Virus record (IMG/VR): IMGVR_UViG_3300036828_000354
Span: 1-44,795 of that record
Strand: one strand, 5' to 3'
DNA: 44,795 nt
Source: a virus
In this document: positions 1 through 44,795 of the stretch, piece by piece
Position numbering within the stretch: the first letter of the stretch is position 1
How the letters are laid out: every line of letters begins with the position of its first letter
The notes under the pieces: generated by a model
Told to the model about the DNA's origin: nothing
Databases searched by the model: none
What the model saw: the letters and a program-made list of their open reading frames with translations, nothing else
Translations under genes and position numbers: made by a program

Positions 1-264
1 GCTAGAACTATTAAGTCTGCTTGGACGATGGTATCTTATGTTGATAGTTTTCTTGCAGGCTATAACATTTTAGTTAACCCTGACGTTGAAGAACCTGGTA
101 GAAGTCCTGATCTGTTTCAAGGTCAGTGGTGGGAACGTGTTATTATGAAGGCAGAGTTCAATGAACAGATAACCGAGACATTAACCGTTGGTACTGTTGG
201 CTCTGTTGAGGTTAAGGTCTATACAAAAGACGGCAAATTAGCCGATTTCACAGTACAAGAGTAA
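1..264 (+). CDS. Neck/tail-completion protein, C-terminal fragment
   Basis: The frame is open from the first base and reads in from outside the window, so this is the C-terminal end (about 87 residues visible) of a longer protein; the ATG at 28 is probably internal. It lies 9 bp upstream of the tail sheath gene. In related myoviruses that position is held by a neck or tail-terminator protein of the gp12/LIC_12616 type, and the aromatic 'DLFQGQWWERV' stretch fits such a structural protein. The function is inferred mainly from position. Confidence 0.7.
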   Translation, partial: ARTIKSAWTMVSYVDSFLAGYNILVNPDVEEPGRSPDLFQGQWWERVIMKAEFNEQITETLTVGTVGSVEVKVYTKDGKLADFTVQE

Positions 265-273
265 GGAGTCAAT

Positions 274-1713
274 ATGAGTGCTAATCCTCTGCCGTTGAGT
301 ATAATTGCAGATCTTACTGTAATTACCTCTTCTCCACAAGTAGCTTCTCCAACATTTAATACCGGACTGGTAGTTGGACCAACTCCTGCAATTCCAAGTT
401 TTGGTGTAAATCCTAGAGTTAGAATCTATCTAGCATCTACATTTAGTACGAGCATGATCAATGATGGATTCGAGACGAGTAGTCCAGAATACATTTGTGC
501 TCAGATGTATTTTAGTCAGACTCCTCAACCTCAAAGACTGGCTGTCGGAAGACAAGATCTAACCGCCATATCCGCGGTAACTCCTACCTCAGGAAATTTA
601 GGTACTAATTATGTGGTTGGGGATGTTGTTACAGTAGATCAAGCTTCAGCTAGTAACGGACAGTTACAAGTAACAACTGTCGGTACGAATGGTACTGTTA
701 CAGGTCTTGGAATTATTCCAGGGTTACAAGGTACTGGTTATTCTGTTGCTACTGGTCTAGCTACTACTGGAGGAAGTGGTTCTGGTCTAGAAGTTAACAT
801 CACTGCAATTGGTGAATCTTGCATGCAGTCTGCTCTGGCTTGCCGTGCTATTAACTCTACCTGGTATCCTTTCATGGTTACTAGTGCTCAGCCTGCTGAT
901 CACATTGCTCTAGCTTCCTGGACACAGTCTCAAGTTGGAACAGTCTATCTTGGGAATAATCAAGAAGTGAATGTTCTTAATGGGATAGCTGGTAACACCT
1001 TGTCTACCATCTATGGTGCTAGCAACTCACGTACCTGGATGCAGTATGCTACGACTCAAGGAGGTCTTTACCCTAATCAGATTTACTTCACTGCTTCAGT
1101 TATGGGCCAGATGATGGCCTCTAACACTCAGTTGGCTAATAGTGCCTTTACTGAGAAATTTAGTGGTGGTGTTCCTCTGGTTGGAGTTTATACTGAACCT
1201 CTTAATACGACTCAAATTGCTAATATTGAAGGTTCTGTTCCAGCATTTGGTCCAAATGGTAACTTGTTCCTGAACTATGCTAACGCATTTAATGTTCTTG
1301 AACAAGGTACCATGATGGCACCTGGTACTTTCTTTGATCAGATCCTAGGTCTAGATGTTCTTGGATCAAATATCCAATTCAACATCATGAATCTTCTGAC
1401 GACCGTGCCAAAGGTTCCTCAGACAGATGCTGGTCAGCAACTCCTAGTACAAGCCGTCGAAGCCGCTTTGAACCAGTCTGTAAACACCGGCTTTATAGCC
1501 TCTAGTGGAGTTTGGAACGGTCAGACCATCAATGTTGGTAAGGGTCTTTCTCCGAATCAATCTCTACCTCAGGGCTATCTTGTACTTACACCTCAATACT
1601 CTCAGGTGTCCCAAGCATCTATTGATGCTCGCCAGGCTCCTCCAATTTACATAGCTTTGATCGAAGCAGGGGCGGTTCACTTTGTAACCATCGCAGTAAT
1701 GGTTCAACTCTAA
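274..1713 (+). CDS. Contractile tail sheath protein (DUF3383-like)
   Basis: 479 aa. The N-terminus (PLPLSIIADLTV) and the overall order match the DUF3383 sheath family of Bcep/Mu-like myoviruses. Residues about 105-185 form a Gly/Thr/Val-rich insertion with two 'Y-x-VGDVV' and 'GTGY' type repeats, which probably makes a surface domain on the sheath. The C-terminus (PPIYIALIEAGAVHFVTIAVMVQL) is a hydrophobic beta-rich end as expected for the part that interlocks sheath subunits. SD AAGGAG precedes the ATG, and the tube gene follows 14 bp later. Sheath subunits surround the tube and contract to drive it through the envelope. Confidence 0.88.
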   Translation: MSANPLPLSIIADLTVITSSPQVASPTFNTGLVVGPTPAIPSFGVNPRVRIYLASTFSTSMINDGFETSSPEYICAQMYFSQTPQPQRLAVGRQDLTAISAVTPTSGNLGTNYVVGDVVTVDQASASNGQLQVTTVGTNGTVTGLGIIPGLQGTGYSVATGLATTGGSGSGLEVNITAIGESCMQSALACRAINSTWYPFMVTSAQPADHIALASWTQSQVGTVYLGNNQEVNVLNGIAGNTLSTIYGASNSRTWMQYATTQGGLYPNQIYFTASVMGQMMASNTQLANSAFTEKFSGGVPLVGVYTEPLNTTQIANIEGSVPAFGPNGNLFLNYANAFNVLEQGTMMAPGTFFDQILGLDVLGSNIQFNIMNLLTTVPKVPQTDAGQQLLVQAVEAALNQSVNTGFIASSGVWNGQTINVGKGLSPNQSLPQGYLVLTPQYSQVSQASIDARQAPPIYIALIEAGAVHFVTIAVMVQL

Positions 1714-1727
1714 GGGAAGGATAACTA

Positions 1728-2171
1728 ATGTCAACAGCGTATTCATTTAAAAGTGTTGTTGGAGCCTTCACCGACCCTGATGCCGGAACATATCCATTTC
1801 AGGGTCAGCAAGGCTTAAAGCAGATAACAATTAACAATGCCACGGAACGTACTGCTCATGATACAGCTTCTGATGGAACAGTCATGATCAGTTACATTTC
1901 TGGTGCTTCAGGCTCGGCCGAACTGGAATGTCAGCAGAATAGTTCTCTCCATGAATTCTTGGTCAACTGGGCAAACATTAAGTATACCCAGGCTGAGAGT
2001 GGTAACGGGGCTAACTATGCTTCGGCTGCACTGAAAGTAATAGATCTGATTAATGGGGCTATTCATACTCTTACTGGTATTAGTCCAGCTAAGATTCCTG
2101 ATAAGAACTATACAGCTGCAGGTGGTATGGTAACCTGGAGACTGATGGCAGGCAACGTAGTCACACAATAA
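1728..2171 (+). CDS. Tail tube protein (DUF3277-like)
   Basis: 147 aa, the usual size for a myovirus tube subunit. The start 'YSFKSVVGAFTDP' and the pattern of alternating beta strands ending in 'WRLMAGNVVTQ' resemble the DUF3277 tube family. It directly follows the sheath gene and precedes the chaperone pair, which is the canonical order sheath-tube-chaperone-tape measure. It would polymerise into the inner tail tube around the tape measure. Confidence 0.85.
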   Translation: MSTAYSFKSVVGAFTDPDAGTYPFQGQQGLKQITINNATERTAHDTASDGTVMISYISGASGSAELECQQNSSLHEFLVNWANIKYTQAESGNGANYASAALKVIDLINGAIHTLTGISPAKIPDKNYTAAGGMVTWRLMAGNVVTQ

Positions 2172-2181
2172 GGAGGCTTAG

Positions 2182-2559
2182 GTGGATTCCCGAGTTCTAG
2201 TCAAGGATATTAAGATTAATGAACGTACGTATCAGATTAACAAACCTGATGCTCGTACGGCTTGTTATCTATTCACAGCTTTAGGAGCCAAGATCTCAGA
2301 GAAAGAAACTTTCTTTACTGGTCTAGGAAGATGTTCAAGAGCCGAATTCGATGATATTCAGAATCTGGCTTTGAGCAAAACCTTCAGAATGGATCAGAAG
2401 GAAAGTTCAGTGTTTCCTGTAGCTGTATTTATGAATGGAAAACTAATTGACTCAGAACTCGAGAACAACCCTGACGAAGTAATGAAACTTACTTCAGAAT
2501 GGTTGATCTTTACACTTGACCCTTTTATGGTCGGAAGCGGATCGAATTCTCAGAAGTAG
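2182..2559 (+). CDS. Tail assembly chaperone, short form (GTG start)
   Basis: 125 aa starting at GTG, with SD AGGAGG 6 bases upstream. Position between tube and tape measure and the small size identify it as the first tail assembly chaperone (the lambda gpG / P2 E role), which binds the tape measure protein during tube assembly. A -1 slippery heptamer at 2520-2526 lies near its 3' end, and the -1 frame stays open to 2765, so this is the unshifted product. The sequence itself matches no family I can name with certainty. Confidence 0.8.
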   Translation: MDSRVLVKDIKINERTYQINKPDARTACYLFTALGAKISEKETFFTGLGRCSRAEFDDIQNLALSKTFRMDQKESSVFPVAVFMNGKLIDSELENNPDEVMKLTSEWLIFTLDPFMVGSGSNSQK

Positions 2560-2765
2560 ATACCCCTCCATTTCAACCGGCTGAATATCTAACCTTAAGT
2601 TGGTTTCTTATGAGGCCGGTCGAAGCTGGTCTGTGGAAGCTTCATGAGACCTTCGACGGTACCTACACCGCAGATGACCTATTTGATGTTAATGAAATAC
2701 TCGACGTTCAAGCTGAGAATAGAGCGCGAGCTAAAGCTGCGGCAGGAAAGGACTTAAATGGCTGA
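2182..2765 (+). CDS. Tail assembly chaperone, -1 frameshifted long form
   Basis: Predicted fusion of residues 1-115 of the short form with 79 residues read in the -1 frame from the TAT codon at 2526-2528 to the TGA at 2763-2765, giving 194 aa in total. The extension begins YGRKRIEF and ends AAAGKDLNG. It contains 'LSWFLMRPVEAGLWKL' and has no well-placed start of its own, so frameshifting is the simplest way to translate it. The heptamer C-CCT-TTT (2520-2526) has the XXXYYYZ form needed for tandem tRNA slippage. This mirrors lambda G/GT and P2 E/E'. The long form overlaps the tape measure start by 8 bases. Confidence 0.75.
2520..2526 (+). promoter_or_regulatory. -1 ribosomal slippery site CCCTTTT
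   Basis: In the short-form frame the codons read gaC CCT TTT. A one-base backward slip re-pairs both tRNAs as CCC and TTT, which satisfies the X-XXY-YYZ rule. It lies 33 bases before the in-frame TAG and inside the region where both frames are open. Confidence 0.72.
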
Positions 2766-4386
2766 CAACATTTTAGATTCTTATTTTGTAAGAATCGCGG
2801 CCCTTCCTGACACGAAATCCTTTGTTAAAGCTGGATTGATTTTAGCTAGAACTGAGTTATCTATTGCTGGCGTGGCCAAAAGCGCGCTCAAGTCGATCGT
2901 CGCTTTTGAAGCCGCGTCAGTAACAGCTTTTGCTGCTATTGGTATTGGACTAATATCTTTGGCTGATAAGACTGCTATGACAGATCAGTCTTATAGACTC
3001 ATGGGTATTCGAATGCTCATGACTAAAGATTCTGCTAGAGCTATGCAAATGGCTCTAGATGAGTTGGGGGCAACTATAGATGAAGTAGCTATGGACCCTG
3101 AACTTAATGCTAGATTCCAGTATCTTTACAACCAAAACATTAGATTAGGTAAACAATTAGGTGGAGACTTTGACGTCATTCAAAGAAACATTCGCGACAT
3201 GCGAATGGAGTATAAGAGATTCGGTAATGAACTAGAGGTCTTGAGTTATCATGTAGTTACTGATCTATTTAAGAAACTAGGATTTACTGATGAAGACGTT
3301 TTAAGTAAGTTACATAGTCTTAATGAATGGTTTACTGCAAATCTTCCTGAAATCTCTAATGTTATATCTAGTGGGTTTATACCTATCTGGCATGATGCTC
3401 TAGACATAACTAAAGATTTTGGTGATATTCTGAAGACTGTGGCCGGTAACTTTCAATTGATGACAGGTGTTCTTATGGGTGATGATTCGCTCAAGAATAC
3501 TCAAGTTACAGTTGAAAGTCTAGTTGAAACCTTTCATGATTGGGTTGATTGGATTGCGAAGGCTACTCTTGGTATCCAGTTTCTGGTAAAAGCTGGACTT
3601 CATAGTGTAACAGCAGCCTCTTACTTTGCTGAAGAAATGAAAGCTCTGGCTCATGGAGATACTGCTGGATTTCAGAAGTACAAGCAATTACAAGAAGGAG
3701 AGAGTGGCGAGGGCTGGGCCGATATCAAAGGTCTTTTGACTGGCAATTTGGAAGGATTAAAAGACTCTTCTGGTATCATGAGTTACTATGCTGATCAGCA
3801 GCATCGTATAGGTCTCAATCACGAGGCTCCGAGTAATCTGTCTGAACTCATTGGTGTTACTGCTCAGAAATACAACATAAATCCTGAACTTCTAGCCGCT
3901 ATTACTCATCAAGAAGATCCGTCACATGACCCAGGTGCTGTGAGTCCTAAAGGTGCTATGGGTCTAATGCAGTTGATGCCAGGAACAGCTAAGCAAATGG
4001 GAGTTACTAATCCATTTAATCCACTTCAGAATATGGATGCTGGAGCTCATTACTTTTCTGATCTTCTTAAAAAGTATAACTATGATATTCCAAAGGCTCT
4101 AGCTGCCTATAATTCAGGTCCTGGTAACGTAGATAAGTATGGCGGGGTACCTCCATTTCATGAGACCGAGCAGTATGTGTCTAGGATCATGAGAAACTTT
4201 ACTGCTTTAAATGCTGCATCTCAAGAAGCTGGTGGTAAAGTAATTATAGACACTCTTAACATAAACGTTCCCCATGATCTTCCTGATGCTAAATGGTCTG
4301 ACTTTGTTAAGAATTCTTTTAAAGACCAAACTGATAAAGCTACTAGGAATACTACAGCACAGACAGCGGGAGGAGCGTACTACTAA
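2758..4386 (+). CDS. Tape measure protein with C-terminal lytic transglycosylase domain
   Basis: 542 aa. Residues 1-60 are hydrophobic and Ala-rich and the middle is mainly helical, as in tape measures. Residues about 357-478 form an SLT-type soluble lytic transglycosylase domain: putative catalytic Glu386 in 'HQEDP', then 'GAVSPKGAMGLMQLMPGTA', 'NPFNPLQNMDAGAHYF' and 'ALAAYNSGPGNVDKYGG', in family order. The protein sets tail length and the domain would open peptidoglycan during DNA entry. It is a short tape measure, predicting a fairly short tail. Its stop overlaps the next start (TAATG). Confidence 0.9.
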   Translation: MADNILDSYFVRIAALPDTKSFVKAGLILARTELSIAGVAKSALKSIVAFEAASVTAFAAIGIGLISLADKTAMTDQSYRLMGIRMLMTKDSARAMQMALDELGATIDEVAMDPELNARFQYLYNQNIRLGKQLGGDFDVIQRNIRDMRMEYKRFGNELEVLSYHVVTDLFKKLGFTDEDVLSKLHSLNEWFTANLPEISNVISSGFIPIWHDALDITKDFGDILKTVAGNFQLMTGVLMGDDSLKNTQVTVESLVETFHDWVDWIAKATLGIQFLVKAGLHSVTAASYFAEEMKALAHGDTAGFQKYKQLQEGESGEGWADIKGLLTGNLEGLKDSSGIMSYYADQQHRIGLNHEAPSNLSELIGVTAQKYNINPELLAAITHQEDPSHDPGAVSPKGAMGLMQLMPGTAKQMGVTNPFNPLQNMDAGAHYFSDLLKKYNYDIPKALAAYNSGPGNVDKYGGVPPFHETEQYVSRIMRNFTALNAASQEAGGKVIIDTLNINVPHDLPDAKWSDFVKNSFKDQTDKATRNTTAQTAGGAYY

Positions 4387-5213
4387 TGGCTTCTGGAATT
4401 ATTCTTCCGTCTCTATTAACTTTATCAGCTTCAGCTTCCGAGGCTCTGATTTTTTCAAGTGATCCTCAGAGTCAACTAATTCAAAGTATTGGTATTCCAG
4501 GAACCTGGACTCCCCCTCAGTATTCTCGGCCTGCACTGACGATAATCCAGGTTCCTGCCGGCAATAGTAGTACTTCTGGTCAACCAAATAGTCCACTTAC
4601 TAACTATGTTTTCGATGCTGTATTTGCTATAAAGCATCGTCGTTCTGTTCGTAAAACATCTCATCCTGTACTTACAGGAGCTAACCTAACTGATCATGCT
4701 TATGTTCTACCTTCTAGAGTTACTCTAGAGATAGGTATGAGTGATGTTCAAGCTTCATATCAAGAGGGTGTTTGGACTGGTTCGGCTACAAAAAGTATAT
4801 CAGCATGGCAGATTCTTAAAACAATAATCAACACTAAACTTCCCTTTACGTTGATTACTCGTTTAGATACTTATCTAAACATGTTGATTATAGACATTGA
4901 TGCTCCTGATACTAATAAGACTCAACATGGATTAAGAGCTACTATTACCTTAGAAGAACAATTAATAGCTAGCACAATTTCGACTACTGCTGTTAGTGCC
5001 AGACCTCAAACTACCGATTCAACTCAAGGTGGCACTATAAATGGTGTAGCTCCTAATGCTTCTCAGGTTCAACAGTTTAAGGTTCCCTCTCCTCTGTATC
5101 CAAATGTTCAACCTATAAGTCCACCAATTCCTGGCTCTGGATCAATTAGTAGTGATAGTCTAGGTGGAACAGATATAGTCTATACTGGAAGTTCTACGCC
5201 TACAGGTCCATGA
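4386..5213 (+). CDS. Dit-like baseplate/tail protein
   Basis: 275 aa. The stretch at residues about 80-110 (RSVRKTSHPVLTGANLTDHA followed by VLPSRVTLEIGMSDV) matches the pattern of the Dit-like phage tail N-terminal domain, where a ligand-to-baseplate protein begins with 'HPV..GA.ISDH' and a beta-strand pair. The C-terminal 75 residues are Ser/Thr/Pro/Gly-rich and probably disordered. It lies right after the tape measure, as hub-proximal proteins do. The family assignment is by recall. Confidence 0.65.
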   Translation: MASGIILPSLLTLSASASEALIFSSDPQSQLIQSIGIPGTWTPPQYSRPALTIIQVPAGNSSTSGQPNSPLTNYVFDAVFAIKHRRSVRKTSHPVLTGANLTDHAYVLPSRVTLEIGMSDVQASYQEGVWTGSATKSISAWQILKTIINTKLPFTLITRLDTYLNMLIIDIDAPDTNKTQHGLRATITLEEQLIASTISTTAVSARPQTTDSTQGGTINGVAPNASQVQQFKVPSPLYPNVQPISPPIPGSGSISSDSLGGTDIVYTGSSTPTGP

Positions 5214-5214
5214 C

Positions 5215-5640
5215 ATGAGTCTACAAGTCATTACTTTAACTAATTCTCCTAATCAATCCTATACGGTAAACCTTACTGTTGATGGATCTCCTCTTACGCT
5301 TAACATAACAATTAACTATAATGAGATGGCCGGTTATTGGATACTAGCTATTTTTAACGCTAATAGTCAATTACTTATAGATTCTGTTCCAATGTTAACT
5401 GGAGCCTATCCAGCAGGAAATCTTCTACAGCAACAAAAGTATCTTAATATTGGATCATGGTATCTTGTGAATGTCTCTAATCTTCAGGTTGAAACTAGTG
5501 GTAACCTAGGATATGGAGAAGGTGGTTATGGTCAAGGCGGTTATGGTGGCGAACAAGGTCAGGGTGGTACAGACTATCCTAACGCTACGAACTTAGGTAC
5601 AGATTTTCAGTTATGGGTTGATGATACCCCTGAGGTATAA
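5215..5640 (+). CDS. Baseplate plug-like protein (Pam3 gp18-like)
   Basis: 141 aa. The beta-rich start 'LTNSPNQSYTVNLTVDG', then 'NYNEMAGYWILAIF' and 'QQQKYLNIGSWYLVN', resembles the small plug protein family that seals the distal tail tube (cyanophage Pam3 gp18 type). Residues about 100-118 are an unusual Gly/Tyr/Gln repeat (YGEGGYGQGGYGGEQGQGG) that is likely a flexible linker. It lies between the Dit-like gene and the hub genes. Family assignment is moderate. Confidence 0.55.
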   Translation: MSLQVITLTNSPNQSYTVNLTVDGSPLTLNITINYNEMAGYWILAIFNANSQLLIDSVPMLTGAYPAGNLLQQQKYLNIGSWYLVNVSNLQVETSGNLGYGEGGYGQGGYGGEQGQGGTDYPNATNLGTDFQLWVDDTPEV

Positions 5641-5643
5641 TGA

Positions 5644-6054
5644 ATGAGTAAGAATACACATGACATTCTTCGCCAATTAGTAGAGAAGGTAACATGTAAA
5701 CTTGATTGGGAATTCGGGCTAGAGGAAAGTGAAGAAGAAGGTCTTAGACTTACTATCCTCGTTCCAGTATACGATTCTTATTATCCAAAGCCTAGATTCA
5801 TCAGAGTCAGAAATTACTTCCCAGTACCAACAGCTACATATAATGAAAAGACATGGCGTAGATGGATTTTCGAATGTTGTCGTGGCGTAGAGAATCATGA
5901 ACTTGGTGAGTGGTTTAAGGTTGATGGTTATAGACCATTTGCTCCGCTTCATGGTCCTGGTGAAGATCCATATACGGTTCATGAATTTCGTGATGAGGTT
6001 GATGCTAGAACCGTACAAGATGGTTCAGTGATTGATTCCCTAGTTTCGAAGTGA
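5644..6054 (+). CDS. Conserved phage protein of unknown function
   Basis: 136 aa, acidic and Trp/Arg-rich, with no membrane segment. The block 'RRWIFECCRGVENHELGEWF' followed by 'RPFAPLHGPGEDPY' looks like a conserved motif I associate with uncharacterised phage proteins, but I cannot name a function. ATG is preceded by GAGG. It sits between the plug-like gene and intergenic element A, so it ends the first tail operon. Confidence 0.75.
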   Translation: MSKNTHDILRQLVEKVTCKLDWEFGLEESEEEGLRLTILVPVYDSYYPKPRFIRVRNYFPVPTATYNEKTWRRWIFECCRGVENHELGEWFKVDGYRPFAPLHGPGEDPYTVHEFRDEVDARTVQDGSVIDSLVSK

Positions 6055-6058
6055 TTGA

Positions 6059-6160
6059 TGCAAAAATTCTGGTGTAATATTATATAGCCAAATGTTGCAC
6101 AAATTACCCTAGGTATCTCCAGGATCACCCTAGGTATCTCCCGTATTCACCCGAGGTGGG
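6059..6160 (+). promoter_or_regulatory. Intergenic element A (first of three copies; putative promoter plus repeats)
   Basis: Conserved core TGCAAAAATTCTGGTGTAAT at 6059, AT-rich TATTATATAG, then TTGCACAAAT at 6095. The distance TGCAAAAA to TTGCAC is 36 bases, identical in copies B (14444) and C (29177). TTGATG (6055) with a 17-base spacer to TATTAT could be -35/-10. Downstream come two copies of ACCCTAGGTATCTCC (about 6106-6140) and the hairpin CACCcgaGGTG, which contains the SD of the next gene. No coding potential was seen. Promoter function is inferred. Confidence 0.6.
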
Positions 6161-6163
6161 CTA

Positions 6164-6535
6164 ATGACAAGTAAGACCGAGTCAGACAAGGTGAATGATG
6201 AAAGACACATCGAGAACCTTCGGAAGTTTGACAATATAGATACAGACTTAAGAAAGAACACTGAAATTGGTCAACAGGCGCTAAGAGAATGTCAATCTAA
6301 TAGACATGATATTAAAGGCCTAACCGCTTCGATAAAAGATTGGATTGATCATCTACAAGAAGAACGTGAAGATCAAAAGAAGATAAATACAGAATTTGCT
6401 CAAAAGATTGAAAAGCTTACCTATAGACTAATGTGGATTTCTGGTGGTATCGCTGTAATAGGGGTTTTAGCACATGAACTAGGGGATCTTTTATCTCCTG
6501 TCTTACGTACGTTACTAGGGGTTCCAATGAAGTAA
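6164..6535 (+). CDS. Coiled-coil membrane protein, possible holin (XhlA-like layout)
   Basis: 123 aa. Residues 1-85 are highly charged with heptad-like spacing (coiled coil). Residues about 90-115 (LMWISGGIAVIGVLAHELGDLL) form a single membrane segment near the C-terminus. This layout matches XhlA-type hemolysin/holin proteins. It begins a new transcription unit directly behind element A and interrupts the baseplate genes, which is odd for a structural protein. A structural role is also possible. Confidence 0.6.
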   Translation: MTSKTESDKVNDERHIENLRKFDNIDTDLRKNTEIGQQALRECQSNRHDIKGLTASIKDWIDHLQEEREDQKKINTEFAQKIEKLTYRLMWISGGIAVIGVLAHELGDLLSPVLRTLLGVPMK

Positions 6536-6547
6536 CTGGAGGATAAA

Positions 6548-7654
6548 TTGAGCACCGGATCAACAATTCCATTCTATGGTAGAGCGTGGGCCCTAACCAT
6601 AACTCCTTCTACTGGTCCAAGTGCTGGAACACCTATAGTTGTAACTTCAGATTCTTTTGAGCCTGAAGCCCTGAGAATGACCTTTGAAATTGAGCAGTAC
6701 GCGTTCTCAGCCTATTGGCAAGCTGAAATTACGATCTACAACGCTAATGGTCCAATTACTAGCGGACCTTCTGCAGGGATCAATCTATATCAAGCTGTCA
6801 TACAAGAAGGAGACTTGGTAACTGTTGCAGCAGGATACCAAGCAGATTACCCATATCCTTCAACTCCTCCTATTATATGGAGTGGGCCAGTATTCTACAC
6901 TATTCAAGATAGACTTGATGTTGTAGATCAACGACTTATTCTTCATTGCATACTTAATAGAGCATTAACCACACAGAACTTTATAAATGATACGGCTCCT
7001 GCGTTATCAACACAGTTTACTCAAGCTCAGATCATTGCTTCTAAGTCAGTTAATTCTATCGGTATCGATCAAAATCAGATTCAGAGAGTATTTGGTGGCG
7101 CTGTTCCACAGAGAACGGCTGTCAATCTTCCTCGTGGTAAATCGTATTTCGGTAACCCACACCATTATCTTCAGTTGTTAGCTGATCAAAACAGCGCACT
7201 GTCGTGGTTCGATCGGACCCACTGTAACTTTGATACTCTTCAATTTCCAACAGGCCCTTTGATTACTACTTATTCTCCTGTAAACGTAGATGGAGGTCCT
7301 CCTCAGAGAGTAGGTGGAGTAACATTAAGTCTTATAGGTCAACCTCAGCAAACTCAGTTCGGTGCTAATATTAGAGTTCTATTAGATCCGAGAGTTCAGA
7401 TAGTATCTCCTTTACCTCAGGTAGGTATTCTATTACGTTTCGTTAGACAGGCTCCAATATCATATCCTATTCCTAAAGGTCAGATTCCTCCTCTTCCTCT
7501 TCCAGGTGATGGTCAATATGTTGTAGTTGGAGTTAGATTCACAGGAGATACACGAGGAAACCCTTGGTATCTGGACATCACAGGGGCTCTAAATGTAGTA
7601 AGTGCAATTCAAATGGTAGGTCAGAACCTTCAAGCTGACACATCGGCAAACTAA
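6548..7654 (+). CDS. Baseplate hub protein (TTG start)
   Basis: 368 aa starting at TTG with SD GGAGG. The beta-rich N-terminal part ('RMTFEIEQYAFSAYWQAEITIYN', 'VQEGDLVTVAAGYQ', 'IWSGPVFYTIQDR') matches the pattern of hub proteins of the Mu gp44 / T4 gp27 type, which form the ring linking tube and spike. It is followed immediately by the spike gene, the expected order. Size is normal for the family. Confidence 0.68.
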   Translation: MSTGSTIPFYGRAWALTITPSTGPSAGTPIVVTSDSFEPEALRMTFEIEQYAFSAYWQAEITIYNANGPITSGPSAGINLYQAVIQEGDLVTVAAGYQADYPYPSTPPIIWSGPVFYTIQDRLDVVDQRLILHCILNRALTTQNFINDTAPALSTQFTQAQIIASKSVNSIGIDQNQIQRVFGGAVPQRTAVNLPRGKSYFGNPHHYLQLLADQNSALSWFDRTHCNFDTLQFPTGPLITTYSPVNVDGGPPQRVGGVTLSLIGQPQQTQFGANIRVLLDPRVQIVSPLPQVGILLRFVRQAPISYPIPKGQIPPLPLPGDGQYVVVGVRFTGDTRGNPWYLDITGALNVVSAIQMVGQNLQADTSAN

Positions 7655-7655
7655 A

Positions 7656-8360
7656 ATGCTTTCAATTCAAGAAAGATTAGCTCTTAAAACTGAGCCCATT
7701 GAAGGAGCTTTGTGGCAATGGGCTTGTATGTTGAGAACTGCTATGCCAGGCAAGGTCGTCTCCTTTGATGCCACTCGTCAGACTTGCCTTGTTCAGCCTA
7801 CTATTCAAGAGTTGGTGTTACGTCCTCCTCCAGCTACTTCTCAAACTACTAGTCCTGGGTCAACTCAGAATATTCCTACGAGTGAAACTATTAAACCTAT
7901 TCAGGACGTCATTCCTATAATGATGAGAGTACCTGGGTGGTCTATTACTCTTCCTATTGTAGCCGGTACCGAGTGTCTTTTAGTTTTTGCTGACATGTGT
8001 GTAGACGGGTGGTGGCAAAATGGAGGAGTTCAACCCCAATATGACCGTAGACGTCATGATATCTCCGATGCATTTGCTTTATTCGGGCCCTGGTCTCAGC
8101 CTAATCGTCTTACCAATTACTCTACGACTTCCGTACAAATTAGGTCAGATGACGGAAATACTGTCATTGATCTTGCCCCAAACACTATTACTGTTAAAGC
8201 CACCAACGTAAATGTTGAGCATACAGGAACTCCACTTCCTCTGGTAAATGATAACTTTTATCAATGGTTCATTACGACCTTCATGAATGCCGTACAATAT
8301 GCTACGACTAGGCCACCACCTCCAGCGAATCCTGAGACGACTATTCTGAAAGGACAATAG
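7656..8360 (+). CDS. Baseplate central spike, Gp138-type
   Basis: 234 aa. It has an OB-fold-like N-terminal region (AMPGKVVSFDATRQTCLVQP), then 'VPGWSITLPIVAGTECLLVFADMCVDGWW' and 'DAFALFGPWSQP', the characteristic blocks of the phage Gp138 N-terminal domain. A beta-strand-rich C-terminus (SDDGNTVIDLAPNTITVKA) likely forms the trimeric spike helix. The spike pierces the outer membrane on contraction. It sits one base after the hub gene and 2 bases before the wedge gene. Confidence 0.85.
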   Translation: MLSIQERLALKTEPIEGALWQWACMLRTAMPGKVVSFDATRQTCLVQPTIQELVLRPPPATSQTTSPGSTQNIPTSETIKPIQDVIPIMMRVPGWSITLPIVAGTECLLVFADMCVDGWWQNGGVQPQYDRRRHDISDAFALFGPWSQPNRLTNYSTTSVQIRSDDGNTVIDLAPNTITVKATNVNVEHTGTPLPLVNDNFYQWFITTFMNAVQYATTRPPPPANPETTILKGQ

Positions 8361-8362
8361 CT

Positions 8363-8761
8363 ATGGCGACTATTACTGTTCGTGCTATTGATCCAGTCAC
8401 TTTTGAACCTCAGCAAGGGAATGGTCAAAACAACTTTATATCTGATCTAGCCGCTATTGTACAGATCATTAATACCCGTTTGAGACTGTTTCAAGGAGAA
8501 TGGTTTCTTAATCTATTAGATGGCTTACCTCTTTTTCAATCTATAGAGGGATCTTCAGGTGATGCTAGGAATATCCAACTAATCATCAATCTGATCTCAA
8601 ATAGAATAAGTCAAACCATTGGTGTTACCTCAATTTCTCAGGTAACATCTAGTTACCAGAACCGGCATTTCAAATATTCAGCAGTAGTTCAGACTCAATT
8701 TGGAGTTATTGTAGTCAATAATTCTCCTGGAACTACAGCTACTTTATCAGCTTCAACATAA
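8363..8761 (+). CDS. Baseplate wedge protein (gp25-like)
   Basis: 132 aa, the usual size. The block 'INTRLRLFQGEWFLNLLDGLPLFQSI' is the gp25/LysW-like wedge signature, and 'RNIQLIINLISNRISQTIGV' is the second conserved region. It lies between spike and J protein as in Mu gp46 and T4-like baseplates. The C-terminal half (FKYSAVVQTQFGVIVVNN) is beta-rich. Confidence 0.82.
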   Translation: MATITVRAIDPVTFEPQQGNGQNNFISDLAAIVQIINTRLRLFQGEWFLNLLDGLPLFQSIEGSSGDARNIQLIINLISNRISQTIGVTSISQVTSSYQNRHFKYSAVVQTQFGVIVVNNSPGTTATLSAST

Positions 8762-8775
8762 ATAAGAGGACTAAA

Positions 8776-9975
8776 ATGGCATACTTCCCACCAGTGATAA
8801 CCGCGGCCGGATTATCAGTGCCACAGTTCTCTGATATTCAACAAGCCTTACTCAATGCTTATCAGACTAGTTATGGTAGTACAACTTATCTTGGTAATGA
8901 CTCTGCAGATTTTCAGTGGATTTCAGCAGTATCACTGAAGCTTAATGATAATATGGGGTTGTGTCAGTTAGCTTATAACTCACGGTCTCCACTTACAGCT
9001 ATAGGTTCTGCTCTAGACTCTGTAATCAAATCTAATGGAATTACTAGACTATCTCCTTCATTTTCAACTGCTATCCTTACACTTGGAGGTACGTCAGGAA
9101 CTCCTATAACTAATGCGGTTATCCAAGACATCAATGGAATTCTTTGGTCATTACCTCAGAATGTTCAAATTGGTACAGGTGGAACTGTTATGGTATCGGC
9201 TACTTGTCAACAGAGTGGTCCTATATCAGCTGCGATTGGTACTATAAACATTCCTGTTGGTGGGTTTACGGCTGGATGGACTTCTGTTACAAATTCCGCT
9301 CCTGCTGTAGTAGGACAGCCTACAGAAGCTGATTCATCGTTAAGAGCCAGACAGTCTATATCAGTATCTTTACCATCGGCAACTAGATTAGCTGCTACTC
9401 AGGCTGGTATTGAACAAGTTGCTGGAGTCACTAGAGTTAATGCCCTAGAGAATCAACTTTCAGTTACTGATGCTTTTGGCAATGAAGGACACTCTTTAAC
9501 TTGTGTAGTTGAGGGTGGAGCTGATGCGGCCGTAGCTATGGCTATTTTTACTAATAGAGGAATTGGTTGCAATACTCAAGGGGCAACTGTTCCAGCCATG
9601 ACTATCGTACCTGTAACAGATCCTAATTCAGGAAACGTTACTGAGATTGGATTCGTAAGACCAAGTGATGTTCCAGTCTATATTCAAATTAATGTTCATA
9701 ATTTAAGTTTAGCTTTTACTTCAGCTACACAAACTGCTATTGTCGCTGCGTTAGTAGGCTATTTAAATGCACTAGAAATTGGAGAAGAAATTACTCAATC
9801 CGGTCTATATGCTGCGGCTATGTCAGTAATGCCTAACATTCTTCTTCCAATGTATTCTATTAAAGGTTTGTTTCTTAGTCTTAGTCCAACTCCAACTACA
9901 ACTGCTGATCTTGTTCTAGAATTTTTCCAAGTAGCTCTTGGAATAACCGCTAATGTTAACTTAACGGTGGTGTAA
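8776..9975 (+). CDS. Baseplate J-like protein
   Basis: 399 aa. It has the arrangement of the baseplate J/Mu gp47 family: an N-terminal helical part ('DIQQALLNAYQTSYG..LGNDSADFQWISAVSLKLND'), the core 'EADSSLRARQSISVSLPSATRLAATQAGIEQVAGV' and a C-terminal beta domain. It joins wedges to the hub. SD AGAGGA precedes the ATG. Confidence 0.9.
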   Translation: MAYFPPVITAAGLSVPQFSDIQQALLNAYQTSYGSTTYLGNDSADFQWISAVSLKLNDNMGLCQLAYNSRSPLTAIGSALDSVIKSNGITRLSPSFSTAILTLGGTSGTPITNAVIQDINGILWSLPQNVQIGTGGTVMVSATCQQSGPISAAIGTINIPVGGFTAGWTSVTNSAPAVVGQPTEADSSLRARQSISVSLPSATRLAATQAGIEQVAGVTRVNALENQLSVTDAFGNEGHSLTCVVEGGADAAVAMAIFTNRGIGCNTQGATVPAMTIVPVTDPNSGNVTEIGFVRPSDVPVYIQINVHNLSLAFTSATQTAIVAALVGYLNALEIGEEITQSGLYAAAMSVMPNILLPMYSIKGLFLSLSPTPTTTADLVLEFFQVALGITANVNLTVV

Positions 9976-9976
9976 G

Positions 9977-10561
9977 GTGGGAACACAACCTACTCAATTA
10001 TTGCCTACAGGATACTATAATAAGCTATTAACTTCGATGTACAACAGTGCAGAAAATTATCATGATTGGCTGCTAGCTGTTTTGAACATCGCCAATGATA
10101 TTAGTAACTGTCTAGCTAGCATAGAGACTGCTTTTGATCTCAACTATGCTGTAGGAGCTCAACTAGACATATTAGGCCAGATTATTGGAGTTAGTAGAAC
10201 AGTTCCATTTCAACCAAGTGGTGGAGCTAGTCCTGTATTAGATGACAATACTTACAGACTATTACTTCAAGCTACTGTAGCTAATAATAACTGGGATGGA
10301 ACAATTGGAAGTCTTTATCCTATATGGAATTCCTTATTCCCAGGTGGCCAGATTACCATATTAGATAATCAGAACATGTCAGCAACTATTATCATGACTG
10401 GTAGTTTTAGTCTCATCATTCAAGACTTGATAAATAATGGCATGATTGTTCCTAGACCTCAGGCTGTTGAGTATACTTATGAGTTTGGTAGTACGCCATT
10501 CTTTGGATTTGACTTAAACAATTCCTTTATCGCTGGTTGGGATACGGGTAAATGGAGCTAG
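9977..10561 (+). CDS. Tail protein, DUF2612 (GTG start)
   Basis: 194 aa, GTG start 1 base after the J stop. Characteristic blocks: 'YYNKLLTSMYNSAENYHDWLLAVLNI', 'FDLNYAVGAQLDILGQIIGVSR' and 'DDNTYRLLLQATVANNNWDGTIGSLYPIW'. DUF2612 proteins fill the Mu gp48 position and connect baseplate to fibres. The next gene is the fibre, in agreement. Confidence 0.86.
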   Translation: MGTQPTQLLPTGYYNKLLTSMYNSAENYHDWLLAVLNIANDISNCLASIETAFDLNYAVGAQLDILGQIIGVSRTVPFQPSGGASPVLDDNTYRLLLQATVANNNWDGTIGSLYPIWNSLFPGGQITILDNQNMSATIIMTGSFSLIIQDLINNGMIVPRPQAVEYTYEFGSTPFFGFDLNNSFIAGWDTGKWS

Positions 10562-10564
10562 TAA

Positions 10565-11689
10565 ATGCCAGGACTAAATAACTTTCTAGTATGGAATCCC
10601 AGTCAAATCAATCAGGAAACTGATGCTCAATACTCAGCTGATAGTCAAAGAACAGGGGGTGCTCCAGTTGGCACCCCTTTTCCTTCTAGAACAGGTAATA
10701 AGGTTCTATATCAATGCTCTACAGGTGTCGCTGCTTTAATGCAGATGATGGCTAATAAGGGCTTCAATGTTACTGACGTTAACTTTGGTAACTTAGCATC
10801 AGTCTTATCTGCTATTCAAACTACGGCTGATATTAAAGCTCCCCTTATTACCATACCTTATTCTCCTTCACCTGTGTTCAATGCCGCTTTAACATCTACT
10901 TTTCAGATGACTTTGTCAGGTAATTCTACTAGTGGATCTATAGCTAATTGGTTTCCTGGTCAAGTAATTAACTTTATCATCGTTCAAGGTAGTGGTGGTG
11001 GCTTTCAATTTAGTATGACTGGAATCAATGGCTGGCCTCCTATCTTAAATCCAGCTGCAGGGGCCGTGACTGTTGTTCAAATTATAGCTCGAGCTGATAA
11101 TACCTTATGGGCCGCTGAGCAACCTTATCTTGGCTTTACTCCAGCTCAACAGGGCGGAGGAATTGGTCAAATAGCAAATAAGGTTTATATTGGTTGGAGC
11201 ACTCCAGATAGACTTAAAGCAACAGTAGATACTACCGATCTTGGGAATTTCGTTTTTGATACTCAGCTCAACGCTACACAAGCTACTCTACAAGGTGAGA
11301 TAAACGCTACTAATTCTCAAGTTGGTACTATCAATAGTGAGATTAGTACGATCAACAGTGAGATTGGTACTATCAATAGTAATATATCAACTATTAACGG
11401 AATTTTAGCCGCGTTCACAGGGTCCTTTGCTGCTAATGGTTGGGTAGCTATAAGATTGAATGGTGGAGCTCAGTTTATCATTCAATGGGGTTCAACAGGA
11501 GATTTTGACGGAGCCGGTGGTGTTACATTTCCTATAGCATTCCCAGTTGTTTGTTGGATGGCTATGGGAACTGATAGATTTGGCGGTAGTTCTAGAATCG
11601 TAAGTACGAGTGCAGTTAGTAGAACTGGTGCAACCTTTCAAAAGGATGGGGTAGGAAACGGAATCTATTGGATTGCTGTAGGTGCCTAG
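10565..11689 (+). CDS. Tail fibre protein with Gp53-like C-terminal domain
   Basis: 374 aa. The N-terminal region (about 1-60) probably attaches to the baseplate. The centre has repeated 'INSEIGT/INSEIST' units (residues about 250-275), likely a short coiled or triple-stranded stalk. Residues about 285-374 ('WVAIRLNGGAQFIIQWGSTG', 'VTFPIAFPVVCWMAM', 'GGSSRIVSTSAVSRTGATF') match the gp53-like fibre tip domain used in receptor binding. A GC-rich hairpin followed by TTTT lies at 10656-10681 inside the first 120 bases. Confidence 0.82.
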   Translation: MPGLNNFLVWNPSQINQETDAQYSADSQRTGGAPVGTPFPSRTGNKVLYQCSTGVAALMQMMANKGFNVTDVNFGNLASVLSAIQTTADIKAPLITIPYSPSPVFNAALTSTFQMTLSGNSTSGSIANWFPGQVINFIIVQGSGGGFQFSMTGINGWPPILNPAAGAVTVVQIIARADNTLWAAEQPYLGFTPAQQGGGIGQIANKVYIGWSTPDRLKATVDTTDLGNFVFDTQLNATQATLQGEINATNSQVGTINSEISTINSEIGTINSNISTINGILAAFTGSFAANGWVAIRLNGGAQFIIQWGSTGDFDGAGGVTFPIAFPVVCWMAMGTDRFGGSSRIVSTSAVSRTGATFQKDGVGNGIYWIAVGA

Positions 11690-11697
11690 GAGATAGT

Positions 11698-13242
11698 ATG
11701 AAGAAAGCTTTACAGATCATCGGTATTGCGCTCCTATTGGCTCTACCTGCTTTTAGTCAAACAATCTTAACGCCTAATGTGGGTCTTCAGATTCCGGCTG
11801 GAGGATCCAATAACTGGAATCTTCCACTGAACTATAACTTTAACCTTATTGATCAGATACTAGGTGGAACAGTTCAAGTCCCTGGTCTAGGATTAGCTCT
11901 TACCCCTATATTCGGAGTTGGTGCTCCAGCTACGGCTTGTTCAGCTAACAATCAAGGTCAAGAGTATTTTGATACTAGTACCTCTCCATTTAATGGTTAT
12001 GTTTGTAACAATTTAGTATGGAACAATTTTGGTAGTGGCGGTGGAGGCGGTGGGGGTGGAGGAGCTTTTCCAAATGGTTTCGTATTTGGTACGAGTTCTA
12101 CAACAGCTAGAACGGCTGTTCCTACCGATATAAGTTTCTTACTCTCTACTTTAACTGGTTGTAGTACTGCTGGTTTTCTATATTCTCCAGCTAGTGGTAA
12201 TTGTATCGCTGGTGGAGGTGGTGGAGGAAGTAGTAACTTCTCTGCTCTTATAGCTGGAACTAACAATACAGCCGCTATGGTGGTTGGTTCTGGGGCTTCA
12301 ATGACAGCTAGTGGAACAGGTTCTATTGTTGCCACAGCTATGCCATATTCAGCGTTAACTGGAACAGTTCCAATATGGAATCAGAGTACTACTGGTGATG
12401 CTGCTACGGCTGATGCTCTATCTGGAACTCCTACTGTATGTTCAGCTGGACAAGTTCCTATTGGTATTCAAGCTAATGGAAATGCCACTGGTTGCTTCAA
12501 CCCTTCAGGTAGCGTTTCAGGAACCACTGGAAGTTATGGTTTATTTGTTTCTGGTTCTGCTATTGGAAACGGTAATTTCAATTATGGTATAACAACAGCT
12601 GGAACTAATACTAGTACTGTTCCATTCCAAGTAAATGATGGTTCTGGTGCTGGTGGTACTTTCACTAGTTATGCTGGATCTGCTCCATCTGGCGCAACTG
12701 GTCTATCAAGACTGTATGATTCTAGCACGACTAATCAGTTCATGGTTAACATGAACAATGTTGGTCAAGCTTATTTAGTATCTGAATCAACAGCAGCTAC
12801 CCCAGGCGATTGCGTCATCTTTGATACTGACGGCATTAGAGTCAAAGATTCTGGCGTTGCTGGTTGTAGCAGCAGTGGTGGAACTCCTGGAACTCCTAGT
12901 TTTACAGGTGATGCTGGAGCAGGAACAGGTGGTAGCCTAGTTATCTCTTTAGCTTCTGGTTCAAATGATAATAATGGCTTCGTAAATCTAACAACAGGAA
13001 ATTCACCAGCTACCCCTTCTCCTACGGTTGGAGTTATCACGATCACATTTGGTGGAACATTTTCTAGTGCACGTAAATGTTCTACCGGCCCTTCTAGTAA
13101 ACTTTCACAAGCTTTAGGATCTGGTGCGCTTTTCGTACCTAGTAGCGGTTCTACGGCTACTAATTTTGTTTTAACAAACGGTGGATCAGCACTTCCGGCA
13201 AATACCACTGGTTATCAGTGGTGGTACCGGTGTGGAAACTAA
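11698..13242 (+). CDS. Fibre-like protein with Sec signal peptide
   Basis: 514 aa from ATG 11698 (SD AGGAGA); an upstream in-frame start at 11668 lacks an SD. Residues 1-20 (MKKALQIIGIALLLALPAFS) are a clear signal peptide with cleavage near FSQ-T. The rest is Gly/Ser/Thr/Asn-rich, with poly-Gly linkers at about 113-122 and 178-183 and domains like those in phage fibres ('NNWNLPLNYNFNLIDQIL', 'VGSGASMTASGTGSIVA'). Signal peptides are not normal for virion proteins, so this product may be exported by the infected cell. Function unknown. Confidence 0.8.
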   Translation: MKKALQIIGIALLLALPAFSQTILTPNVGLQIPAGGSNNWNLPLNYNFNLIDQILGGTVQVPGLGLALTPIFGVGAPATACSANNQGQEYFDTSTSPFNGYVCNNLVWNNFGSGGGGGGGGGAFPNGFVFGTSSTTARTAVPTDISFLLSTLTGCSTAGFLYSPASGNCIAGGGGGGSSNFSALIAGTNNTAAMVVGSGASMTASGTGSIVATAMPYSALTGTVPIWNQSTTGDAATADALSGTPTVCSAGQVPIGIQANGNATGCFNPSGSVSGTTGSYGLFVSGSAIGNGNFNYGITTAGTNTSTVPFQVNDGSGAGGTFTSYAGSAPSGATGLSRLYDSSTTNQFMVNMNNVGQAYLVSESTAATPGDCVIFDTDGIRVKDSGVAGCSSSGGTPGTPSFTGDAGAGTGGSLVISLASGSNDNNGFVNLTTGNSPATPSPTVGVITITFGGTFSSARKCSTGPSSKLSQALGSGALFVPSSGSTATNFVLTNGGSALPANTTGYQWWYRCGN

Positions 13243-14421
13243 ATGAAACGACTTTTATCGATAATCATTCTTTCAATTTGTAATGTGACCTTTGCTCAAG
13301 CCACGAACCCAGTGATGTCACCTGGAACTAGTACGTTTAGCGGTAGTGTCACTGTTAACCTATCTAATTCAACTTCAGGTTCGGTATTCTTTTGTACTAC
13401 TGATGGTTCAACTCCTAATATCGCTTCTACACAATATACTAGTAGTGTAGTTTTCCATTCTACTACTACGTTTAAATGTCTAGCTGCGGTGATTGGAGTT
13501 AATCAGTCACTTGGTCAGACTCACAATCCAGCCTCTAATAATTATTGGAAGTATCCACCAGATTGTCGAGCAGCTAATGGTAGTGCTACTTGTCCTAGTG
13601 GTGCTTATAGTACAACTGGGGCAGGATGTCAGTGCGATGATCCTGGAGGAACTGGAGTACCTACAAGTACAACTTGGACTACTGGAAATTCTTCACCTTC
13701 TTTATCAGGTAACTCAATGCTATTTGGCGCAACTGGTCAAATAAGTAATCAAACAAACATCTTATATCCACTTAAATCTTCCTTTGGTGGTTGTAATGGT
13801 TGTACTGAGTTCTTAGAGACTCATGACTATTATTGGCCTACTACAAGCAACTCGTCCTCTGATGAAGATGACATGTATTCTTTTGATGTAACTGATGGTA
13901 TTCGCTACATGGCCGGTGGTCAGTACTGTCATAATGGTTGTCCAAGTGGTACGGCTGGTTGGGATTTCTGGGGTAATAGTAACGTTCCTTGGACTTATAC
14001 TGGAGTAACAGCTGGTGGAACTCGTGGAGTATGGCATCATTATCAAAGGTACATGTATAGAATACCTAGTGAAGTTAGTAGTAGACCATGCTCTTCTAGC
14101 GGTTCTTGGCCTTATATCTATATTAAGTATCTAGCAATTGATGGTACACCGTACACAAATGGTGGAACATTTTGGAGAGCTTGTGCCAATGCTTTACCTA
14201 GTGGATGGAGTACTTTAGCCGGTTATCAAGCTCAAATTGATATTGCTTCTCATACTACTTCAGTTGGAGCTACACAATACTGGGACAATGTTAGTTTTCT
14301 AGCGACATATGCTCCATCTTCTGTGGTTACGGCTACTTATACTTTAGGGGGAGCCGCGCCAACTTCTCAAGATAGCATCACGGGTCACGGCGGATTATCT
14401 GGACAGGTCGTTATTAACTAG
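13243..14421 (+). CDS. Secreted lectin-like protein with CHB_HEX-like repeat
   Basis: 392 aa. Signal peptide at residues 1-19 (MKRLLSIIILSICNVTFAQ). Residues about 25-90 (PVMSPGTSTFSGSVTVNLSN then TTDGSTPNIASTQYTSSVVF) match the chitobiase/beta-hexosaminidase C-terminal-like repeat (CHB_HEX_C type) found in secreted bacterial proteins. The remainder is aromatic and rich in Cys pairs (CNGC, CHNGC, CQC), suggesting disulfides and a beta-sandwich carbohydrate-binding fold. It starts directly at the previous stop codon, so the two secreted genes are cotranscribed. Confidence 0.78.
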   Translation: MKRLLSIIILSICNVTFAQATNPVMSPGTSTFSGSVTVNLSNSTSGSVFFCTTDGSTPNIASTQYTSSVVFHSTTTFKCLAAVIGVNQSLGQTHNPASNNYWKYPPDCRAANGSATCPSGAYSTTGAGCQCDDPGGTGVPTSTTWTTGNSSPSLSGNSMLFGATGQISNQTNILYPLKSSFGGCNGCTEFLETHDYYWPTTSNSSSDEDDMYSFDVTDGIRYMAGGQYCHNGCPSGTAGWDFWGNSNVPWTYTGVTAGGTRGVWHHYQRYMYRIPSEVSSRPCSSSGSWPYIYIKYLAIDGTPYTNGGTFWRACANALPSGWSTLAGYQAQIDIASHTTSVGATQYWDNVSFLATYAPSSVVTATYTLGGAAPTSQDSITGHGGLSGQVVIN

Positions 14422-14443
14422 TAACGAGTACTTGAGGAAAAGA

Positions 14444-14534
14444 TGCAAAAAATCTGGTGTAATATTATATAGCCGGAAATTGCACAAATCACCTCAGATA
14501 ACCCCGGCATTCACCGGAGATAACTCAGGATCGT
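14444..14534 (+). promoter_or_regulatory. Intergenic element B (second copy; putative promoter plus repeats)
   Basis: TGCAAAAAATCTGGTGTAAT at 14444 and TTGCACAAAT at 14480, 36 bases apart exactly as in A and C. Its core is nearly identical to A through TATTATATAGCC. It is followed by a degenerate direct repeat: CACCTCAGATAACCCC and CACCGGAGATAACTC. It lies between the fibre/lectin genes and the endolysin-like gene on the same strand. Confidence 0.6.
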
Positions 14535-14924
14535 ATGTATATATCATTTTGTGAATCAATTGCCCGCATGGAAGGGTGGTTAACACCCACCTCTCGTTGT
14601 AGAAGAAACCATAATCCAGGTAACATAAGGTATGGACTTTTTGCTCATAGTCACGGGGCCGTTGGTACTGATGGAGCTTTTGCTATATTCAAGGATGATG
14701 CATCTGGTTTTGATGCGATGAGCCAATTGCTTGAAGCGGCTTATCAAGGAGATACGATTTCTAAAGCTATTTATAGATATGCTCCTCCGAATGAGAACAA
14801 TACTACTCAGTACATCGCAAATGTTTGCCTTTGGACCGGTCTGAAACCAGATACTATCCTAAGCAACTCACTATTAAGTCCACCAGTTACAGGAGAAAAT
14901 AATGGAACGCCGAAACTTGCTTAA
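14535..14924 (+). CDS. Endolysin-like peptidoglycan hydrolase
   Basis: 129 aa. The blocks 'RMEGW', 'RRNHNPGNIRYG', 'GTDGAFAIFKDDASGFDAM' and 'YAPPNENNTTQYIANVCLWTG' are typical of small phage muramidase/transglycosylase-like proteins (PRD1 P5 neighbourhood). Glu7 or Glu13 could be catalytic. It begins directly behind element B and overlaps the lipoprotein gene by 23 bases, suggesting a lysis unit. Whether it is free endolysin or a virion lysin cannot be told. Confidence 0.72.
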   Translation: MYISFCESIARMEGWLTPTSRCRRNHNPGNIRYGLFAHSHGAVGTDGAFAIFKDDASGFDAMSQLLEAAYQGDTISKAIYRYAPPNENNTTQYIANVCLWTGLKPDTILSNSLLSPPVTGENNGTPKLA

Positions 14925-15522
14925 GTCTTTAACAGTTGGCTCAATTGTATTGGCTACCAGTGGTCCTACTCTAATGGTTGCCGGCTGCAGTACGAGCTGG
15001 ATTACCACAGCGGTCGATGATATTCCTACTATCTCAAACATCGTAGGTAGTGTCCTGTCTATTGTTGCTCTAGGAAATCCCGCACTTTCTCCTGAACTTT
15101 CTGCACTTATCAATGCCGGCCTTCAAGCAGCTAGTGCTGCTCTCGTTACTGTTCAGAGTTTGATCAGTGATTATAAGACTGCTCCTAATGCATCTATACT
15201 TACTAAGATTGATGCTGCTCTTACTGATGTTCAGACTAATCTGAGTAGCGTACTTTCTGCGGCGCATATCAAAGATGCGGCGTTGCAGGCTACGATCTCT
15301 ACGGGAATTAGCCTGGCTTTGACTGTTCTTTCAACCATTCAACTTCTTATTCCTGCCACAGTGTCTAGCCGGAAGAGCGCCGCTTTGAATGTCTCAGTTG
15401 ATCGGTCACAGGCTAAGAATGCTGTTCCTCAGAAGATTTCTGTTGTCCCGTCCAATACTCTTAAGATGATGTACAATGTGGTAGCTTCTAGCTGTGGCTA
15501 CTCGGCTCAGGTGGTGAAGTAA
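14902..15522 (+). CDS. Lipoprotein with Tat-like signal
   Basis: 206 aa, SD GGAG. The N-terminus MERRNLLKSLTVGSIVLATS has a twin-arginine-like RRNLLK motif and a lipobox V-A-G-C with Cys about residue 29. The mature part is Ala/Leu/Ser/Thr-rich and mostly helical, with few charges. It lies between endolysin-like and papain-like genes, so an outer-membrane lysis role (outer spanin-like) or superinfection exclusion are both conceivable. Neither is shown. Confidence 0.75.
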   Translation: MERRNLLKSLTVGSIVLATSGPTLMVAGCSTSWITTAVDDIPTISNIVGSVLSIVALGNPALSPELSALINAGLQAASAALVTVQSLISDYKTAPNASILTKIDAALTDVQTNLSSVLSAAHIKDAALQATISTGISLALTVLSTIQLLIPATVSSRKSAALNVSVDRSQAKNAVPQKISVVPSNTLKMMYNVVASSCGYSAQVVK

Positions 15523-16364
15523 TGCCGGATCTTACTAAATTACCTAGGTTAGGTAAGTTACCTGCTCAGCATCCAGTAGGAGCACCACTCTTCAGAAAGT
15601 ATACTGTAGACTTGCCTCAAGCTCCAACTACATTCACTTGTACTAACAAGATGACTACTCTAGGTCTCATGATGAATGATGAACTTGGAGACTGTGCTAT
15701 TGCTGGACCTGGTCACCAGGTCCAGTTTTGGACTGCACAGGCTGGAAAGCAAGTAATCATTCCAGACAGTGCCATCCTTAGTGCTTATGAAGCTGTGGGA
15801 GGCTATGTTCCTGGTCAGCCTAACACGGACAATGGTTGTGTCCTTGTTAATGTAATGGACTACTGGCAGAAGACCGGGATTGGTGGACATCAGATCGGAG
15901 GCTGGGCCGCTCTGATGCCTCCACCATCTTCAATGTCAGCTCATACCTCTCTTTGGCATAAGATCTTTGGTCATGAACCAAGAATCAAAGATACTGGGTC
16001 GTGGATTAATGATTTCCAGAATGCTCTTTATTATTTTGAAGGAGCGGTAATTGGTCTAGCTCTGCCAAGTAAACTTCAGGGTTACACTAATATTGAAACC
16101 TGGGATTTTGTTCCTTCTAGTGATCCAAATTCGCAGCCTGGGACCTGGGGTGGTCACTGTGTCATTTTGATACCTGGCTACGATACCACCTACTGTAATC
16201 TAGTTAGTTGGGGTAAGATCTATAAAGTCTCATGGCGCTTTCTAGCGGCTTACATGGATGAGGCTCGTGTAGCAATTTCAAAAGATATTCTCTCTGGAGA
16301 TAAGTCTCCTGAGGGATTTGACTATGCAACTCTCAATGCTGATATTCTAGCGAGGAACGGATAA
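15522..16364 (+). CDS. Papain-fold-like protein, putative cysteine peptidase
   Basis: 280 aa. 'MNDELGDCAIAGPGHQVQFW' places Cys58 like a papain-fold nucleophile, 'GTWGGHCVILIPGY' places His212, and 'LVSWGKIYKVSW' resembles the Asn/Ser-Trp-Gly element. Spacing fits a C1/C39-type fold. No signal peptide. It could process proteins or cut peptide cross-links in lysis. The start overlaps the lipoprotein stop. Catalysis is inferred from motifs only. Confidence 0.6.
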   Translation: MPDLTKLPRLGKLPAQHPVGAPLFRKYTVDLPQAPTTFTCTNKMTTLGLMMNDELGDCAIAGPGHQVQFWTAQAGKQVIIPDSAILSAYEAVGGYVPGQPNTDNGCVLVNVMDYWQKTGIGGHQIGGWAALMPPPSSMSAHTSLWHKIFGHEPRIKDTGSWINDFQNALYYFEGAVIGLALPSKLQGYTNIETWDFVPSSDPNSQPGTWGGHCVILIPGYDTTYCNLVSWGKIYKVSWRFLAAYMDEARVAISKDILSGDKSPEGFDYATLNADILARNG

Positions 16365-16582
16365 TGACTTTCTGGCAATTTATTCAAGCTCATGGAATAG
16401 TAGTTGCCGGTTTAGTTTGGTTTCTCTATACTTCGGCTGTTAATGCCTTTCCTCCGACAGGTACCCCGTTTGTCTGGGGTACCTGGCTTAGGGCATTCAT
16501 GAAAGAAATAGCTCAAACAAAGCCTGATCTTTCAGCTCTTCTAACTCCTCAACAGAAAGCTGTTCTAGATAAAATGGCCTAA
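16364..16582 (+). CDS. Small membrane protein, possible holin
   Basis: 72 aa. Residues about 8-28 (AHGIVVAGLVWFLYTSAVNA) form one membrane segment, followed by 'WGTWLRAFMKEIAQTKPDL' and a charged tail. Its position at the end of the putative lysis cluster is compatible with a holin or pinholin, but the sequence does not prove it. Overlaps the previous stop as TAATG, and its own TAA abuts the opposing gene's stop. Confidence 0.68.
   Translation: MTFWQFIQAHGIVVAGLVWFLYTSAVNAFPPTGTPFVWGTWLRAFMKEIAQTKPDLSALLTPQQKAVLDKMA
16458..16485. terminator. Perfect 10-bp hairpin near the convergent junction
   Basis: CAGGTACCCC and GGGGTACCTG flank an 8-base loop. It lies within the 3' half of the small membrane gene, 98 bases beyond the - strand stop at 16583. 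No clear T-run on either side, so it is not a classical intrinsic terminator. It is the only strong fold near the point where transcripts from both strands collide. Confidence 0.4.
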
Positions 16583-16837
16583 TTATTCAAAATCGTAAGT
16601 CAACTCACAGTTATGATAGACAGTCTTTGATTTTGGTCTATCAGTACTAGGGTCAATTATAGTGGTGTCAGACTTAACATCACAGACTGCGGTTACATTT
16701 CCTTTAGAGCTATGATCTATGTCCAACTTAATTTTAGTTGGACTAATCTTGGTCGTTAGGGGTTTCTGACGATTCGTTGGATTCGCGCTGTTGAGTTGAA
16801 AGAATAGCACGGATACGAGGATCAACTTCATCATCAT
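16583..16837 (-). CDS. Small secreted protein
   Basis: 84 aa. The N-terminus MMMKLILVSVLFFQLNSANP is a signal peptide with likely cleavage after NSA. Two Cys (CDVK and HNCEL) may form a disulfide. The gene overlaps the MazG-like gene by 95 bases in another frame, but the start has SD GGAG and the C-terminal two thirds are not covered by any other frame. It is the last gene of the early strand. Function unknown. Confidence 0.62.
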   Translation of the reverse strand: MMMKLILVSVLFFQLNSANPTNRQKPLTTKISPTKIKLDIDHSSKGNVTAVCDVKSDTTIIDPSTDRPKSKTVYHNCELTYDFE

Positions 16838-17288
16838 AGTATTTTTTCTCCAGTTTAGTTAGTTCATCTGGCCTCGACAATATTCCTTCAATATCAGGAG
16901 GAATATAGTCGGGGCCTTTTGGCGTCTTTGTACCGTATTTCTGGCCATCAATCGCCTTAATATTTGTCTTAGTCATGTTGCTTCTATGCACTTCGGTAAA
17001 GATTCTTTCAATTGGAATTCCGTACGAAATTGCAGTACCAACAAGTACATAGAGTGAATCTGCGATTCCGTCTGCAATTTCAACAATATTTTGGTTTTTA
17101 GGATGGAGTTGGATTTCATGATCATTTATTCTAACAATCCCCATAGCGTCAAAAGTTTCTTGTACTTCTTCTTTTATTAATCTATATCGAAGAAATGTTA
17201 CCTCAGATGGAACATTGAGAGTAGGTTCTTTTGGTATATAGTGACCATACTTATCATGAAATTCAGTTAACATCTTTTCAATCGACAT
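16743..17288 (-). CDS. MazG/PRA-PH-like nucleotide pyrophosphohydrolase
   Basis: 181 aa. The metal-binding pattern of the all-alpha NTP pyrophosphatases is visible: E40-E41-x-x-E44 in 'RYRLIKEEVQETFDAM' and E70-x-x-D73 in 'VEIADGIADSLYVLVG'. Family members cleave dNTP/NTP to NMP and pyrophosphate. Next to a likely dCMP hydroxymethylase and a glycosyltransferase-like gene, a dCTP-clearing role like T4 gp56 is attractive (inference). The C-terminal about 55 residues are a charged extension. Confidence 0.83.
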   Translation of the reverse strand: MSIEKMLTEFHDKYGHYIPKEPTLNVPSEVTFLRYRLIKEEVQETFDAMGIVRINDHEIQLHPKNQNIVEIADGIADSLYVLVGTAISYGIPIERIFTEVHRSNMTKTNIKAIDGQKYGTKTPKGPDYIPPDIEGILSRPDELTKLEKKYYDDEVDPRIRAILSTQQRESNESSETPNDQD

Positions 17289-17715
17289 CTAACCCCCTTC
17301 TTTCTATGAATTTCCTTATGACCTCTACTCCATGTCCTTTAACATAACAAGGACCTTTTAACAATGGTAATGGATCTTTGTGTTTTCCTACTTGAAATTC
17401 TGCTAACTGTAGAACATTAAGTACGGCTGTCATCTTAACATCAGGATAGTAGATAACATATAAGACAATAGCATTTCTTGACATTCGCTTACAGACTTCA
17501 AACTGACGAATATCATTAACTGATTCCCAAGGATAACAGCTTTGTTCTGTTCCCTTATCTCCTATTTTTGTCTCATAAAAGGTAACGAAGCTATACTTAA
17601 TGTGCATGTTGTCTGGAAGACCTAACATTACCTTATCACTAATCTTGATAACTACTCCGCCTATCTCCTTCTTAATCTTAAAAGCAAGCATCGCGCCAAA
17701 GGTTGATTCTTTCAT
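17278..17715 (-). CDS. PD-(D/E)XK-like nuclease, possible resolvase
   Basis: 145 aa from ATG 17715, chosen because its SD GGAG is well spaced and it forms an ATGA overlap with the upstream 52-aa gene; an earlier ATG at 17733 has no good SD. Core 'GLPDNMHIKYSFVTFYETKIG' gives D-x(n)-E-x-K, followed by 'WESVNDIRQFEVCKRMSRNA', the order seen in VRR-NUC/Hjc-like nucleases. A role in recombination or DNA branch processing is likely but not certain. Confidence 0.6.
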   Translation of the reverse strand: MKESTFGAMLAFKIKKEIGGVVIKISDKVMLGLPDNMHIKYSFVTFYETKIGDKGTEQSCYPWESVNDIRQFEVCKRMSRNAIVLYVIYYPDVKMTAVLNVLQLAEFQVGKHKDPLPLLKGPCYVKGHGVEVIRKFIERRGLDVD

Positions 17716-17870
17716 TGTACTAACTCCAGACATTTTTCTTTAAATGATTTGAATCCACTTTCAACCCAATCAACATGAGCTTTTCCAGGACCAAGATGAA
17801 TCAACCAGGCTATATGCCACATCATTATAGTTGCTAACTTAACAAGAAACCCCTTGTCTTCTTTAGTCAT
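17712..17870 (-). CDS. Hypothetical 52-aa protein
   Basis: ATG at 17870 overlaps the stop of the glycosyltransferase-like gene (ATGA), and its stop overlaps the nuclease start (ATGA). Product begins MTKEDKGFLVKLATIMMWHI and is helical, with a Trp/His-rich middle. The tight coupling on both sides is the main evidence that it is translated. Function unknown. Confidence 0.65.
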   Translation of the reverse strand: MTKEDKGFLVKLATIMMWHIAWLIHLGPGKAHVDWVESGFKSFKEKCLELVQ

Positions 17871-18871
17871 CTCATTAGTTCCTCTATTGTCGTGATCACT
17901 TTTTCTTTTTCAGAAACGTTTGCCTCTAGCCATTCTCTCTGAGCAACGAGTCTTTCATCATATTTCTCTGGGGTATCAAGAGCTTCAAATTCCGCAGGGG
18001 TTCCTTGATATGGCTCACCCATAATAATTGCGTCTCTAGGATCTGAATAGATGATGCTTTCAGCCCAAGCTGAATTTAGATAACGAGTTCTCCACCATCC
18101 AGATCCAGCTGAAGGGTATCCACAAGAAAGAACACCAAAACTTTTAGAGAATAATTCGATGGTCATGTTCTCACTTAACACGAACCCATCGCCCATGCGT
18201 TTGTTACCAACGTAGAAAACGGGCAACTCAAATCCTTGTTTATTGATCCAACGAGTATGATCGGATAGAGCGGCCATAACCCATTGTTTAGTCTTATTAT
18301 AGAAGGTGGGTATAAAAACAGTGGGATACTTGACCCATCTTGAAGGGTCAACAGTGACCAAATTGGCATTGTAGTTTCCTCTCATTAAGAATTCATGATC
18401 ACCCCAAGGAAACATAGGAGCTAATACAGGAGCATTATTCCCAGCTACGTCAATTGACATCATCAAAGATAAACTACTATAGGTTTGTTCTATAATCTCT
18501 GGATCATATGGAAAATTCTTATAGTCAAGATATCTTAGCCACCTGATAAGAGTATATCTAACTGACGGACCGAAGTTACAAAAACTCCAATCATCTGCAA
18601 AGACTGCAAATTTTCCTTCCATCTGACTCATCGCGTAATGAGTCTCAGGAACATTACCTGAAGACATAGAGTTAAGAGGAGCGACTCCAAGAAAAGCATA
18701 GTTATACTTCCATGTTAAGTCTTCTCCAATGATTACTTTTCTCCTCTCTACATCATGCCCCATGTCTTTTAATATGTCTTCTAATAAATAAGAGAATGTC
18801 ATATAGTCACCTCGGACTTTAGTACTACCTGACATTCTGCTAGTGTAGCCAGAGATTAGAATCTTACCCAT
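17867..18871 (-). CDS. Glycosyltransferase-like protein, possible DNA-modifying enzyme
   Basis: 334 aa. The N-terminal 'KILISGYTSRMSGSTKVRGDY' and 'FSYLLEDILKDMGHDVERR' look like the first Rossmann half of a GT-B enzyme. The C-terminal 'FSKSFGVLSCGYPSAGSGWW', 'ESIIYSDPRDAIIMG' looks like the donor-binding half, ending in long helices. T4 alpha- and beta-glucosyltransferases share this fold and act on hydroxymethylcytosine in DNA. Linkage to the nucleotide genes supports that role, but sequence similarity to them is not evident by eye. Confidence 0.6.
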   Translation of the reverse strand: MGKILISGYTSRMSGSTKVRGDYMTFSYLLEDILKDMGHDVERRKVIIGEDLTWKYNYAFLGVAPLNSMSSGNVPETHYAMSQMEGKFAVFADDWSFCNFGPSVRYTLIRWLRYLDYKNFPYDPEIIEQTYSSLSLMMSIDVAGNNAPVLAPMFPWGDHEFLMRGNYNANLVTVDPSRWVKYPTVFIPTFYNKTKQWVMAALSDHTRWINKQGFELPVFYVGNKRMGDGFVLSENMTIELFSKSFGVLSCGYPSAGSGWWRTRYLNSAWAESIIYSDPRDAIIMGEPYQGTPAEFEALDTPEKYDERLVAQREWLEANVSEKEKVITTIEELMR

Positions 18872-19193
18872 CTAGGTCTCCCCATTCAAGATATGATGAT
18901 TCTCCCATAGCTTCTTCAACTTCTTCTTTGGTTCTAAGTAACTTATCTATAAATTCTTCTTTGATCTTAACGTTTTCAGGAACTTCGGCTCCTAAAGCTT
19001 CTCCACCTGGGTTGATCTTAAGAGAATGAGTTTTCATTATAGCCATAGCAAATCCAGGTGCTTTAACTATATTCGCTCCAAGAAACCTACCTGGATCAGC
19101 AAATGAGATATAGAACAATTTCTCTGGTTGACCTTGTTCTTCAGCTATCATCTGCACCATTCTTATAACTGCAGGTACGGTATCATCTGTCAT
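18864..19193 (-). CDS. Hypothetical protein
   Basis: 109 aa. Contains 'FYISFADPGRFLGANIVKAPGFAMAI', which looks like a compact alpha/beta fold, and an acidic helical C-terminus (RTKEEVEEAMGESSYLEW). Overlaps both neighbours slightly in the same operon as the polymerase. No recognised family. Confidence 0.75.
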   Translation of the reverse strand: MTDDTVPAVIRMVQMIAEEQGQPEKLFYISFADPGRFLGANIVKAPGFAMAIMKTHSLKINPGGEALGAEVPENVKIKEEFIDKLLRTKEEVEEAMGESSYLEWGDLDG

Positions 19194-19456
19194 CTCGTAA
19201 CCGCCTTTGGAAACTTATTCAGAATAGTTAGAAGAATTAATCCCCAATGAGAGATCACCTGATAACCTTCATATTTGGTAGCAAGACCTCTAACTACAAG
19301 ATCTGATCTACCCTGCTTACTAGCTAAGTTACCATCCCATGTAACAATCGTAAGTTGAATCAAAACATCTTTTTCCGCACCTGATAACTCATCCCATATT
19401 TTCTGAGCCTCAGGTAAAGTCAATGCCATCCATACTACATCATTTAGTCTCTTCAT
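19190..19456 (-). CDS. Hypothetical protein
   Basis: 88 aa, mostly helical, Trp-rich (VVWMAL, KIWDEL, TWDGN, SHWGLI). Start overlaps the upstream stop and its stop overlaps the downstream start (ATGA), so it is translationally coupled. No recognised family. Confidence 0.72.
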   Translation of the reverse strand: MKRLNDVVWMALTLPEAQKIWDELSGAEKDVLIQLTIVTWDGNLASKQGRSDLVVRGLATKYEGYQVISHWGLILLTILNKFPKAVTR

Positions 19457-19671
19457 CTTGCGACCTCAGCTTTAATTTCTGGAATATATTTCTCAACAGC
19501 ATTCGTAGCAATTATGTCGCATTCTTCCCAAGTAGATCTAAAGTTTTGCTTAGACTTAACTAAGATACTAATATTTCCTGCTTCAACTGTTAATTCACCG
19601 AGTTTAGAATTGACGTATTCGGCTATTAATTCTTTAATCTTTTTCTGATCAATTTCTACTTTTATCTTCAT
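19453..19671 (-). CDS. Hypothetical protein
   Basis: 72 aa from ATG 19671, chosen because GGAGGTG lies 8 bases upstream and it forms ATGA with the polymerase stop; a longer frame to 19731 would lie inside the polymerase. Begins MKIKVEIDQKKIKELIAEYV, with beta strand then helix. Unknown function. Confidence 0.72.
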   Translation of the reverse strand: MKIKVEIDQKKIKELIAEYVNSKLGELTVEAGNISILVKSKQNFRSTWEECDIIATNAVEKYIPEIKAEVAR

Positions 19672-21566
19672 TCTGTACACCTCCTCCAATTTTCTCCTAC
19701 ACTTACTTGCCACAGAAGTGGTACGCGGCATGGAATACGCGCGTCAGGAGCCTCAAGTAACTCTTTGAAATCTTTGCTTTTGGACCTGTCTTCGATATCC
19801 CCATCAATCTCATCGTGTACAGTAGCCCGAAGGACCATCGTAAGAAATTTACGGTTTCGGTAAGTCTCGAGTAGCTTGACCTTAAGAGTATCGGCTGCGG
19901 TTCCTTGGATAATTGCGTTAAGAGCTGAGTGTAGTCGCTCACCGGTGGGATACCTTCTGCGTCGGCCCATGACCGTATGGACATACCCGCGATTCTTTGC
20001 AACTCGCATTGCCTCTTGAGATAACTTCTTAGCCTCTGGAAATTTCTCATCGTATTCCTTTGAAATTGCAAAAGCTCTTTGCATCGCACAAGTTGAACGA
20101 TGATTAGCTTTACACCACTGATCTCCTGGAGGAACTCCACAATTGCAAGGACAACCTAATTTCCGGGCAAGTTTGGGAATACCCATCGTGTACAACTTGC
20201 CGAAATTGTTATGCTTTGCATCTTTTCTCTTCTGACCGAGGAGATCTGCAACGAGTTGATGAAAGTCCATCGTCGGATCTTTACAATAATCCGCAATGAG
20301 TCTGTCAGACTTACTGTAATGCGCAAACCAACGGAATTCAATCTGAGAAGCGTCAGCCGAAACGTACAGTTTTCCGTCGTCTGGGATGAATAGTTCTCGG
20401 ATGATCCAGGCTGCGATTTCATATTCCTCCAGTTGACTCTCAACCTTCATTACTTGCTGAACGTTTATACCCTTCTTCTCTTTTCCTCCAGAAGAAGCAT
20501 AACGTCCAGTGACTGTTCCAAACTCGTCACTTCTTAATTGATGAAGCTGATATCTTAGAATGTTATTAGCATCTAATAGATTACGATACTTTATAAGATA
20601 TTTGGTTAATAGTGAATGAAGCTTTCTAGCTAATAGAATAGCTCTAACGCATGGGTGTTGTATTCGTCTGAGATACTCTTCTTCAAAAGTGATGTCGCCG
20701 CCGAGTTCTTCTTCTCTTCTAGGATATTCTAATCCTAAAACATTAAACAATCTCTTAAGATCTGGACCTGAGTTAGGATTGACTCTTACTCCAGTCTGAG
20801 CATACAAAGAAAGAATCGCGGATTGATGTGCCTCTTCAACTTCTTTAATCCATCTTTCTAGTTTAGGTCGATCTATTCGAGCACCGGCTCGTTCCATTGC
20901 TACTGTCGAGTAGATAAGCTGGTCTTCAAGCTCGCAGACAGCAGTAAGTCCTTGACTGTCAATGTCTTTTTGTTGAGTAGTGTCGAGTTCACGGTGTAGG
21001 AAAGCGTCATGTTCTGCATAGGAACCAACCTCGGATGCAGCCATGTCTGCGATGTTGCTTTTGTCGTCTTTTGTTTCTTCTTTTTCGATTCCAAGAATAT
21101 CGTTCGATAGTTGATTGAGATTGAAGCGTCGGCGATTCTCATCAAGTAAAGCCGCTTTGAAAGCAGGATCATGTACTTTAACATCGAGTTCCTCGAGATC
21201 AAGTCCCCAACTATGGCATACTTGAATATCACCCTTCGCGTTGAGAATACTGAGATGTCTGCTCCTAAGATTTCCTTTAGCCCAACGCCGTACGGCGTTC
21301 TCGTCAAGATTTCCCCCAGCTCGGTGACCGACGGGAAGATAGTACCGTTTCCCAAGGGGATCGCAAATTGACATTCCAGCGAGTCTAGCTCGATATATGT
21401 TCTTATTTGGGAGCTCGAATTCAGTATCAAAACCAAACCTCTCAGTCAAAGGTATTTGAGAAAAGTCGGGTAGCTCAGCCGGAGCTACCCAACCAGTAGG
21501 GGCGTGGTTTCCACTAAATAGAGATCCCACCATATCGTCTTTTGGATATTTCTTACTCGGCGACAT
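19668..21566 (-). CDS. polA: Family A DNA polymerase with 3'-5' exonuclease and Cys-rich finger insertion
   Basis: 632 aa. Exonuclease motif I 'FGFDTEFE' near residue 45 and a later 'YAEHDAFLHRELD'. Polymerase motif A 'VSADASQIEFRW' (about 400), motif B 'RKDAKHNNFGKLYTMG' (about 450) and motif C 'TVHDEID' (about 583). Motif A has Ala for the usual Tyr (DASQIE), and motif B ends YT rather than YG. Residues about 470-492 carry CPCNC, QWC and STC, a possible zinc-binding insertion next to the fingers. No 5'-3' nuclease domain. Likely the phage replicative polymerase. Confidence 0.95.
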   Translation of the reverse strand: MSPSKKYPKDDMVGSLFSGNHAPTGWVAPAELPDFSQIPLTERFGFDTEFELPNKNIYRARLAGMSICDPLGKRYYLPVGHRAGGNLDENAVRRWAKGNLRSRHLSILNAKGDIQVCHSWGLDLEELDVKVHDPAFKAALLDENRRRFNLNQLSNDILGIEKEETKDDKSNIADMAASEVGSYAEHDAFLHRELDTTQQKDIDSQGLTAVCELEDQLIYSTVAMERAGARIDRPKLERWIKEVEEAHQSAILSLYAQTGVRVNPNSGPDLKRLFNVLGLEYPRREEELGGDITFEEEYLRRIQHPCVRAILLARKLHSLLTKYLIKYRNLLDANNILRYQLHQLRSDEFGTVTGRYASSGGKEKKGINVQQVMKVESQLEEYEIAAWIIRELFIPDDGKLYVSADASQIEFRWFAHYSKSDRLIADYCKDPTMDFHQLVADLLGQKRKDAKHNNFGKLYTMGIPKLARKLGCPCNCGVPPGDQWCKANHRSTCAMQRAFAISKEYDEKFPEAKKLSQEAMRVAKNRGYVHTVMGRRRRYPTGERLHSALNAIIQGTAADTLKVKLLETYRNRKFLTMVLRATVHDEIDGDIEDRSKSKDFKELLEAPDARIPCRVPLLWQVSVGENWRRCTE

Positions 21567-22008
21567 ATACCTTTCCAGCTACCTCAACTATACATCCCTT
21601 TTCCAAAAGAACTGTTAATCCTGTCTTATCAGCATACTCCTCAACACATAGAACAGTTTGTATCTCAGTATTAGCTATCATCTTAGAGCATATAAAGCAA
21701 GGAGTACAAGAACAGTACATAGCATAAGCCCTACTAAGATCAGCACACTGTAGTAAAGCATTCTGTTCGGCGTGGACTGCCATACAGAGGGAAGTATCCC
21801 CAGGCTTAGAACCAGCGCCCAAACAAGGAACATCAATGCAATGATCGAAATTCTTAGGAACTCCGTTATAGCCCGTGCTAAGGACATGTCCGTCTCGATC
21901 CGTTATAATGGCCCCGACTTTACGTCTAATACAAGTACTACGAGCAGCTACTAACTTAAGCATCTCTAGATAGTACTCAACTTTGGTTAACCTTCCCGGG
22001 GAGCTCAA
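21553..22008 (-). CDS. dCMP deaminase (TTG start)
   Basis: 151 aa from TTG 22008, with GGAGG six bases upstream. Zinc motif 'HAEQNALL' (His79, Glu81) and 'PCFIC' (Cys104, Cys107) are those of ComEB-type dCMP deaminases, which make dUMP for thymidylate synthesis. A CxxC/H-rich middle (FDHCIDVPC) may hold a second zinc. It overlaps the ThyA-family gene by 32 bases and the polymerase by 14, so all three are coupled. Confidence 0.92.
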   Translation of the reverse strand: MSSPGRLTKVEYYLEMLKLVAARSTCIRRKVGAIITDRDGHVLSTGYNGVPKNFDHCIDVPCLGAGSKPGDTSLCMAVHAEQNALLQCADLSRAYAMYCSCTPCFICSKMIANTEIQTVLCVEEYADKTGLTVLLEKGCIVEVAGKVYVAE

Positions 22009-22834
22009 GTAAAACCTCCAATGCGTGACGTTTATCTTGCTCTAGAGCCGTTGCATAACTCTTCCATGGTTCATTTAACACAGCCGTTGGTTCTTTTCTT
22101 CGTAAAATATTAGATAAAGTAAAACTTCCAGGAAGTACATTAGTTATCCTGGGAGAATAGTGATAGTTAGCATCTTCAGAAGTTAACACAACCATTGCCC
22201 CTTGTAGATCTTTTTCGTATAAATGACTAGAGGCAAGATTCATTGTCATAGTTCCTACTTTTAAATCTAGAAAAGAAGCTATGACATTAGTGTACTGACT
22301 AAAAGTAAAGTAATCGTATGGGAATCCTAACCAAACATCTGAACTTCTCATGTTTACTGTGACATGCAACTTTTCATCTCTAACAAGCCATTGAATAGAT
22401 ATCGTACATGGTATGTCGAGAGAATTTTCTGGTGTTGGGGTCCATATTGTTGCAACAGCCTGTCTTGAATCCTGTTTTGCCAGCGTTTCTAAAATGTATA
22501 AAAGCTGAGGTTTAAGACGTGGACCATAGGCTCCTGATAGAACCTGACCATCATCACTGAAATTCTTCATTACTGAGTTATATGAAGTTAAGAAATCTAC
22601 TTCATTCAGTCCGGCTTGAATCCAAAGCCACTCGGCTATCATGAATCTATAATTCAAGTCTCTATTCGGACTTAGAATGATGTTGTTTAAAGCTGGCTCA
22701 ATCTCTACTGTTACGTTCATTATCTCTCTTGTTTTATTTCCCCTAGGAGAAGTATGCGCACCACCTTGAATAAGGAACGACATCATTTTTCTCCACGCGT
22801 GTGACACACTTCCTTCTTTAATCAATAGAGCCAT
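21977..22834 (-). CDS. ThyA-family enzyme, predicted dCMP hydroxymethylase
   Basis: 285 aa. Thymidylate-synthase family blocks: 'GAYGPRL' (about 101), 'RQAVATIW' (about 123), nucleophile Cys143 in 'DIPCTISIQW' and 'MRSSDVWLGFPYDYFTFSQY'. The residue that is Asn in ThyA (E. coli Asn177) is Asp174 here, 31 residues after the Cys; the Cys-Asn and Cys-Asp spacing is also 31 in E. coli ThyA and T4 gp42. That Asp is what shifts T4 gp42 to dCMP. A separate ThyX gene further frees this enzyme from dTMP synthesis. dUMP hydroxymethylation is a less likely alternative. Confidence 0.85.
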   Translation of the reverse strand: MALLIKEGSVSHAWRKMMSFLIQGGAHTSPRGNKTREIMNVTVEIEPALNNIILSPNRDLNYRFMIAEWLWIQAGLNEVDFLTSYNSVMKNFSDDGQVLSGAYGPRLKPQLLYILETLAKQDSRQAVATIWTPTPENSLDIPCTISIQWLVRDEKLHVTVNMRSSDVWLGFPYDYFTFSQYTNVIASFLDLKVGTMTMNLASSHLYEKDLQGAMVVLTSEDANYHYSPRITNVLPGSFTLSNILRRKEPTAVLNEPWKSYATALEQDKRHALEVLLELPGKVNQS

Positions 22835-23744
22835 AGATACGTTCCTTAATGATGTCAGCTAAGACCTGTGGATTTGATCCCTTAAAACGTTTAAGGTAGG
22901 ATGGGTGAGGAATGAATGAAGTCTTATATACCTGACTTGCTCGATCATTGTACCATGCTTGAGCTCCCTGCCCCATTAAGAAAATATGCTCAACTGAAGG
23001 AAGCCAAATCAACATCGAACCTAAAGAATGAGGAATGTTCAAAGGACTATAGGCATTTGAGATAGCAATTTGATGTTCTTCTAATCCAGCCAAAGTTAAG
23101 GCAGTATTAAAGTATCCACTAGATCCATTTAAAGCATGAAATGGAACATCAATACTATCATGATTAGGTCGATCTCCAATAAAGAGAAACTTAGCTTTAC
23201 GAGAACCCACCATTCCTTTAGGAGCTGGCCCATGATTGAATAGTTCCATGTCTCCTAAGATTCTAGTATAGTCAAATTGAGTATAGTCAAGAATTGTTCT
23301 AACATTACCATAACTATAAGTCCAACTAAGATAGGCACTATATACTTTAAGAAGCTTTTCTTCAGACTTAAGAAAATCCTTTGGATCTTGTATTTTCTTT
23401 TTATAGTTTTCTAAGACTGTTCCTTTAGGAGGAAGACAAATATACTGAAGAACATTCTTTGAATCACAGAGCCTCATAAAGAGTCTTTGACCTTCATTAC
23501 CTAGAAGATCCGTTCCTCTAGCAACTGGACCGTAGATTCGTTCACCCAGCCAAAGACGATCATGAACTACATCAGTTTCAGCGTTAATAGACTCGTCAAG
23601 TATCTTAAGATAGTGAGCCACGATATCTGAACCGGGAGGTGGGGGACCCTCATGTTTGTATTCAAAACCACACTTTTCAAGTGCTCTAGCGAAAGTTGTT
23701 TTGCCTCCTCCATCAGGCCCCTCTAGAATTACAACTTGCCCCAT
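22818..23744 (-). CDS. Thymidylate-kinase-like domain fused to uracil-DNA-glycosylase-like domain
   Basis: 308 aa from ATG 23744 (SD GGAGG; shares bases with the upstream stop). Residues 9-17 are the P-loop GPDGGGKTT, and about 62-68 'HDRLWLGE' is the DR motif of TMK/dNK kinases. Residues about 185-285 look like a UDG-superfamily fold: 'KFLFIGDRPN', 'SNAYSPL', 'HIFLMGQGAQAW' and 'PHPSYLKRF'. The kinase half may phosphorylate modified dNMP. The UDG-like half may bind rather than cut a base. The fusion is unusual. Confidence 0.78.
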   Translation of the reverse strand: MGQVVILEGPDGGGKTTFARALEKCGFEYKHEGPPPPGSDIVAHYLKILDESINAETDVVHDRLWLGERIYGPVARGTDLLGNEGQRLFMRLCDSKNVLQYICLPPKGTVLENYKKKIQDPKDFLKSEEKLLKVYSAYLSWTYSYGNVRTILDYTQFDYTRILGDMELFNHGPAPKGMVGSRKAKFLFIGDRPNHDSIDVPFHALNGSSGYFNTALTLAGLEEHQIAISNAYSPLNIPHSLGSMLIWLPSVEHIFLMGQGAQAWYNDRASQVYKTSFIPHPSYLKRFKGSNPQVLADIIKERIYGSID

Positions 23745-24082
23745 CACTTTACCTCCGGCATGGTTATAGCAAAAAAGAAATCACAAACTTGGCACTGACA
23801 GTGGAAGTGCTCGAAAGATATATGAGCACACATGACCTGATGCTTGTGAGTTTTCTTTTCTCCAGAAAATGGATTATGTACTTCATGCTCTATTTCAGCT
23901 GGTCTATTTCCAGGACAATAGGAAATGGGAAAGATACTATGACTCTTAAAGATGTTATCCACAATCTGACACTTGGGACACCTCGCATATGCCACGGGCA
24001 TATGTCTAAAAGGCTTATATTTGAATTGTGGAAATGGAATTACCGGGAGGGAAGGAATGATTTCTTCTAGTTCACTTGACAT
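23744..24082 (-). CDS. Zinc-binding hypothetical protein
   Basis: 112 aa. 'ARCPKCQIVD' and 'HCQCQVCDFFF' give two CxxC pairs, with several His between (HKHQVMCAH). The N-terminus is Pro/Phe-rich. It starts just after the terminator region and its stop overlaps the kinase-fusion start. No recognised family beyond zinc ribbon-like. Confidence 0.68.
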   Translation of the reverse strand: MSSELEEIIPSLPVIPFPQFKYKPFRHMPVAYARCPKCQIVDNIFKSHSIFPISYCPGNRPAEIEHEVHNPFSGEKKTHKHQVMCAHISFEHFHCQCQVCDFFFAITMPEVK

Positions 24083-24127
24083 GTTTCCTCGTCTTACTTC
24101 ACGACTTGTTTACATCGAAAAATATAA

Positions 24128-24160
24128 CAGGGGAAGTGCAAATTTCTTTGCCTTCCCCTG
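24128..24160 (-). terminator. Intrinsic terminator
   Basis: On the - strand CAGGGGAAG and CTTCCCCTG pair perfectly, extended by GCAAA-gaaa-TTTGC with one bulged A, then TTATATTTTTC. It lies 28 bases after the stop of the small basic protein, so it ends that transcript. Confidence 0.88.
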
Positions 24161-24188
24161 CGCAGCTTAAGTAAAGGAGATTTAAAAC

Positions 24189-24605
24189 TTAAGCAGCAGT
24201 CTCAGCCTTCTTCTCCACCTTAGCCGGAGCCGGAGGAATGTTGGCTGTAACCTCATTACCAATCATACCCTTGAGGTGATAGCCTACAGAGGCCTCAACC
24301 GGGGTACGGGATACAAGATTCTCTGTTGCAGCAGCAACCTCAGCTACAGTGAAGTGCTTGTCAGGACCATGCTGCTTGGCAAGCTTCTGAAGAGCACGGA
24401 TAACGTGGCCACGCTGACCGCTATACTTCGCGGCATCAACATCACCAAGAATGCGGTACGTAGCATTCTTGACAGTCACACGGGCCTTACGCTCTTTGGC
24501 CGGCTCATCAATCTTCGTGGTTGCCTTAGGCTGCTCAACCTCAACCTTGTCGCCAACCTTGGTCTTTGTCTGCTCAACCTTATGGTCATGCTTCTGATCG
24601 GACAT
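24189..24605 (-). CDS. Lys/Ala-rich protein, possibly DNA-binding
   Basis: 138 aa. Charged, disordered-looking N-terminal 45 residues and Ala/Pro/Lys C-terminus flank a compact core ('YRILGDVDAAKYSGQRGHVI', 'HFTVAEVAAATENL') that could be a small winged-helix fold. Codons are richer in G/C at third positions than in neighbours, SD AGGAGA is strong and a strong terminator follows, which suggests high expression. No firm family. Confidence 0.75.
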   Translation of the reverse strand: MSDQKHDHKVEQTKTKVGDKVEVEQPKATTKIDEPAKERKARVTVKNATYRILGDVDAAKYSGQRGHVIRALQKLAKQHGPDKHFTVAEVAAATENLVSRTPVEASVGYHLKGMIGNEVTANIPPAPAKVEKKAETAA

Positions 24606-24613
24606 TTCTTCTC

Positions 24614-25231
24614 CTATGCCACTATCTCAAGTATTCCTCGAGCGGCAAATTTATGGATGAAGTAGGTCACCACCCTACCAACATCAGACTTTGTCTTGAG
24701 CGTACCAGTAACTAGGTGAGTTATTTGATAGATACTAGCTTGCCCGTTTTCTCTAAAGGCACTCAGTATAACTAACTGACGACCTTTATAATGTGAGAGA
24801 TCTACATTCTTGGCTAGATTATACTCTCTATTAGCCTTGTTAAAGAGAGTTGAAACTGATTTGTTATGCTCTTTAGTTGTATGCGACGCTATGAATCTCA
24901 TCGCTTCAGTTGTTGAGCACTTGTCTAACTCAGCGATAACGTTTGAAACTAATTGAACTGGAAAGGTTTTCTTATTCTTTACGAATAACTCAACTCGATC
25001 TTTAAAGCTTTTTCTGAATCTTTCGAAATTGAAACTACTTCCTGTTTCATTCTCAGGCCATAAACATTTTCCACGAGATCTGATATAATCATACTCTCCT
25101 AGAATCAATTCAGTTAAGTGAATAGGGTGAAGTAATTGAGCACGTCTATATTTCATCTCAAATACAACCCATACTCCATAGCCTGAGAATGGAGCGTTTT
25201 TGTTATAAGTCGTTACCTCTCGGATTTCCAT
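24614..25231 (-). CDS. Hypothetical protein
   Basis: 205 aa. N-terminal beta-rich region (YGVWVVFEMKYRRAQLL), basic central helices and a C-terminal region 'GQASIYQITHLVTGTLKTKS' that resembles a winged helix. It is the first gene behind the promoter at 25248-25276 and sits next to the possible DNA-binding protein. Function unknown. Confidence 0.78.
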   Translation of the reverse strand: MEIREVTTYNKNAPFSGYGVWVVFEMKYRRAQLLHPIHLTELILGEYDYIRSRGKCLWPENETGSSFNFERFRKSFKDRVELFVKNKKTFPVQLVSNVIAELDKCSTTEAMRFIASHTTKEHNKSVSTLFNKANREYNLAKNVDLSHYKGRQLVILSAFRENGQASIYQITHLVTGTLKTKSDVGRVVTYFIHKFAARGILEIVA

Positions 25232-25247
25232 TAGTCAATCTCAATCT

Positions 25248-25276
25248 AATATAATAATTGTATACCGATCATACAA
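25248..25276 (-). promoter_or_regulatory. Putative promoter
   Basis: TTGTAT (25271-25276), 17 bases, TATATT (25248-25253) on the - strand, about 10-17 bases before the next start. The -35 overlaps the direct repeats at 25273-25294. Sigma70-like pattern only. Confidence 0.5.
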
Positions 25277-25294
25277 CTGTTGTAAACAACTGTT
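25273..25294. repeat. Direct repeat, operator candidate
   Basis: ACAACTGTT occurs twice with GTAA between (25273-25281 and 25286-25294), and the centre also forms the inverted pair GTTGT/ACAAC. It overlaps the -35 of the putative promoter, as a regulator site would. The rest of the 110-base gap (25232-25341) shows no gene. Confidence 0.5.
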
Positions 25295-25341
25295 TTCAAA
25301 TCTTTGGTAACCAAACTTTCGATTACGTAACCGTTTCGTAA

Positions 25342-26820
25342 CTAGAATCTATAACTAAAGTTTCCATCAGGAAGAAGAAAGAAGACTCTCTCTTTAGCTC
25401 TACTTACTGCGACATACCAGCACCTGTGTTCATCATCAGGATTCCTTATCATGCCCTCCCATACTGCTCGACTCATCTCAGGGTCTATCAAAACAGTGTG
25501 AGCCTCTCGCCCTTTTGATTGATGAATAGACATGAGCTCTACCTTTGGAAGTGCGCACCTTAGAAACCCTCTCTTCCTAATATACGCAGCCATATCTTCT
25601 TTATTAGGTATATCTAATAACTGAAACCATCTTTCAATCTTTGGTATCTCAAAGAACGTATCTTTGATACTCACGGATTTGTGTTCTTTAATTAGTCCAT
25701 AGACTTCTGGTGCTATGTAATCATGATCACAGAAGTGTAGAAGTTTCTTAACATCCTCAGATTTTGCTTCACCATGTTCAAAGAGTTGAAACCACGCTCC
25801 AAGAGCTCTTCTAACATCTAGATCATTAAATGGACTTCCCCTACCTATATAAGGAATAGATTCATTTCTTAAAAGTTGAGAGATATCTGATCCTCGATAA
25901 TGATTTCTAAAAAGAATAAAGGATTTTTGATCGAGATCTACTGATCCCAGATAACCTGCATTAGCCACCAATCCCTCAGATTCTGTAGGATTGTATTCTT
26001 TTGGAAGACGTTTCCTTATTCGTTGAGCTATCTCTAACGCGGCGTGATGAACCGCTTTTGATAGTCGATAGGACTGGTGAAGCACTTCTACTTTATCAAC
26101 CGCTAGATCTTGGAAGGCGTTACTATCAGCACCAGCCCAGTGGAAGATTGCTTGATCGTCATCTCCTGCAATGTACCATCGCTTAGCATTCGCCCCAAGT
26201 CGTTCAACAGCGTCCCATTGTAGAGCGGATAAGTCTTGAGCTTCATCGACAAAGATAGTATCGATGTCGAGTGACTTGCCATACTCGATATATCTAGTGA
26301 GAAGATCGGTATAGTCAAGCATTCCGTTCGCTTCTTTCCACGCTCTATAGGCATTGGTGAACCACCTTGCATACTTGAAGTCAACTTCGGTTGACAAACC
26401 CTGCAGTGTATCCTTAAGTTGAAGTTTCCTATGTCTTCCACAGTGGTTAGCTTGCAAAAGAACATCATCTCTTGTTGGAGCATCTATCCCTCTAGTGAAC
26501 TCTTCAATCCAAGGATCAAAATCATTACCTGTAAGTTTAATTCCTAACTGATTGCCGAATTTTCTAATATTCTCAGGTCTTACAATTTGATCTCTTCCTA
26601 TTGCAAGTTGTCGATAACAGATAGAGTGTATAGTCTTTAGATAAGGAAAATCGTTATCAGCCTTATTAGTTCGTTGAAGAGCCTCTACTCTTGCAGCTCT
26701 AGTGAAGGTCAGAAAAGAGATTCTGTTGGGGGGAGTCCCGTTCTGTATTTCCTTTTCTAGATACTGAAGTAGACAAGTTGTTTTCCCCGTTCCTGGAGGG
26801 CCGAGTATCTTTAGTTTCAT
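25342..26820 (-). CDS. UvrD/Rep-like SF1 DNA helicase
   Basis: 492 aa. Motif I 'GPPGTGKTT' (residues 7-15), Ia 'ISFLTFTRAARVEA', II 'IFVDEAQDL', III 'WYIAGDDDQAIFHWAGA', IV 'LHQSYRLSKAVH', V 'VELMSIHQSKGREAHTV' and VI 'WYVAVSRAKERVFFLL' are all present and in order. A 3'-5' unwinding role in phage replication or recombination is expected. Its start overlaps the upstream gene by 122 bases, yet it has SD GAAGG. Confidence 0.95.
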   Translation of the reverse strand: MKLKILGPPGTGKTTCLLQYLEKEIQNGTPPNRISFLTFTRAARVEALQRTNKADNDFPYLKTIHSICYRQLAIGRDQIVRPENIRKFGNQLGIKLTGNDFDPWIEEFTRGIDAPTRDDVLLQANHCGRHRKLQLKDTLQGLSTEVDFKYARWFTNAYRAWKEANGMLDYTDLLTRYIEYGKSLDIDTIFVDEAQDLSALQWDAVERLGANAKRWYIAGDDDQAIFHWAGADSNAFQDLAVDKVEVLHQSYRLSKAVHHAALEIAQRIRKRLPKEYNPTESEGLVANAGYLGSVDLDQKSFILFRNHYRGSDISQLLRNESIPYIGRGSPFNDLDVRRALGAWFQLFEHGEAKSEDVKKLLHFCDHDYIAPEVYGLIKEHKSVSIKDTFFEIPKIERWFQLLDIPNKEDMAAYIRKRGFLRCALPKVELMSIHQSKGREAHTVLIDPEMSRAVWEGMIRNPDDEHRCWYVAVSRAKERVFFLLPDGNFSYRF

Positions 26821-27238
26821 CAGTGGCCTTCTTTCGTATAGGCATCATCCAGCTTTTACCTGGACATTGAACATACTCAATGCAATCATACCACATCGGG
26901 GGATTGTCGTATGGGCTACGTGAAAATCTAGTTACGTTTTCTTCCTCATATACTTCCATTTTACCGTGAGTTAGCATGCAGAGAGCTATACCCGCCCAGT
27001 GAGCATGATGTCTCATTGATATCAAAGGAGCGAAGGTTCCTGCTTTACAAGCTATCAGAAATCCAATCTCATCTAATTCTGAGTTATGTATCCTCGCTAC
27101 TAAACCCTCATCAAAAGCTTTGATCATCTCATTAGCTATGATAGAGGTCTTCTCATCTCTGCAGTACTCAACCCATTCTTCTGGGTTTAGATTCTTAGCG
27201 ATGAAAGCATCATCGTCATGAGGATCATAGCTGGTCAC
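26699..27238 (-). CDS. Hypothetical protein
   Basis: 179 aa. The first 130 residues look folded ('NLNPEEWVEYCRDEKTSIIA', 'MRHHAHWAGIALCMLTHGK'). The last 45 (TKDTRPSRNGENNLSTSVSR onward) are low-complexity and fall in the overlap with the helicase start. It may end functionally earlier. No recognised family. Confidence 0.68.
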   Translation of the reverse strand: MTSYDPHDDDAFIAKNLNPEEWVEYCRDEKTSIIANEMIKAFDEGLVARIHNSELDEIGFLIACKAGTFAPLISMRHHAHWAGIALCMLTHGKMEVYEEENVTRFSRSPYDNPPMWYDCIEYVQCPGKSWMMPIRKKATDETKDTRPSRNGENNLSTSVSRKGNTERDSPQQNLFSDLH

Positions 27239-27485
27239 GTTTATCCATCACTTTCTCAATAATGTTTTCAATAGTTTGAAGATTGGTTTCTTTATCTATT
27301 ATCTCAAAGGAATCATTTAAGATAATGAAAGTTACACCAGTCGTTTCATAAATTCTTCTAAAGAAATCATTAAGATAGGCCGAGGTTCTATCATCTGGAA
27401 TACCGTTGAATCTAAGAAAGTAAACAGCATCTCTCTTAAGTTCAGCTATTTCTTTGATTCTCAGTTCTAATACGCTGCTTCTCAT
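27225..27485 (-). CDS. Hypothetical protein
   Basis: 86 aa, alpha/beta ('FIILNDSFEIIDK') with a long helical N-terminus. Overlaps the DUF3310 gene by 44 bases and the next gene by 14. Unknown function. Confidence 0.68.
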   Translation of the reverse strand: MRSSVLELRIKEIAELKRDAVYFLRFNGIPDDRTSAYLNDFFRRIYETTGVTFIILNDSFEIIDKETNLQTIENIIEKVMDKRDQL

Positions 27486-27978
27486 TCTCTATCCTCCTTG
27501 TAAGATACCATCTAGCTTTCTCCAAATCTTCTAGGGAATTACTATTTTTCTTCCCAGCACGGCTGATATATTTAACAGTGTTACCCAAATGAAAGTCCAG
27601 ATTCCACGCTTCAATGACTTTAATAGCCTCATATGGGTTATTGCCTCCTCCATAGTGACGTGGATGGTTTACTGCTTCATCATGTCTTGGTGGTGCTTCT
27701 GGCTTACTTGCATATAACGGAGAATCTAAATAAAGTGAACCGATTTTTGTTCTATAGCCAAAACAATAAGCTAAATCGTTTGGTAACCATTGCATAACTA
27801 TAAGGTTAACGTTATCACGATATTCAGGACCCGCTACTATTATTTCAAGTCCTTTTTGATCTGAAATACTCCATGTCCAATCTCGTGCTTCATTTCCTAA
27901 GATTTCTCTTAGTCGTGGGTACACTTCTTCATGAAAGGATTTTCTAAATTCAGTATGCTTCATCATGTCATTTATCAA
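27442..27978 (-). CDS. DUF3310-containing protein
   Basis: 178 aa. The C-terminal about 65 residues ('VNHPRHYGGGNNPYEAIKVI', 'LGNTVKYISRAGKK', 'LEDLEKARWYLTRRIE') are a clear DUF3310 domain, often annotated near phage nucleotide metabolism. The first about 100 residues are an extra unassigned domain. Start could be TTG 27978 (TTGA overlap with ThyX stop, GAGG upstream) or ATG 27966. Confidence 0.85.
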   Translation of the reverse strand: MINDMMKHTEFRKSFHEEVYPRLREILGNEARDWTWSISDQKGLEIIVAGPEYRDNVNLIVMQWLPNDLAYCFGYRTKIGSLYLDSPLYASKPEAPPRHDEAVNHPRHYGGGNNPYEAIKVIEAWNLDFHLGNTVKYISRAGKKNSNSLEDLEKARWYLTRRIENEKQRIRTENQRNS

Positions 27979-28667
27979 TGTGGTTTCCTCATATTCGAAA
28001 TTTGAGTTTCCCCTGGAATGATGTCATCAAAGAGTAGTGGCACATACTTTTTAAACTCCTCGAGAAGAGGATCACAAATCTGACGAATCTGAGGGTGAGC
28101 CTCTTTGGTTGTACGCATTAACAGCAGATGTCTCCACGATCTAAGATTGGCTGAAGTCATGATCTTAGCTGCTAAAGCATTTGGAAACACGCTTCTTGCT
28201 TCTTGAGGTCGCCAACCTTTTTTAAGAAGACTTTTATACCGTGATTCAGCATCTACTATTCCATACACCCAGTCTCTATCATATTTACAATCTTCTTCAT
28301 GAATCTTAATCTCAGATGAACAAGCCTTACACTCTACTCCAACAATCGGGTAAATGAAAGACGGGGGCATCTTCTTTTCATAGTTTACGAATCTAGTGGA
28401 TTCTTGAGTAAAAGACATAAGGCGATGACGAACCCACTCATGAGTAATCCCTCTGTCCATAACGGCGATAACTGAACAACTAGCGTGCTCAACCACAGAC
28501 CAGTCGCCGTGATCCACAACAACGTTCTGTATGAAACGTGTCCATGTATTTTCATTCATGTTCTCCTCTGACCGATGTGATATTCGTGCTCCATACTCTA
28601 TGTTTCGTAGACCAAAGATCAAATGATCTGGATCCATAATAGATGCTGATGCTTTAATGATTTTCAT
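27975..28667 (-). CDS. thyX: Flavin-dependent thymidylate synthase ThyX
   Basis: 230 aa. The ThyX signature RHRxxSxxxxSxR appears as 'RHRLMSFTQESTRF' (residues 80-93). Other family blocks: 'HGDWSVVEHASCSVIAVMDR' and 'RTTKEAHPQIRQIC'. A CxxC pair with a later Cys (CKAC, EEDC) at about 113-127 is an insertion. It makes dTMP from dUMP using FAD, so the phage has a dTMP route independent of its ThyA-family protein. Confidence 0.95.
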   Translation of the reverse strand: MKIIKASASIMDPDHLIFGLRNIEYGARISHRSEENMNENTWTRFIQNVVVDHGDWSVVEHASCSVIAVMDRGITHEWVRHRLMSFTQESTRFVNYEKKMPPSFIYPIVGVECKACSSEIKIHEEDCKYDRDWVYGIVDAESRYKSLLKKGWRPQEARSVFPNALAAKIMTSANLRSWRHLLLMRTTKEAHPQIRQICDPLLEEFKKYVPLLFDDIIPGETQISNMRKPH

Positions 28668-29149
28668 GCGACTTTTAACTCCGGATAACGTTTGACTAAA
28701 TGTCCTCTAAGTTTTGGTGACAAGTGAACTTCCTTTGGAGTTATTCTATGTGTGAACCCGGGTAAGACATTAAGTAAATAGAATTGACCTATATCACAAC
28801 CTGCCGTTACTAGTTCAGAGCAAATCCACTTATCGACGTTGTGCCAATTATTATGAAATAGAATGCCACCAATATCTGAGAAGTCATATGGCTTGCCAAT
28901 CTGAGCATGAACAAAATTCATGATCGCGTCATACTGCCATTGAGGTACTGAAATAGCATAAACTAACTCAAGTGCTGGTTTACAATAATTAGCTGCACGA
29001 GTCTGTACTCCACCTTCAGCCCTAGCACCAGTCCATCTACCATCTGGCTCACCAAACTCGATATGATCCAGATAACCTGCAGAAAAGAAATCTATTAGAT
29101 TACCTACTATATCTTTAGAGTTAATACATCTAATAATTAGATCTGGCAT
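28664..29149 (-). CDS. NlpC/P60-like (YiiX-type) protein
   Basis: 161 aa from ATG 29149 with GGAGG five bases before; a longer frame reaching 29218 would run into element C and lacks SD. 'LDHIEFG' (His29) precedes 'DKWICSELVTAGCD' (Cys110), the reversed order of permuted NlpC/P60 enzymes; 'QIGKPYDFSDIGGIL' is typical of the group. Members are amidases, peptidases or acyltransferases. Why it lies among early genes is unclear. Confidence 0.7.
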   Translation of the reverse strand: MPDLIIRCINSKDIVGNLIDFFSAGYLDHIEFGEPDGRWTGARAEGGVQTRAANYCKPALELVYAISVPQWQYDAIMNFVHAQIGKPYDFSDIGGILFHNNWHNVDKWICSELVTAGCDIGQFYLLNVLPGFTHRITPKEVHLSPKLRGHLVKRYPELKVA

Positions 29150-29174
29150 ATAACCTCCTATTCTCCAATGATTT

Positions 29175-29270
29175 TGTGCAAAAATTCGGGTGTATATTAT
29201 TATAGGTAAAAATTGCACAATTAACCCTAGATATCACCAGGGTCACCTGGAGTGCACTCTAGGTGAATTG
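29175..29270. promoter_or_regulatory. Intergenic element C (third copy, opposite orientation to adjoining genes)
   Basis: TGTGCAAAAATTCGGGTGTA at 29175, AT-rich TATTATTATAGG, then TTGCACAATT at 29213, with the same 36-base spacing as A and B. TTGTGCAA and TTGCACAA are inverted copies. Then come ACCCTAGATATCACC and a 10-bp hairpin at 29243-29266 (TCACCTGGAG/CTCTAGGTGA, with one G-T pair). The element reads + while genes on both sides are -, unlike A and B. Confidence 0.6.
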
Positions 29271-29276
29271 CGTATG

Positions 29277-29462
29277 TCACCAGGATTTAATATTGAGCTC
29301 ATTTTTTAACTTCGTCAAAAGCGCAGGATCGAGTTTTCTTTCATCTAAGATTATGCCTCTTGGCTTGTGTGCCTCAGCGGTAATGGCTTCGTTTAGATGT
29401 TTCCATTCCTCACGAGAAAACCTAAAGCGAATGATCTGCCAGTCCATCCCTTTGACCATCAT
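29277..29462 (-). CDS. Hypothetical protein
   Basis: 61 aa, basic and helical ('REEWKHLNEAITAEAHKP', 'ALLTKLKNELN'). ATG overlaps the stop of the upstream gene. Last gene before element C. Unknown function. Confidence 0.65.
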   Translation of the reverse strand: MMVKGMDWQIIRFRFSREEWKHLNEAITAEAHKPRGIILDERKLDPALLTKLKNELNIKSW

Positions 29463-29788
29463 GTTGGAATCTCCATAAATTCTACTGGTTTAGCTTTCAT
29501 AATAGCATAAGCTAGTTCACTTTTAGTAGAATCTCCCATATATCCACCTTTGTTAATGATGTAGACATAGTCAGCAAGATCAATCTTTCGTTTGTGAAGT
29601 TCATCTAACTTAATTTTTTCTGATGGAGTACAGTTAAGATTTTCCCCATGAGCTTGATTTACTGAATGAGGATAAAATCCAACAGTAAGAACAATTTCTC
29701 CTTTCATCGTTAGACGAAAATTAGTTTTCTGAAATTCTTCATAAAATCTAGTCGATCCACAAAGACAGACAATAGTAGGTCTTTTCAT
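29459..29788 (-). CDS. Nucleoside 2-deoxyribosyltransferase-like protein
   Basis: 109 aa. 'TIVCLCGSTRFYEEFQ' at the N-terminus and 'KIDLADYVYIINKGGYMGDS' with 'TKSELAYAIMKAKPVEFM' match the nucleoside deoxyribosyltransferase / DUF4406 fold. Likely in nucleoside salvage or hydrolysis of a modified nucleotide. Overlaps both neighbours by 4 bases. Confidence 0.78.
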   Translation of the reverse strand: MKRPTIVCLCGSTRFYEEFQKTNFRLTMKGEIVLTVGFYPHSVNQAHGENLNCTPSEKIKLDELHKRKIDLADYVYIINKGGYMGDSTKSELAYAIMKAKPVEFMEIPT

Positions 29789-30108
29789 GCTTTCACCGCA
29801 TTCATTTGTTTCAAAATCTTTTCTATGCAGAAGTTACATACCTCGATAAAACTATCTTCATTATTATCTAACTCAACAACTTTTTCCACATGAGAACTGT
29901 GACAAATATCACACTTCATCTTAGTCCAGCCATTATTCCCAATAACTTTATCTACTGCATCTGAGTTTCCTCGTACAGCTAATAAGTTTTTATAAACAAT
30001 TTCAGTATCACCTGTAAGAGTCATTCCCCATTTGCCATCTCTAAAATAAACTTCTTTCCATCTTTCAGGTGCTTCTAATGCTAGAATATGCTTTGTCCAT
30101 ATCTTCAT
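29785..30108 (-). CDS. Zinc-ribbon hypothetical protein
   Basis: 107 aa. 'MKCDICHSSHVEKVVELDNN' and 'EVCNFCIEKIL' give two CxxC pairs at about 64-92, a zinc ribbon. N-terminal half is beta-rich. Four-base overlaps with the primase and salvage genes show coupling. Function unknown. Confidence 0.7.
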   Translation of the reverse strand: MKIWTKHILALEAPERWKEVYFRDGKWGMTLTGDTEIVYKNLLAVRGNSDAVDKVIGNNGWTKMKCDICHSSHVEKVVELDNNEDSFIEVCNFCIEKILKQMNAVKA

Positions 30109-31595
30109 AAGTCTGTTTTCTCCGGTTCAAATATAGCATCATCATAGTTTTCTGTCTGACGGTTGACAGATGAAGCAGCTATTGTCCAGGCCCTTATCAC
30201 CTTACCTTTGATCTTAATCGTTTCCGAAACGCACTTTCTCTGATGGAGTAAAGCGAATAGATCTTGATTTTGAATCATTACTTTCTGAGACAATAAGTAT
30301 CTTTGAAGATAAGATACCTGGAATAGAATCTTCTCTTTCTCGAAGATCGGCATTCCCCTTAATAGATCTTCTCTACTCTTTGATCTTTCACTTAACGCTA
30401 GGAAATCATCTATCTTTTCATTAACAGATCCAAAGTTTGAAGCGTCTTCTGGAGCCTCAATATCAGTTTTAGTAGTTAATAGATTCTTTAACTTCTGTTC
30501 CCATTGAGCTTGTTTTATTGGTCTAATTATAAGATCTTGGGTTTCAAAGATACGCTTACGAAACTTCTCATAGCTTCGAAATTCGTCTGAGCTCAAGTGA
30601 ATATCCTTTGAATTCACTTCTACTGTATATGTGGGTGGATCAGTAAGAATCTTTCTTAGATTTTGAACATTTAATTCATCGAAGTTGTTTTCATCTTCCC
30701 ACGGTTTATTACCAACTCCGAATGGGAGAGTAAGGCATGTTTTCCTATCACAGTGAGAACAAAGCGGCTCCTCATCACATTTGTATTGGTACTGTCGGAG
30801 TCCCAAACTTTTAATGAGCGCTTCCAACTCGTTAGAAGGAAGAGGAGGCGAAACATAGTTCTTATTATAGTTACGTAACTTATCTTGCCAACCATTCGGA
30901 CTTGATTTTCTATAGAAAACTCCATACGAAAAGAGTCCGACGTTTCTCGATCCAGTTCCAAGTCCCTCACGACTTAACTCCTTTAAACATGGTGGCATTT
31001 CCTCTATTTGAACTAAATCTGAACTTATTGTCTCATCTATTTTTTCGTCTCCGGTATAGAATCTGACTGACTTGACGAACTCATCAAGATCGTAGGAGCC
31101 ATTAGGTCCAACCGAATATCTGACTGTGTTTTCAGAGTTGAAATACGGCAAGTTGATCCAGTTACCAATGTTACCTGCAGTACTTTTCGTTTGCTTGGGA
31201 AATACTTCTGTTTTAGACGGATAACCGAGGAGAGAAGCCCATTTCTTGAGTAGGTACTGTACGGTAGTAGCATTAAATGGTTTGGAGAAGAAGACGTAGA
31301 GATGAGCTCCACCACTTTTACTTCGGCAGACGGATAGAGGGAGATTCCGTTTAGATACACGCGCATAAAGCTCCTTATGATCAATAGTATCTATATCTAT
31401 ATCTATGGCCCCGAAGTAACACATTCCATTCTCATCAACAGGAACTATTCCCAGCCCAATTTCTCCAGCTAAATGACGTAAGTAGTCTTCTTCCGTGGCA
31501 GGAGACAAAAGTGTGGCCATCTTACCCGTGGACTTTTCCCAAGTACCATGAGCAAGCGCAGACCCTCGAAATAGATCAATAAACTTATATGACAA
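30105..31595 (-). CDS. Primase-polymerase (AEP/TOTE-like) primase
   Basis: 496 aa. Metal-binding 'GAIDIDID' (Asp65, Asp67) followed by 'LPLSVCRSKSGGAHLYVFFS' (His98) are the catalytic motifs of archaeo-eukaryotic primase-like enzymes. A Cys cluster 'CDEEPLCSHCDRKTC' at about 273-287 is likely the PriCT/zinc part. The C-terminal 200 residues are helical with no visible helicase motif. Start is taken as TTG 31595 with AGGG close by. It would prime phage DNA synthesis with polA. Confidence 0.85.
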   Translation of the reverse strand: MSYKFIDLFRGSALAHGTWEKSTGKMATLLSPATEEDYLRHLAGEIGLGIVPVDENGMCYFGAIDIDIDTIDHKELYARVSKRNLPLSVCRSKSGGAHLYVFFSKPFNATTVQYLLKKWASLLGYPSKTEVFPKQTKSTAGNIGNWINLPYFNSENTVRYSVGPNGSYDLDEFVKSVRFYTGDEKIDETISSDLVQIEEMPPCLKELSREGLGTGSRNVGLFSYGVFYRKSSPNGWQDKLRNYNKNYVSPPLPSNELEALIKSLGLRQYQYKCDEEPLCSHCDRKTCLTLPFGVGNKPWEDENNFDELNVQNLRKILTDPPTYTVEVNSKDIHLSSDEFRSYEKFRKRIFETQDLIIRPIKQAQWEQKLKNLLTTKTDIEAPEDASNFGSVNEKIDDFLALSERSKSREDLLRGMPIFEKEKILFQVSYLQRYLLSQKVMIQNQDLFALLHQRKCVSETIKIKGKVIRAWTIAASSVNRQTENYDDAIFEPEKTDL

Positions 31596-31616
31596 TTGAC
31601 CCTTCTCTAGCCTATA

Positions 31617-31642
31617 CGGGGGACTGATCTCTCAGTCCCCCG
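31617..31642. terminator. Perfect 11-bp hairpin between two DNA-metabolism genes
   Basis: CGGGGGACTGA and TCAGTCCCCCG with a 4-base loop lie between the stop at 31649 and the primase start at 31595 (- strand). There is no T-run after it, so it may act as a partial terminator, processing site or RNA stabiliser rather than a classical terminator. Confidence 0.55.
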
Positions 31643-31648
31643 CACTAT

Positions 31649-32470
31649 TTAAAATGCTTCAGATTTTCCTTCGATGTCATTTGCTCCATGACCAAATGCT
31701 TCGGCTTCTTCACCAGTCGTATCGACCTTAACGTCCTTAGCACTTAGTTCCTTAAACAAATTATCCATTTGAGTAAATAGATTTTTGTCAACATATTTCC
31801 CAGGAGTAATCTTCTTTTCATACCACATATTGTTACCGTCACGCATCTCAACAACAGTGACAGTATACAACTTAGCGTACATTGGAAGATTAGTCAGTCG
31901 AACGGCGCCCAAAAGCTGTTTTGAAAACTTAAGTCCAGTTGACTTATAACTAACAGCAATTGGAGATGGCATGTCTACATAGGGAAGGAATGCCATGAAG
32001 TTATGATACAACGTACAAAGTGGCGGATCATTCGCATCTTCAGAGTCTTTTCGTGCTCCATTGCCCCACGCACTATACTGACATGAAGCACAACCCTGAG
32101 GAGAGATTCTTCCTCCATCGATTGCATTTGGAGAAGTACAATCGATTCCACCACCTTCGTCAATTGGAAAGTACTTGATGCGATTCTTAAAGAAATATAA
32201 ACCAATCAACTCAATTGTGTCGCCATAGATGTCCTGCGTAAGAGTATTGAAGAGTTTGCCTTCTTCTAAATCCTTAATGAATGCTGGATCACCCTTACGA
32301 CGCTGAGGAGAAAGTGACTGACACAGACCCAATCGAGGAATGATTATGTCTGAAGAATCTACATTCTCCATTCCAGCTTGATTACCGACTTCTTGCTTGA
32401 GAAAATCTGGAACTTCTTGATAAAGAGATGAGTGTTGCTTGACCAATTCCTTACTATCCTTCGTCGTCAT
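31649..32470 (-). CDS. Conserved phage protein, possibly DNA-binding
   Basis: 273 aa from ATG 32470 (SD GAGGAG); a longer frame to 32542 lies inside the next gene. 'DIIIPRLGLCQSLSPQRRKG', 'GKLFNTLTQDIYGDTIELI' and a Cys group (GCASCQYSAWG, LCTLYHN) resemble a conserved phage family often next to recombination or single-strand-binding genes. The exact role is not known to me. Followed by the strong hairpin and then the primase. Confidence 0.75.
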   Translation of the reverse strand: MTTKDSKELVKQHSSLYQEVPDFLKQEVGNQAGMENVDSSDIIIPRLGLCQSLSPQRRKGDPAFIKDLEEGKLFNTLTQDIYGDTIELIGLYFFKNRIKYFPIDEGGGIDCTSPNAIDGGRISPQGCASCQYSAWGNGARKDSEDANDPPLCTLYHNFMAFLPYVDMPSPIAVSYKSTGLKFSKQLLGAVRLTNLPMYAKLYTVTVVEMRDGNNMWYEKKITPGKYVDKNLFTQMDNLFKELSAKDVKVDTTGEEAEAFGHGANDIEGKSEAF

Positions 32471-32972
32471 AATTCGCTCCTCTAATAGAGATTGATTGTT
32501 TGAAGTAAGGTTCAATACCGGCAGGAACTGGTTGACCATCAATAAGTCTAATCTTTACTAGACTATTCATCGTCTGATAGTTAACCGAGAGAAGATCTTC
32601 CATGTCGTTCTCAGAAATCCAATTCATGAATGCTGGTTTATCCTTAACAGAAGAATAAACGTCATCTTTAATCGAGATAGATACTCCACCATCAAGTTTA
32701 ACAGTCGTAAATTCTTGACCTTCCATCATCTCAATTAATTCTTGTTGTGTTGCCTCTATGATAACTTGTTGTGCACTTTCTAGTTGCTTTAATCTGGCTT
32801 TCTCAGCTCTTGCTTGAGCATAAACAATACCTAGATTTCTTACTGTTACTGTCTTGCCTTCATCTAAAAGAGTTTTCTTTATCTCATCTTTTTTATTGTT
32901 GACCTTAGACTGATAGTCTGGCTCAGCCTGAACTTTTGTAAGCTGATCTTTGAATTTAGAGTATTTCCCCAT
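32454..32972 (-). CDS. Conserved phage protein of unknown function
   Basis: 172 aa from ATG 32972 (SD AGGAG; shares bases with the upstream TGA). N-terminal two thirds are charged helices (likely coiled coil 'ARAEKARLKQLESAQQVIIE'), followed by 'FTTVKLDGGVSISIKDDVYS', a beta element. The layout recalls phage proteins paired with the preceding family, but no function is assigned. Confidence 0.75.
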   Translation of the reverse strand: MGKYSKFKDQLTKVQAEPDYQSKVNNKKDEIKKTLLDEGKTVTVRNLGIVYAQARAEKARLKQLESAQQVIIEATQQELIEMMEGQEFTTVKLDGGVSISIKDDVYSSVKDKPAFMNWISENDMEDLLSVNYQTMNSLVKIRLIDGQPVPAGIEPYFKQSISIRGANYDDEG

Positions 32973-33232
32973 CACTTGCTCCTAGGACATTCAAAATCTG
33001 AGATATCATTTAGTGGAACTCTATACAAGGTCTTTTCTCCACAAGAACAAGTCACCGAACAAATTCTGCCTGTTCTTTTTATTGTTCTAATTTTTATTGC
33101 TTCATGTGGAGGTTTCATTCCTTCACTAAAAACTTTATCAGATTTTCGTCTAAGTTTTAATTCTTTAAGAAATGATAGATGCTGTTCAGCCATTAAAATA
33201 GCTATGTTTAGATGATCATCACTTAATTTCAT
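32972..33232 (-). CDS. Zinc-ribbon-like hypothetical protein
   Basis: 86 aa. C-terminal 'ICSVTCSCGEKTLYRVPLND' then 'FECPRSK' gives several Cys in a small ribbon. N-terminal helix (AILMAEQHLSFLKELKL). Unknown function. Confidence 0.68.
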   Translation of the reverse strand: MKLSDDHLNIAILMAEQHLSFLKELKLRRKSDKVFSEGMKPPHEAIKIRTIKRTGRICSVTCSCGEKTLYRVPLNDISDFECPRSK

Positions 33233-33243
33233 TTTTCCCCTTT

Positions 33244-34755
33244 CTAGAATGGTACATCATTCTCTTCTTGATACAATTCAGCAACCCATTTGGAAGCAGT
33301 CCAATTAGCAAAGTCTTCATGATTTCTGAGACTTTTTAGAATAATTCCGCTAACTGTTCTTTCTCTATTCGGTCCAACAACCAAGTAATCTTGCAAGAGG
33401 ACTTGAAAGCGCTGACCTGGCCTGTGTACGCGGTCCTCACTCTGCGATCTCGTAATCCAAGAGTGATCGTTGGAAAGATAATCGACGAGCCAGCACTTAG
33501 CGAAATTAGATCCAAAACGTCCTGCCTGAGGCTGACCGATAAGCAGAGCGGGACCTTTAGGATCTGAGCTATCTGGGTGAAAGAGAAATTTAGCTTTTTC
33601 CCTGTCAGTTTTGGATAGTCCTCCCTGGAGCACCTCAACTTGCATATTGGGAAATGTTTCCCGAACTCTCCTCTCAAGTCGAGCAATTTCAGCTCTAAAT
33701 CTACACCAAGTAATGAGTCTAAGGTCTGGATCTTCCTTGAGTCGAAACTCGAGGTTTGCCATGTACGCATCTGTAAGTTCTGACGAGATTTCGACAGTAA
33801 TTGTTGAACTGTCATCTTCTTCATCTAATAACCCTCCTAGGAAACCAGAGCAAATTTGAGCCAATCTTAGTGCTTTAACCGGAGCAGTCGTTACGATCGA
33901 GACTTCATCAGAAGAATTAAGATAAGCAACAAACTCTTCTCTCATCGAGACATACTTTTCCCATGTTGCCGGGGTCAAGCGAACTTCGATCAAAGGCGCT
34001 TTCATCTTTGGTAGGATGTCTAGACAATCTTTCTTGAGTCTTCGTAACGCATATGGCTTGATCTTATTCTGAAGACCTTCAATGTCAAAGTAGGATACGA
34101 CTTGCTTATTCATGTATCCACCCATTTGACAATGATGGTTTCTAAACGTAAAATAGTTCTTAAATCCCAGAATGATAGGATCTAAGAACTCGAATTGACT
34201 CCAAAGATTAAGGATCGATTGTCCAATAGGAGTACCATTTAGAATGAATCGTCTACCAATGACCTTCTTCAGACGAAGAGTTCCTTTGGTCTGAGAAGCA
34301 CGGAAATTAGAAATCGTACTAGATTCATCTACTCCACCAAAGACCTTCCTACCCTTCAATAGAGTAGTTAGAGTCTTAACATGTCTTTCTTGTCTCAAGA
34401 GTTCTACAGATACTACTAGCCACAAGAGTCCCTTTGATGTACTTGGGATCGCAACTGTCTTATTAGTGAACTCATGAATGATTCCAGATACAAAGGAATG
34501 CTCAATAATCTGAGAGAATTGTGGATGTACCCAGACGCTCTTAACCTGAGCTGGACAAATAATGACTACAGCATCTATCATGTTTGCTTCATACATGAAA
34601 CACGCAGCATCTATGATTTGCTTAGTCTTTCCACTACCCATCTCATCAAGAAGAGCAAAATTCTGATTAGTTACTAAGGCACGTACGCCTACCTTTTGAT
34701 GATCAAAGGGAGGGTACACGCATTTAGACCAATCGAGATTATCTACGTCAATCAT
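33244..34755 (-). CDS. SNF2-family helicase-like ATPase
   Basis: 503 aa. Motif I 'LDEMGSGKTKQIIDAA', Ia 'VVIICPAQVKSVW', II 'GVDESS' (DESS instead of DEAH), III 'FILNGTPIGQS', and the C-terminal motifs 'ARLERR', 'LLIGQPQAGRFGSNFAKC' and 'SEDRVHRPGQRFQVLLQDYL' show a complete SF2/SNF2 engine. Found in many phages as a replication or repair helicase. It has no extra DNA-binding domain, so it is a compact form. Confidence 0.93.
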   Translation of the reverse strand: MIDVDNLDWSKCVYPPFDHQKVGVRALVTNQNFALLDEMGSGKTKQIIDAACFMYEANMIDAVVIICPAQVKSVWVHPQFSQIIEHSFVSGIIHEFTNKTVAIPSTSKGLLWLVVSVELLRQERHVKTLTTLLKGRKVFGGVDESSTISNFRASQTKGTLRLKKVIGRRFILNGTPIGQSILNLWSQFEFLDPIILGFKNYFTFRNHHCQMGGYMNKQVVSYFDIEGLQNKIKPYALRRLKKDCLDILPKMKAPLIEVRLTPATWEKYVSMREEFVAYLNSSDEVSIVTTAPVKALRLAQICSGFLGGLLDEEDDSSTITVEISSELTDAYMANLEFRLKEDPDLRLITWCRFRAEIARLERRVRETFPNMQVEVLQGGLSKTDREKAKFLFHPDSSDPKGPALLIGQPQAGRFGSNFAKCWLVDYLSNDHSWITRSQSEDRVHRPGQRFQVLLQDYLVVGPNRERTVSGIILKSLRNHEDFANWTASKWVAELYQEENDVPF

Positions 34756-34976
34756 TTCTTTCCTTTTATATGAACAAATCCAACGTGTTTATCTGATTCG
34801 AGTAATTCTAATCTTTCTGCCTCTATCCAAACCCCGTCTCTAACTTTACCTGTACTGTCTAAATCCTCTGAATGTATACGAAACTGAGTTGCTTCATATA
34901 AACCTTCAGATTTCGCTAACGCGATACCAGTATAGCCTGATATTCTATCTTTTACCTTATCCCCTAAATCAATCAT
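34752..34976 (-). CDS. SH3-like small phage protein
   Basis: 74 aa. 'GDKVKDRISGYTGIALAKSE' and 'WIEAERLELLE' have the look of small SH3/KOW-like phage proteins. ATGA overlap with the upstream 59-aa gene and 4-base overlap with the helicase. Function unknown. Confidence 0.72.
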   Translation of the reverse strand: MIDLGDKVKDRISGYTGIALAKSEGLYEATQFRIHSEDLDSTGKVRDGVWIEAERLELLESDKHVGFVHIKGKK

Positions 34977-35152
34977 TGTGGTTTCTCATTTGTGTAGGAT
35001 TCAACTTGAATACCTTGTTCATTGATGATCTTAACTTTATGAATACCCGGCAACATTATATGCATCTCAGCTGCTCTTTCAGCTATTCCGATCGGCATAT
35101 CGGTTGATGTTCTATAGGTACAGTTTAAACAAGCACAAGAATATAATAGCAT
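34973..35152 (-). CDS. Hypothetical 59-aa protein
   Basis: ATG 35152 with SD GAGGTG, stop overlapping the next ATG. Starts MLLYSCACLNCTYRTSTDMP, with CxCxxC at the N-terminus, possibly metal-binding, then 'KVKIINEQGIQVESY'. Below the usual size cut-off, but coupling and SD support it. Confidence 0.65.
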   Translation of the reverse strand: MLLYSCACLNCTYRTSTDMPIGIAERAAEMHIMLPGIHKVKIINEQGIQVESYTNEKPQ

Positions 35153-35183
35153 AAAGACACCTCAAGTTATACAACGAAGATGT

Positions 35184-35262
35184 ATTCTTCAGGGGTCTTG
35201 ATATGTCCATCCGCCAGAACGTGATCCCACGGTAGCTTAGATGCGACAGACCCCTGAAGAAT
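35184..35262 (-). ncRNA. Long-stem structured RNA candidate
   Basis: Perfect 15-bp inverted repeat: ATTCTTCAGGGGTCT (35184-35198) and its complement (35248-35262) with 49 bases between. On the - strand the loop holds further pairs: GTC-CATC with GATG-GAC, and CGTG-GGAT-CACG. The right arm shares a base with the terminator-like hairpin at 35262-35283. An open frame ('KLPWDHVLADGHIKTPEEY') also crosses it but has no ATG, GTG or TTG. RNA or protein cannot be settled here. Confidence 0.4.
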
Positions 35263-35283
35263 GCACCCTCTTTAAAGGGTGCA
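35262..35283 (-). terminator. Hairpin after the Ala-rich gene
   Basis: TGCACCCT and AGGGTGCA (perfect 8 bp, 6-base loop) lie 6 bases beyond the stop of the Ala-rich gene. On the - strand it is followed by TTCTTC, a poor T-run, so termination may be partial. Confidence 0.5.
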
Positions 35284-35288
35284 CTTGT

Positions 35289-35636
35289 TTAGCTTGCTAC
35301 AGGTGGTGCACCAGCTGTATTCAGTGTTCCAGCGCTGGCATTCAACTGACCTGCAGCAGTCGTCATCGCAGCAACAGCAGCATCGATATCAGACTGTTGA
35401 ACTCCACCAGGGTTGCTTGCAGCAGCGGCCAGAGCCTTAGCGGCTGCGGCTACTGCGGTTGCCTCTGCGGTTTCTGCGGTTGCTAGAGCGGTCTCAGCGG
35501 CGGCCAATGCGGATGCATTCGTAGACATGACTTTGGTTTCCTTTGATAGAGATAATACAGCTTGTGTTAAATCTTTAACTGCAGCCGTTAAACATTTAAT
35601 GGCTTCAGTCATTTCTTTGTCTCTAAGTAAGCCCAT
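35289..35636 (-). CDS. Ala-rich helical protein
   Basis: 115 aa. Residues about 45-75 are nearly all Ala/Thr/Glu (ETALATAETAEATAVAAAAK), predicting a long helix or coiled coil. The DNA is repetitive and G/C-rich. ATG 35636 has SD GAGGAG. The pattern resembles small phage proteins of unknown role. Confidence 0.7.
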   Translation of the reverse strand: MGLLRDKEMTEAIKCLTAAVKDLTQAVLSLSKETKVMSTNASALAAAETALATAETAEATAVAAAAKALAAAASNPGGVQQSDIDAAVAAMTTAAGQLNASAGTLNTAGAPPVAS

Positions 35637-35638
35637 GC

Positions 35639-35968
35639 TTACTCCTCTTCTTCTACGTCTTCCTCGTCTTCTTCTACGTCTTCCTCATTCTCTGTAAAGA
35701 ATTCACGAAGCATATCTTCCGCAGAAGAACTTGAAACTCTTTGTGGTTTTTCTTTTATAGAGGCCAAGAGTTCTGACTCTCCATCATAAGAAACTTCATA
35801 TGTAACTTCTAGTGTTGCTTTTCCATCTTGAAATTCAATGGTAAGTTCTTTATCACTGAACCCATTCATTGGATCGCCGGAGTCTTTCCCCATAAAATCA
35901 ACAGGAAGGGCCGCGTTATCTATCTGTTCTGGAGTAACTTCTAATTTAATCAGGCCTGCGGTATTCAT
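35639..35968 (-). CDS. Acidic-tailed protein
   Basis: 109 aa from ATG 35968 with SD AAGGAG; a longer frame reaching 36007 lacks one. The C-terminus is a run of Asp/Glu (EEDVEEDEEDVEEEE) encoded by an imperfect 18-21-base repeat. A beta-rich middle (KELTIEFQDGKATLEVTYEV) resembles an OB-like fold. An acidic tail like those of SSBs or DNA mimics is possible. Confidence 0.68.
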   Translation of the reverse strand: MNTAGLIKLEVTPEQIDNAALPVDFMGKDSGDPMNGFSDKELTIEFQDGKATLEVTYEVSYDGESELLASIKEKPQRVSSSSAEDMLREFFTENEEDVEEDEEDVEEEE

Positions 35969-35982
35969 TGGTTCTCCTTTTT

Positions 35983-36444
35983 TCAGTTTGATACATCCGA
36001 CGGCCAATAATAAGGGAGTGTCGCGTCCTCATTAGGCCAAAATTGTCTATAATGTAATGGGAGTTTTCTTACTAGATTAGATCGATGTGATCTGTGAAAC
36101 TCTTCTTTTCCCAGCCAAGGTGGAGGAATTTGCTCACCAGCATTATGAAGTGGAATCTGTATAGTGTTGCTGTAGCCCCTTGAACACCATTCCCCTATTG
36201 CGCATGCTAGATACAACTTTAACCATTCTTCGTGTCCTCTCCACATCTGAATTACTGGATGATTTCTCCACTGAGAATTGCTGTAATCAAAGGGAACTAA
36301 TGAGAGAAGATTTTTAGGAAGAAATGGTTCATTAAGTAGAACTTCTAAAATCTGAGCGGCCTCGACTCTTTGTTTCCCCAATCTTTGTTGATCGAGAAAC
36401 TCCATCGATTGAACGAAACTCTGGACCGGTAAAAATGTTTGCGT
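35983..36444 (-). CDS. Pyrimidine-dimer-glycosylase-like protein (apparent ACG start)
   Basis: 153 aa if read from ACG 36444, giving MQTFLPVQSFVQSMEFLDQQ, then 'RLGKQRVEAAQIL' and 'NHPVIQMWRGHEEWLKLY'. These match the MSMEG_6728-like family, whose members typically begin M-Q-T-F-L-P. SD AGGAG is 6 bases before ACG and overlaps the stop of the HTH gene. The only upstream in-frame codons before that stop are CAT and ATT. ATG at 36405 would remove the family N-terminus and has no SD. Confidence 0.75.
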   Translation of the reverse strand, partial: TQTFLPVQSFVQSMEFLDQQRLGKQRVEAAQILEVLLNEPFLPKNLLSLVPFDYSNSQWRNHPVIQMWRGHEEWLKLYLACAIGEWCSRGYSNTIQIPLHNAGEQIPPPWLGKEEFHRSHRSNLVRKLPLHYRQFWPNEDATLPYYWPSDVSN

Positions 36445-36453
36445 ATGAATCTC

Positions 36454-36663
36454 CTATGCTACTTCTTCTAATTTTTCGGTTGGCCAGATTTTCTCTATTG
36501 GTTCAGCTAGCGCTTTTGCGATAGCCTGGGCTGTAGTGAGTGTAACGCCTTTTCCCTTGCTGGCATTATATAGAGTCATTCTGGTAAGCCCAGTCAATTC
36601 AATAAGCTGGCCCCAGCTAATGTTTTTGCTCTCCATGATGTCGGACATTAGGGATTTTCTCAT
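36454..36663 (-). CDS. Small HTH (XRE/Cro-like) regulator, leaderless candidate
   Basis: 69 aa. 'ISWGQLIELTGLTRMTLYNA' is a typical helix-turn-helix and 'TTAQAIAKALAEPIEKIWP' the third and fourth helices of a Cro/CI-like fold. No SD; TATAAT ends 6 bases before the ATG, so transcription should begin at the A of ATG. It likely regulates its own promoter at 36670-36698 and perhaps the matching one at 43009-43037. Confidence 0.85.
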   Translation of the reverse strand: MRKSLMSDIMESKNISWGQLIELTGLTRMTLYNASKGKGVTLTTAQAIAKALAEPIEKIWPTEKLEEVA

Positions 36664-36669
36664 AATTTA

Positions 36670-36698
36670 ATTATAATACAAGTTTTTACACTTGTATA
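36670..36698 (-). promoter_or_regulatory. Promoter with palindromic operator before the HTH gene
   Basis: TATACA (36693-36698), 17 bases, TATAAT (36670-36675), 6 bases, then ATG. The palindrome TACAAGT-gtaaaa-ACTTGTA (36677-36696) fills the spacer and the -35, as in autoregulated repressor promoters. A near copy sits at 43009-43037. Confidence 0.72.
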
Positions 36699-36716
36699 TA
36701 TCTTTTTTTCACGAAC

Positions 36717-36959
36717 TTATGAGAAGTTGTAACGTTCTGAAGGTCCTCCAAGAACTGGAGCAGGGCATTTTGTTCTTTCTAAAGTGAACTCTGGCAAATA
36801 GCCATAGTCGACGAAAAAACAGAGAAGTTGCATAGAGATTGAGTTACGCGATTTTTCATCCAATTCAATAGACTGATTTTTCTCAGCCTCAACAATTTTT
36901 TCTTCTATTTTCTGTTGTAAATCTCTAGGAACCATTACTGTTTTAACTTCGTCACTCAT
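36717..36959 (-). CDS. Hypothetical protein
   Basis: 80 aa. N-terminus 'MVPRDLQQKIEEKIVEAEKN' is compatible with a ribbon-helix-helix-like or coiled element. Starts by ATGA overlap with the upstream 55-aa gene. Unknown function. Confidence 0.68.
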   Translation of the reverse strand: MSDEVKTVMVPRDLQQKIEEKIVEAEKNQSIELDEKSRNSISMQLLCFFVDYGYLPEFTLERTKCPAPVLGGPSERYNFS

Positions 36960-37123
36960 ACTTCCTCCGGTTTGATCTTTTCTACAAGTTCACGTGCTTC
37001 TTTCCATAAACTGACTCGTGATTGCCAGTTTGTCCATAGTTCGTATGGCGTTCTTTTTGGCTCACCTGAGTCAACAAAATCCTTCAGAATCTTATATGCC
37101 TTAACAATATCAGCTTCATTCAT
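36956..37123 (-). CDS. Hypothetical 55-aa protein
   Basis: ATG 37123 overlaps the upstream stop and its own stop overlaps the next start. Product MNEADIVKAYKILKDFVDSG onward is Lys/Glu-rich and helical with two Trp. Both junctions being ATGA supports translation. Confidence 0.65.
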   Translation of the reverse strand: MNEADIVKAYKILKDFVDSGEPKRTPYELWTNWQSRVSLWKEARELVEKIKPEEV

Positions 37124-37413
37124 TTTGTCTCTCTTTCATCCCATCGCTGAGTCCCATGCTTCTTTTGAATGTTTAAGCTAAGCAAGGTACAATAATAAGT
37201 AGCATTTAGCCACTGATTCTTAGCTATACACTCCTCTAGTTTCTTCATCAACCTCTTAACCTCATTATTGACGTCAGAAGTCGGATGCTTCGTATGCTGG
37301 TTTCTCACGTCTTGGGGGTTTTTCTTGAACAAGTCCATCTCCTCGGGTGACAGCGATAATTTCCAATGAAGTGAGTCTATTAAGGAGAGGCCGTATTTGA
37401 TTTCGGTAGTCAT
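37120..37413 (-). CDS. Hypothetical protein (start uncertain)
   Basis: 97 aa from ATG 37413; other starts are TTG 37425 or ATG 37338. Mainly helical ('EVKRLMKKLEECIAKNQWLN'). It overlaps the neighbouring frame at 37274-37492 by about 140 bases, so one of the two may begin later or not be expressed. Its stop couples to the next gene by ATGA. Confidence 0.58.
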   Translation of the reverse strand: MTTEIKYGLSLIDSLHWKLSLSPEEMDLFKKNPQDVRNQHTKHPTSDVNNEVKRLMKKLEECIAKNQWLNATYYCTLLSLNIQKKHGTQRWDERETK

Positions 37414-37492
37414 AAGCTCTTCCAAATGTCGTTAGGGCCTCTTCATTCCAAATGTCTCCAAATTCGTCCCGAACATACCAATCGTACTTCAA
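37274..37492 (-). CDS. Hypothetical protein (TTG start)
   Basis: 72 aa. TTG 37492 forms a TTGA overlap with the stop of the secreted protein and has AGGA at good distance. Starts LKYDWYVRDEFGDIWNEEAL, a plausible beta-alpha fold. Large overlap with the following frame, so confidence is moderate. Confidence 0.5.
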   Translation of the reverse strand: MKYDWYVRDEFGDIWNEEALTTFGRAYDYRNQIRPLLNRLTSLEIIAVTRGDGLVQEKPPRREKPAYEASDF

Positions 37493-38001
37493 GGTAAAAT
37501 TCCTGCGATTTTTGATAGTAACCAAGCTAAGCCACTACCCGGTTCAGGGGTGAAAAAACCTGTAGACTTTTGCAGATGTTTACCTCCCCATAATGGTGCA
37601 TATTGTTCAAGGGCTTCATCATCTGCTATATCTACAGTATGAGTCTTTGTATCTACTTCGAGTTCCATCATTCGGTACTTAATTTTACTACAATCAAAAC
37701 CAGGTAATTGAGCTTTACAGTTCTCTGAGGTTTTGTACCATTGCCATATCCAGGCTACGTATCTACCTCTAGTAGCATAGTCATTGAAACCAGCGTCAAA
37801 TCTAGGATCAGCAGTAAAGAACATAACGTCCTTATCTTCATAAAGAACTGTAATCCATTCCATCTCTCCCTGATGCCACCAATCATGTACAGCAATTGGT
37901 CGACCAAAATTATCTAGTCTAAGACCAAACGCATCATTATAACTCTGTGCTTGAACACTAGAAGTTAGAATAAGAGTGGCGGCAATGAGAGAGAGTTTCA
38001 T
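37489..38001 (-). CDS. Secreted protein with PEP-CTERM-like C-terminus
   Basis: 170 aa. Signal peptide MKLSLIAATLILTSSVQAQS. Middle is Trp/Tyr/Asp-rich with two Cys (SENC, FDC). C-terminus 'FTPEPGSGLAWLLSKIAGILP' resembles a PEP-CTERM sorting tail (Pro-Glu-Pro then hydrophobic segment), but the usual closing Arg cluster is missing. An early phage gene exporting a protein to the envelope is unusual; it could alter the cell surface. Function unknown. Confidence 0.72.
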   Translation of the reverse strand: MKLSLIAATLILTSSVQAQSYNDAFGLRLDNFGRPIAVHDWWHQGEMEWITVLYEDKDVMFFTADPRFDAGFNDYATRGRYVAWIWQWYKTSENCKAQLPGFDCSKIKYRMMELEVDTKTHTVDIADDEALEQYAPLWGGKHLQKSTGFFTPEPGSGLAWLLSKIAGILP

Positions 38002-38195
38002 TTTCCCTCCAACTCCAAAATAGGTTGCGGTAGCTGTTTTTGTTTTTCTCTAATTACTTCACCATTAACCGTTACACCTTGATTTGATTGTTTAACAATT
38101 TCTTGATAGAGATCATAAGACACTATCATCGTACCCGGCGGTAGAGAAAAATCACAACCTACCGTGTAAACACCTCCAAATTCAATTTTTCTCAT
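37998..38195 (-). CDS. Hypothetical protein
   Basis: 65 aa from ATG 38195 (SD GGAGG); the longer frame to 38249 overlaps the zinc gene. Contains 'YTVGCDFSLPPGTMIVSYDL', beta-rich. Overlaps the signal-peptide gene's start by 4 bases. Unknown function. Confidence 0.66.
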   Translation of the reverse strand: MRKIEFGGVYTVGCDFSLPPGTMIVSYDLYQEIVKQSNQGVTVNGEVIREKQKQLPQPILELEGK

Positions 38196-38422
38196 TCTTC
38201 CTCCAATGTTCCATTGCCGAGGAAGCGTTGGACAACCTTGATGGCGCATTCAGCCCCACAAACGTCTTTCATTGTTCTATTTCTGTTTTCAGCGTTGAGG
38301 TCAGTAACACCAAATTCTTGAATGTGGCAGCCTTCTGAATCTACATCAATAACAAACCAGTGGTTTACTTCACCCTTCTGCTTACCACATACATCACAGT
38401 TGATCGTAATCTGAGCTGCCAT
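38192..38422 (-). CDS. Zinc-ribbon hypothetical protein
   Basis: 76 aa. CDVCGK at the N-terminus and CGAEC near residue 55 form a likely four-Cys zinc site. One of several such small proteins on this strand. Unknown function. Confidence 0.7.
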   Translation of the reverse strand: MAAQITINCDVCGKQKGEVNHWFVIDVDSEGCHIQEFGVTDLNAENRNRTMKDVCGAECAIKVVQRFLGNGTLEEE

Positions 38423-38423
38423 A

Positions 38424-38642
38424 TTATCTCTCCTTATTGGCTATATTATATGCCTGAGTTCTAATACCGTGTAGTTGAGTCTCATACTTTTCACTTATGA
38501 GAAGATTTGCCTCTGTTTGAATATTGATAGCTAGTGCCATGTCAGCTTGGACATAAACTATAGTCTGTTGCTGACTATGAATTATCTTGTTAAGTCTAGC
38601 TCGTTGCAAACGTAGTTCATTGAGAAGTTCGTTATACTCCAC
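38424..38642 (-). CDS. Helical hypothetical protein (GTG start)
   Basis: 72 aa from GTG 38642, with GGGAGG seven bases before. All-helical, Gln/Leu/Arg-rich, coiled-coil-like (LLNELRLQRARLNKIIHSQQ). Overlaps the zinc gene by 61 bases. Unknown function. Confidence 0.63.
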   Translation of the reverse strand: MEYNELLNELRLQRARLNKIIHSQQQTIVYVQADMALAINIQTEANLLISEKYETQLHGIRTQAYNIANKER

Positions 38643-38851
38643 CAGCGTACCTCCCTATATTGCCAAAAGAATTTTTGATACACCACAAGATTTTCTTCTT
38701 CTGTTCCCAGGCCCCATTCTTTATGGCAGGTCTCACACATAAACACCCAATGACCTCGATTACCATACTTACTTTGTTTCACACGAGCATCAAAGAGTTG
38801 AAATCCAACCGCGCCGCAAATTTCACAACCTTGATTAGGAGACGGTTTCAT
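38582..38851 (-). CDS. Zinc-ribbon hypothetical protein
   Basis: 89 aa from ATG 38851, sharing bases with the upstream TAA. CEICGA near residue 9 and CETCHKEWG at about 40 form a four-Cys site, a zinc-ribbon or HNH-like finger. C-terminus overlaps the next gene. Unknown function. Confidence 0.66.
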   Translation of the reverse strand: MKPSPNQGCEICGAVGFQLFDARVKQSKYGNRGHWVFMCETCHKEWGLGTEEENLVVYQKFFWQYREVRWWSITNFSMNYVCNELDLTR

Positions 38852-39042
38852 TATTCCTCGCAGATTTTGTCCCAGCAAGGTTCACACATTCCTGAGATCT
38901 GATATTCCTTACGGCCAGCCTCAGAATAAAAGATTGGTGGTTTCTTACAGTTAACACAGATGCCTTGATCTAACGCCTCTTTCTTTGTCATTCCAGTCGC
39001 AGCGATTGAAACCTCATCCTTGAACTTCTGTAATGGATCCAT
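38851..39042 (-). CDS. Zinc-ribbon hypothetical protein
   Basis: 63 aa. CVNCKK and CEPCWDK form a four-Cys zinc site after a charged N-terminus. Start ATG 39042 has GGAA upstream. Unknown function. Confidence 0.66.
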   Translation of the reverse strand: MDPLQKFKDEVSIAATGMTKKEALDQGICVNCKKPPIFYSEAGRKEYQISGMCEPCWDKICEE

Positions 39043-39256
39043 CTTTATTCCTTTCTAGAATGATTCCAGTCTGTACTCCGAACAAGAAGATGAAGGCTAA
39101 ATTCTGCATATTAAGTTTACCCTCAACTACTACGTCTTTAATGAAGAGTGCAAGACCCATTCTATTTCTAGGGTCTTCCATCCACTCATCCATCATCTTA
39201 CGTTTGTCTTCTTCAGCGGCATTTAAAGCCCTTAACGATGCTTCAAGAATCTTCAT
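39014..39256 (-). CDS. Hypothetical protein with hydrophobic C-terminal half
   Basis: 80 aa. Charged helix (AAEEDKRKMMDEWMEDPRNR), then 'NLAFIFLFGVQTGIILERNK', which could be a weak membrane segment or buried helix. Overlaps the zinc gene by 29 bases. Unknown function. Confidence 0.64.
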   Translation of the reverse strand: MKILEASLRALNAAEEDKRKMMDEWMEDPRNRMGLALFIKDVVVEGKLNMQNLAFIFLFGVQTGIILERNKDGSITEVQG

Positions 39257-39258
39257 TT

Positions 39259-39453
39259 TTACCTCGACAGTTGTCCATCTATTTTGTCTAACAAAGAATA
39301 CAAGTCCTCAGACAATCTAGTGAGTACAGGACCCTTGTCTACGTGCTTGATTTTTCGTAGTTCGGTGATCAACTTATACGCCTCAACACGAGTTCGTTGA
39401 ACGGCAATCTTTGATTCTTCACGAGGTTGATAATCTTCTGAATTCCACCCCAT
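39259..39453 (-). CDS. Helical hypothetical protein
   Basis: 64 aa, charged and helical (TRVEAYKLITELRKIKHVDK). Two bases from each neighbour in the same operon. Unknown function. Confidence 0.66.
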   Translation of the reverse strand: MGWNSEDYQPREESKIAVQRTRVEAYKLITELRKIKHVDKGPVLTRLSEDLYSLLDKIDGQLSR

Positions 39454-39455
39454 CG

Positions 39456-39917
39456 TTATACCGCCGCTTTAGTGCCGAGTTTAGCGCGGATACCACCAGT
39501 GTGTTGCTTGAATCGACGCGAGAGTTTATTCGTTTCGGTATACTTTGGACTCTTATGTGGTTTGTGGCCCTTGGTAGCGCCGATGCGATTCACCTTTGGA
39601 ACCGCGATAAGTGCGTATTCACCAGCTTGGAAACCACCATCGCGATCAAAGGATATGATCTCGCGTGCGACATGCTCTGGAACAAAAAAGCGAGTCGCTT
39701 TATGGTCTTTAACAAGATACGCGCGAGATACAGAGATGATCACGCCATCAGCCTTGAACTTTTTCTTGCAGGCTACTGCTAATGCGCACGCTTTGTGATT
39801 TCGTACAGTTGCAGAGTTGATATCCTGCCGTGAGACTTCAACCGTAACGTCACGTCTTGCATCGGATACTGAAGTAACGTTCGGAAAGAGTTGCTGTACG
39901 ATTTGCAATGCATTTGC
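39456..39917 (-). CDS. Basic conserved-looking protein of unknown function
   Basis: 153 aa from ATG 39917, with SD AGGAG; a longer frame to 39950 lacks support. Lys/Arg/His-rich C-terminus (TKGHKPHKSPKYTETNKLSR) suggests nucleic acid binding. Third codon positions are visibly richer in G/C than in neighbours, similar to the gene at 24189. Long upstream leader follows (see 39918-40336). No recognised family. Confidence 0.75.
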   Translation of the reverse strand, partial: ANALQIVQQLFPNVTSVSDARRDVTVEVSRQDINSATVRNHKACALAVACKKKFKADGVIISVSRAYLVKDHKATRFFVPEHVAREIISFDRDGGFQAGEYALIAVPKVNRIGATKGHKPHKSPKYTETNKLSRRFKQHTGGIRAKLGTKAAV

Positions 39918-40000
39918 CATGAATGTTTCTCCTTTTAAGTGTACTCCCAAGGTGAGCAGATATCGAAGGCAAATTAAATACTCAATCTGCAGTTAAGTAC

Positions 40001-40111
40001 CTAACCCGCCGATGGACCCAGAGGCAAATCGAGATCCACTACCTGCCCACCTTGGCAATACACTTTCTGTTCCTTCCCTTGGACCCATACTTTTTCGGAT
40101 TGACCCCGCAA
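40001..40111 (-). CDS. Mini-ORF with protein-like sequence (tentative)
   Basis: 36 aa from TTG 40111, ending in 'VYCQGGQVVDLDLPLGPSAG'. Alternating hydrophobic residues look like a real beta strand. The SD is too close to the TTG, so the start is doubtful, and another frame overlaps. Confidence 0.35.
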   Translation of the reverse strand: MRGQSEKVWVQGKEQKVYCQGGQVVDLDLPLGPSAG

Positions 40112-40179
40112 ATCCTATAAACAATGTAGTCTACCCCTAGTATATACACTGTTTCATGTATGGATCCAAGGCAAGGAAC
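40069..40179. repeat. 22-base imperfect inverted repeat, 67-base loop
   Basis: Arms at 40069-40090 and 40158-40179 match with 2 differences (GTTCCTT...CCATAC and its complement). Could form a long stem in RNA from either strand or cruciform DNA. It overlaps the ambiguous frames. Confidence 0.65.
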
Positions 40180-40336
40180 CGTCCTATACGCTTCCCTGCC
40201 ATAAAACGGCGCTCTGAGATCTTTATTATCTATTGCGATCGGCTTTCACCGTGAGGTTTTACCCCAACTCGCCCATGTTCTTTTCCTTTCTCGCACTCTA
40301 TACAATGCACTTGCTCTGATGGCCCTTGCCTCTTAT

Positions 40337-40495
40337 TTAGGCTCCCTTCAGAGCCATAACTTCCTTAGCGTACTGGTCCCGTTCCTCGAGTGTGGTATTC
40401 TTCCAGAACTCCATGAATTCGGCGTTGGAAACTGAACGTGAACTTCCCTCATTGATGAAGTTCTTGATCAGCGTGGTGCGGGGAATCTCGGTCAC
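40337..40495 (-). CDS. Hypothetical 52-aa protein (GTG start)
   Basis: GTG 40495 with SD GGAG. Product MTEIPRTTLIKNFINEGSSR onward, helical and charged (TLEERDQYAKEVMALKGA). Codons are G/C-rich at third positions like the gene at 39456. Unknown function. Confidence 0.7.
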   Translation of the reverse strand: MTEIPRTTLIKNFINEGSSRSVSNAEFMEFWKNTTLEERDQYAKEVMALKGA

Positions 40496-40532
40496 TTATT
40501 TCTCCTTAGTTCAATTTGACAGCACTTGTTTC

Positions 40533-40760
40533 TTAATGTCTCATCATTGAATTCAGAAGACCGGCTTCTGATCCAGTTAATGTAACACTTTCCTTTACCG
40601 CACTTGCTGGTACCCATCTATGAGTCGTCTGGCCATCACGAAACTTGACCTTTAACCCATTCTTGCTACGACCTGTTACATAGCCTTTGATCTTGGTACC
40701 CCACATGTTCCGAGCGGCTCCACATCCCGCTCCCAGTGTTAGGATTGCTGGAATCATCAT
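40533..40760 (-). CDS. Small protein, possibly exported
   Basis: 75 aa. Hydrophobic start MMIPAILTLGAGCGAARNMW with a lipobox-like L-G-A-G-C, but no positive residue before it, so export is uncertain. 'GTKIKGYVTGRSKNGLKVKF' resembles a small beta barrel. ATGA overlap with the upstream 49-aa gene. Confidence 0.62.
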   Translation of the reverse strand: MMIPAILTLGAGCGAARNMWGTKIKGYVTGRSKNGLKVKFRDGQTTHRWVPASAVKESVTLTGSEAGLLNSMMRH

Positions 40761-40906
40761 TCCTTGACCTCAGCAATTCCTCCTACCATGGGAGCCACGA
40801 CATTGATGATGTCCTCAGCAACAGGTTCTGAATCAGCCCAGTCCCATACTTCTTGAGCCTGTTCCTTGGTTAACGTTGATAAAAAACTCTTAAGATACTC
40901 TGGCAT
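40757..40906 (-). CDS. Hypothetical 49-aa protein
   Basis: ATG 40906 overlaps the upstream TAA (TAATG) and its stop overlaps the next ATG. Acidic, helical (MPEYLKSFLSTLTKEQAQEV). Tight coupling supports translation. Confidence 0.65.
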   Translation of the reverse strand: MPEYLKSFLSTLTKEQAQEVWDWADSEPVAEDIINVVAPMVGGIAEVKE

Positions 40907-41244
40907 TATTGTACCCCTCTCCTACCCATCAGTAAAGCTAATTTGAACATCGTTTGTAAGTGTTTCAAAACTGATGGGCAATCTGTAGTATAGTCGTTAA
41001 TCAACTCTCCTAGCATCGCTAGGATGATGACAACATCAAGATCACCTGAATCTTCAATTTCTTTATAAGCTTCAGGCATTCTAGTTAGCATGAAGTCCAG
41101 GGCTCGATTTAACTCACCCTTGTGTAACTCAAGATCAAGTTCATTCACTCTGAGTTTGCTTCGACGATCAACTAACATCTGAGCCAAAGCACAAACAGAC
41201 TCAGCATTTGTTACAACTACTTCACCTTTCTTATCAATCTTCAT
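40906..41244 (-). CDS. Hypothetical helical protein, paralog of 41708-42058
   Basis: 112 aa. 'NAESVCALAQMLVDRRSKLR' closely resembles 'SAEALVALCKLVVDHRISLS' in the protein at 41708-42058, and 'VVIILAMLGELINDYTTD' resembles its 'LVIVTLLRKTCDDLL'. Both are all-helical, so they look like duplicated genes. Function unknown. Confidence 0.68.
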   Translation of the reverse strand: MKIDKKGEVVVTNAESVCALAQMLVDRRSKLRVNELDLELHKGELNRALDFMLTRMPEAYKEIEDSGDLDVVIILAMLGELINDYTTDCPSVLKHLQTMFKLALLMGRRGVQ

Positions 41245-41545
41245 GTTTTGCCTCTATCTCCTCGATTGAAAGTACTGAAAAAGTCTCGATTACTGCGTGT
41301 GCTATATGTGACATGAGTTTCTCGAGGCCACTACTCTTGAATTTTGGCGAATTTGACAGAGCTGCAAAGACCAAATAACTTCCACTTACATTTACAGCAA
41401 CGGTGATGCCAAAGACATCAATGAATGGTACGTCATCAGGACCAAAAGAGAAGAGTCTATCTTCATCGATCTTAAACCCATGGCGCTCGAGATAAGCCAC
41501 TATCTTTCGTGCTTCTTCAGTCGGGTTTAACGTTTGGACAGTCAT
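41234..41545 (-). CDS. Hypothetical protein
   Basis: 103 aa, mixed alpha/beta ('LFSFGPDDVPFIDVFGITVA'). Lies between the two paralogous helical genes. Overlaps each neighbour. Unknown function. Confidence 0.68.
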   Translation of the reverse strand: MTVQTLNPTEEARKIVAYLERHGFKIDEDRLFSFGPDDVPFIDVFGITVAVNVSGSYLVFAALSNSPKFKSSGLEKLMSHIAHAVIETFSVLSIEEIEAKHED

Positions 41546-41724
41546 AACTCTAATCCATCCTTTCTACGTTGAACTAGAGCAGTTCGTCTCTCTTCGAAAC
41601 CTGGACTACAAGTTAAAAGTTTTGGATACTTCTGAAGACAATAGACACAGATGTTACCTGCTTCCATTTCTCTCTTTAGGAGAGGCTGTCGACAGATCGT
41701 GCACTTTTCAACTTGATAAGCCAT
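41542..41724 (-). CDS. Zinc-ribbon hypothetical protein
   Basis: 60 aa. CTICRQ and CVYCLQ form a four-Cys site like a DksA/TraR-type finger or small ribbon. Overlaps upstream gene by 17 bases. Unknown function. Confidence 0.68.
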   Translation of the reverse strand: MAYQVEKCTICRQPLLKREMEAGNICVYCLQKYPKLLTCSPGFEERRTALVQRRKDGLEL

Positions 41725-42058
41725 CCCAGTTTTCTCCTAACTGAATGTCACGTGAGATAACACCGGCAGTTAGATCTATGATCAATTCGGTGTGTTTGTC
41801 AAGAATCTCAAGGAGATCGTCGCAAGTCTTTCTTAGCAAAGTGACGATCACGAGCATTTTATAGATACTATCTTTTTCCCAGAGACTGTCATCAGTCAAG
41901 TTGTTATAAGACTTGTTGAATTCAGTCATGAATCTCTCAACCATGAGAGGATCAGCGGAACTTAGAGAAATTCGATGATCCACAACCAGCTTACAAAGAG
42001 CGACTAGAGCTTCAGCTGATTTAACCTGTGGAATGGGAAGTTGTACGGTCTCACTCAC
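41708..42058 (-). CDS. Hypothetical helical protein, paralog of 40906-41244
   Basis: 116 aa, all-helical. See the paralog entry for the shared blocks. Probably arose by duplication within this operon. Function unknown. Confidence 0.68.
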   Translation of the reverse strand: MSETVQLPIPQVKSAEALVALCKLVVDHRISLSSADPLMVERFMTEFNKSYNNLTDDSLWEKDSIYKMLVIVTLLRKTCDDLLEILDKHTELIIDLTAGVISRDIQLGENWDGLSS

Positions 42059-42354
42059 TTATTGGCCTCCGGGTCTGTGTATGAAGAATCTGTTACTTGA
42101 AGTTCATCTGTAGCCATCGAATCATACATCGCGTTTTCTGCGTCAATTTGCCTCTGACGTTCTTCTTTAGTTATGACCGAAGCATCAAACCAATTTTTCA
42201 GGAAATCTTTAAGTGACTCAGCAAAATCTCCAGGTTCTCCACCTGGATCGCCACTCTCTATGATAATAGTGATGTTTTCTTCACCACCGTATGTACCAGC
42301 TCCAAGTTCAGGAGACCATAAAACAACATATTCAAGTTTGAGAGGTTCAATCAT
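42055..42354 (-). CDS. Acidic hypothetical protein
   Basis: 99 aa. 'YVVLWSPELGAGTYGGEENI' followed by a negatively charged C-terminus (Asp/Glu-rich). ATGA-like overlaps with both neighbours. Unknown function. Confidence 0.66.
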   Translation of the reverse strand: MIEPLKLEYVVLWSPELGAGTYGGEENITIIIESGDPGGEPGDFAESLKDFLKNWFDASVITKEERQRQIDAENAMYDSMATDELQVTDSSYTDPEANK

Positions 42355-42566
42355 AAATCCTCTTCTTCTGGAAAATCAATAATGAATAGGTCATGTCGCA
42401 ATGATTTGATAATTGCAATAGCTTCTTTAATAGAAGTTTCATCATGATCAAAATCATTTAGATGTAAAGTCAAATAAATTACTACGTTCTCGAGAAAATT
42501 TATAGCAGAGTGTCTTACGGAACGCATCGTTGAATTGAACGAATGGATAGAAGAGATATGAGTCAT
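42351..42566 (-). CDS. Helical hypothetical protein
   Basis: 71 aa from ATG 42566, which overlaps the upstream stop (ATGA); the longer frame to 42599 overlaps it by more. His/Asp-rich helices (VIYLTLHLNDFDHDETSIKE). Unknown function. Confidence 0.64.
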   Translation of the reverse strand: MTHISSIHSFNSTMRSVRHSAINFLENVVIYLTLHLNDFDHDETSIKEAIAIIKSLRHDLFIIDFPEEEDL

Positions 42567-42760
42567 ATATCCATCCCTCGCTCTCTTGCATCTGCACAAG
42601 AATTGCAGTAAGCATAGTCTGGTTGGATTCGAACCTTACGACCGCAGCCAACACATATCTTTTCTACATTTGTGCGCTGACGCTCGTGATAGAATTCAAT
42701 ATCATCATCGTCTTCTATCTCATAGTGTCCGTAGTTATCGTCGTAATAGGAAATGCTCAT
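42563..42760 (-). CDS. Zinc-ribbon hypothetical protein
   Basis: 65 aa. Very acidic first half (YYDDNYGHYEIEDDDDIEFY), then CVGCGRK and CNSC, a four-Cys site. ATGA overlaps on both ends. Unknown function. Confidence 0.68.
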   Translation of the reverse strand: MSISYYDDNYGHYEIEDDDDIEFYHERQRTNVEKICVGCGRKVRIQPDYAYCNSCADARERGMDI

Positions 42761-42963
42761 ACATGGAAACCTTTAGCTGGCGCATCATATGGCCAGATAC
42801 CTTTCCAATAAATATAAGCCACAAAAGCCCACCACACATGTTTATCTGGATGACCTATACCAAAGGAGAAGAAATTGTACTCTCCTCCTTTATATAGTTC
42901 CATAATAAACCAGCGGATGCGGCTTCGACGTTCGATATACAGAACATTGCCTAACAGTTGCAT
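42757..42963 (-). CDS. Hypothetical aromatic protein
   Basis: 68 aa, unusually rich in Trp/Tyr/Phe ('HVWWAFVAYIYWKGIWPYDA'). GAGG precedes the ATG. First gene after the promoter at 43009-43037. Could be membrane-associated. Unknown function. Confidence 0.65.
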   Translation of the reverse strand: MQLLGNVLYIERRSRIRWFIMELYKGGEYNFFSFGIGHPDKHVWWAFVAYIYWKGIWPYDAPAKGFHV

Positions 42964-43008
42964 TGAATGCCTCTTTGGTTATGGTTTAATCCCATTACCA
43001 TTAAATTA

Positions 43009-43037
43009 ATTATATAATAAGTTTTATACTTTGTATA
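43009..43037 (-). promoter_or_regulatory. Promoter matching the HTH-gene promoter
   Basis: TATACA (43032-43037), 17 bases, TATAAT (43009-43014), the same hexamers and spacing as at 36670-36698. The spacer is close too (AGTATAAAACTT here, AGTGTAAAAACTT there), though the palindrome is degenerate. It would drive the train of small genes from 42963 leftwards. Confidence 0.68.
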
Positions 43038-43045
43038 TAACTTTG

Positions 43046-43273
43046 TTAATCTTTTTTATCTCCGCTGTTCAAAAGTTCACTTTTCGCCGCGTTAAGCTGT
43101 TGATCATAGAAAAGGATCATCTCTTCCACTCTCTGACGTACCAAAGCAGCTCTTTCTTTGATCTCCGTAGGTAAACCCTCAGCCAAAAGCTCTTTGATAT
43201 GCTTCAAATCCTTCTCTGCGTCATGTTTCTTTAGAGAGATCAGGTCCACCTGTCTCTGCCATGGACTTATCAT
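43046..43273 (-). CDS. Helical hypothetical protein
   Basis: 75 aa from ATG 43273 (SD AAGGAAG); ATG 43288 is an alternative. Charged coiled-coil-like (LKHIKELLAEGLPTEIKERA). Overlaps the upstream gene by 53 bases. Unknown function. Confidence 0.66.
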   Translation of the reverse strand: MISPWQRQVDLISLKKHDAEKDLKHIKELLAEGLPTEIKERAALVRQRVEEMILFYDQQLNAAKSELLNSGDKKD

Positions 43274-43427
43274 TGTACTTCCTTTCATACATCATGATGT
43301 CTGCTATCGCGCGTAGGCCGAGTATACGAGACTTATGTCTTTCAATCTCAGTAAGGGAAAGATTGCGCGGACCCATGACGGCATCCGCGCTCTTAAGTAT
43401 CTCTTTTCTTACTTCTTCAAGCGTCAT
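43221..43427 (-). CDS. Helical hypothetical protein
   Basis: 68 aa, basic helices (LTEIERHKSRILGLRAIADI). ATGA overlap with the tiny membrane gene upstream. Unknown function. Confidence 0.66.
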   Translation of the reverse strand: MTLEEVRKEILKSADAVMGPRNLSLTEIERHKSRILGLRAIADIMMYERKYNDKSMAETGGPDLSKET

Positions 43428-43528
43428 CTAAAGTGCCACCATGTCAGTCTAACGAAGATATTAGTATGGATAATACACCAACCTAGTGTAGTACCCAACC
43501 AAGAGGCAATAAAGTATCGGTATCTCAT
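43424..43528 (-). CDS. Tiny membrane protein (34 aa)
   Basis: MRYRYFIASWLGTTLGWCII continues into THTNIF-type polar residues, then WWHFR. One membrane segment after a positive N-terminus. ATGA overlaps on both ends. One of a tandem pair. Confidence 0.62.
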   Translation of the reverse strand: MRYRYFIASWLGTTLGWCIIHTNIFVRLTWWHFR

Positions 43529-43632
43529 CGATTGAATACCAGTCCGAACCATCTCATATGAACGATGATCATGCCTGTTAAGATACCAGCTATATTACCG
43601 AAGAATACTTGCCAAAAGATTCTATCTTTCAT
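43525..43632 (-). CDS. Tiny membrane protein (35 aa)
   Basis: MKDRIFWQVFFGNIAGILTG continues MIIVHMRWFG, one membrane segment. ATG overlaps the upstream stop, and its stop overlaps the start of the next tiny gene. Too short for normal gene callers, but the coupling is exact on both sides. Confidence 0.62.
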   Translation of the reverse strand: MKDRIFWQVFFGNIAGILTGMIIVHMRWFGLVFNR

Positions 43633-43886
43633 AACTTTCCAGATTTTACGAGTCTTAGTATTTGTTTTACTGTCTCAGGTTGCATAGACTTTATTCCATA
43701 ATCTCGACCTAGTGAGATTCTAGATGTTGCACGACAAAGAAGACACTTATCGTCGTAGCCATCTCTGTGGCCTACTTGTTTATGAACGTCAAGAAATCTT
43801 AAGACTCCTTTACCTTCATCATCAGTTAGCTCAAGTAACCAATTAGTCGTGTCTCTCACATATTTCTCCCAGTCACTGTCATACAC
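43629..43886 (-). CDS. Hypothetical protein (GTG start)
   Basis: 85 aa from GTG 43886. 'DDKCLLCRATSRISLGRDYG' has a single CxxC. Acidic N-terminus. Overlaps the larger upstream gene by 8 bases. Unknown function. Confidence 0.66.
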   Translation of the reverse strand: MYDSDWEKYVRDTTNWLLELTDDEGKGVLRFLDVHKQVGHRDGYDDKCLLCRATSRISLGRDYGIKSMQPETVKQILRLVKSGKL

Positions 43887-44667
43887 AGACTAATTCCCCA
43901 TCATGTACTTCAGTTGTGATACCTTGATAGATTGCTTCATCCTCTGGTTGAGCAGGCTCAATCTGAGCATCAAGCGAAGTGATGCACTCCACCCACGGCC
44001 GAGGAGTATTAGGAACTTCAAGTAGATCCATTATAGCATTAGCTATCGTGTCTTGCATCTCAGTTACCATTTCATCAACCACAACTTGTGTTTCTGCTAG
44101 AGGTGGTTCCCATCTAACATTAACATCAACAATCCGTGAGAGTGGAATTTGATAACATTCTACTCGACGTTGCATCATATCGTCATATATTCGATGTTGA
44201 AGCGTGTAATCCTCACGTTGCCTAAGGATAGTTATGATGTCTTCAGAGAACGTGCTTGAAAGATCAGCAGTCTCCATGATCCTCTTGAACAAGTGATAGT
44301 CATCTGTACCATCTGTGATGATAAAGAAGGCGATACGAGCCTTAGCCCTTCTTACCTTTTCAGCCTCGGTTTGGTACTTTTGAGTAAAGCGACCATCCCA
44401 TACTCCAAGCCAGTCTCCTTGAAACAACTCCCGTGCTTGTGCTTCAGTTATCTCAAGCTCTTCTTGAGCTGTTTGAGCAACATGAACATCAAGTGGCATG
44501 GTTCTTGATCTTATATCAGCACGATACCATTGACTCATGTTAGAATCGACACCATGATAGCTTGCCACATGCCCCGCGATACAGTGTCTCGTACCGCAGT
44601 AGTTCTCTTGGTTATAGTTGCTTTCGTTTATGTCATTGATGACACGCATCAAAAGATCTACTCTCAT
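43879..44667 (-). CDS. Conserved phage protein of unknown function
   Basis: 262 aa. 'CGTRHCIAGHVASYHG' near residue 24 resembles a motif in uncharacterised phage/actinobacterial proteins, with 'EELEITEAQARELFQGDW' after it. Cys/His spacing suggests metal or a reactive Cys. SD GGAGAG before ATG 44667. The last 100 residues are acidic. Function not known. Confidence 0.72.
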   Translation of the reverse strand: MRVDLLMRVINDINESNYNQENYCGTRHCIAGHVASYHGVDSNMSQWYRADIRSRTMPLDVHVAQTAQEELEITEAQARELFQGDWLGVWDGRFTQKYQTEAEKVRRAKARIAFFIITDGTDDYHLFKRIMETADLSSTFSEDIITILRQREDYTLQHRIYDDMMQRRVECYQIPLSRIVDVNVRWEPPLAETQVVVDEMVTEMQDTIANAIMDLLEVPNTPRPWVECITSLDAQIEPAQPEDEAIYQGITTEVHDGELVCV

Positions 44668-44685
44668 AATTACGCTCTCCTTTAT

Positions 44686-44795
44686 CTACCAGCATTCTAC
44701 TTGGCAAAGCGACATATATGCTTTAGCTTCAGTCGAAACCGCCTTTGATACAACGTCAAACTGAACCTGAATATTGAGGATCTTAGGTGTCCACT
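44686..44795 (-). CDS. C-terminal fragment of an upstream gene
   Basis: The frame runs in from the right edge and ends at TAG 44686-44688. Visible part (ILNIQVQFDVVSKAVSTEAK onward) looks protein-like. It is followed 18 bases later by the start at 44667. An alternative frame is also open, so the choice is tentative. Confidence 0.5.
   Translation of the reverse strand, partial: WTPKILNIQVQFDVVSKAVSTEAKAYMSLCQVECW

Follow-up and report, generated by a model that had tools for sequence, protein, structure and literature searches.

A predicted gene cluster for hydroxymethylcytosine formation and glycosylation in an uncultivated phage, including a glycosyltransferase with the fold of T4 beta-glucosyltransferase

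The association of thymidylate synthase (TS), PRA-PH and dCMP deaminase domains with modified cytosine is known from the MetaGPA work, in which these domains co-occur on contigs that experimentally carry modified cytosine, and in which no residues distinguish modified from unmodified phage contigs better than those at positions 177 and 147 (PMC8670742). The significance of Asp177, together with adjoining PRA-PH and dCMP deaminase, as a mark of cytosine-modified phages is already published in that work. For the T4 dCMP hydroxymethylase (gp42), residue D145 is reportedly responsible for activating the water from which the hydroxyl is formed. Further, the DNA of Stenotrophomonas phage AXL3 was resistant to 35 enzymes whose sites contain G/C, and cleavage was seen only with two enzymes that recognise A/T-only sites (PMC7504290).

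The window analysed here is the whole stretch of 44,795 nucleotides of the record IMGVR_UViG_3300036828_000354, which is derived from an uncultivated phage. All of the genes noted in the initial annotation of this DNA are found, on the minus strand, at the positions listed in Table 1, and the PRA-PH/MazG pyrophosphatase, the dCMP deaminase, the polymerase and the separate ThyX are, based on their Pfam matches, what they had been described to be. It is very probable that this cluster specifies a pathway for hydroxymethylcytosine formation and glycosylation, yielding a cytosine which is modified in two stages. In the T4-style hydroxymethyl/glucosyl-cytosine pathway that was initially proposed, the parts concerning hydroxymethylcytosine and glycosylation are thus retained, with the specification of glucose being reduced to that of a sugar.

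Table 1. Genes of the predicted cytosine modification cluster and the ThyX gene in the window
Product	Coordinates	Strand	Evidence
PRA-PH/MazG-type nucleoside triphosphate pyrophosphatase	16743..17288	-	PF01503 E 1.2e-11; phrog_671 E 2.3e-26
Small PD-(D/E)XK-like nuclease (putative)	17278..17733	-	GLPD-x12-ExK motif only
Glycosyltransferase, T4 beta-glucosyltransferase fold, 334 aa	17867..18871	-	AlphaFold2 and Foldseek
PolA, family A DNA polymerase with 3'-5' exonuclease domain	19668..21566	-	PF00476 E 1.8e-44; PF01612 E 4.8e-6
dCMP deaminase	21553..22008	-	PF00383 E 9.6e-19; phrog_174 E 1e-40
ThyA-family predicted dCMP 5-hydroxymethylase	21977..22834	-	PF00303 E 1.2e-22; residue alignment
Kinase-UDG-fold fusion	22818..23747	-	phrog_761 thymidylate kinase E 3e-12; AlphaFold2/Foldseek
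ThyX, flavin-dependent thymidylate synthase	27975..28667	-	PF02511 E 1.9e-38

In a residue-by-residue alignment of the ThyA-family protein with E. coli ThyA, T4 gp42 and SPO1-type gp29, its Cys143 corresponds to C146 of E. coli ThyA and C148 of T4 gp42, and its Asp174 to N177 and D179 of these two proteins, with the Cys and the Asp being separated by 31 residues, as they are in T4 gp42 and MilA. The initial observation that an Asp located 31 residues after Cys143 replaces the Asn which recognises dUMP is therefore borne out by this alignment. The residue E68 aligns with E. coli E58, a position involved in the activation of methylene-tetrahydrofolate, and both the catalytic Cys and the catalytic Glu of the superfamily are kept. 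Further, D140 is located at the position of T4 D145, where E. coli ThyA has L143 and where an Asp is also present in SPO1-type gp29 and MilA; T144 matches T4 gp42 at the position of E. coli H147; and M162 is common to this protein and T4 gp42. The marks of dTMP-forming thymidylate synthases, viz. Asn177 and His147, are thus both absent. The best match of this protein in the PDB is the CMP 5-hydroxymethylase MilA (E 2.7e-20), which shows an identical D-x-x-C-T...D spacing. Based on the presence of D174 at the Asn177 position, the sharing of D140, T144 and M162 with T4 gp42, and MilA being the closest solved relative, this protein is most likely, as judged from its sequence, a dCMP hydroxymethylase. 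Because the phage also encodes ThyX, the ThyA-family protein is not needed for dTMP.

The glycosyltransferase gave no significant match in Pfam and PDB sequence searches carried out with the single sequence as well as with a profile, and its family is absent from the sequence libraries that were searched. However, when its AlphaFold2 model (pLDDT 93.3) was compared by Foldseek with 350,542 PDB chains, the top six matches were all to T4 beta-glucosyltransferase (BGT), with E values from 5.2e-8 to 1e-6 and TM of about 0.6, and the alpha-glucosyltransferase AGT was also among the top 25. The structural comparison with AGT and BGT that had been suggested for this "glycosyltransferase-like" protein is thus positive, the protein having a GT-B fold that is nearest to that of T4 BGT. 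The match to BGT is structural only, as hhalign against T4 BGT gave a probability of 7% over 65 columns, i.e. no detectable sequence similarity, and due to this we refer to the protein as BGT-like in fold and do not place it in the BGT sequence family. The residue D93, which is invariant in 38 of 38 sequences, directly follows the strand 88-92, and BGT D100 follows the fourth strand; by this comparison of strand positions, we propose that D93 is placed like the catalytic D100 of BGT. Likewise, we propose that this enzyme transfers a sugar onto hydroxymethylcytosine in DNA, with the acceptor being a predicted one. The earlier statement that the pathway is built from unrelated enzymes is incorrect for the hydroxymethylase, which is a homologue of T4 gp42, and also for the glycosyltransferase, in view of its T4 BGT fold.

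The gene upstream of the hydroxymethylase, which starts at a GTG at 23747 or at the ATG at 23744 that was chosen initially, encodes a fusion protein. Its description as a nucleotide kinase is correct for the N-terminal part, a P-loop deoxynucleotide kinase, but a C-terminal domain with the fold of uracil-DNA glycosylases (UDG) had been overlooked. In Foldseek searches with the model of this protein (pLDDT 93.1), the top matches were family-4 UDG and UdgX, and thymidylate/deoxynucleoside kinases were also found. The HP motif of the UDG-fold domain is largely retained, and residues 176-309 contain no Cys, so that the iron-sulphur cysteines of family-4 UDG are absent. For the kinase part, we propose the role of T4 gp1, i.e. 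that of an hm-dCMP kinase. The small open reading frame that is located between the glycosyltransferase and MazG genes in its clade had no match in the Pfam search, and its putative assignment as a PD-(D/E)XK-like nuclease is from the motif given in Table 1, which is unchanged in six sequences.

The order of this cluster, in which the kinase, dCMP deaminase, PolA and PRA-PH/MazG genes are neighbours of the ThyA-family gene, is kept in related but diverged phages, and the E-D-C-T-D residue set is present in 135 of the 145 family members that were found using a search pattern which favoured this clade; based on these two observations, the gene set is beyond what is expected by chance. Among the glycosyltransferase relatives analysed, which are the best 80 from a pattern search and many of them closely related, all 25 that are on DNA of at least 18 kb adjoin such a hydroxymethylase, with the kinase also present, and Asp is found at position 177 in all 49 TS proteins from glycosyltransferase loci in which this position is readable. 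In related loci, the glycosyltransferase never occurs together with a SAM methyltransferase (two-sided Fisher p 1e-5, a value which ignores shared ancestry), and on the tree of the hydroxymethylases one gene is substituted for the other several times; this tree-based count provides a fairer test. Due to this mutual exclusion and repeated exchange, the last modification step looks like a swappable slot. Some relatives pair the glycosyltransferase gene with a UDP-galactopyranose mutase, and galactofuranose as a DNA modification was not found in the literature searched. A broader proposal, which we make tentatively, is that a portable hydroxymethylcytosine core is combined with a swappable decorating step (a BGT-fold glycosyltransferase, a SAM methyltransferase leading to methylated hmC, or others), and that galactofuranose is added in the branches with UDP-galactopyranose mutase. 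A nucleotide search revealed no close cultured relative of this phage, and a genome scan with the TS alignment identified five contigs in MAGs, from which no reliable host could be named.

Other interpretations of these genes also need to be considered. The ThyA-family enzyme could be a dCMP methylase forming 5-methyl-dC, as in phage Xp12, which is described as containing 5-methylcytosine, with the glycosyltransferase acting elsewhere, e.g. on a host surface sugar. The change from Asn to Asp alone gives such activity in engineered thymidylate synthases, as cited in the MetaGPA work (PMC8670742); however, the Asp at D140 is shared with both of the aligned hydroxymethylases (T4 gp42 and SPO1-type gp29) and not with ThyA, and the linkage to this TS in all 25 long loci is of a protein with a DNA-glucosyltransferase fold, which make this interpretation unlikely. 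The least probable interpretation is that the enzyme makes hydroxymethyl-dUMP and that the phage carries modified thymine in an SPO1-like manner. Although there is a relationship between this family and dUMP hydroxymethylases, and some relatives are labelled 'deoxyuridylate hydroxymethyltransferase', SPO1-type gp29 has Asn at 177 and N at 147, where D and T are found in both the present protein and T4 gp42; ordinary dTMP is served by ThyX and dCMP deaminase; and the sites resistant to cleavage in AXL3 are those containing G/C.

It could also be suggested that the two enzymes make a pentosyl 5-hydroxycytosine of the RB69/Thanatos type, which lacks the methylene, with arabinose being transferred, since Morganella phage Rgz1 encodes, in an arabinose-type module, a homologue which is 24% identical to the glycosyltransferase and is flanked by a sugar isomerase and a nucleotidyltransferase. 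However, in the TS-like protein of Rgz1 the catalytic Glu58 is missing and the D143 position is occupied by E, whereas the present protein retains both the Glu and the Asp, and the isomerase and nucleotidyltransferase are absent from the window and seven related contigs, so that this possibility is highly improbable.

In the hydroxymethylcytosine and glycosylation pathway that we favour, the PRA-PH/MazG enzyme would act before replication as a dCTPase in the role of T4 gp56, converting dCTP, its predicted substrate, to dCMP, which would then be hydroxymethylated by the ThyA-family enzyme with methylene-tetrahydrofolate. The resulting hm-dCMP would be converted to hm-dCTP by the kinase and the host NDP kinase, and PolA would place it into DNA instead of cytosine, with full replacement being the predicted outcome. 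The dCMP deaminase would drain dCMP and make dUMP for ThyX, and through these two enzymes dTTP would be made from that pool as well. Following replication, a sugar would be added to the 5-hydroxymethyl group by the BGT-fold enzyme. Its donor, probably a UDP-linked nucleotide-sugar, is assumed to come from the host because no genes for UDP-galactopyranose mutase, NTP-transferase, SIS isomerase or epimerase were found in the clade of the window. DNA modified in this way would be hidden from restriction enzymes.

The predicted pathway would represent the known anti-restriction disguise seen in T4, carried out with a glycosyltransferase family new to the sequence libraries searched. This unnamed family, found at at least 461 places in viral contigs and also in cultured Gordonia phages such as GMA2 and Forza, is tied by this prediction to DNA glycosylation, and a small number of enzymes can be put forward for testing. 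There is a demand for new DNA glycosyltransferases that differ in sugar use, both for 5hmC mapping tools and for probing type IV restriction. Further, with glycosyltransferase and methyltransferase being exchanged on one core, cytosine modifications that have not yet been described are predicted, and these fall in a cultured phage (AXL3) or in phages with full genomes (GMA2 and DSL-LC01).

In comparison to the known systems, T4 (gp56, gp42, gp1, gp43 and BGT) shares with this locus a dCTPase, a homologous Asp-bearing dCMP hydroxymethylase, a kinase, a polymerase, a BGT-fold glycosyltransferase and a dCMP deaminase, with the logic of the pathway being the same. The window differs from T4 in having a family A polymerase, a PRA-PH/MazG pyrophosphatase, a kinase fused to a UDG-like domain, ThyX in place of a second ThyA, and a glycosyltransferase that lacks detectable BGT sequence similarity. 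The 5-carbamoyloxymethyl-dC phages of MetaGPA have the core of TS with Asp177, PRA-PH and dCMP deaminase in common with the window, but their decoration is by a carbamoyltransferase, which is found neither in the window nor in 43 related records. The RB69-type arabinosylated T4-like phages are represented by the distant glycosyltransferase homologue of Rgz1, whose TS-like protein differs at catalytic positions and whose accompanying sugar genes the window lacks. In AXL3, MazG, the kinase-UDG fusion, TS with Asp177, dCMP deaminase and ThyX are all shared with the window, whereas a SAM methyltransferase is present in place of the glycosyltransferase; the resistance pattern of AXL3 DNA given above is thus in favour of the predicted pathway. 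The Actinomycetia phage DSL-LC01 shares the kinase, TS with Asp177, dCMP deaminase, PolA, MazG and a 29%-identical glycosyltransferase; however, its glycosyltransferase adjoins a UDP-galactopyranose mutase that the window lacks, and a furanose sugar is therefore suggested in DSL-LC01.

In an alignment that included E. coli ThyA, the T4 dCMP hydroxymethylase gp42, SPO1-type gp29 and phage relatives, Asp174 of the ThyA-family protein is found at the position of Asn177 (E. coli numbering), and the substitution on which the initial annotation was based is thus real. Besides this position, three others (viz. Leu143, His147 and Gln165) tell the enzyme classes apart. At the first of these, Asp is present in the window protein, T4 gp42 and the SPO1-type dUMP hydroxymethylase, while at the other two the window protein shares Thr and Met, respectively, with T4 gp42. 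The T4 residue, D145, reportedly activates the water from which the hydroxyl derives (PMC6400193). The mTHF-activating Glu is also retained, and the top PDB sequence match is the CMP 5-hydroxymethylase MilA, above all thymidylate synthases. The residues surrounding D174 point to a predicted preference for hydroxymethylation over methylation and for cytosine over uracil. Asp177 is an established sign of cytosine modification, and in MetaGPA positions 177 and 147 best separated modified from unmodified phage contigs (PMC8670742). In the ThyA-family-like protein of Morganella phage Rgz1, Asp177 is present and the catalytic Glu58 is missing, a combination that would fit a 5-hydroxy rather than a hydroxymethyl product.

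Coordinates of the features discussed
Source	Position	Feature
Window	17278-17733	small PD-(D/E)XK-like protein, no Pfam match
Window	17867-18871 (-)	glycosyltransferase-like protein (GT)
Window	21977-22834 (-)	ThyA-family protein
Window	22818-23747	kinase fusion
Window	35983-36405	pyrimidine dimer DNA glycosylase (PF03013, E 6.5e-19), T4 DenV family
Rgz1 (L008)	15063-15767	ThyA-family-like protein
Locus L042	11034-12128	UDP-galactopyranose mutase beside GT
Locus L048	5844-6950	same
Locus L006	10028-11125	same
Locus L004	6650-7474	SAM methyltransferase (PF13489) near D177 protein; also in other loci
Locus L131	9984-10841	same
Locus L115	7971-9074	diverged C5-cytosine DNA methylase (PF00145) close to D177 protein; some relatives
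Locus L019	7906-9048	same

The 44,795-base viral record comes from a myovirus-like phage: the plus strand carries the tail sheath and baseplate genes up to roughly 14 kb, and a replication/nucleotide block occupies the minus strand from about 16.6 kb; ThyX lies about 4 kb upstream of this block. Transcription of the block runs from the kinase fusion through the ThyA-family protein, the dCMP deaminase, the family A polymerase and three small ORFs to GT, the small nuclease-like protein and, last, the PRA-PH/MazG pyrophosphatase, and the order kinase-ThyA-deaminase-polymerase-GT-nuclease-MazG recurs in contigs whose ThyA-family identity is as low as about 52%. The nuclease-like protein, which this clade has between GT and MazG, might cleave host DNA that is unmodified, or it might serve in recombination. 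The PRA-PH, dCMP deaminase and MafB19-like deaminase families, which co-occur with thymidylate synthase in modified contigs (PMC8670742), are all matched in the window.

GT shows no significant Pfam match and no match in a PDB profile search, and is too diverged from T4 beta-glucosyltransferase (BGT) to be aligned by sequence. However, when its AlphaFold2 model (38-sequence alignment; mean pLDDT 93.3, pTM 0.91) was compared with 350,542 PDB chains, the top six matches were all T4 BGT (E 5.2e-8 to 9.5e-7, TM 0.57 to 0.63), and the T4 alpha-glucosyltransferase was within the top 25. The catalytic Asp of BGT is D100; D93 of GT, invariant in 38/38 sequences and immediately preceded by the fourth strand, is its putative counterpart. 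Among the best 80 relatives from a capped pattern search, many of them close kin, 25 lie on 18 kb of DNA or more, and each of these has the ThyA-family protein and the kinase; Asp177 is present in 49/49 ThyA-family proteins of GT loci in which the position is readable.

In 80 ThyA-family loci, GT is present in 13 and a SAM methyltransferase resembling AXL3 gp31 lies near the ThyA-family gene in 43, the two never occurring together. On the ThyA-family tree the GT label needs 8 changes and the methyltransferase label 9, well-supported branches requiring at least 5 and 6 changes, respectively, and the sister loci L114 and L115 carry different labels. Due to this mutual exclusion and repeated switching, we take the two enzymes to decorate one hydroxymethyl group in alternative ways, this group being a putative acceptor for the methyltransferase.

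The N-terminal half of the kinase fusion has a P-loop thymidylate/deoxynucleoside kinase fold and the C-terminal half (residues 176-309) a family-4 UDG fold (AlphaFold2 and Foldseek). The latter has no cysteines, hence no iron-sulphur cysteines, and in most members carries G-D/E-x-x-N and HP motifs. The fusion is conserved across most relatives, some having the kinase alone. Speculatively, it may join an hm-dCMP kinase to a base-reading or base-excising domain, which perhaps clears U or hmU.

In regard to the sugar, UDP-galactopyranose mutase adjoins GT in the Actinomycetia phage DSL-LC01 and two contigs, suggesting galactofuranose transfer in these phages, and in Rgz1 a GT homologue (24% identity) lies inside an arabinose-type module. 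Two GT paralogues, in or near tandem, are seen in L083, L086, L089, L075, L076 and L102 (also L042, L045 and L048), as though each phage produced two kinds of sugar or of linkage. Since none of the sugar enzymes looked for was found in the window's clade, its donor is likely a host nucleotide-sugar.

The cultured Stenotrophomonas phage AXL3, a relative with the same gene core plus ThyX, supplies experimental, though indirect, support for C (or G) being modified in its DNA: of 37 enzymes, the only two that cut it recognise sites made up of A/T alone. Its authors assigned these genes to the thymidylate pathway (PMC7504290). The T4-style hydroxymethyl and sugar pathway proposed initially is supported, but not its construction from unrelated enzymes, as the predicted hydroxymethylase is homologous to gp42 and GT shares the BGT fold; further, the predicted sugar may be glucose or another. 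New here are the GT family and its association with the hydroxymethylase, as well as the swap between GT and the methyltransferase and the kinase-UDG fusion, whereas the pathway as such is of a kind already known, and the proposed donor has its parallel in the host-derived UDP-glucose of T4.
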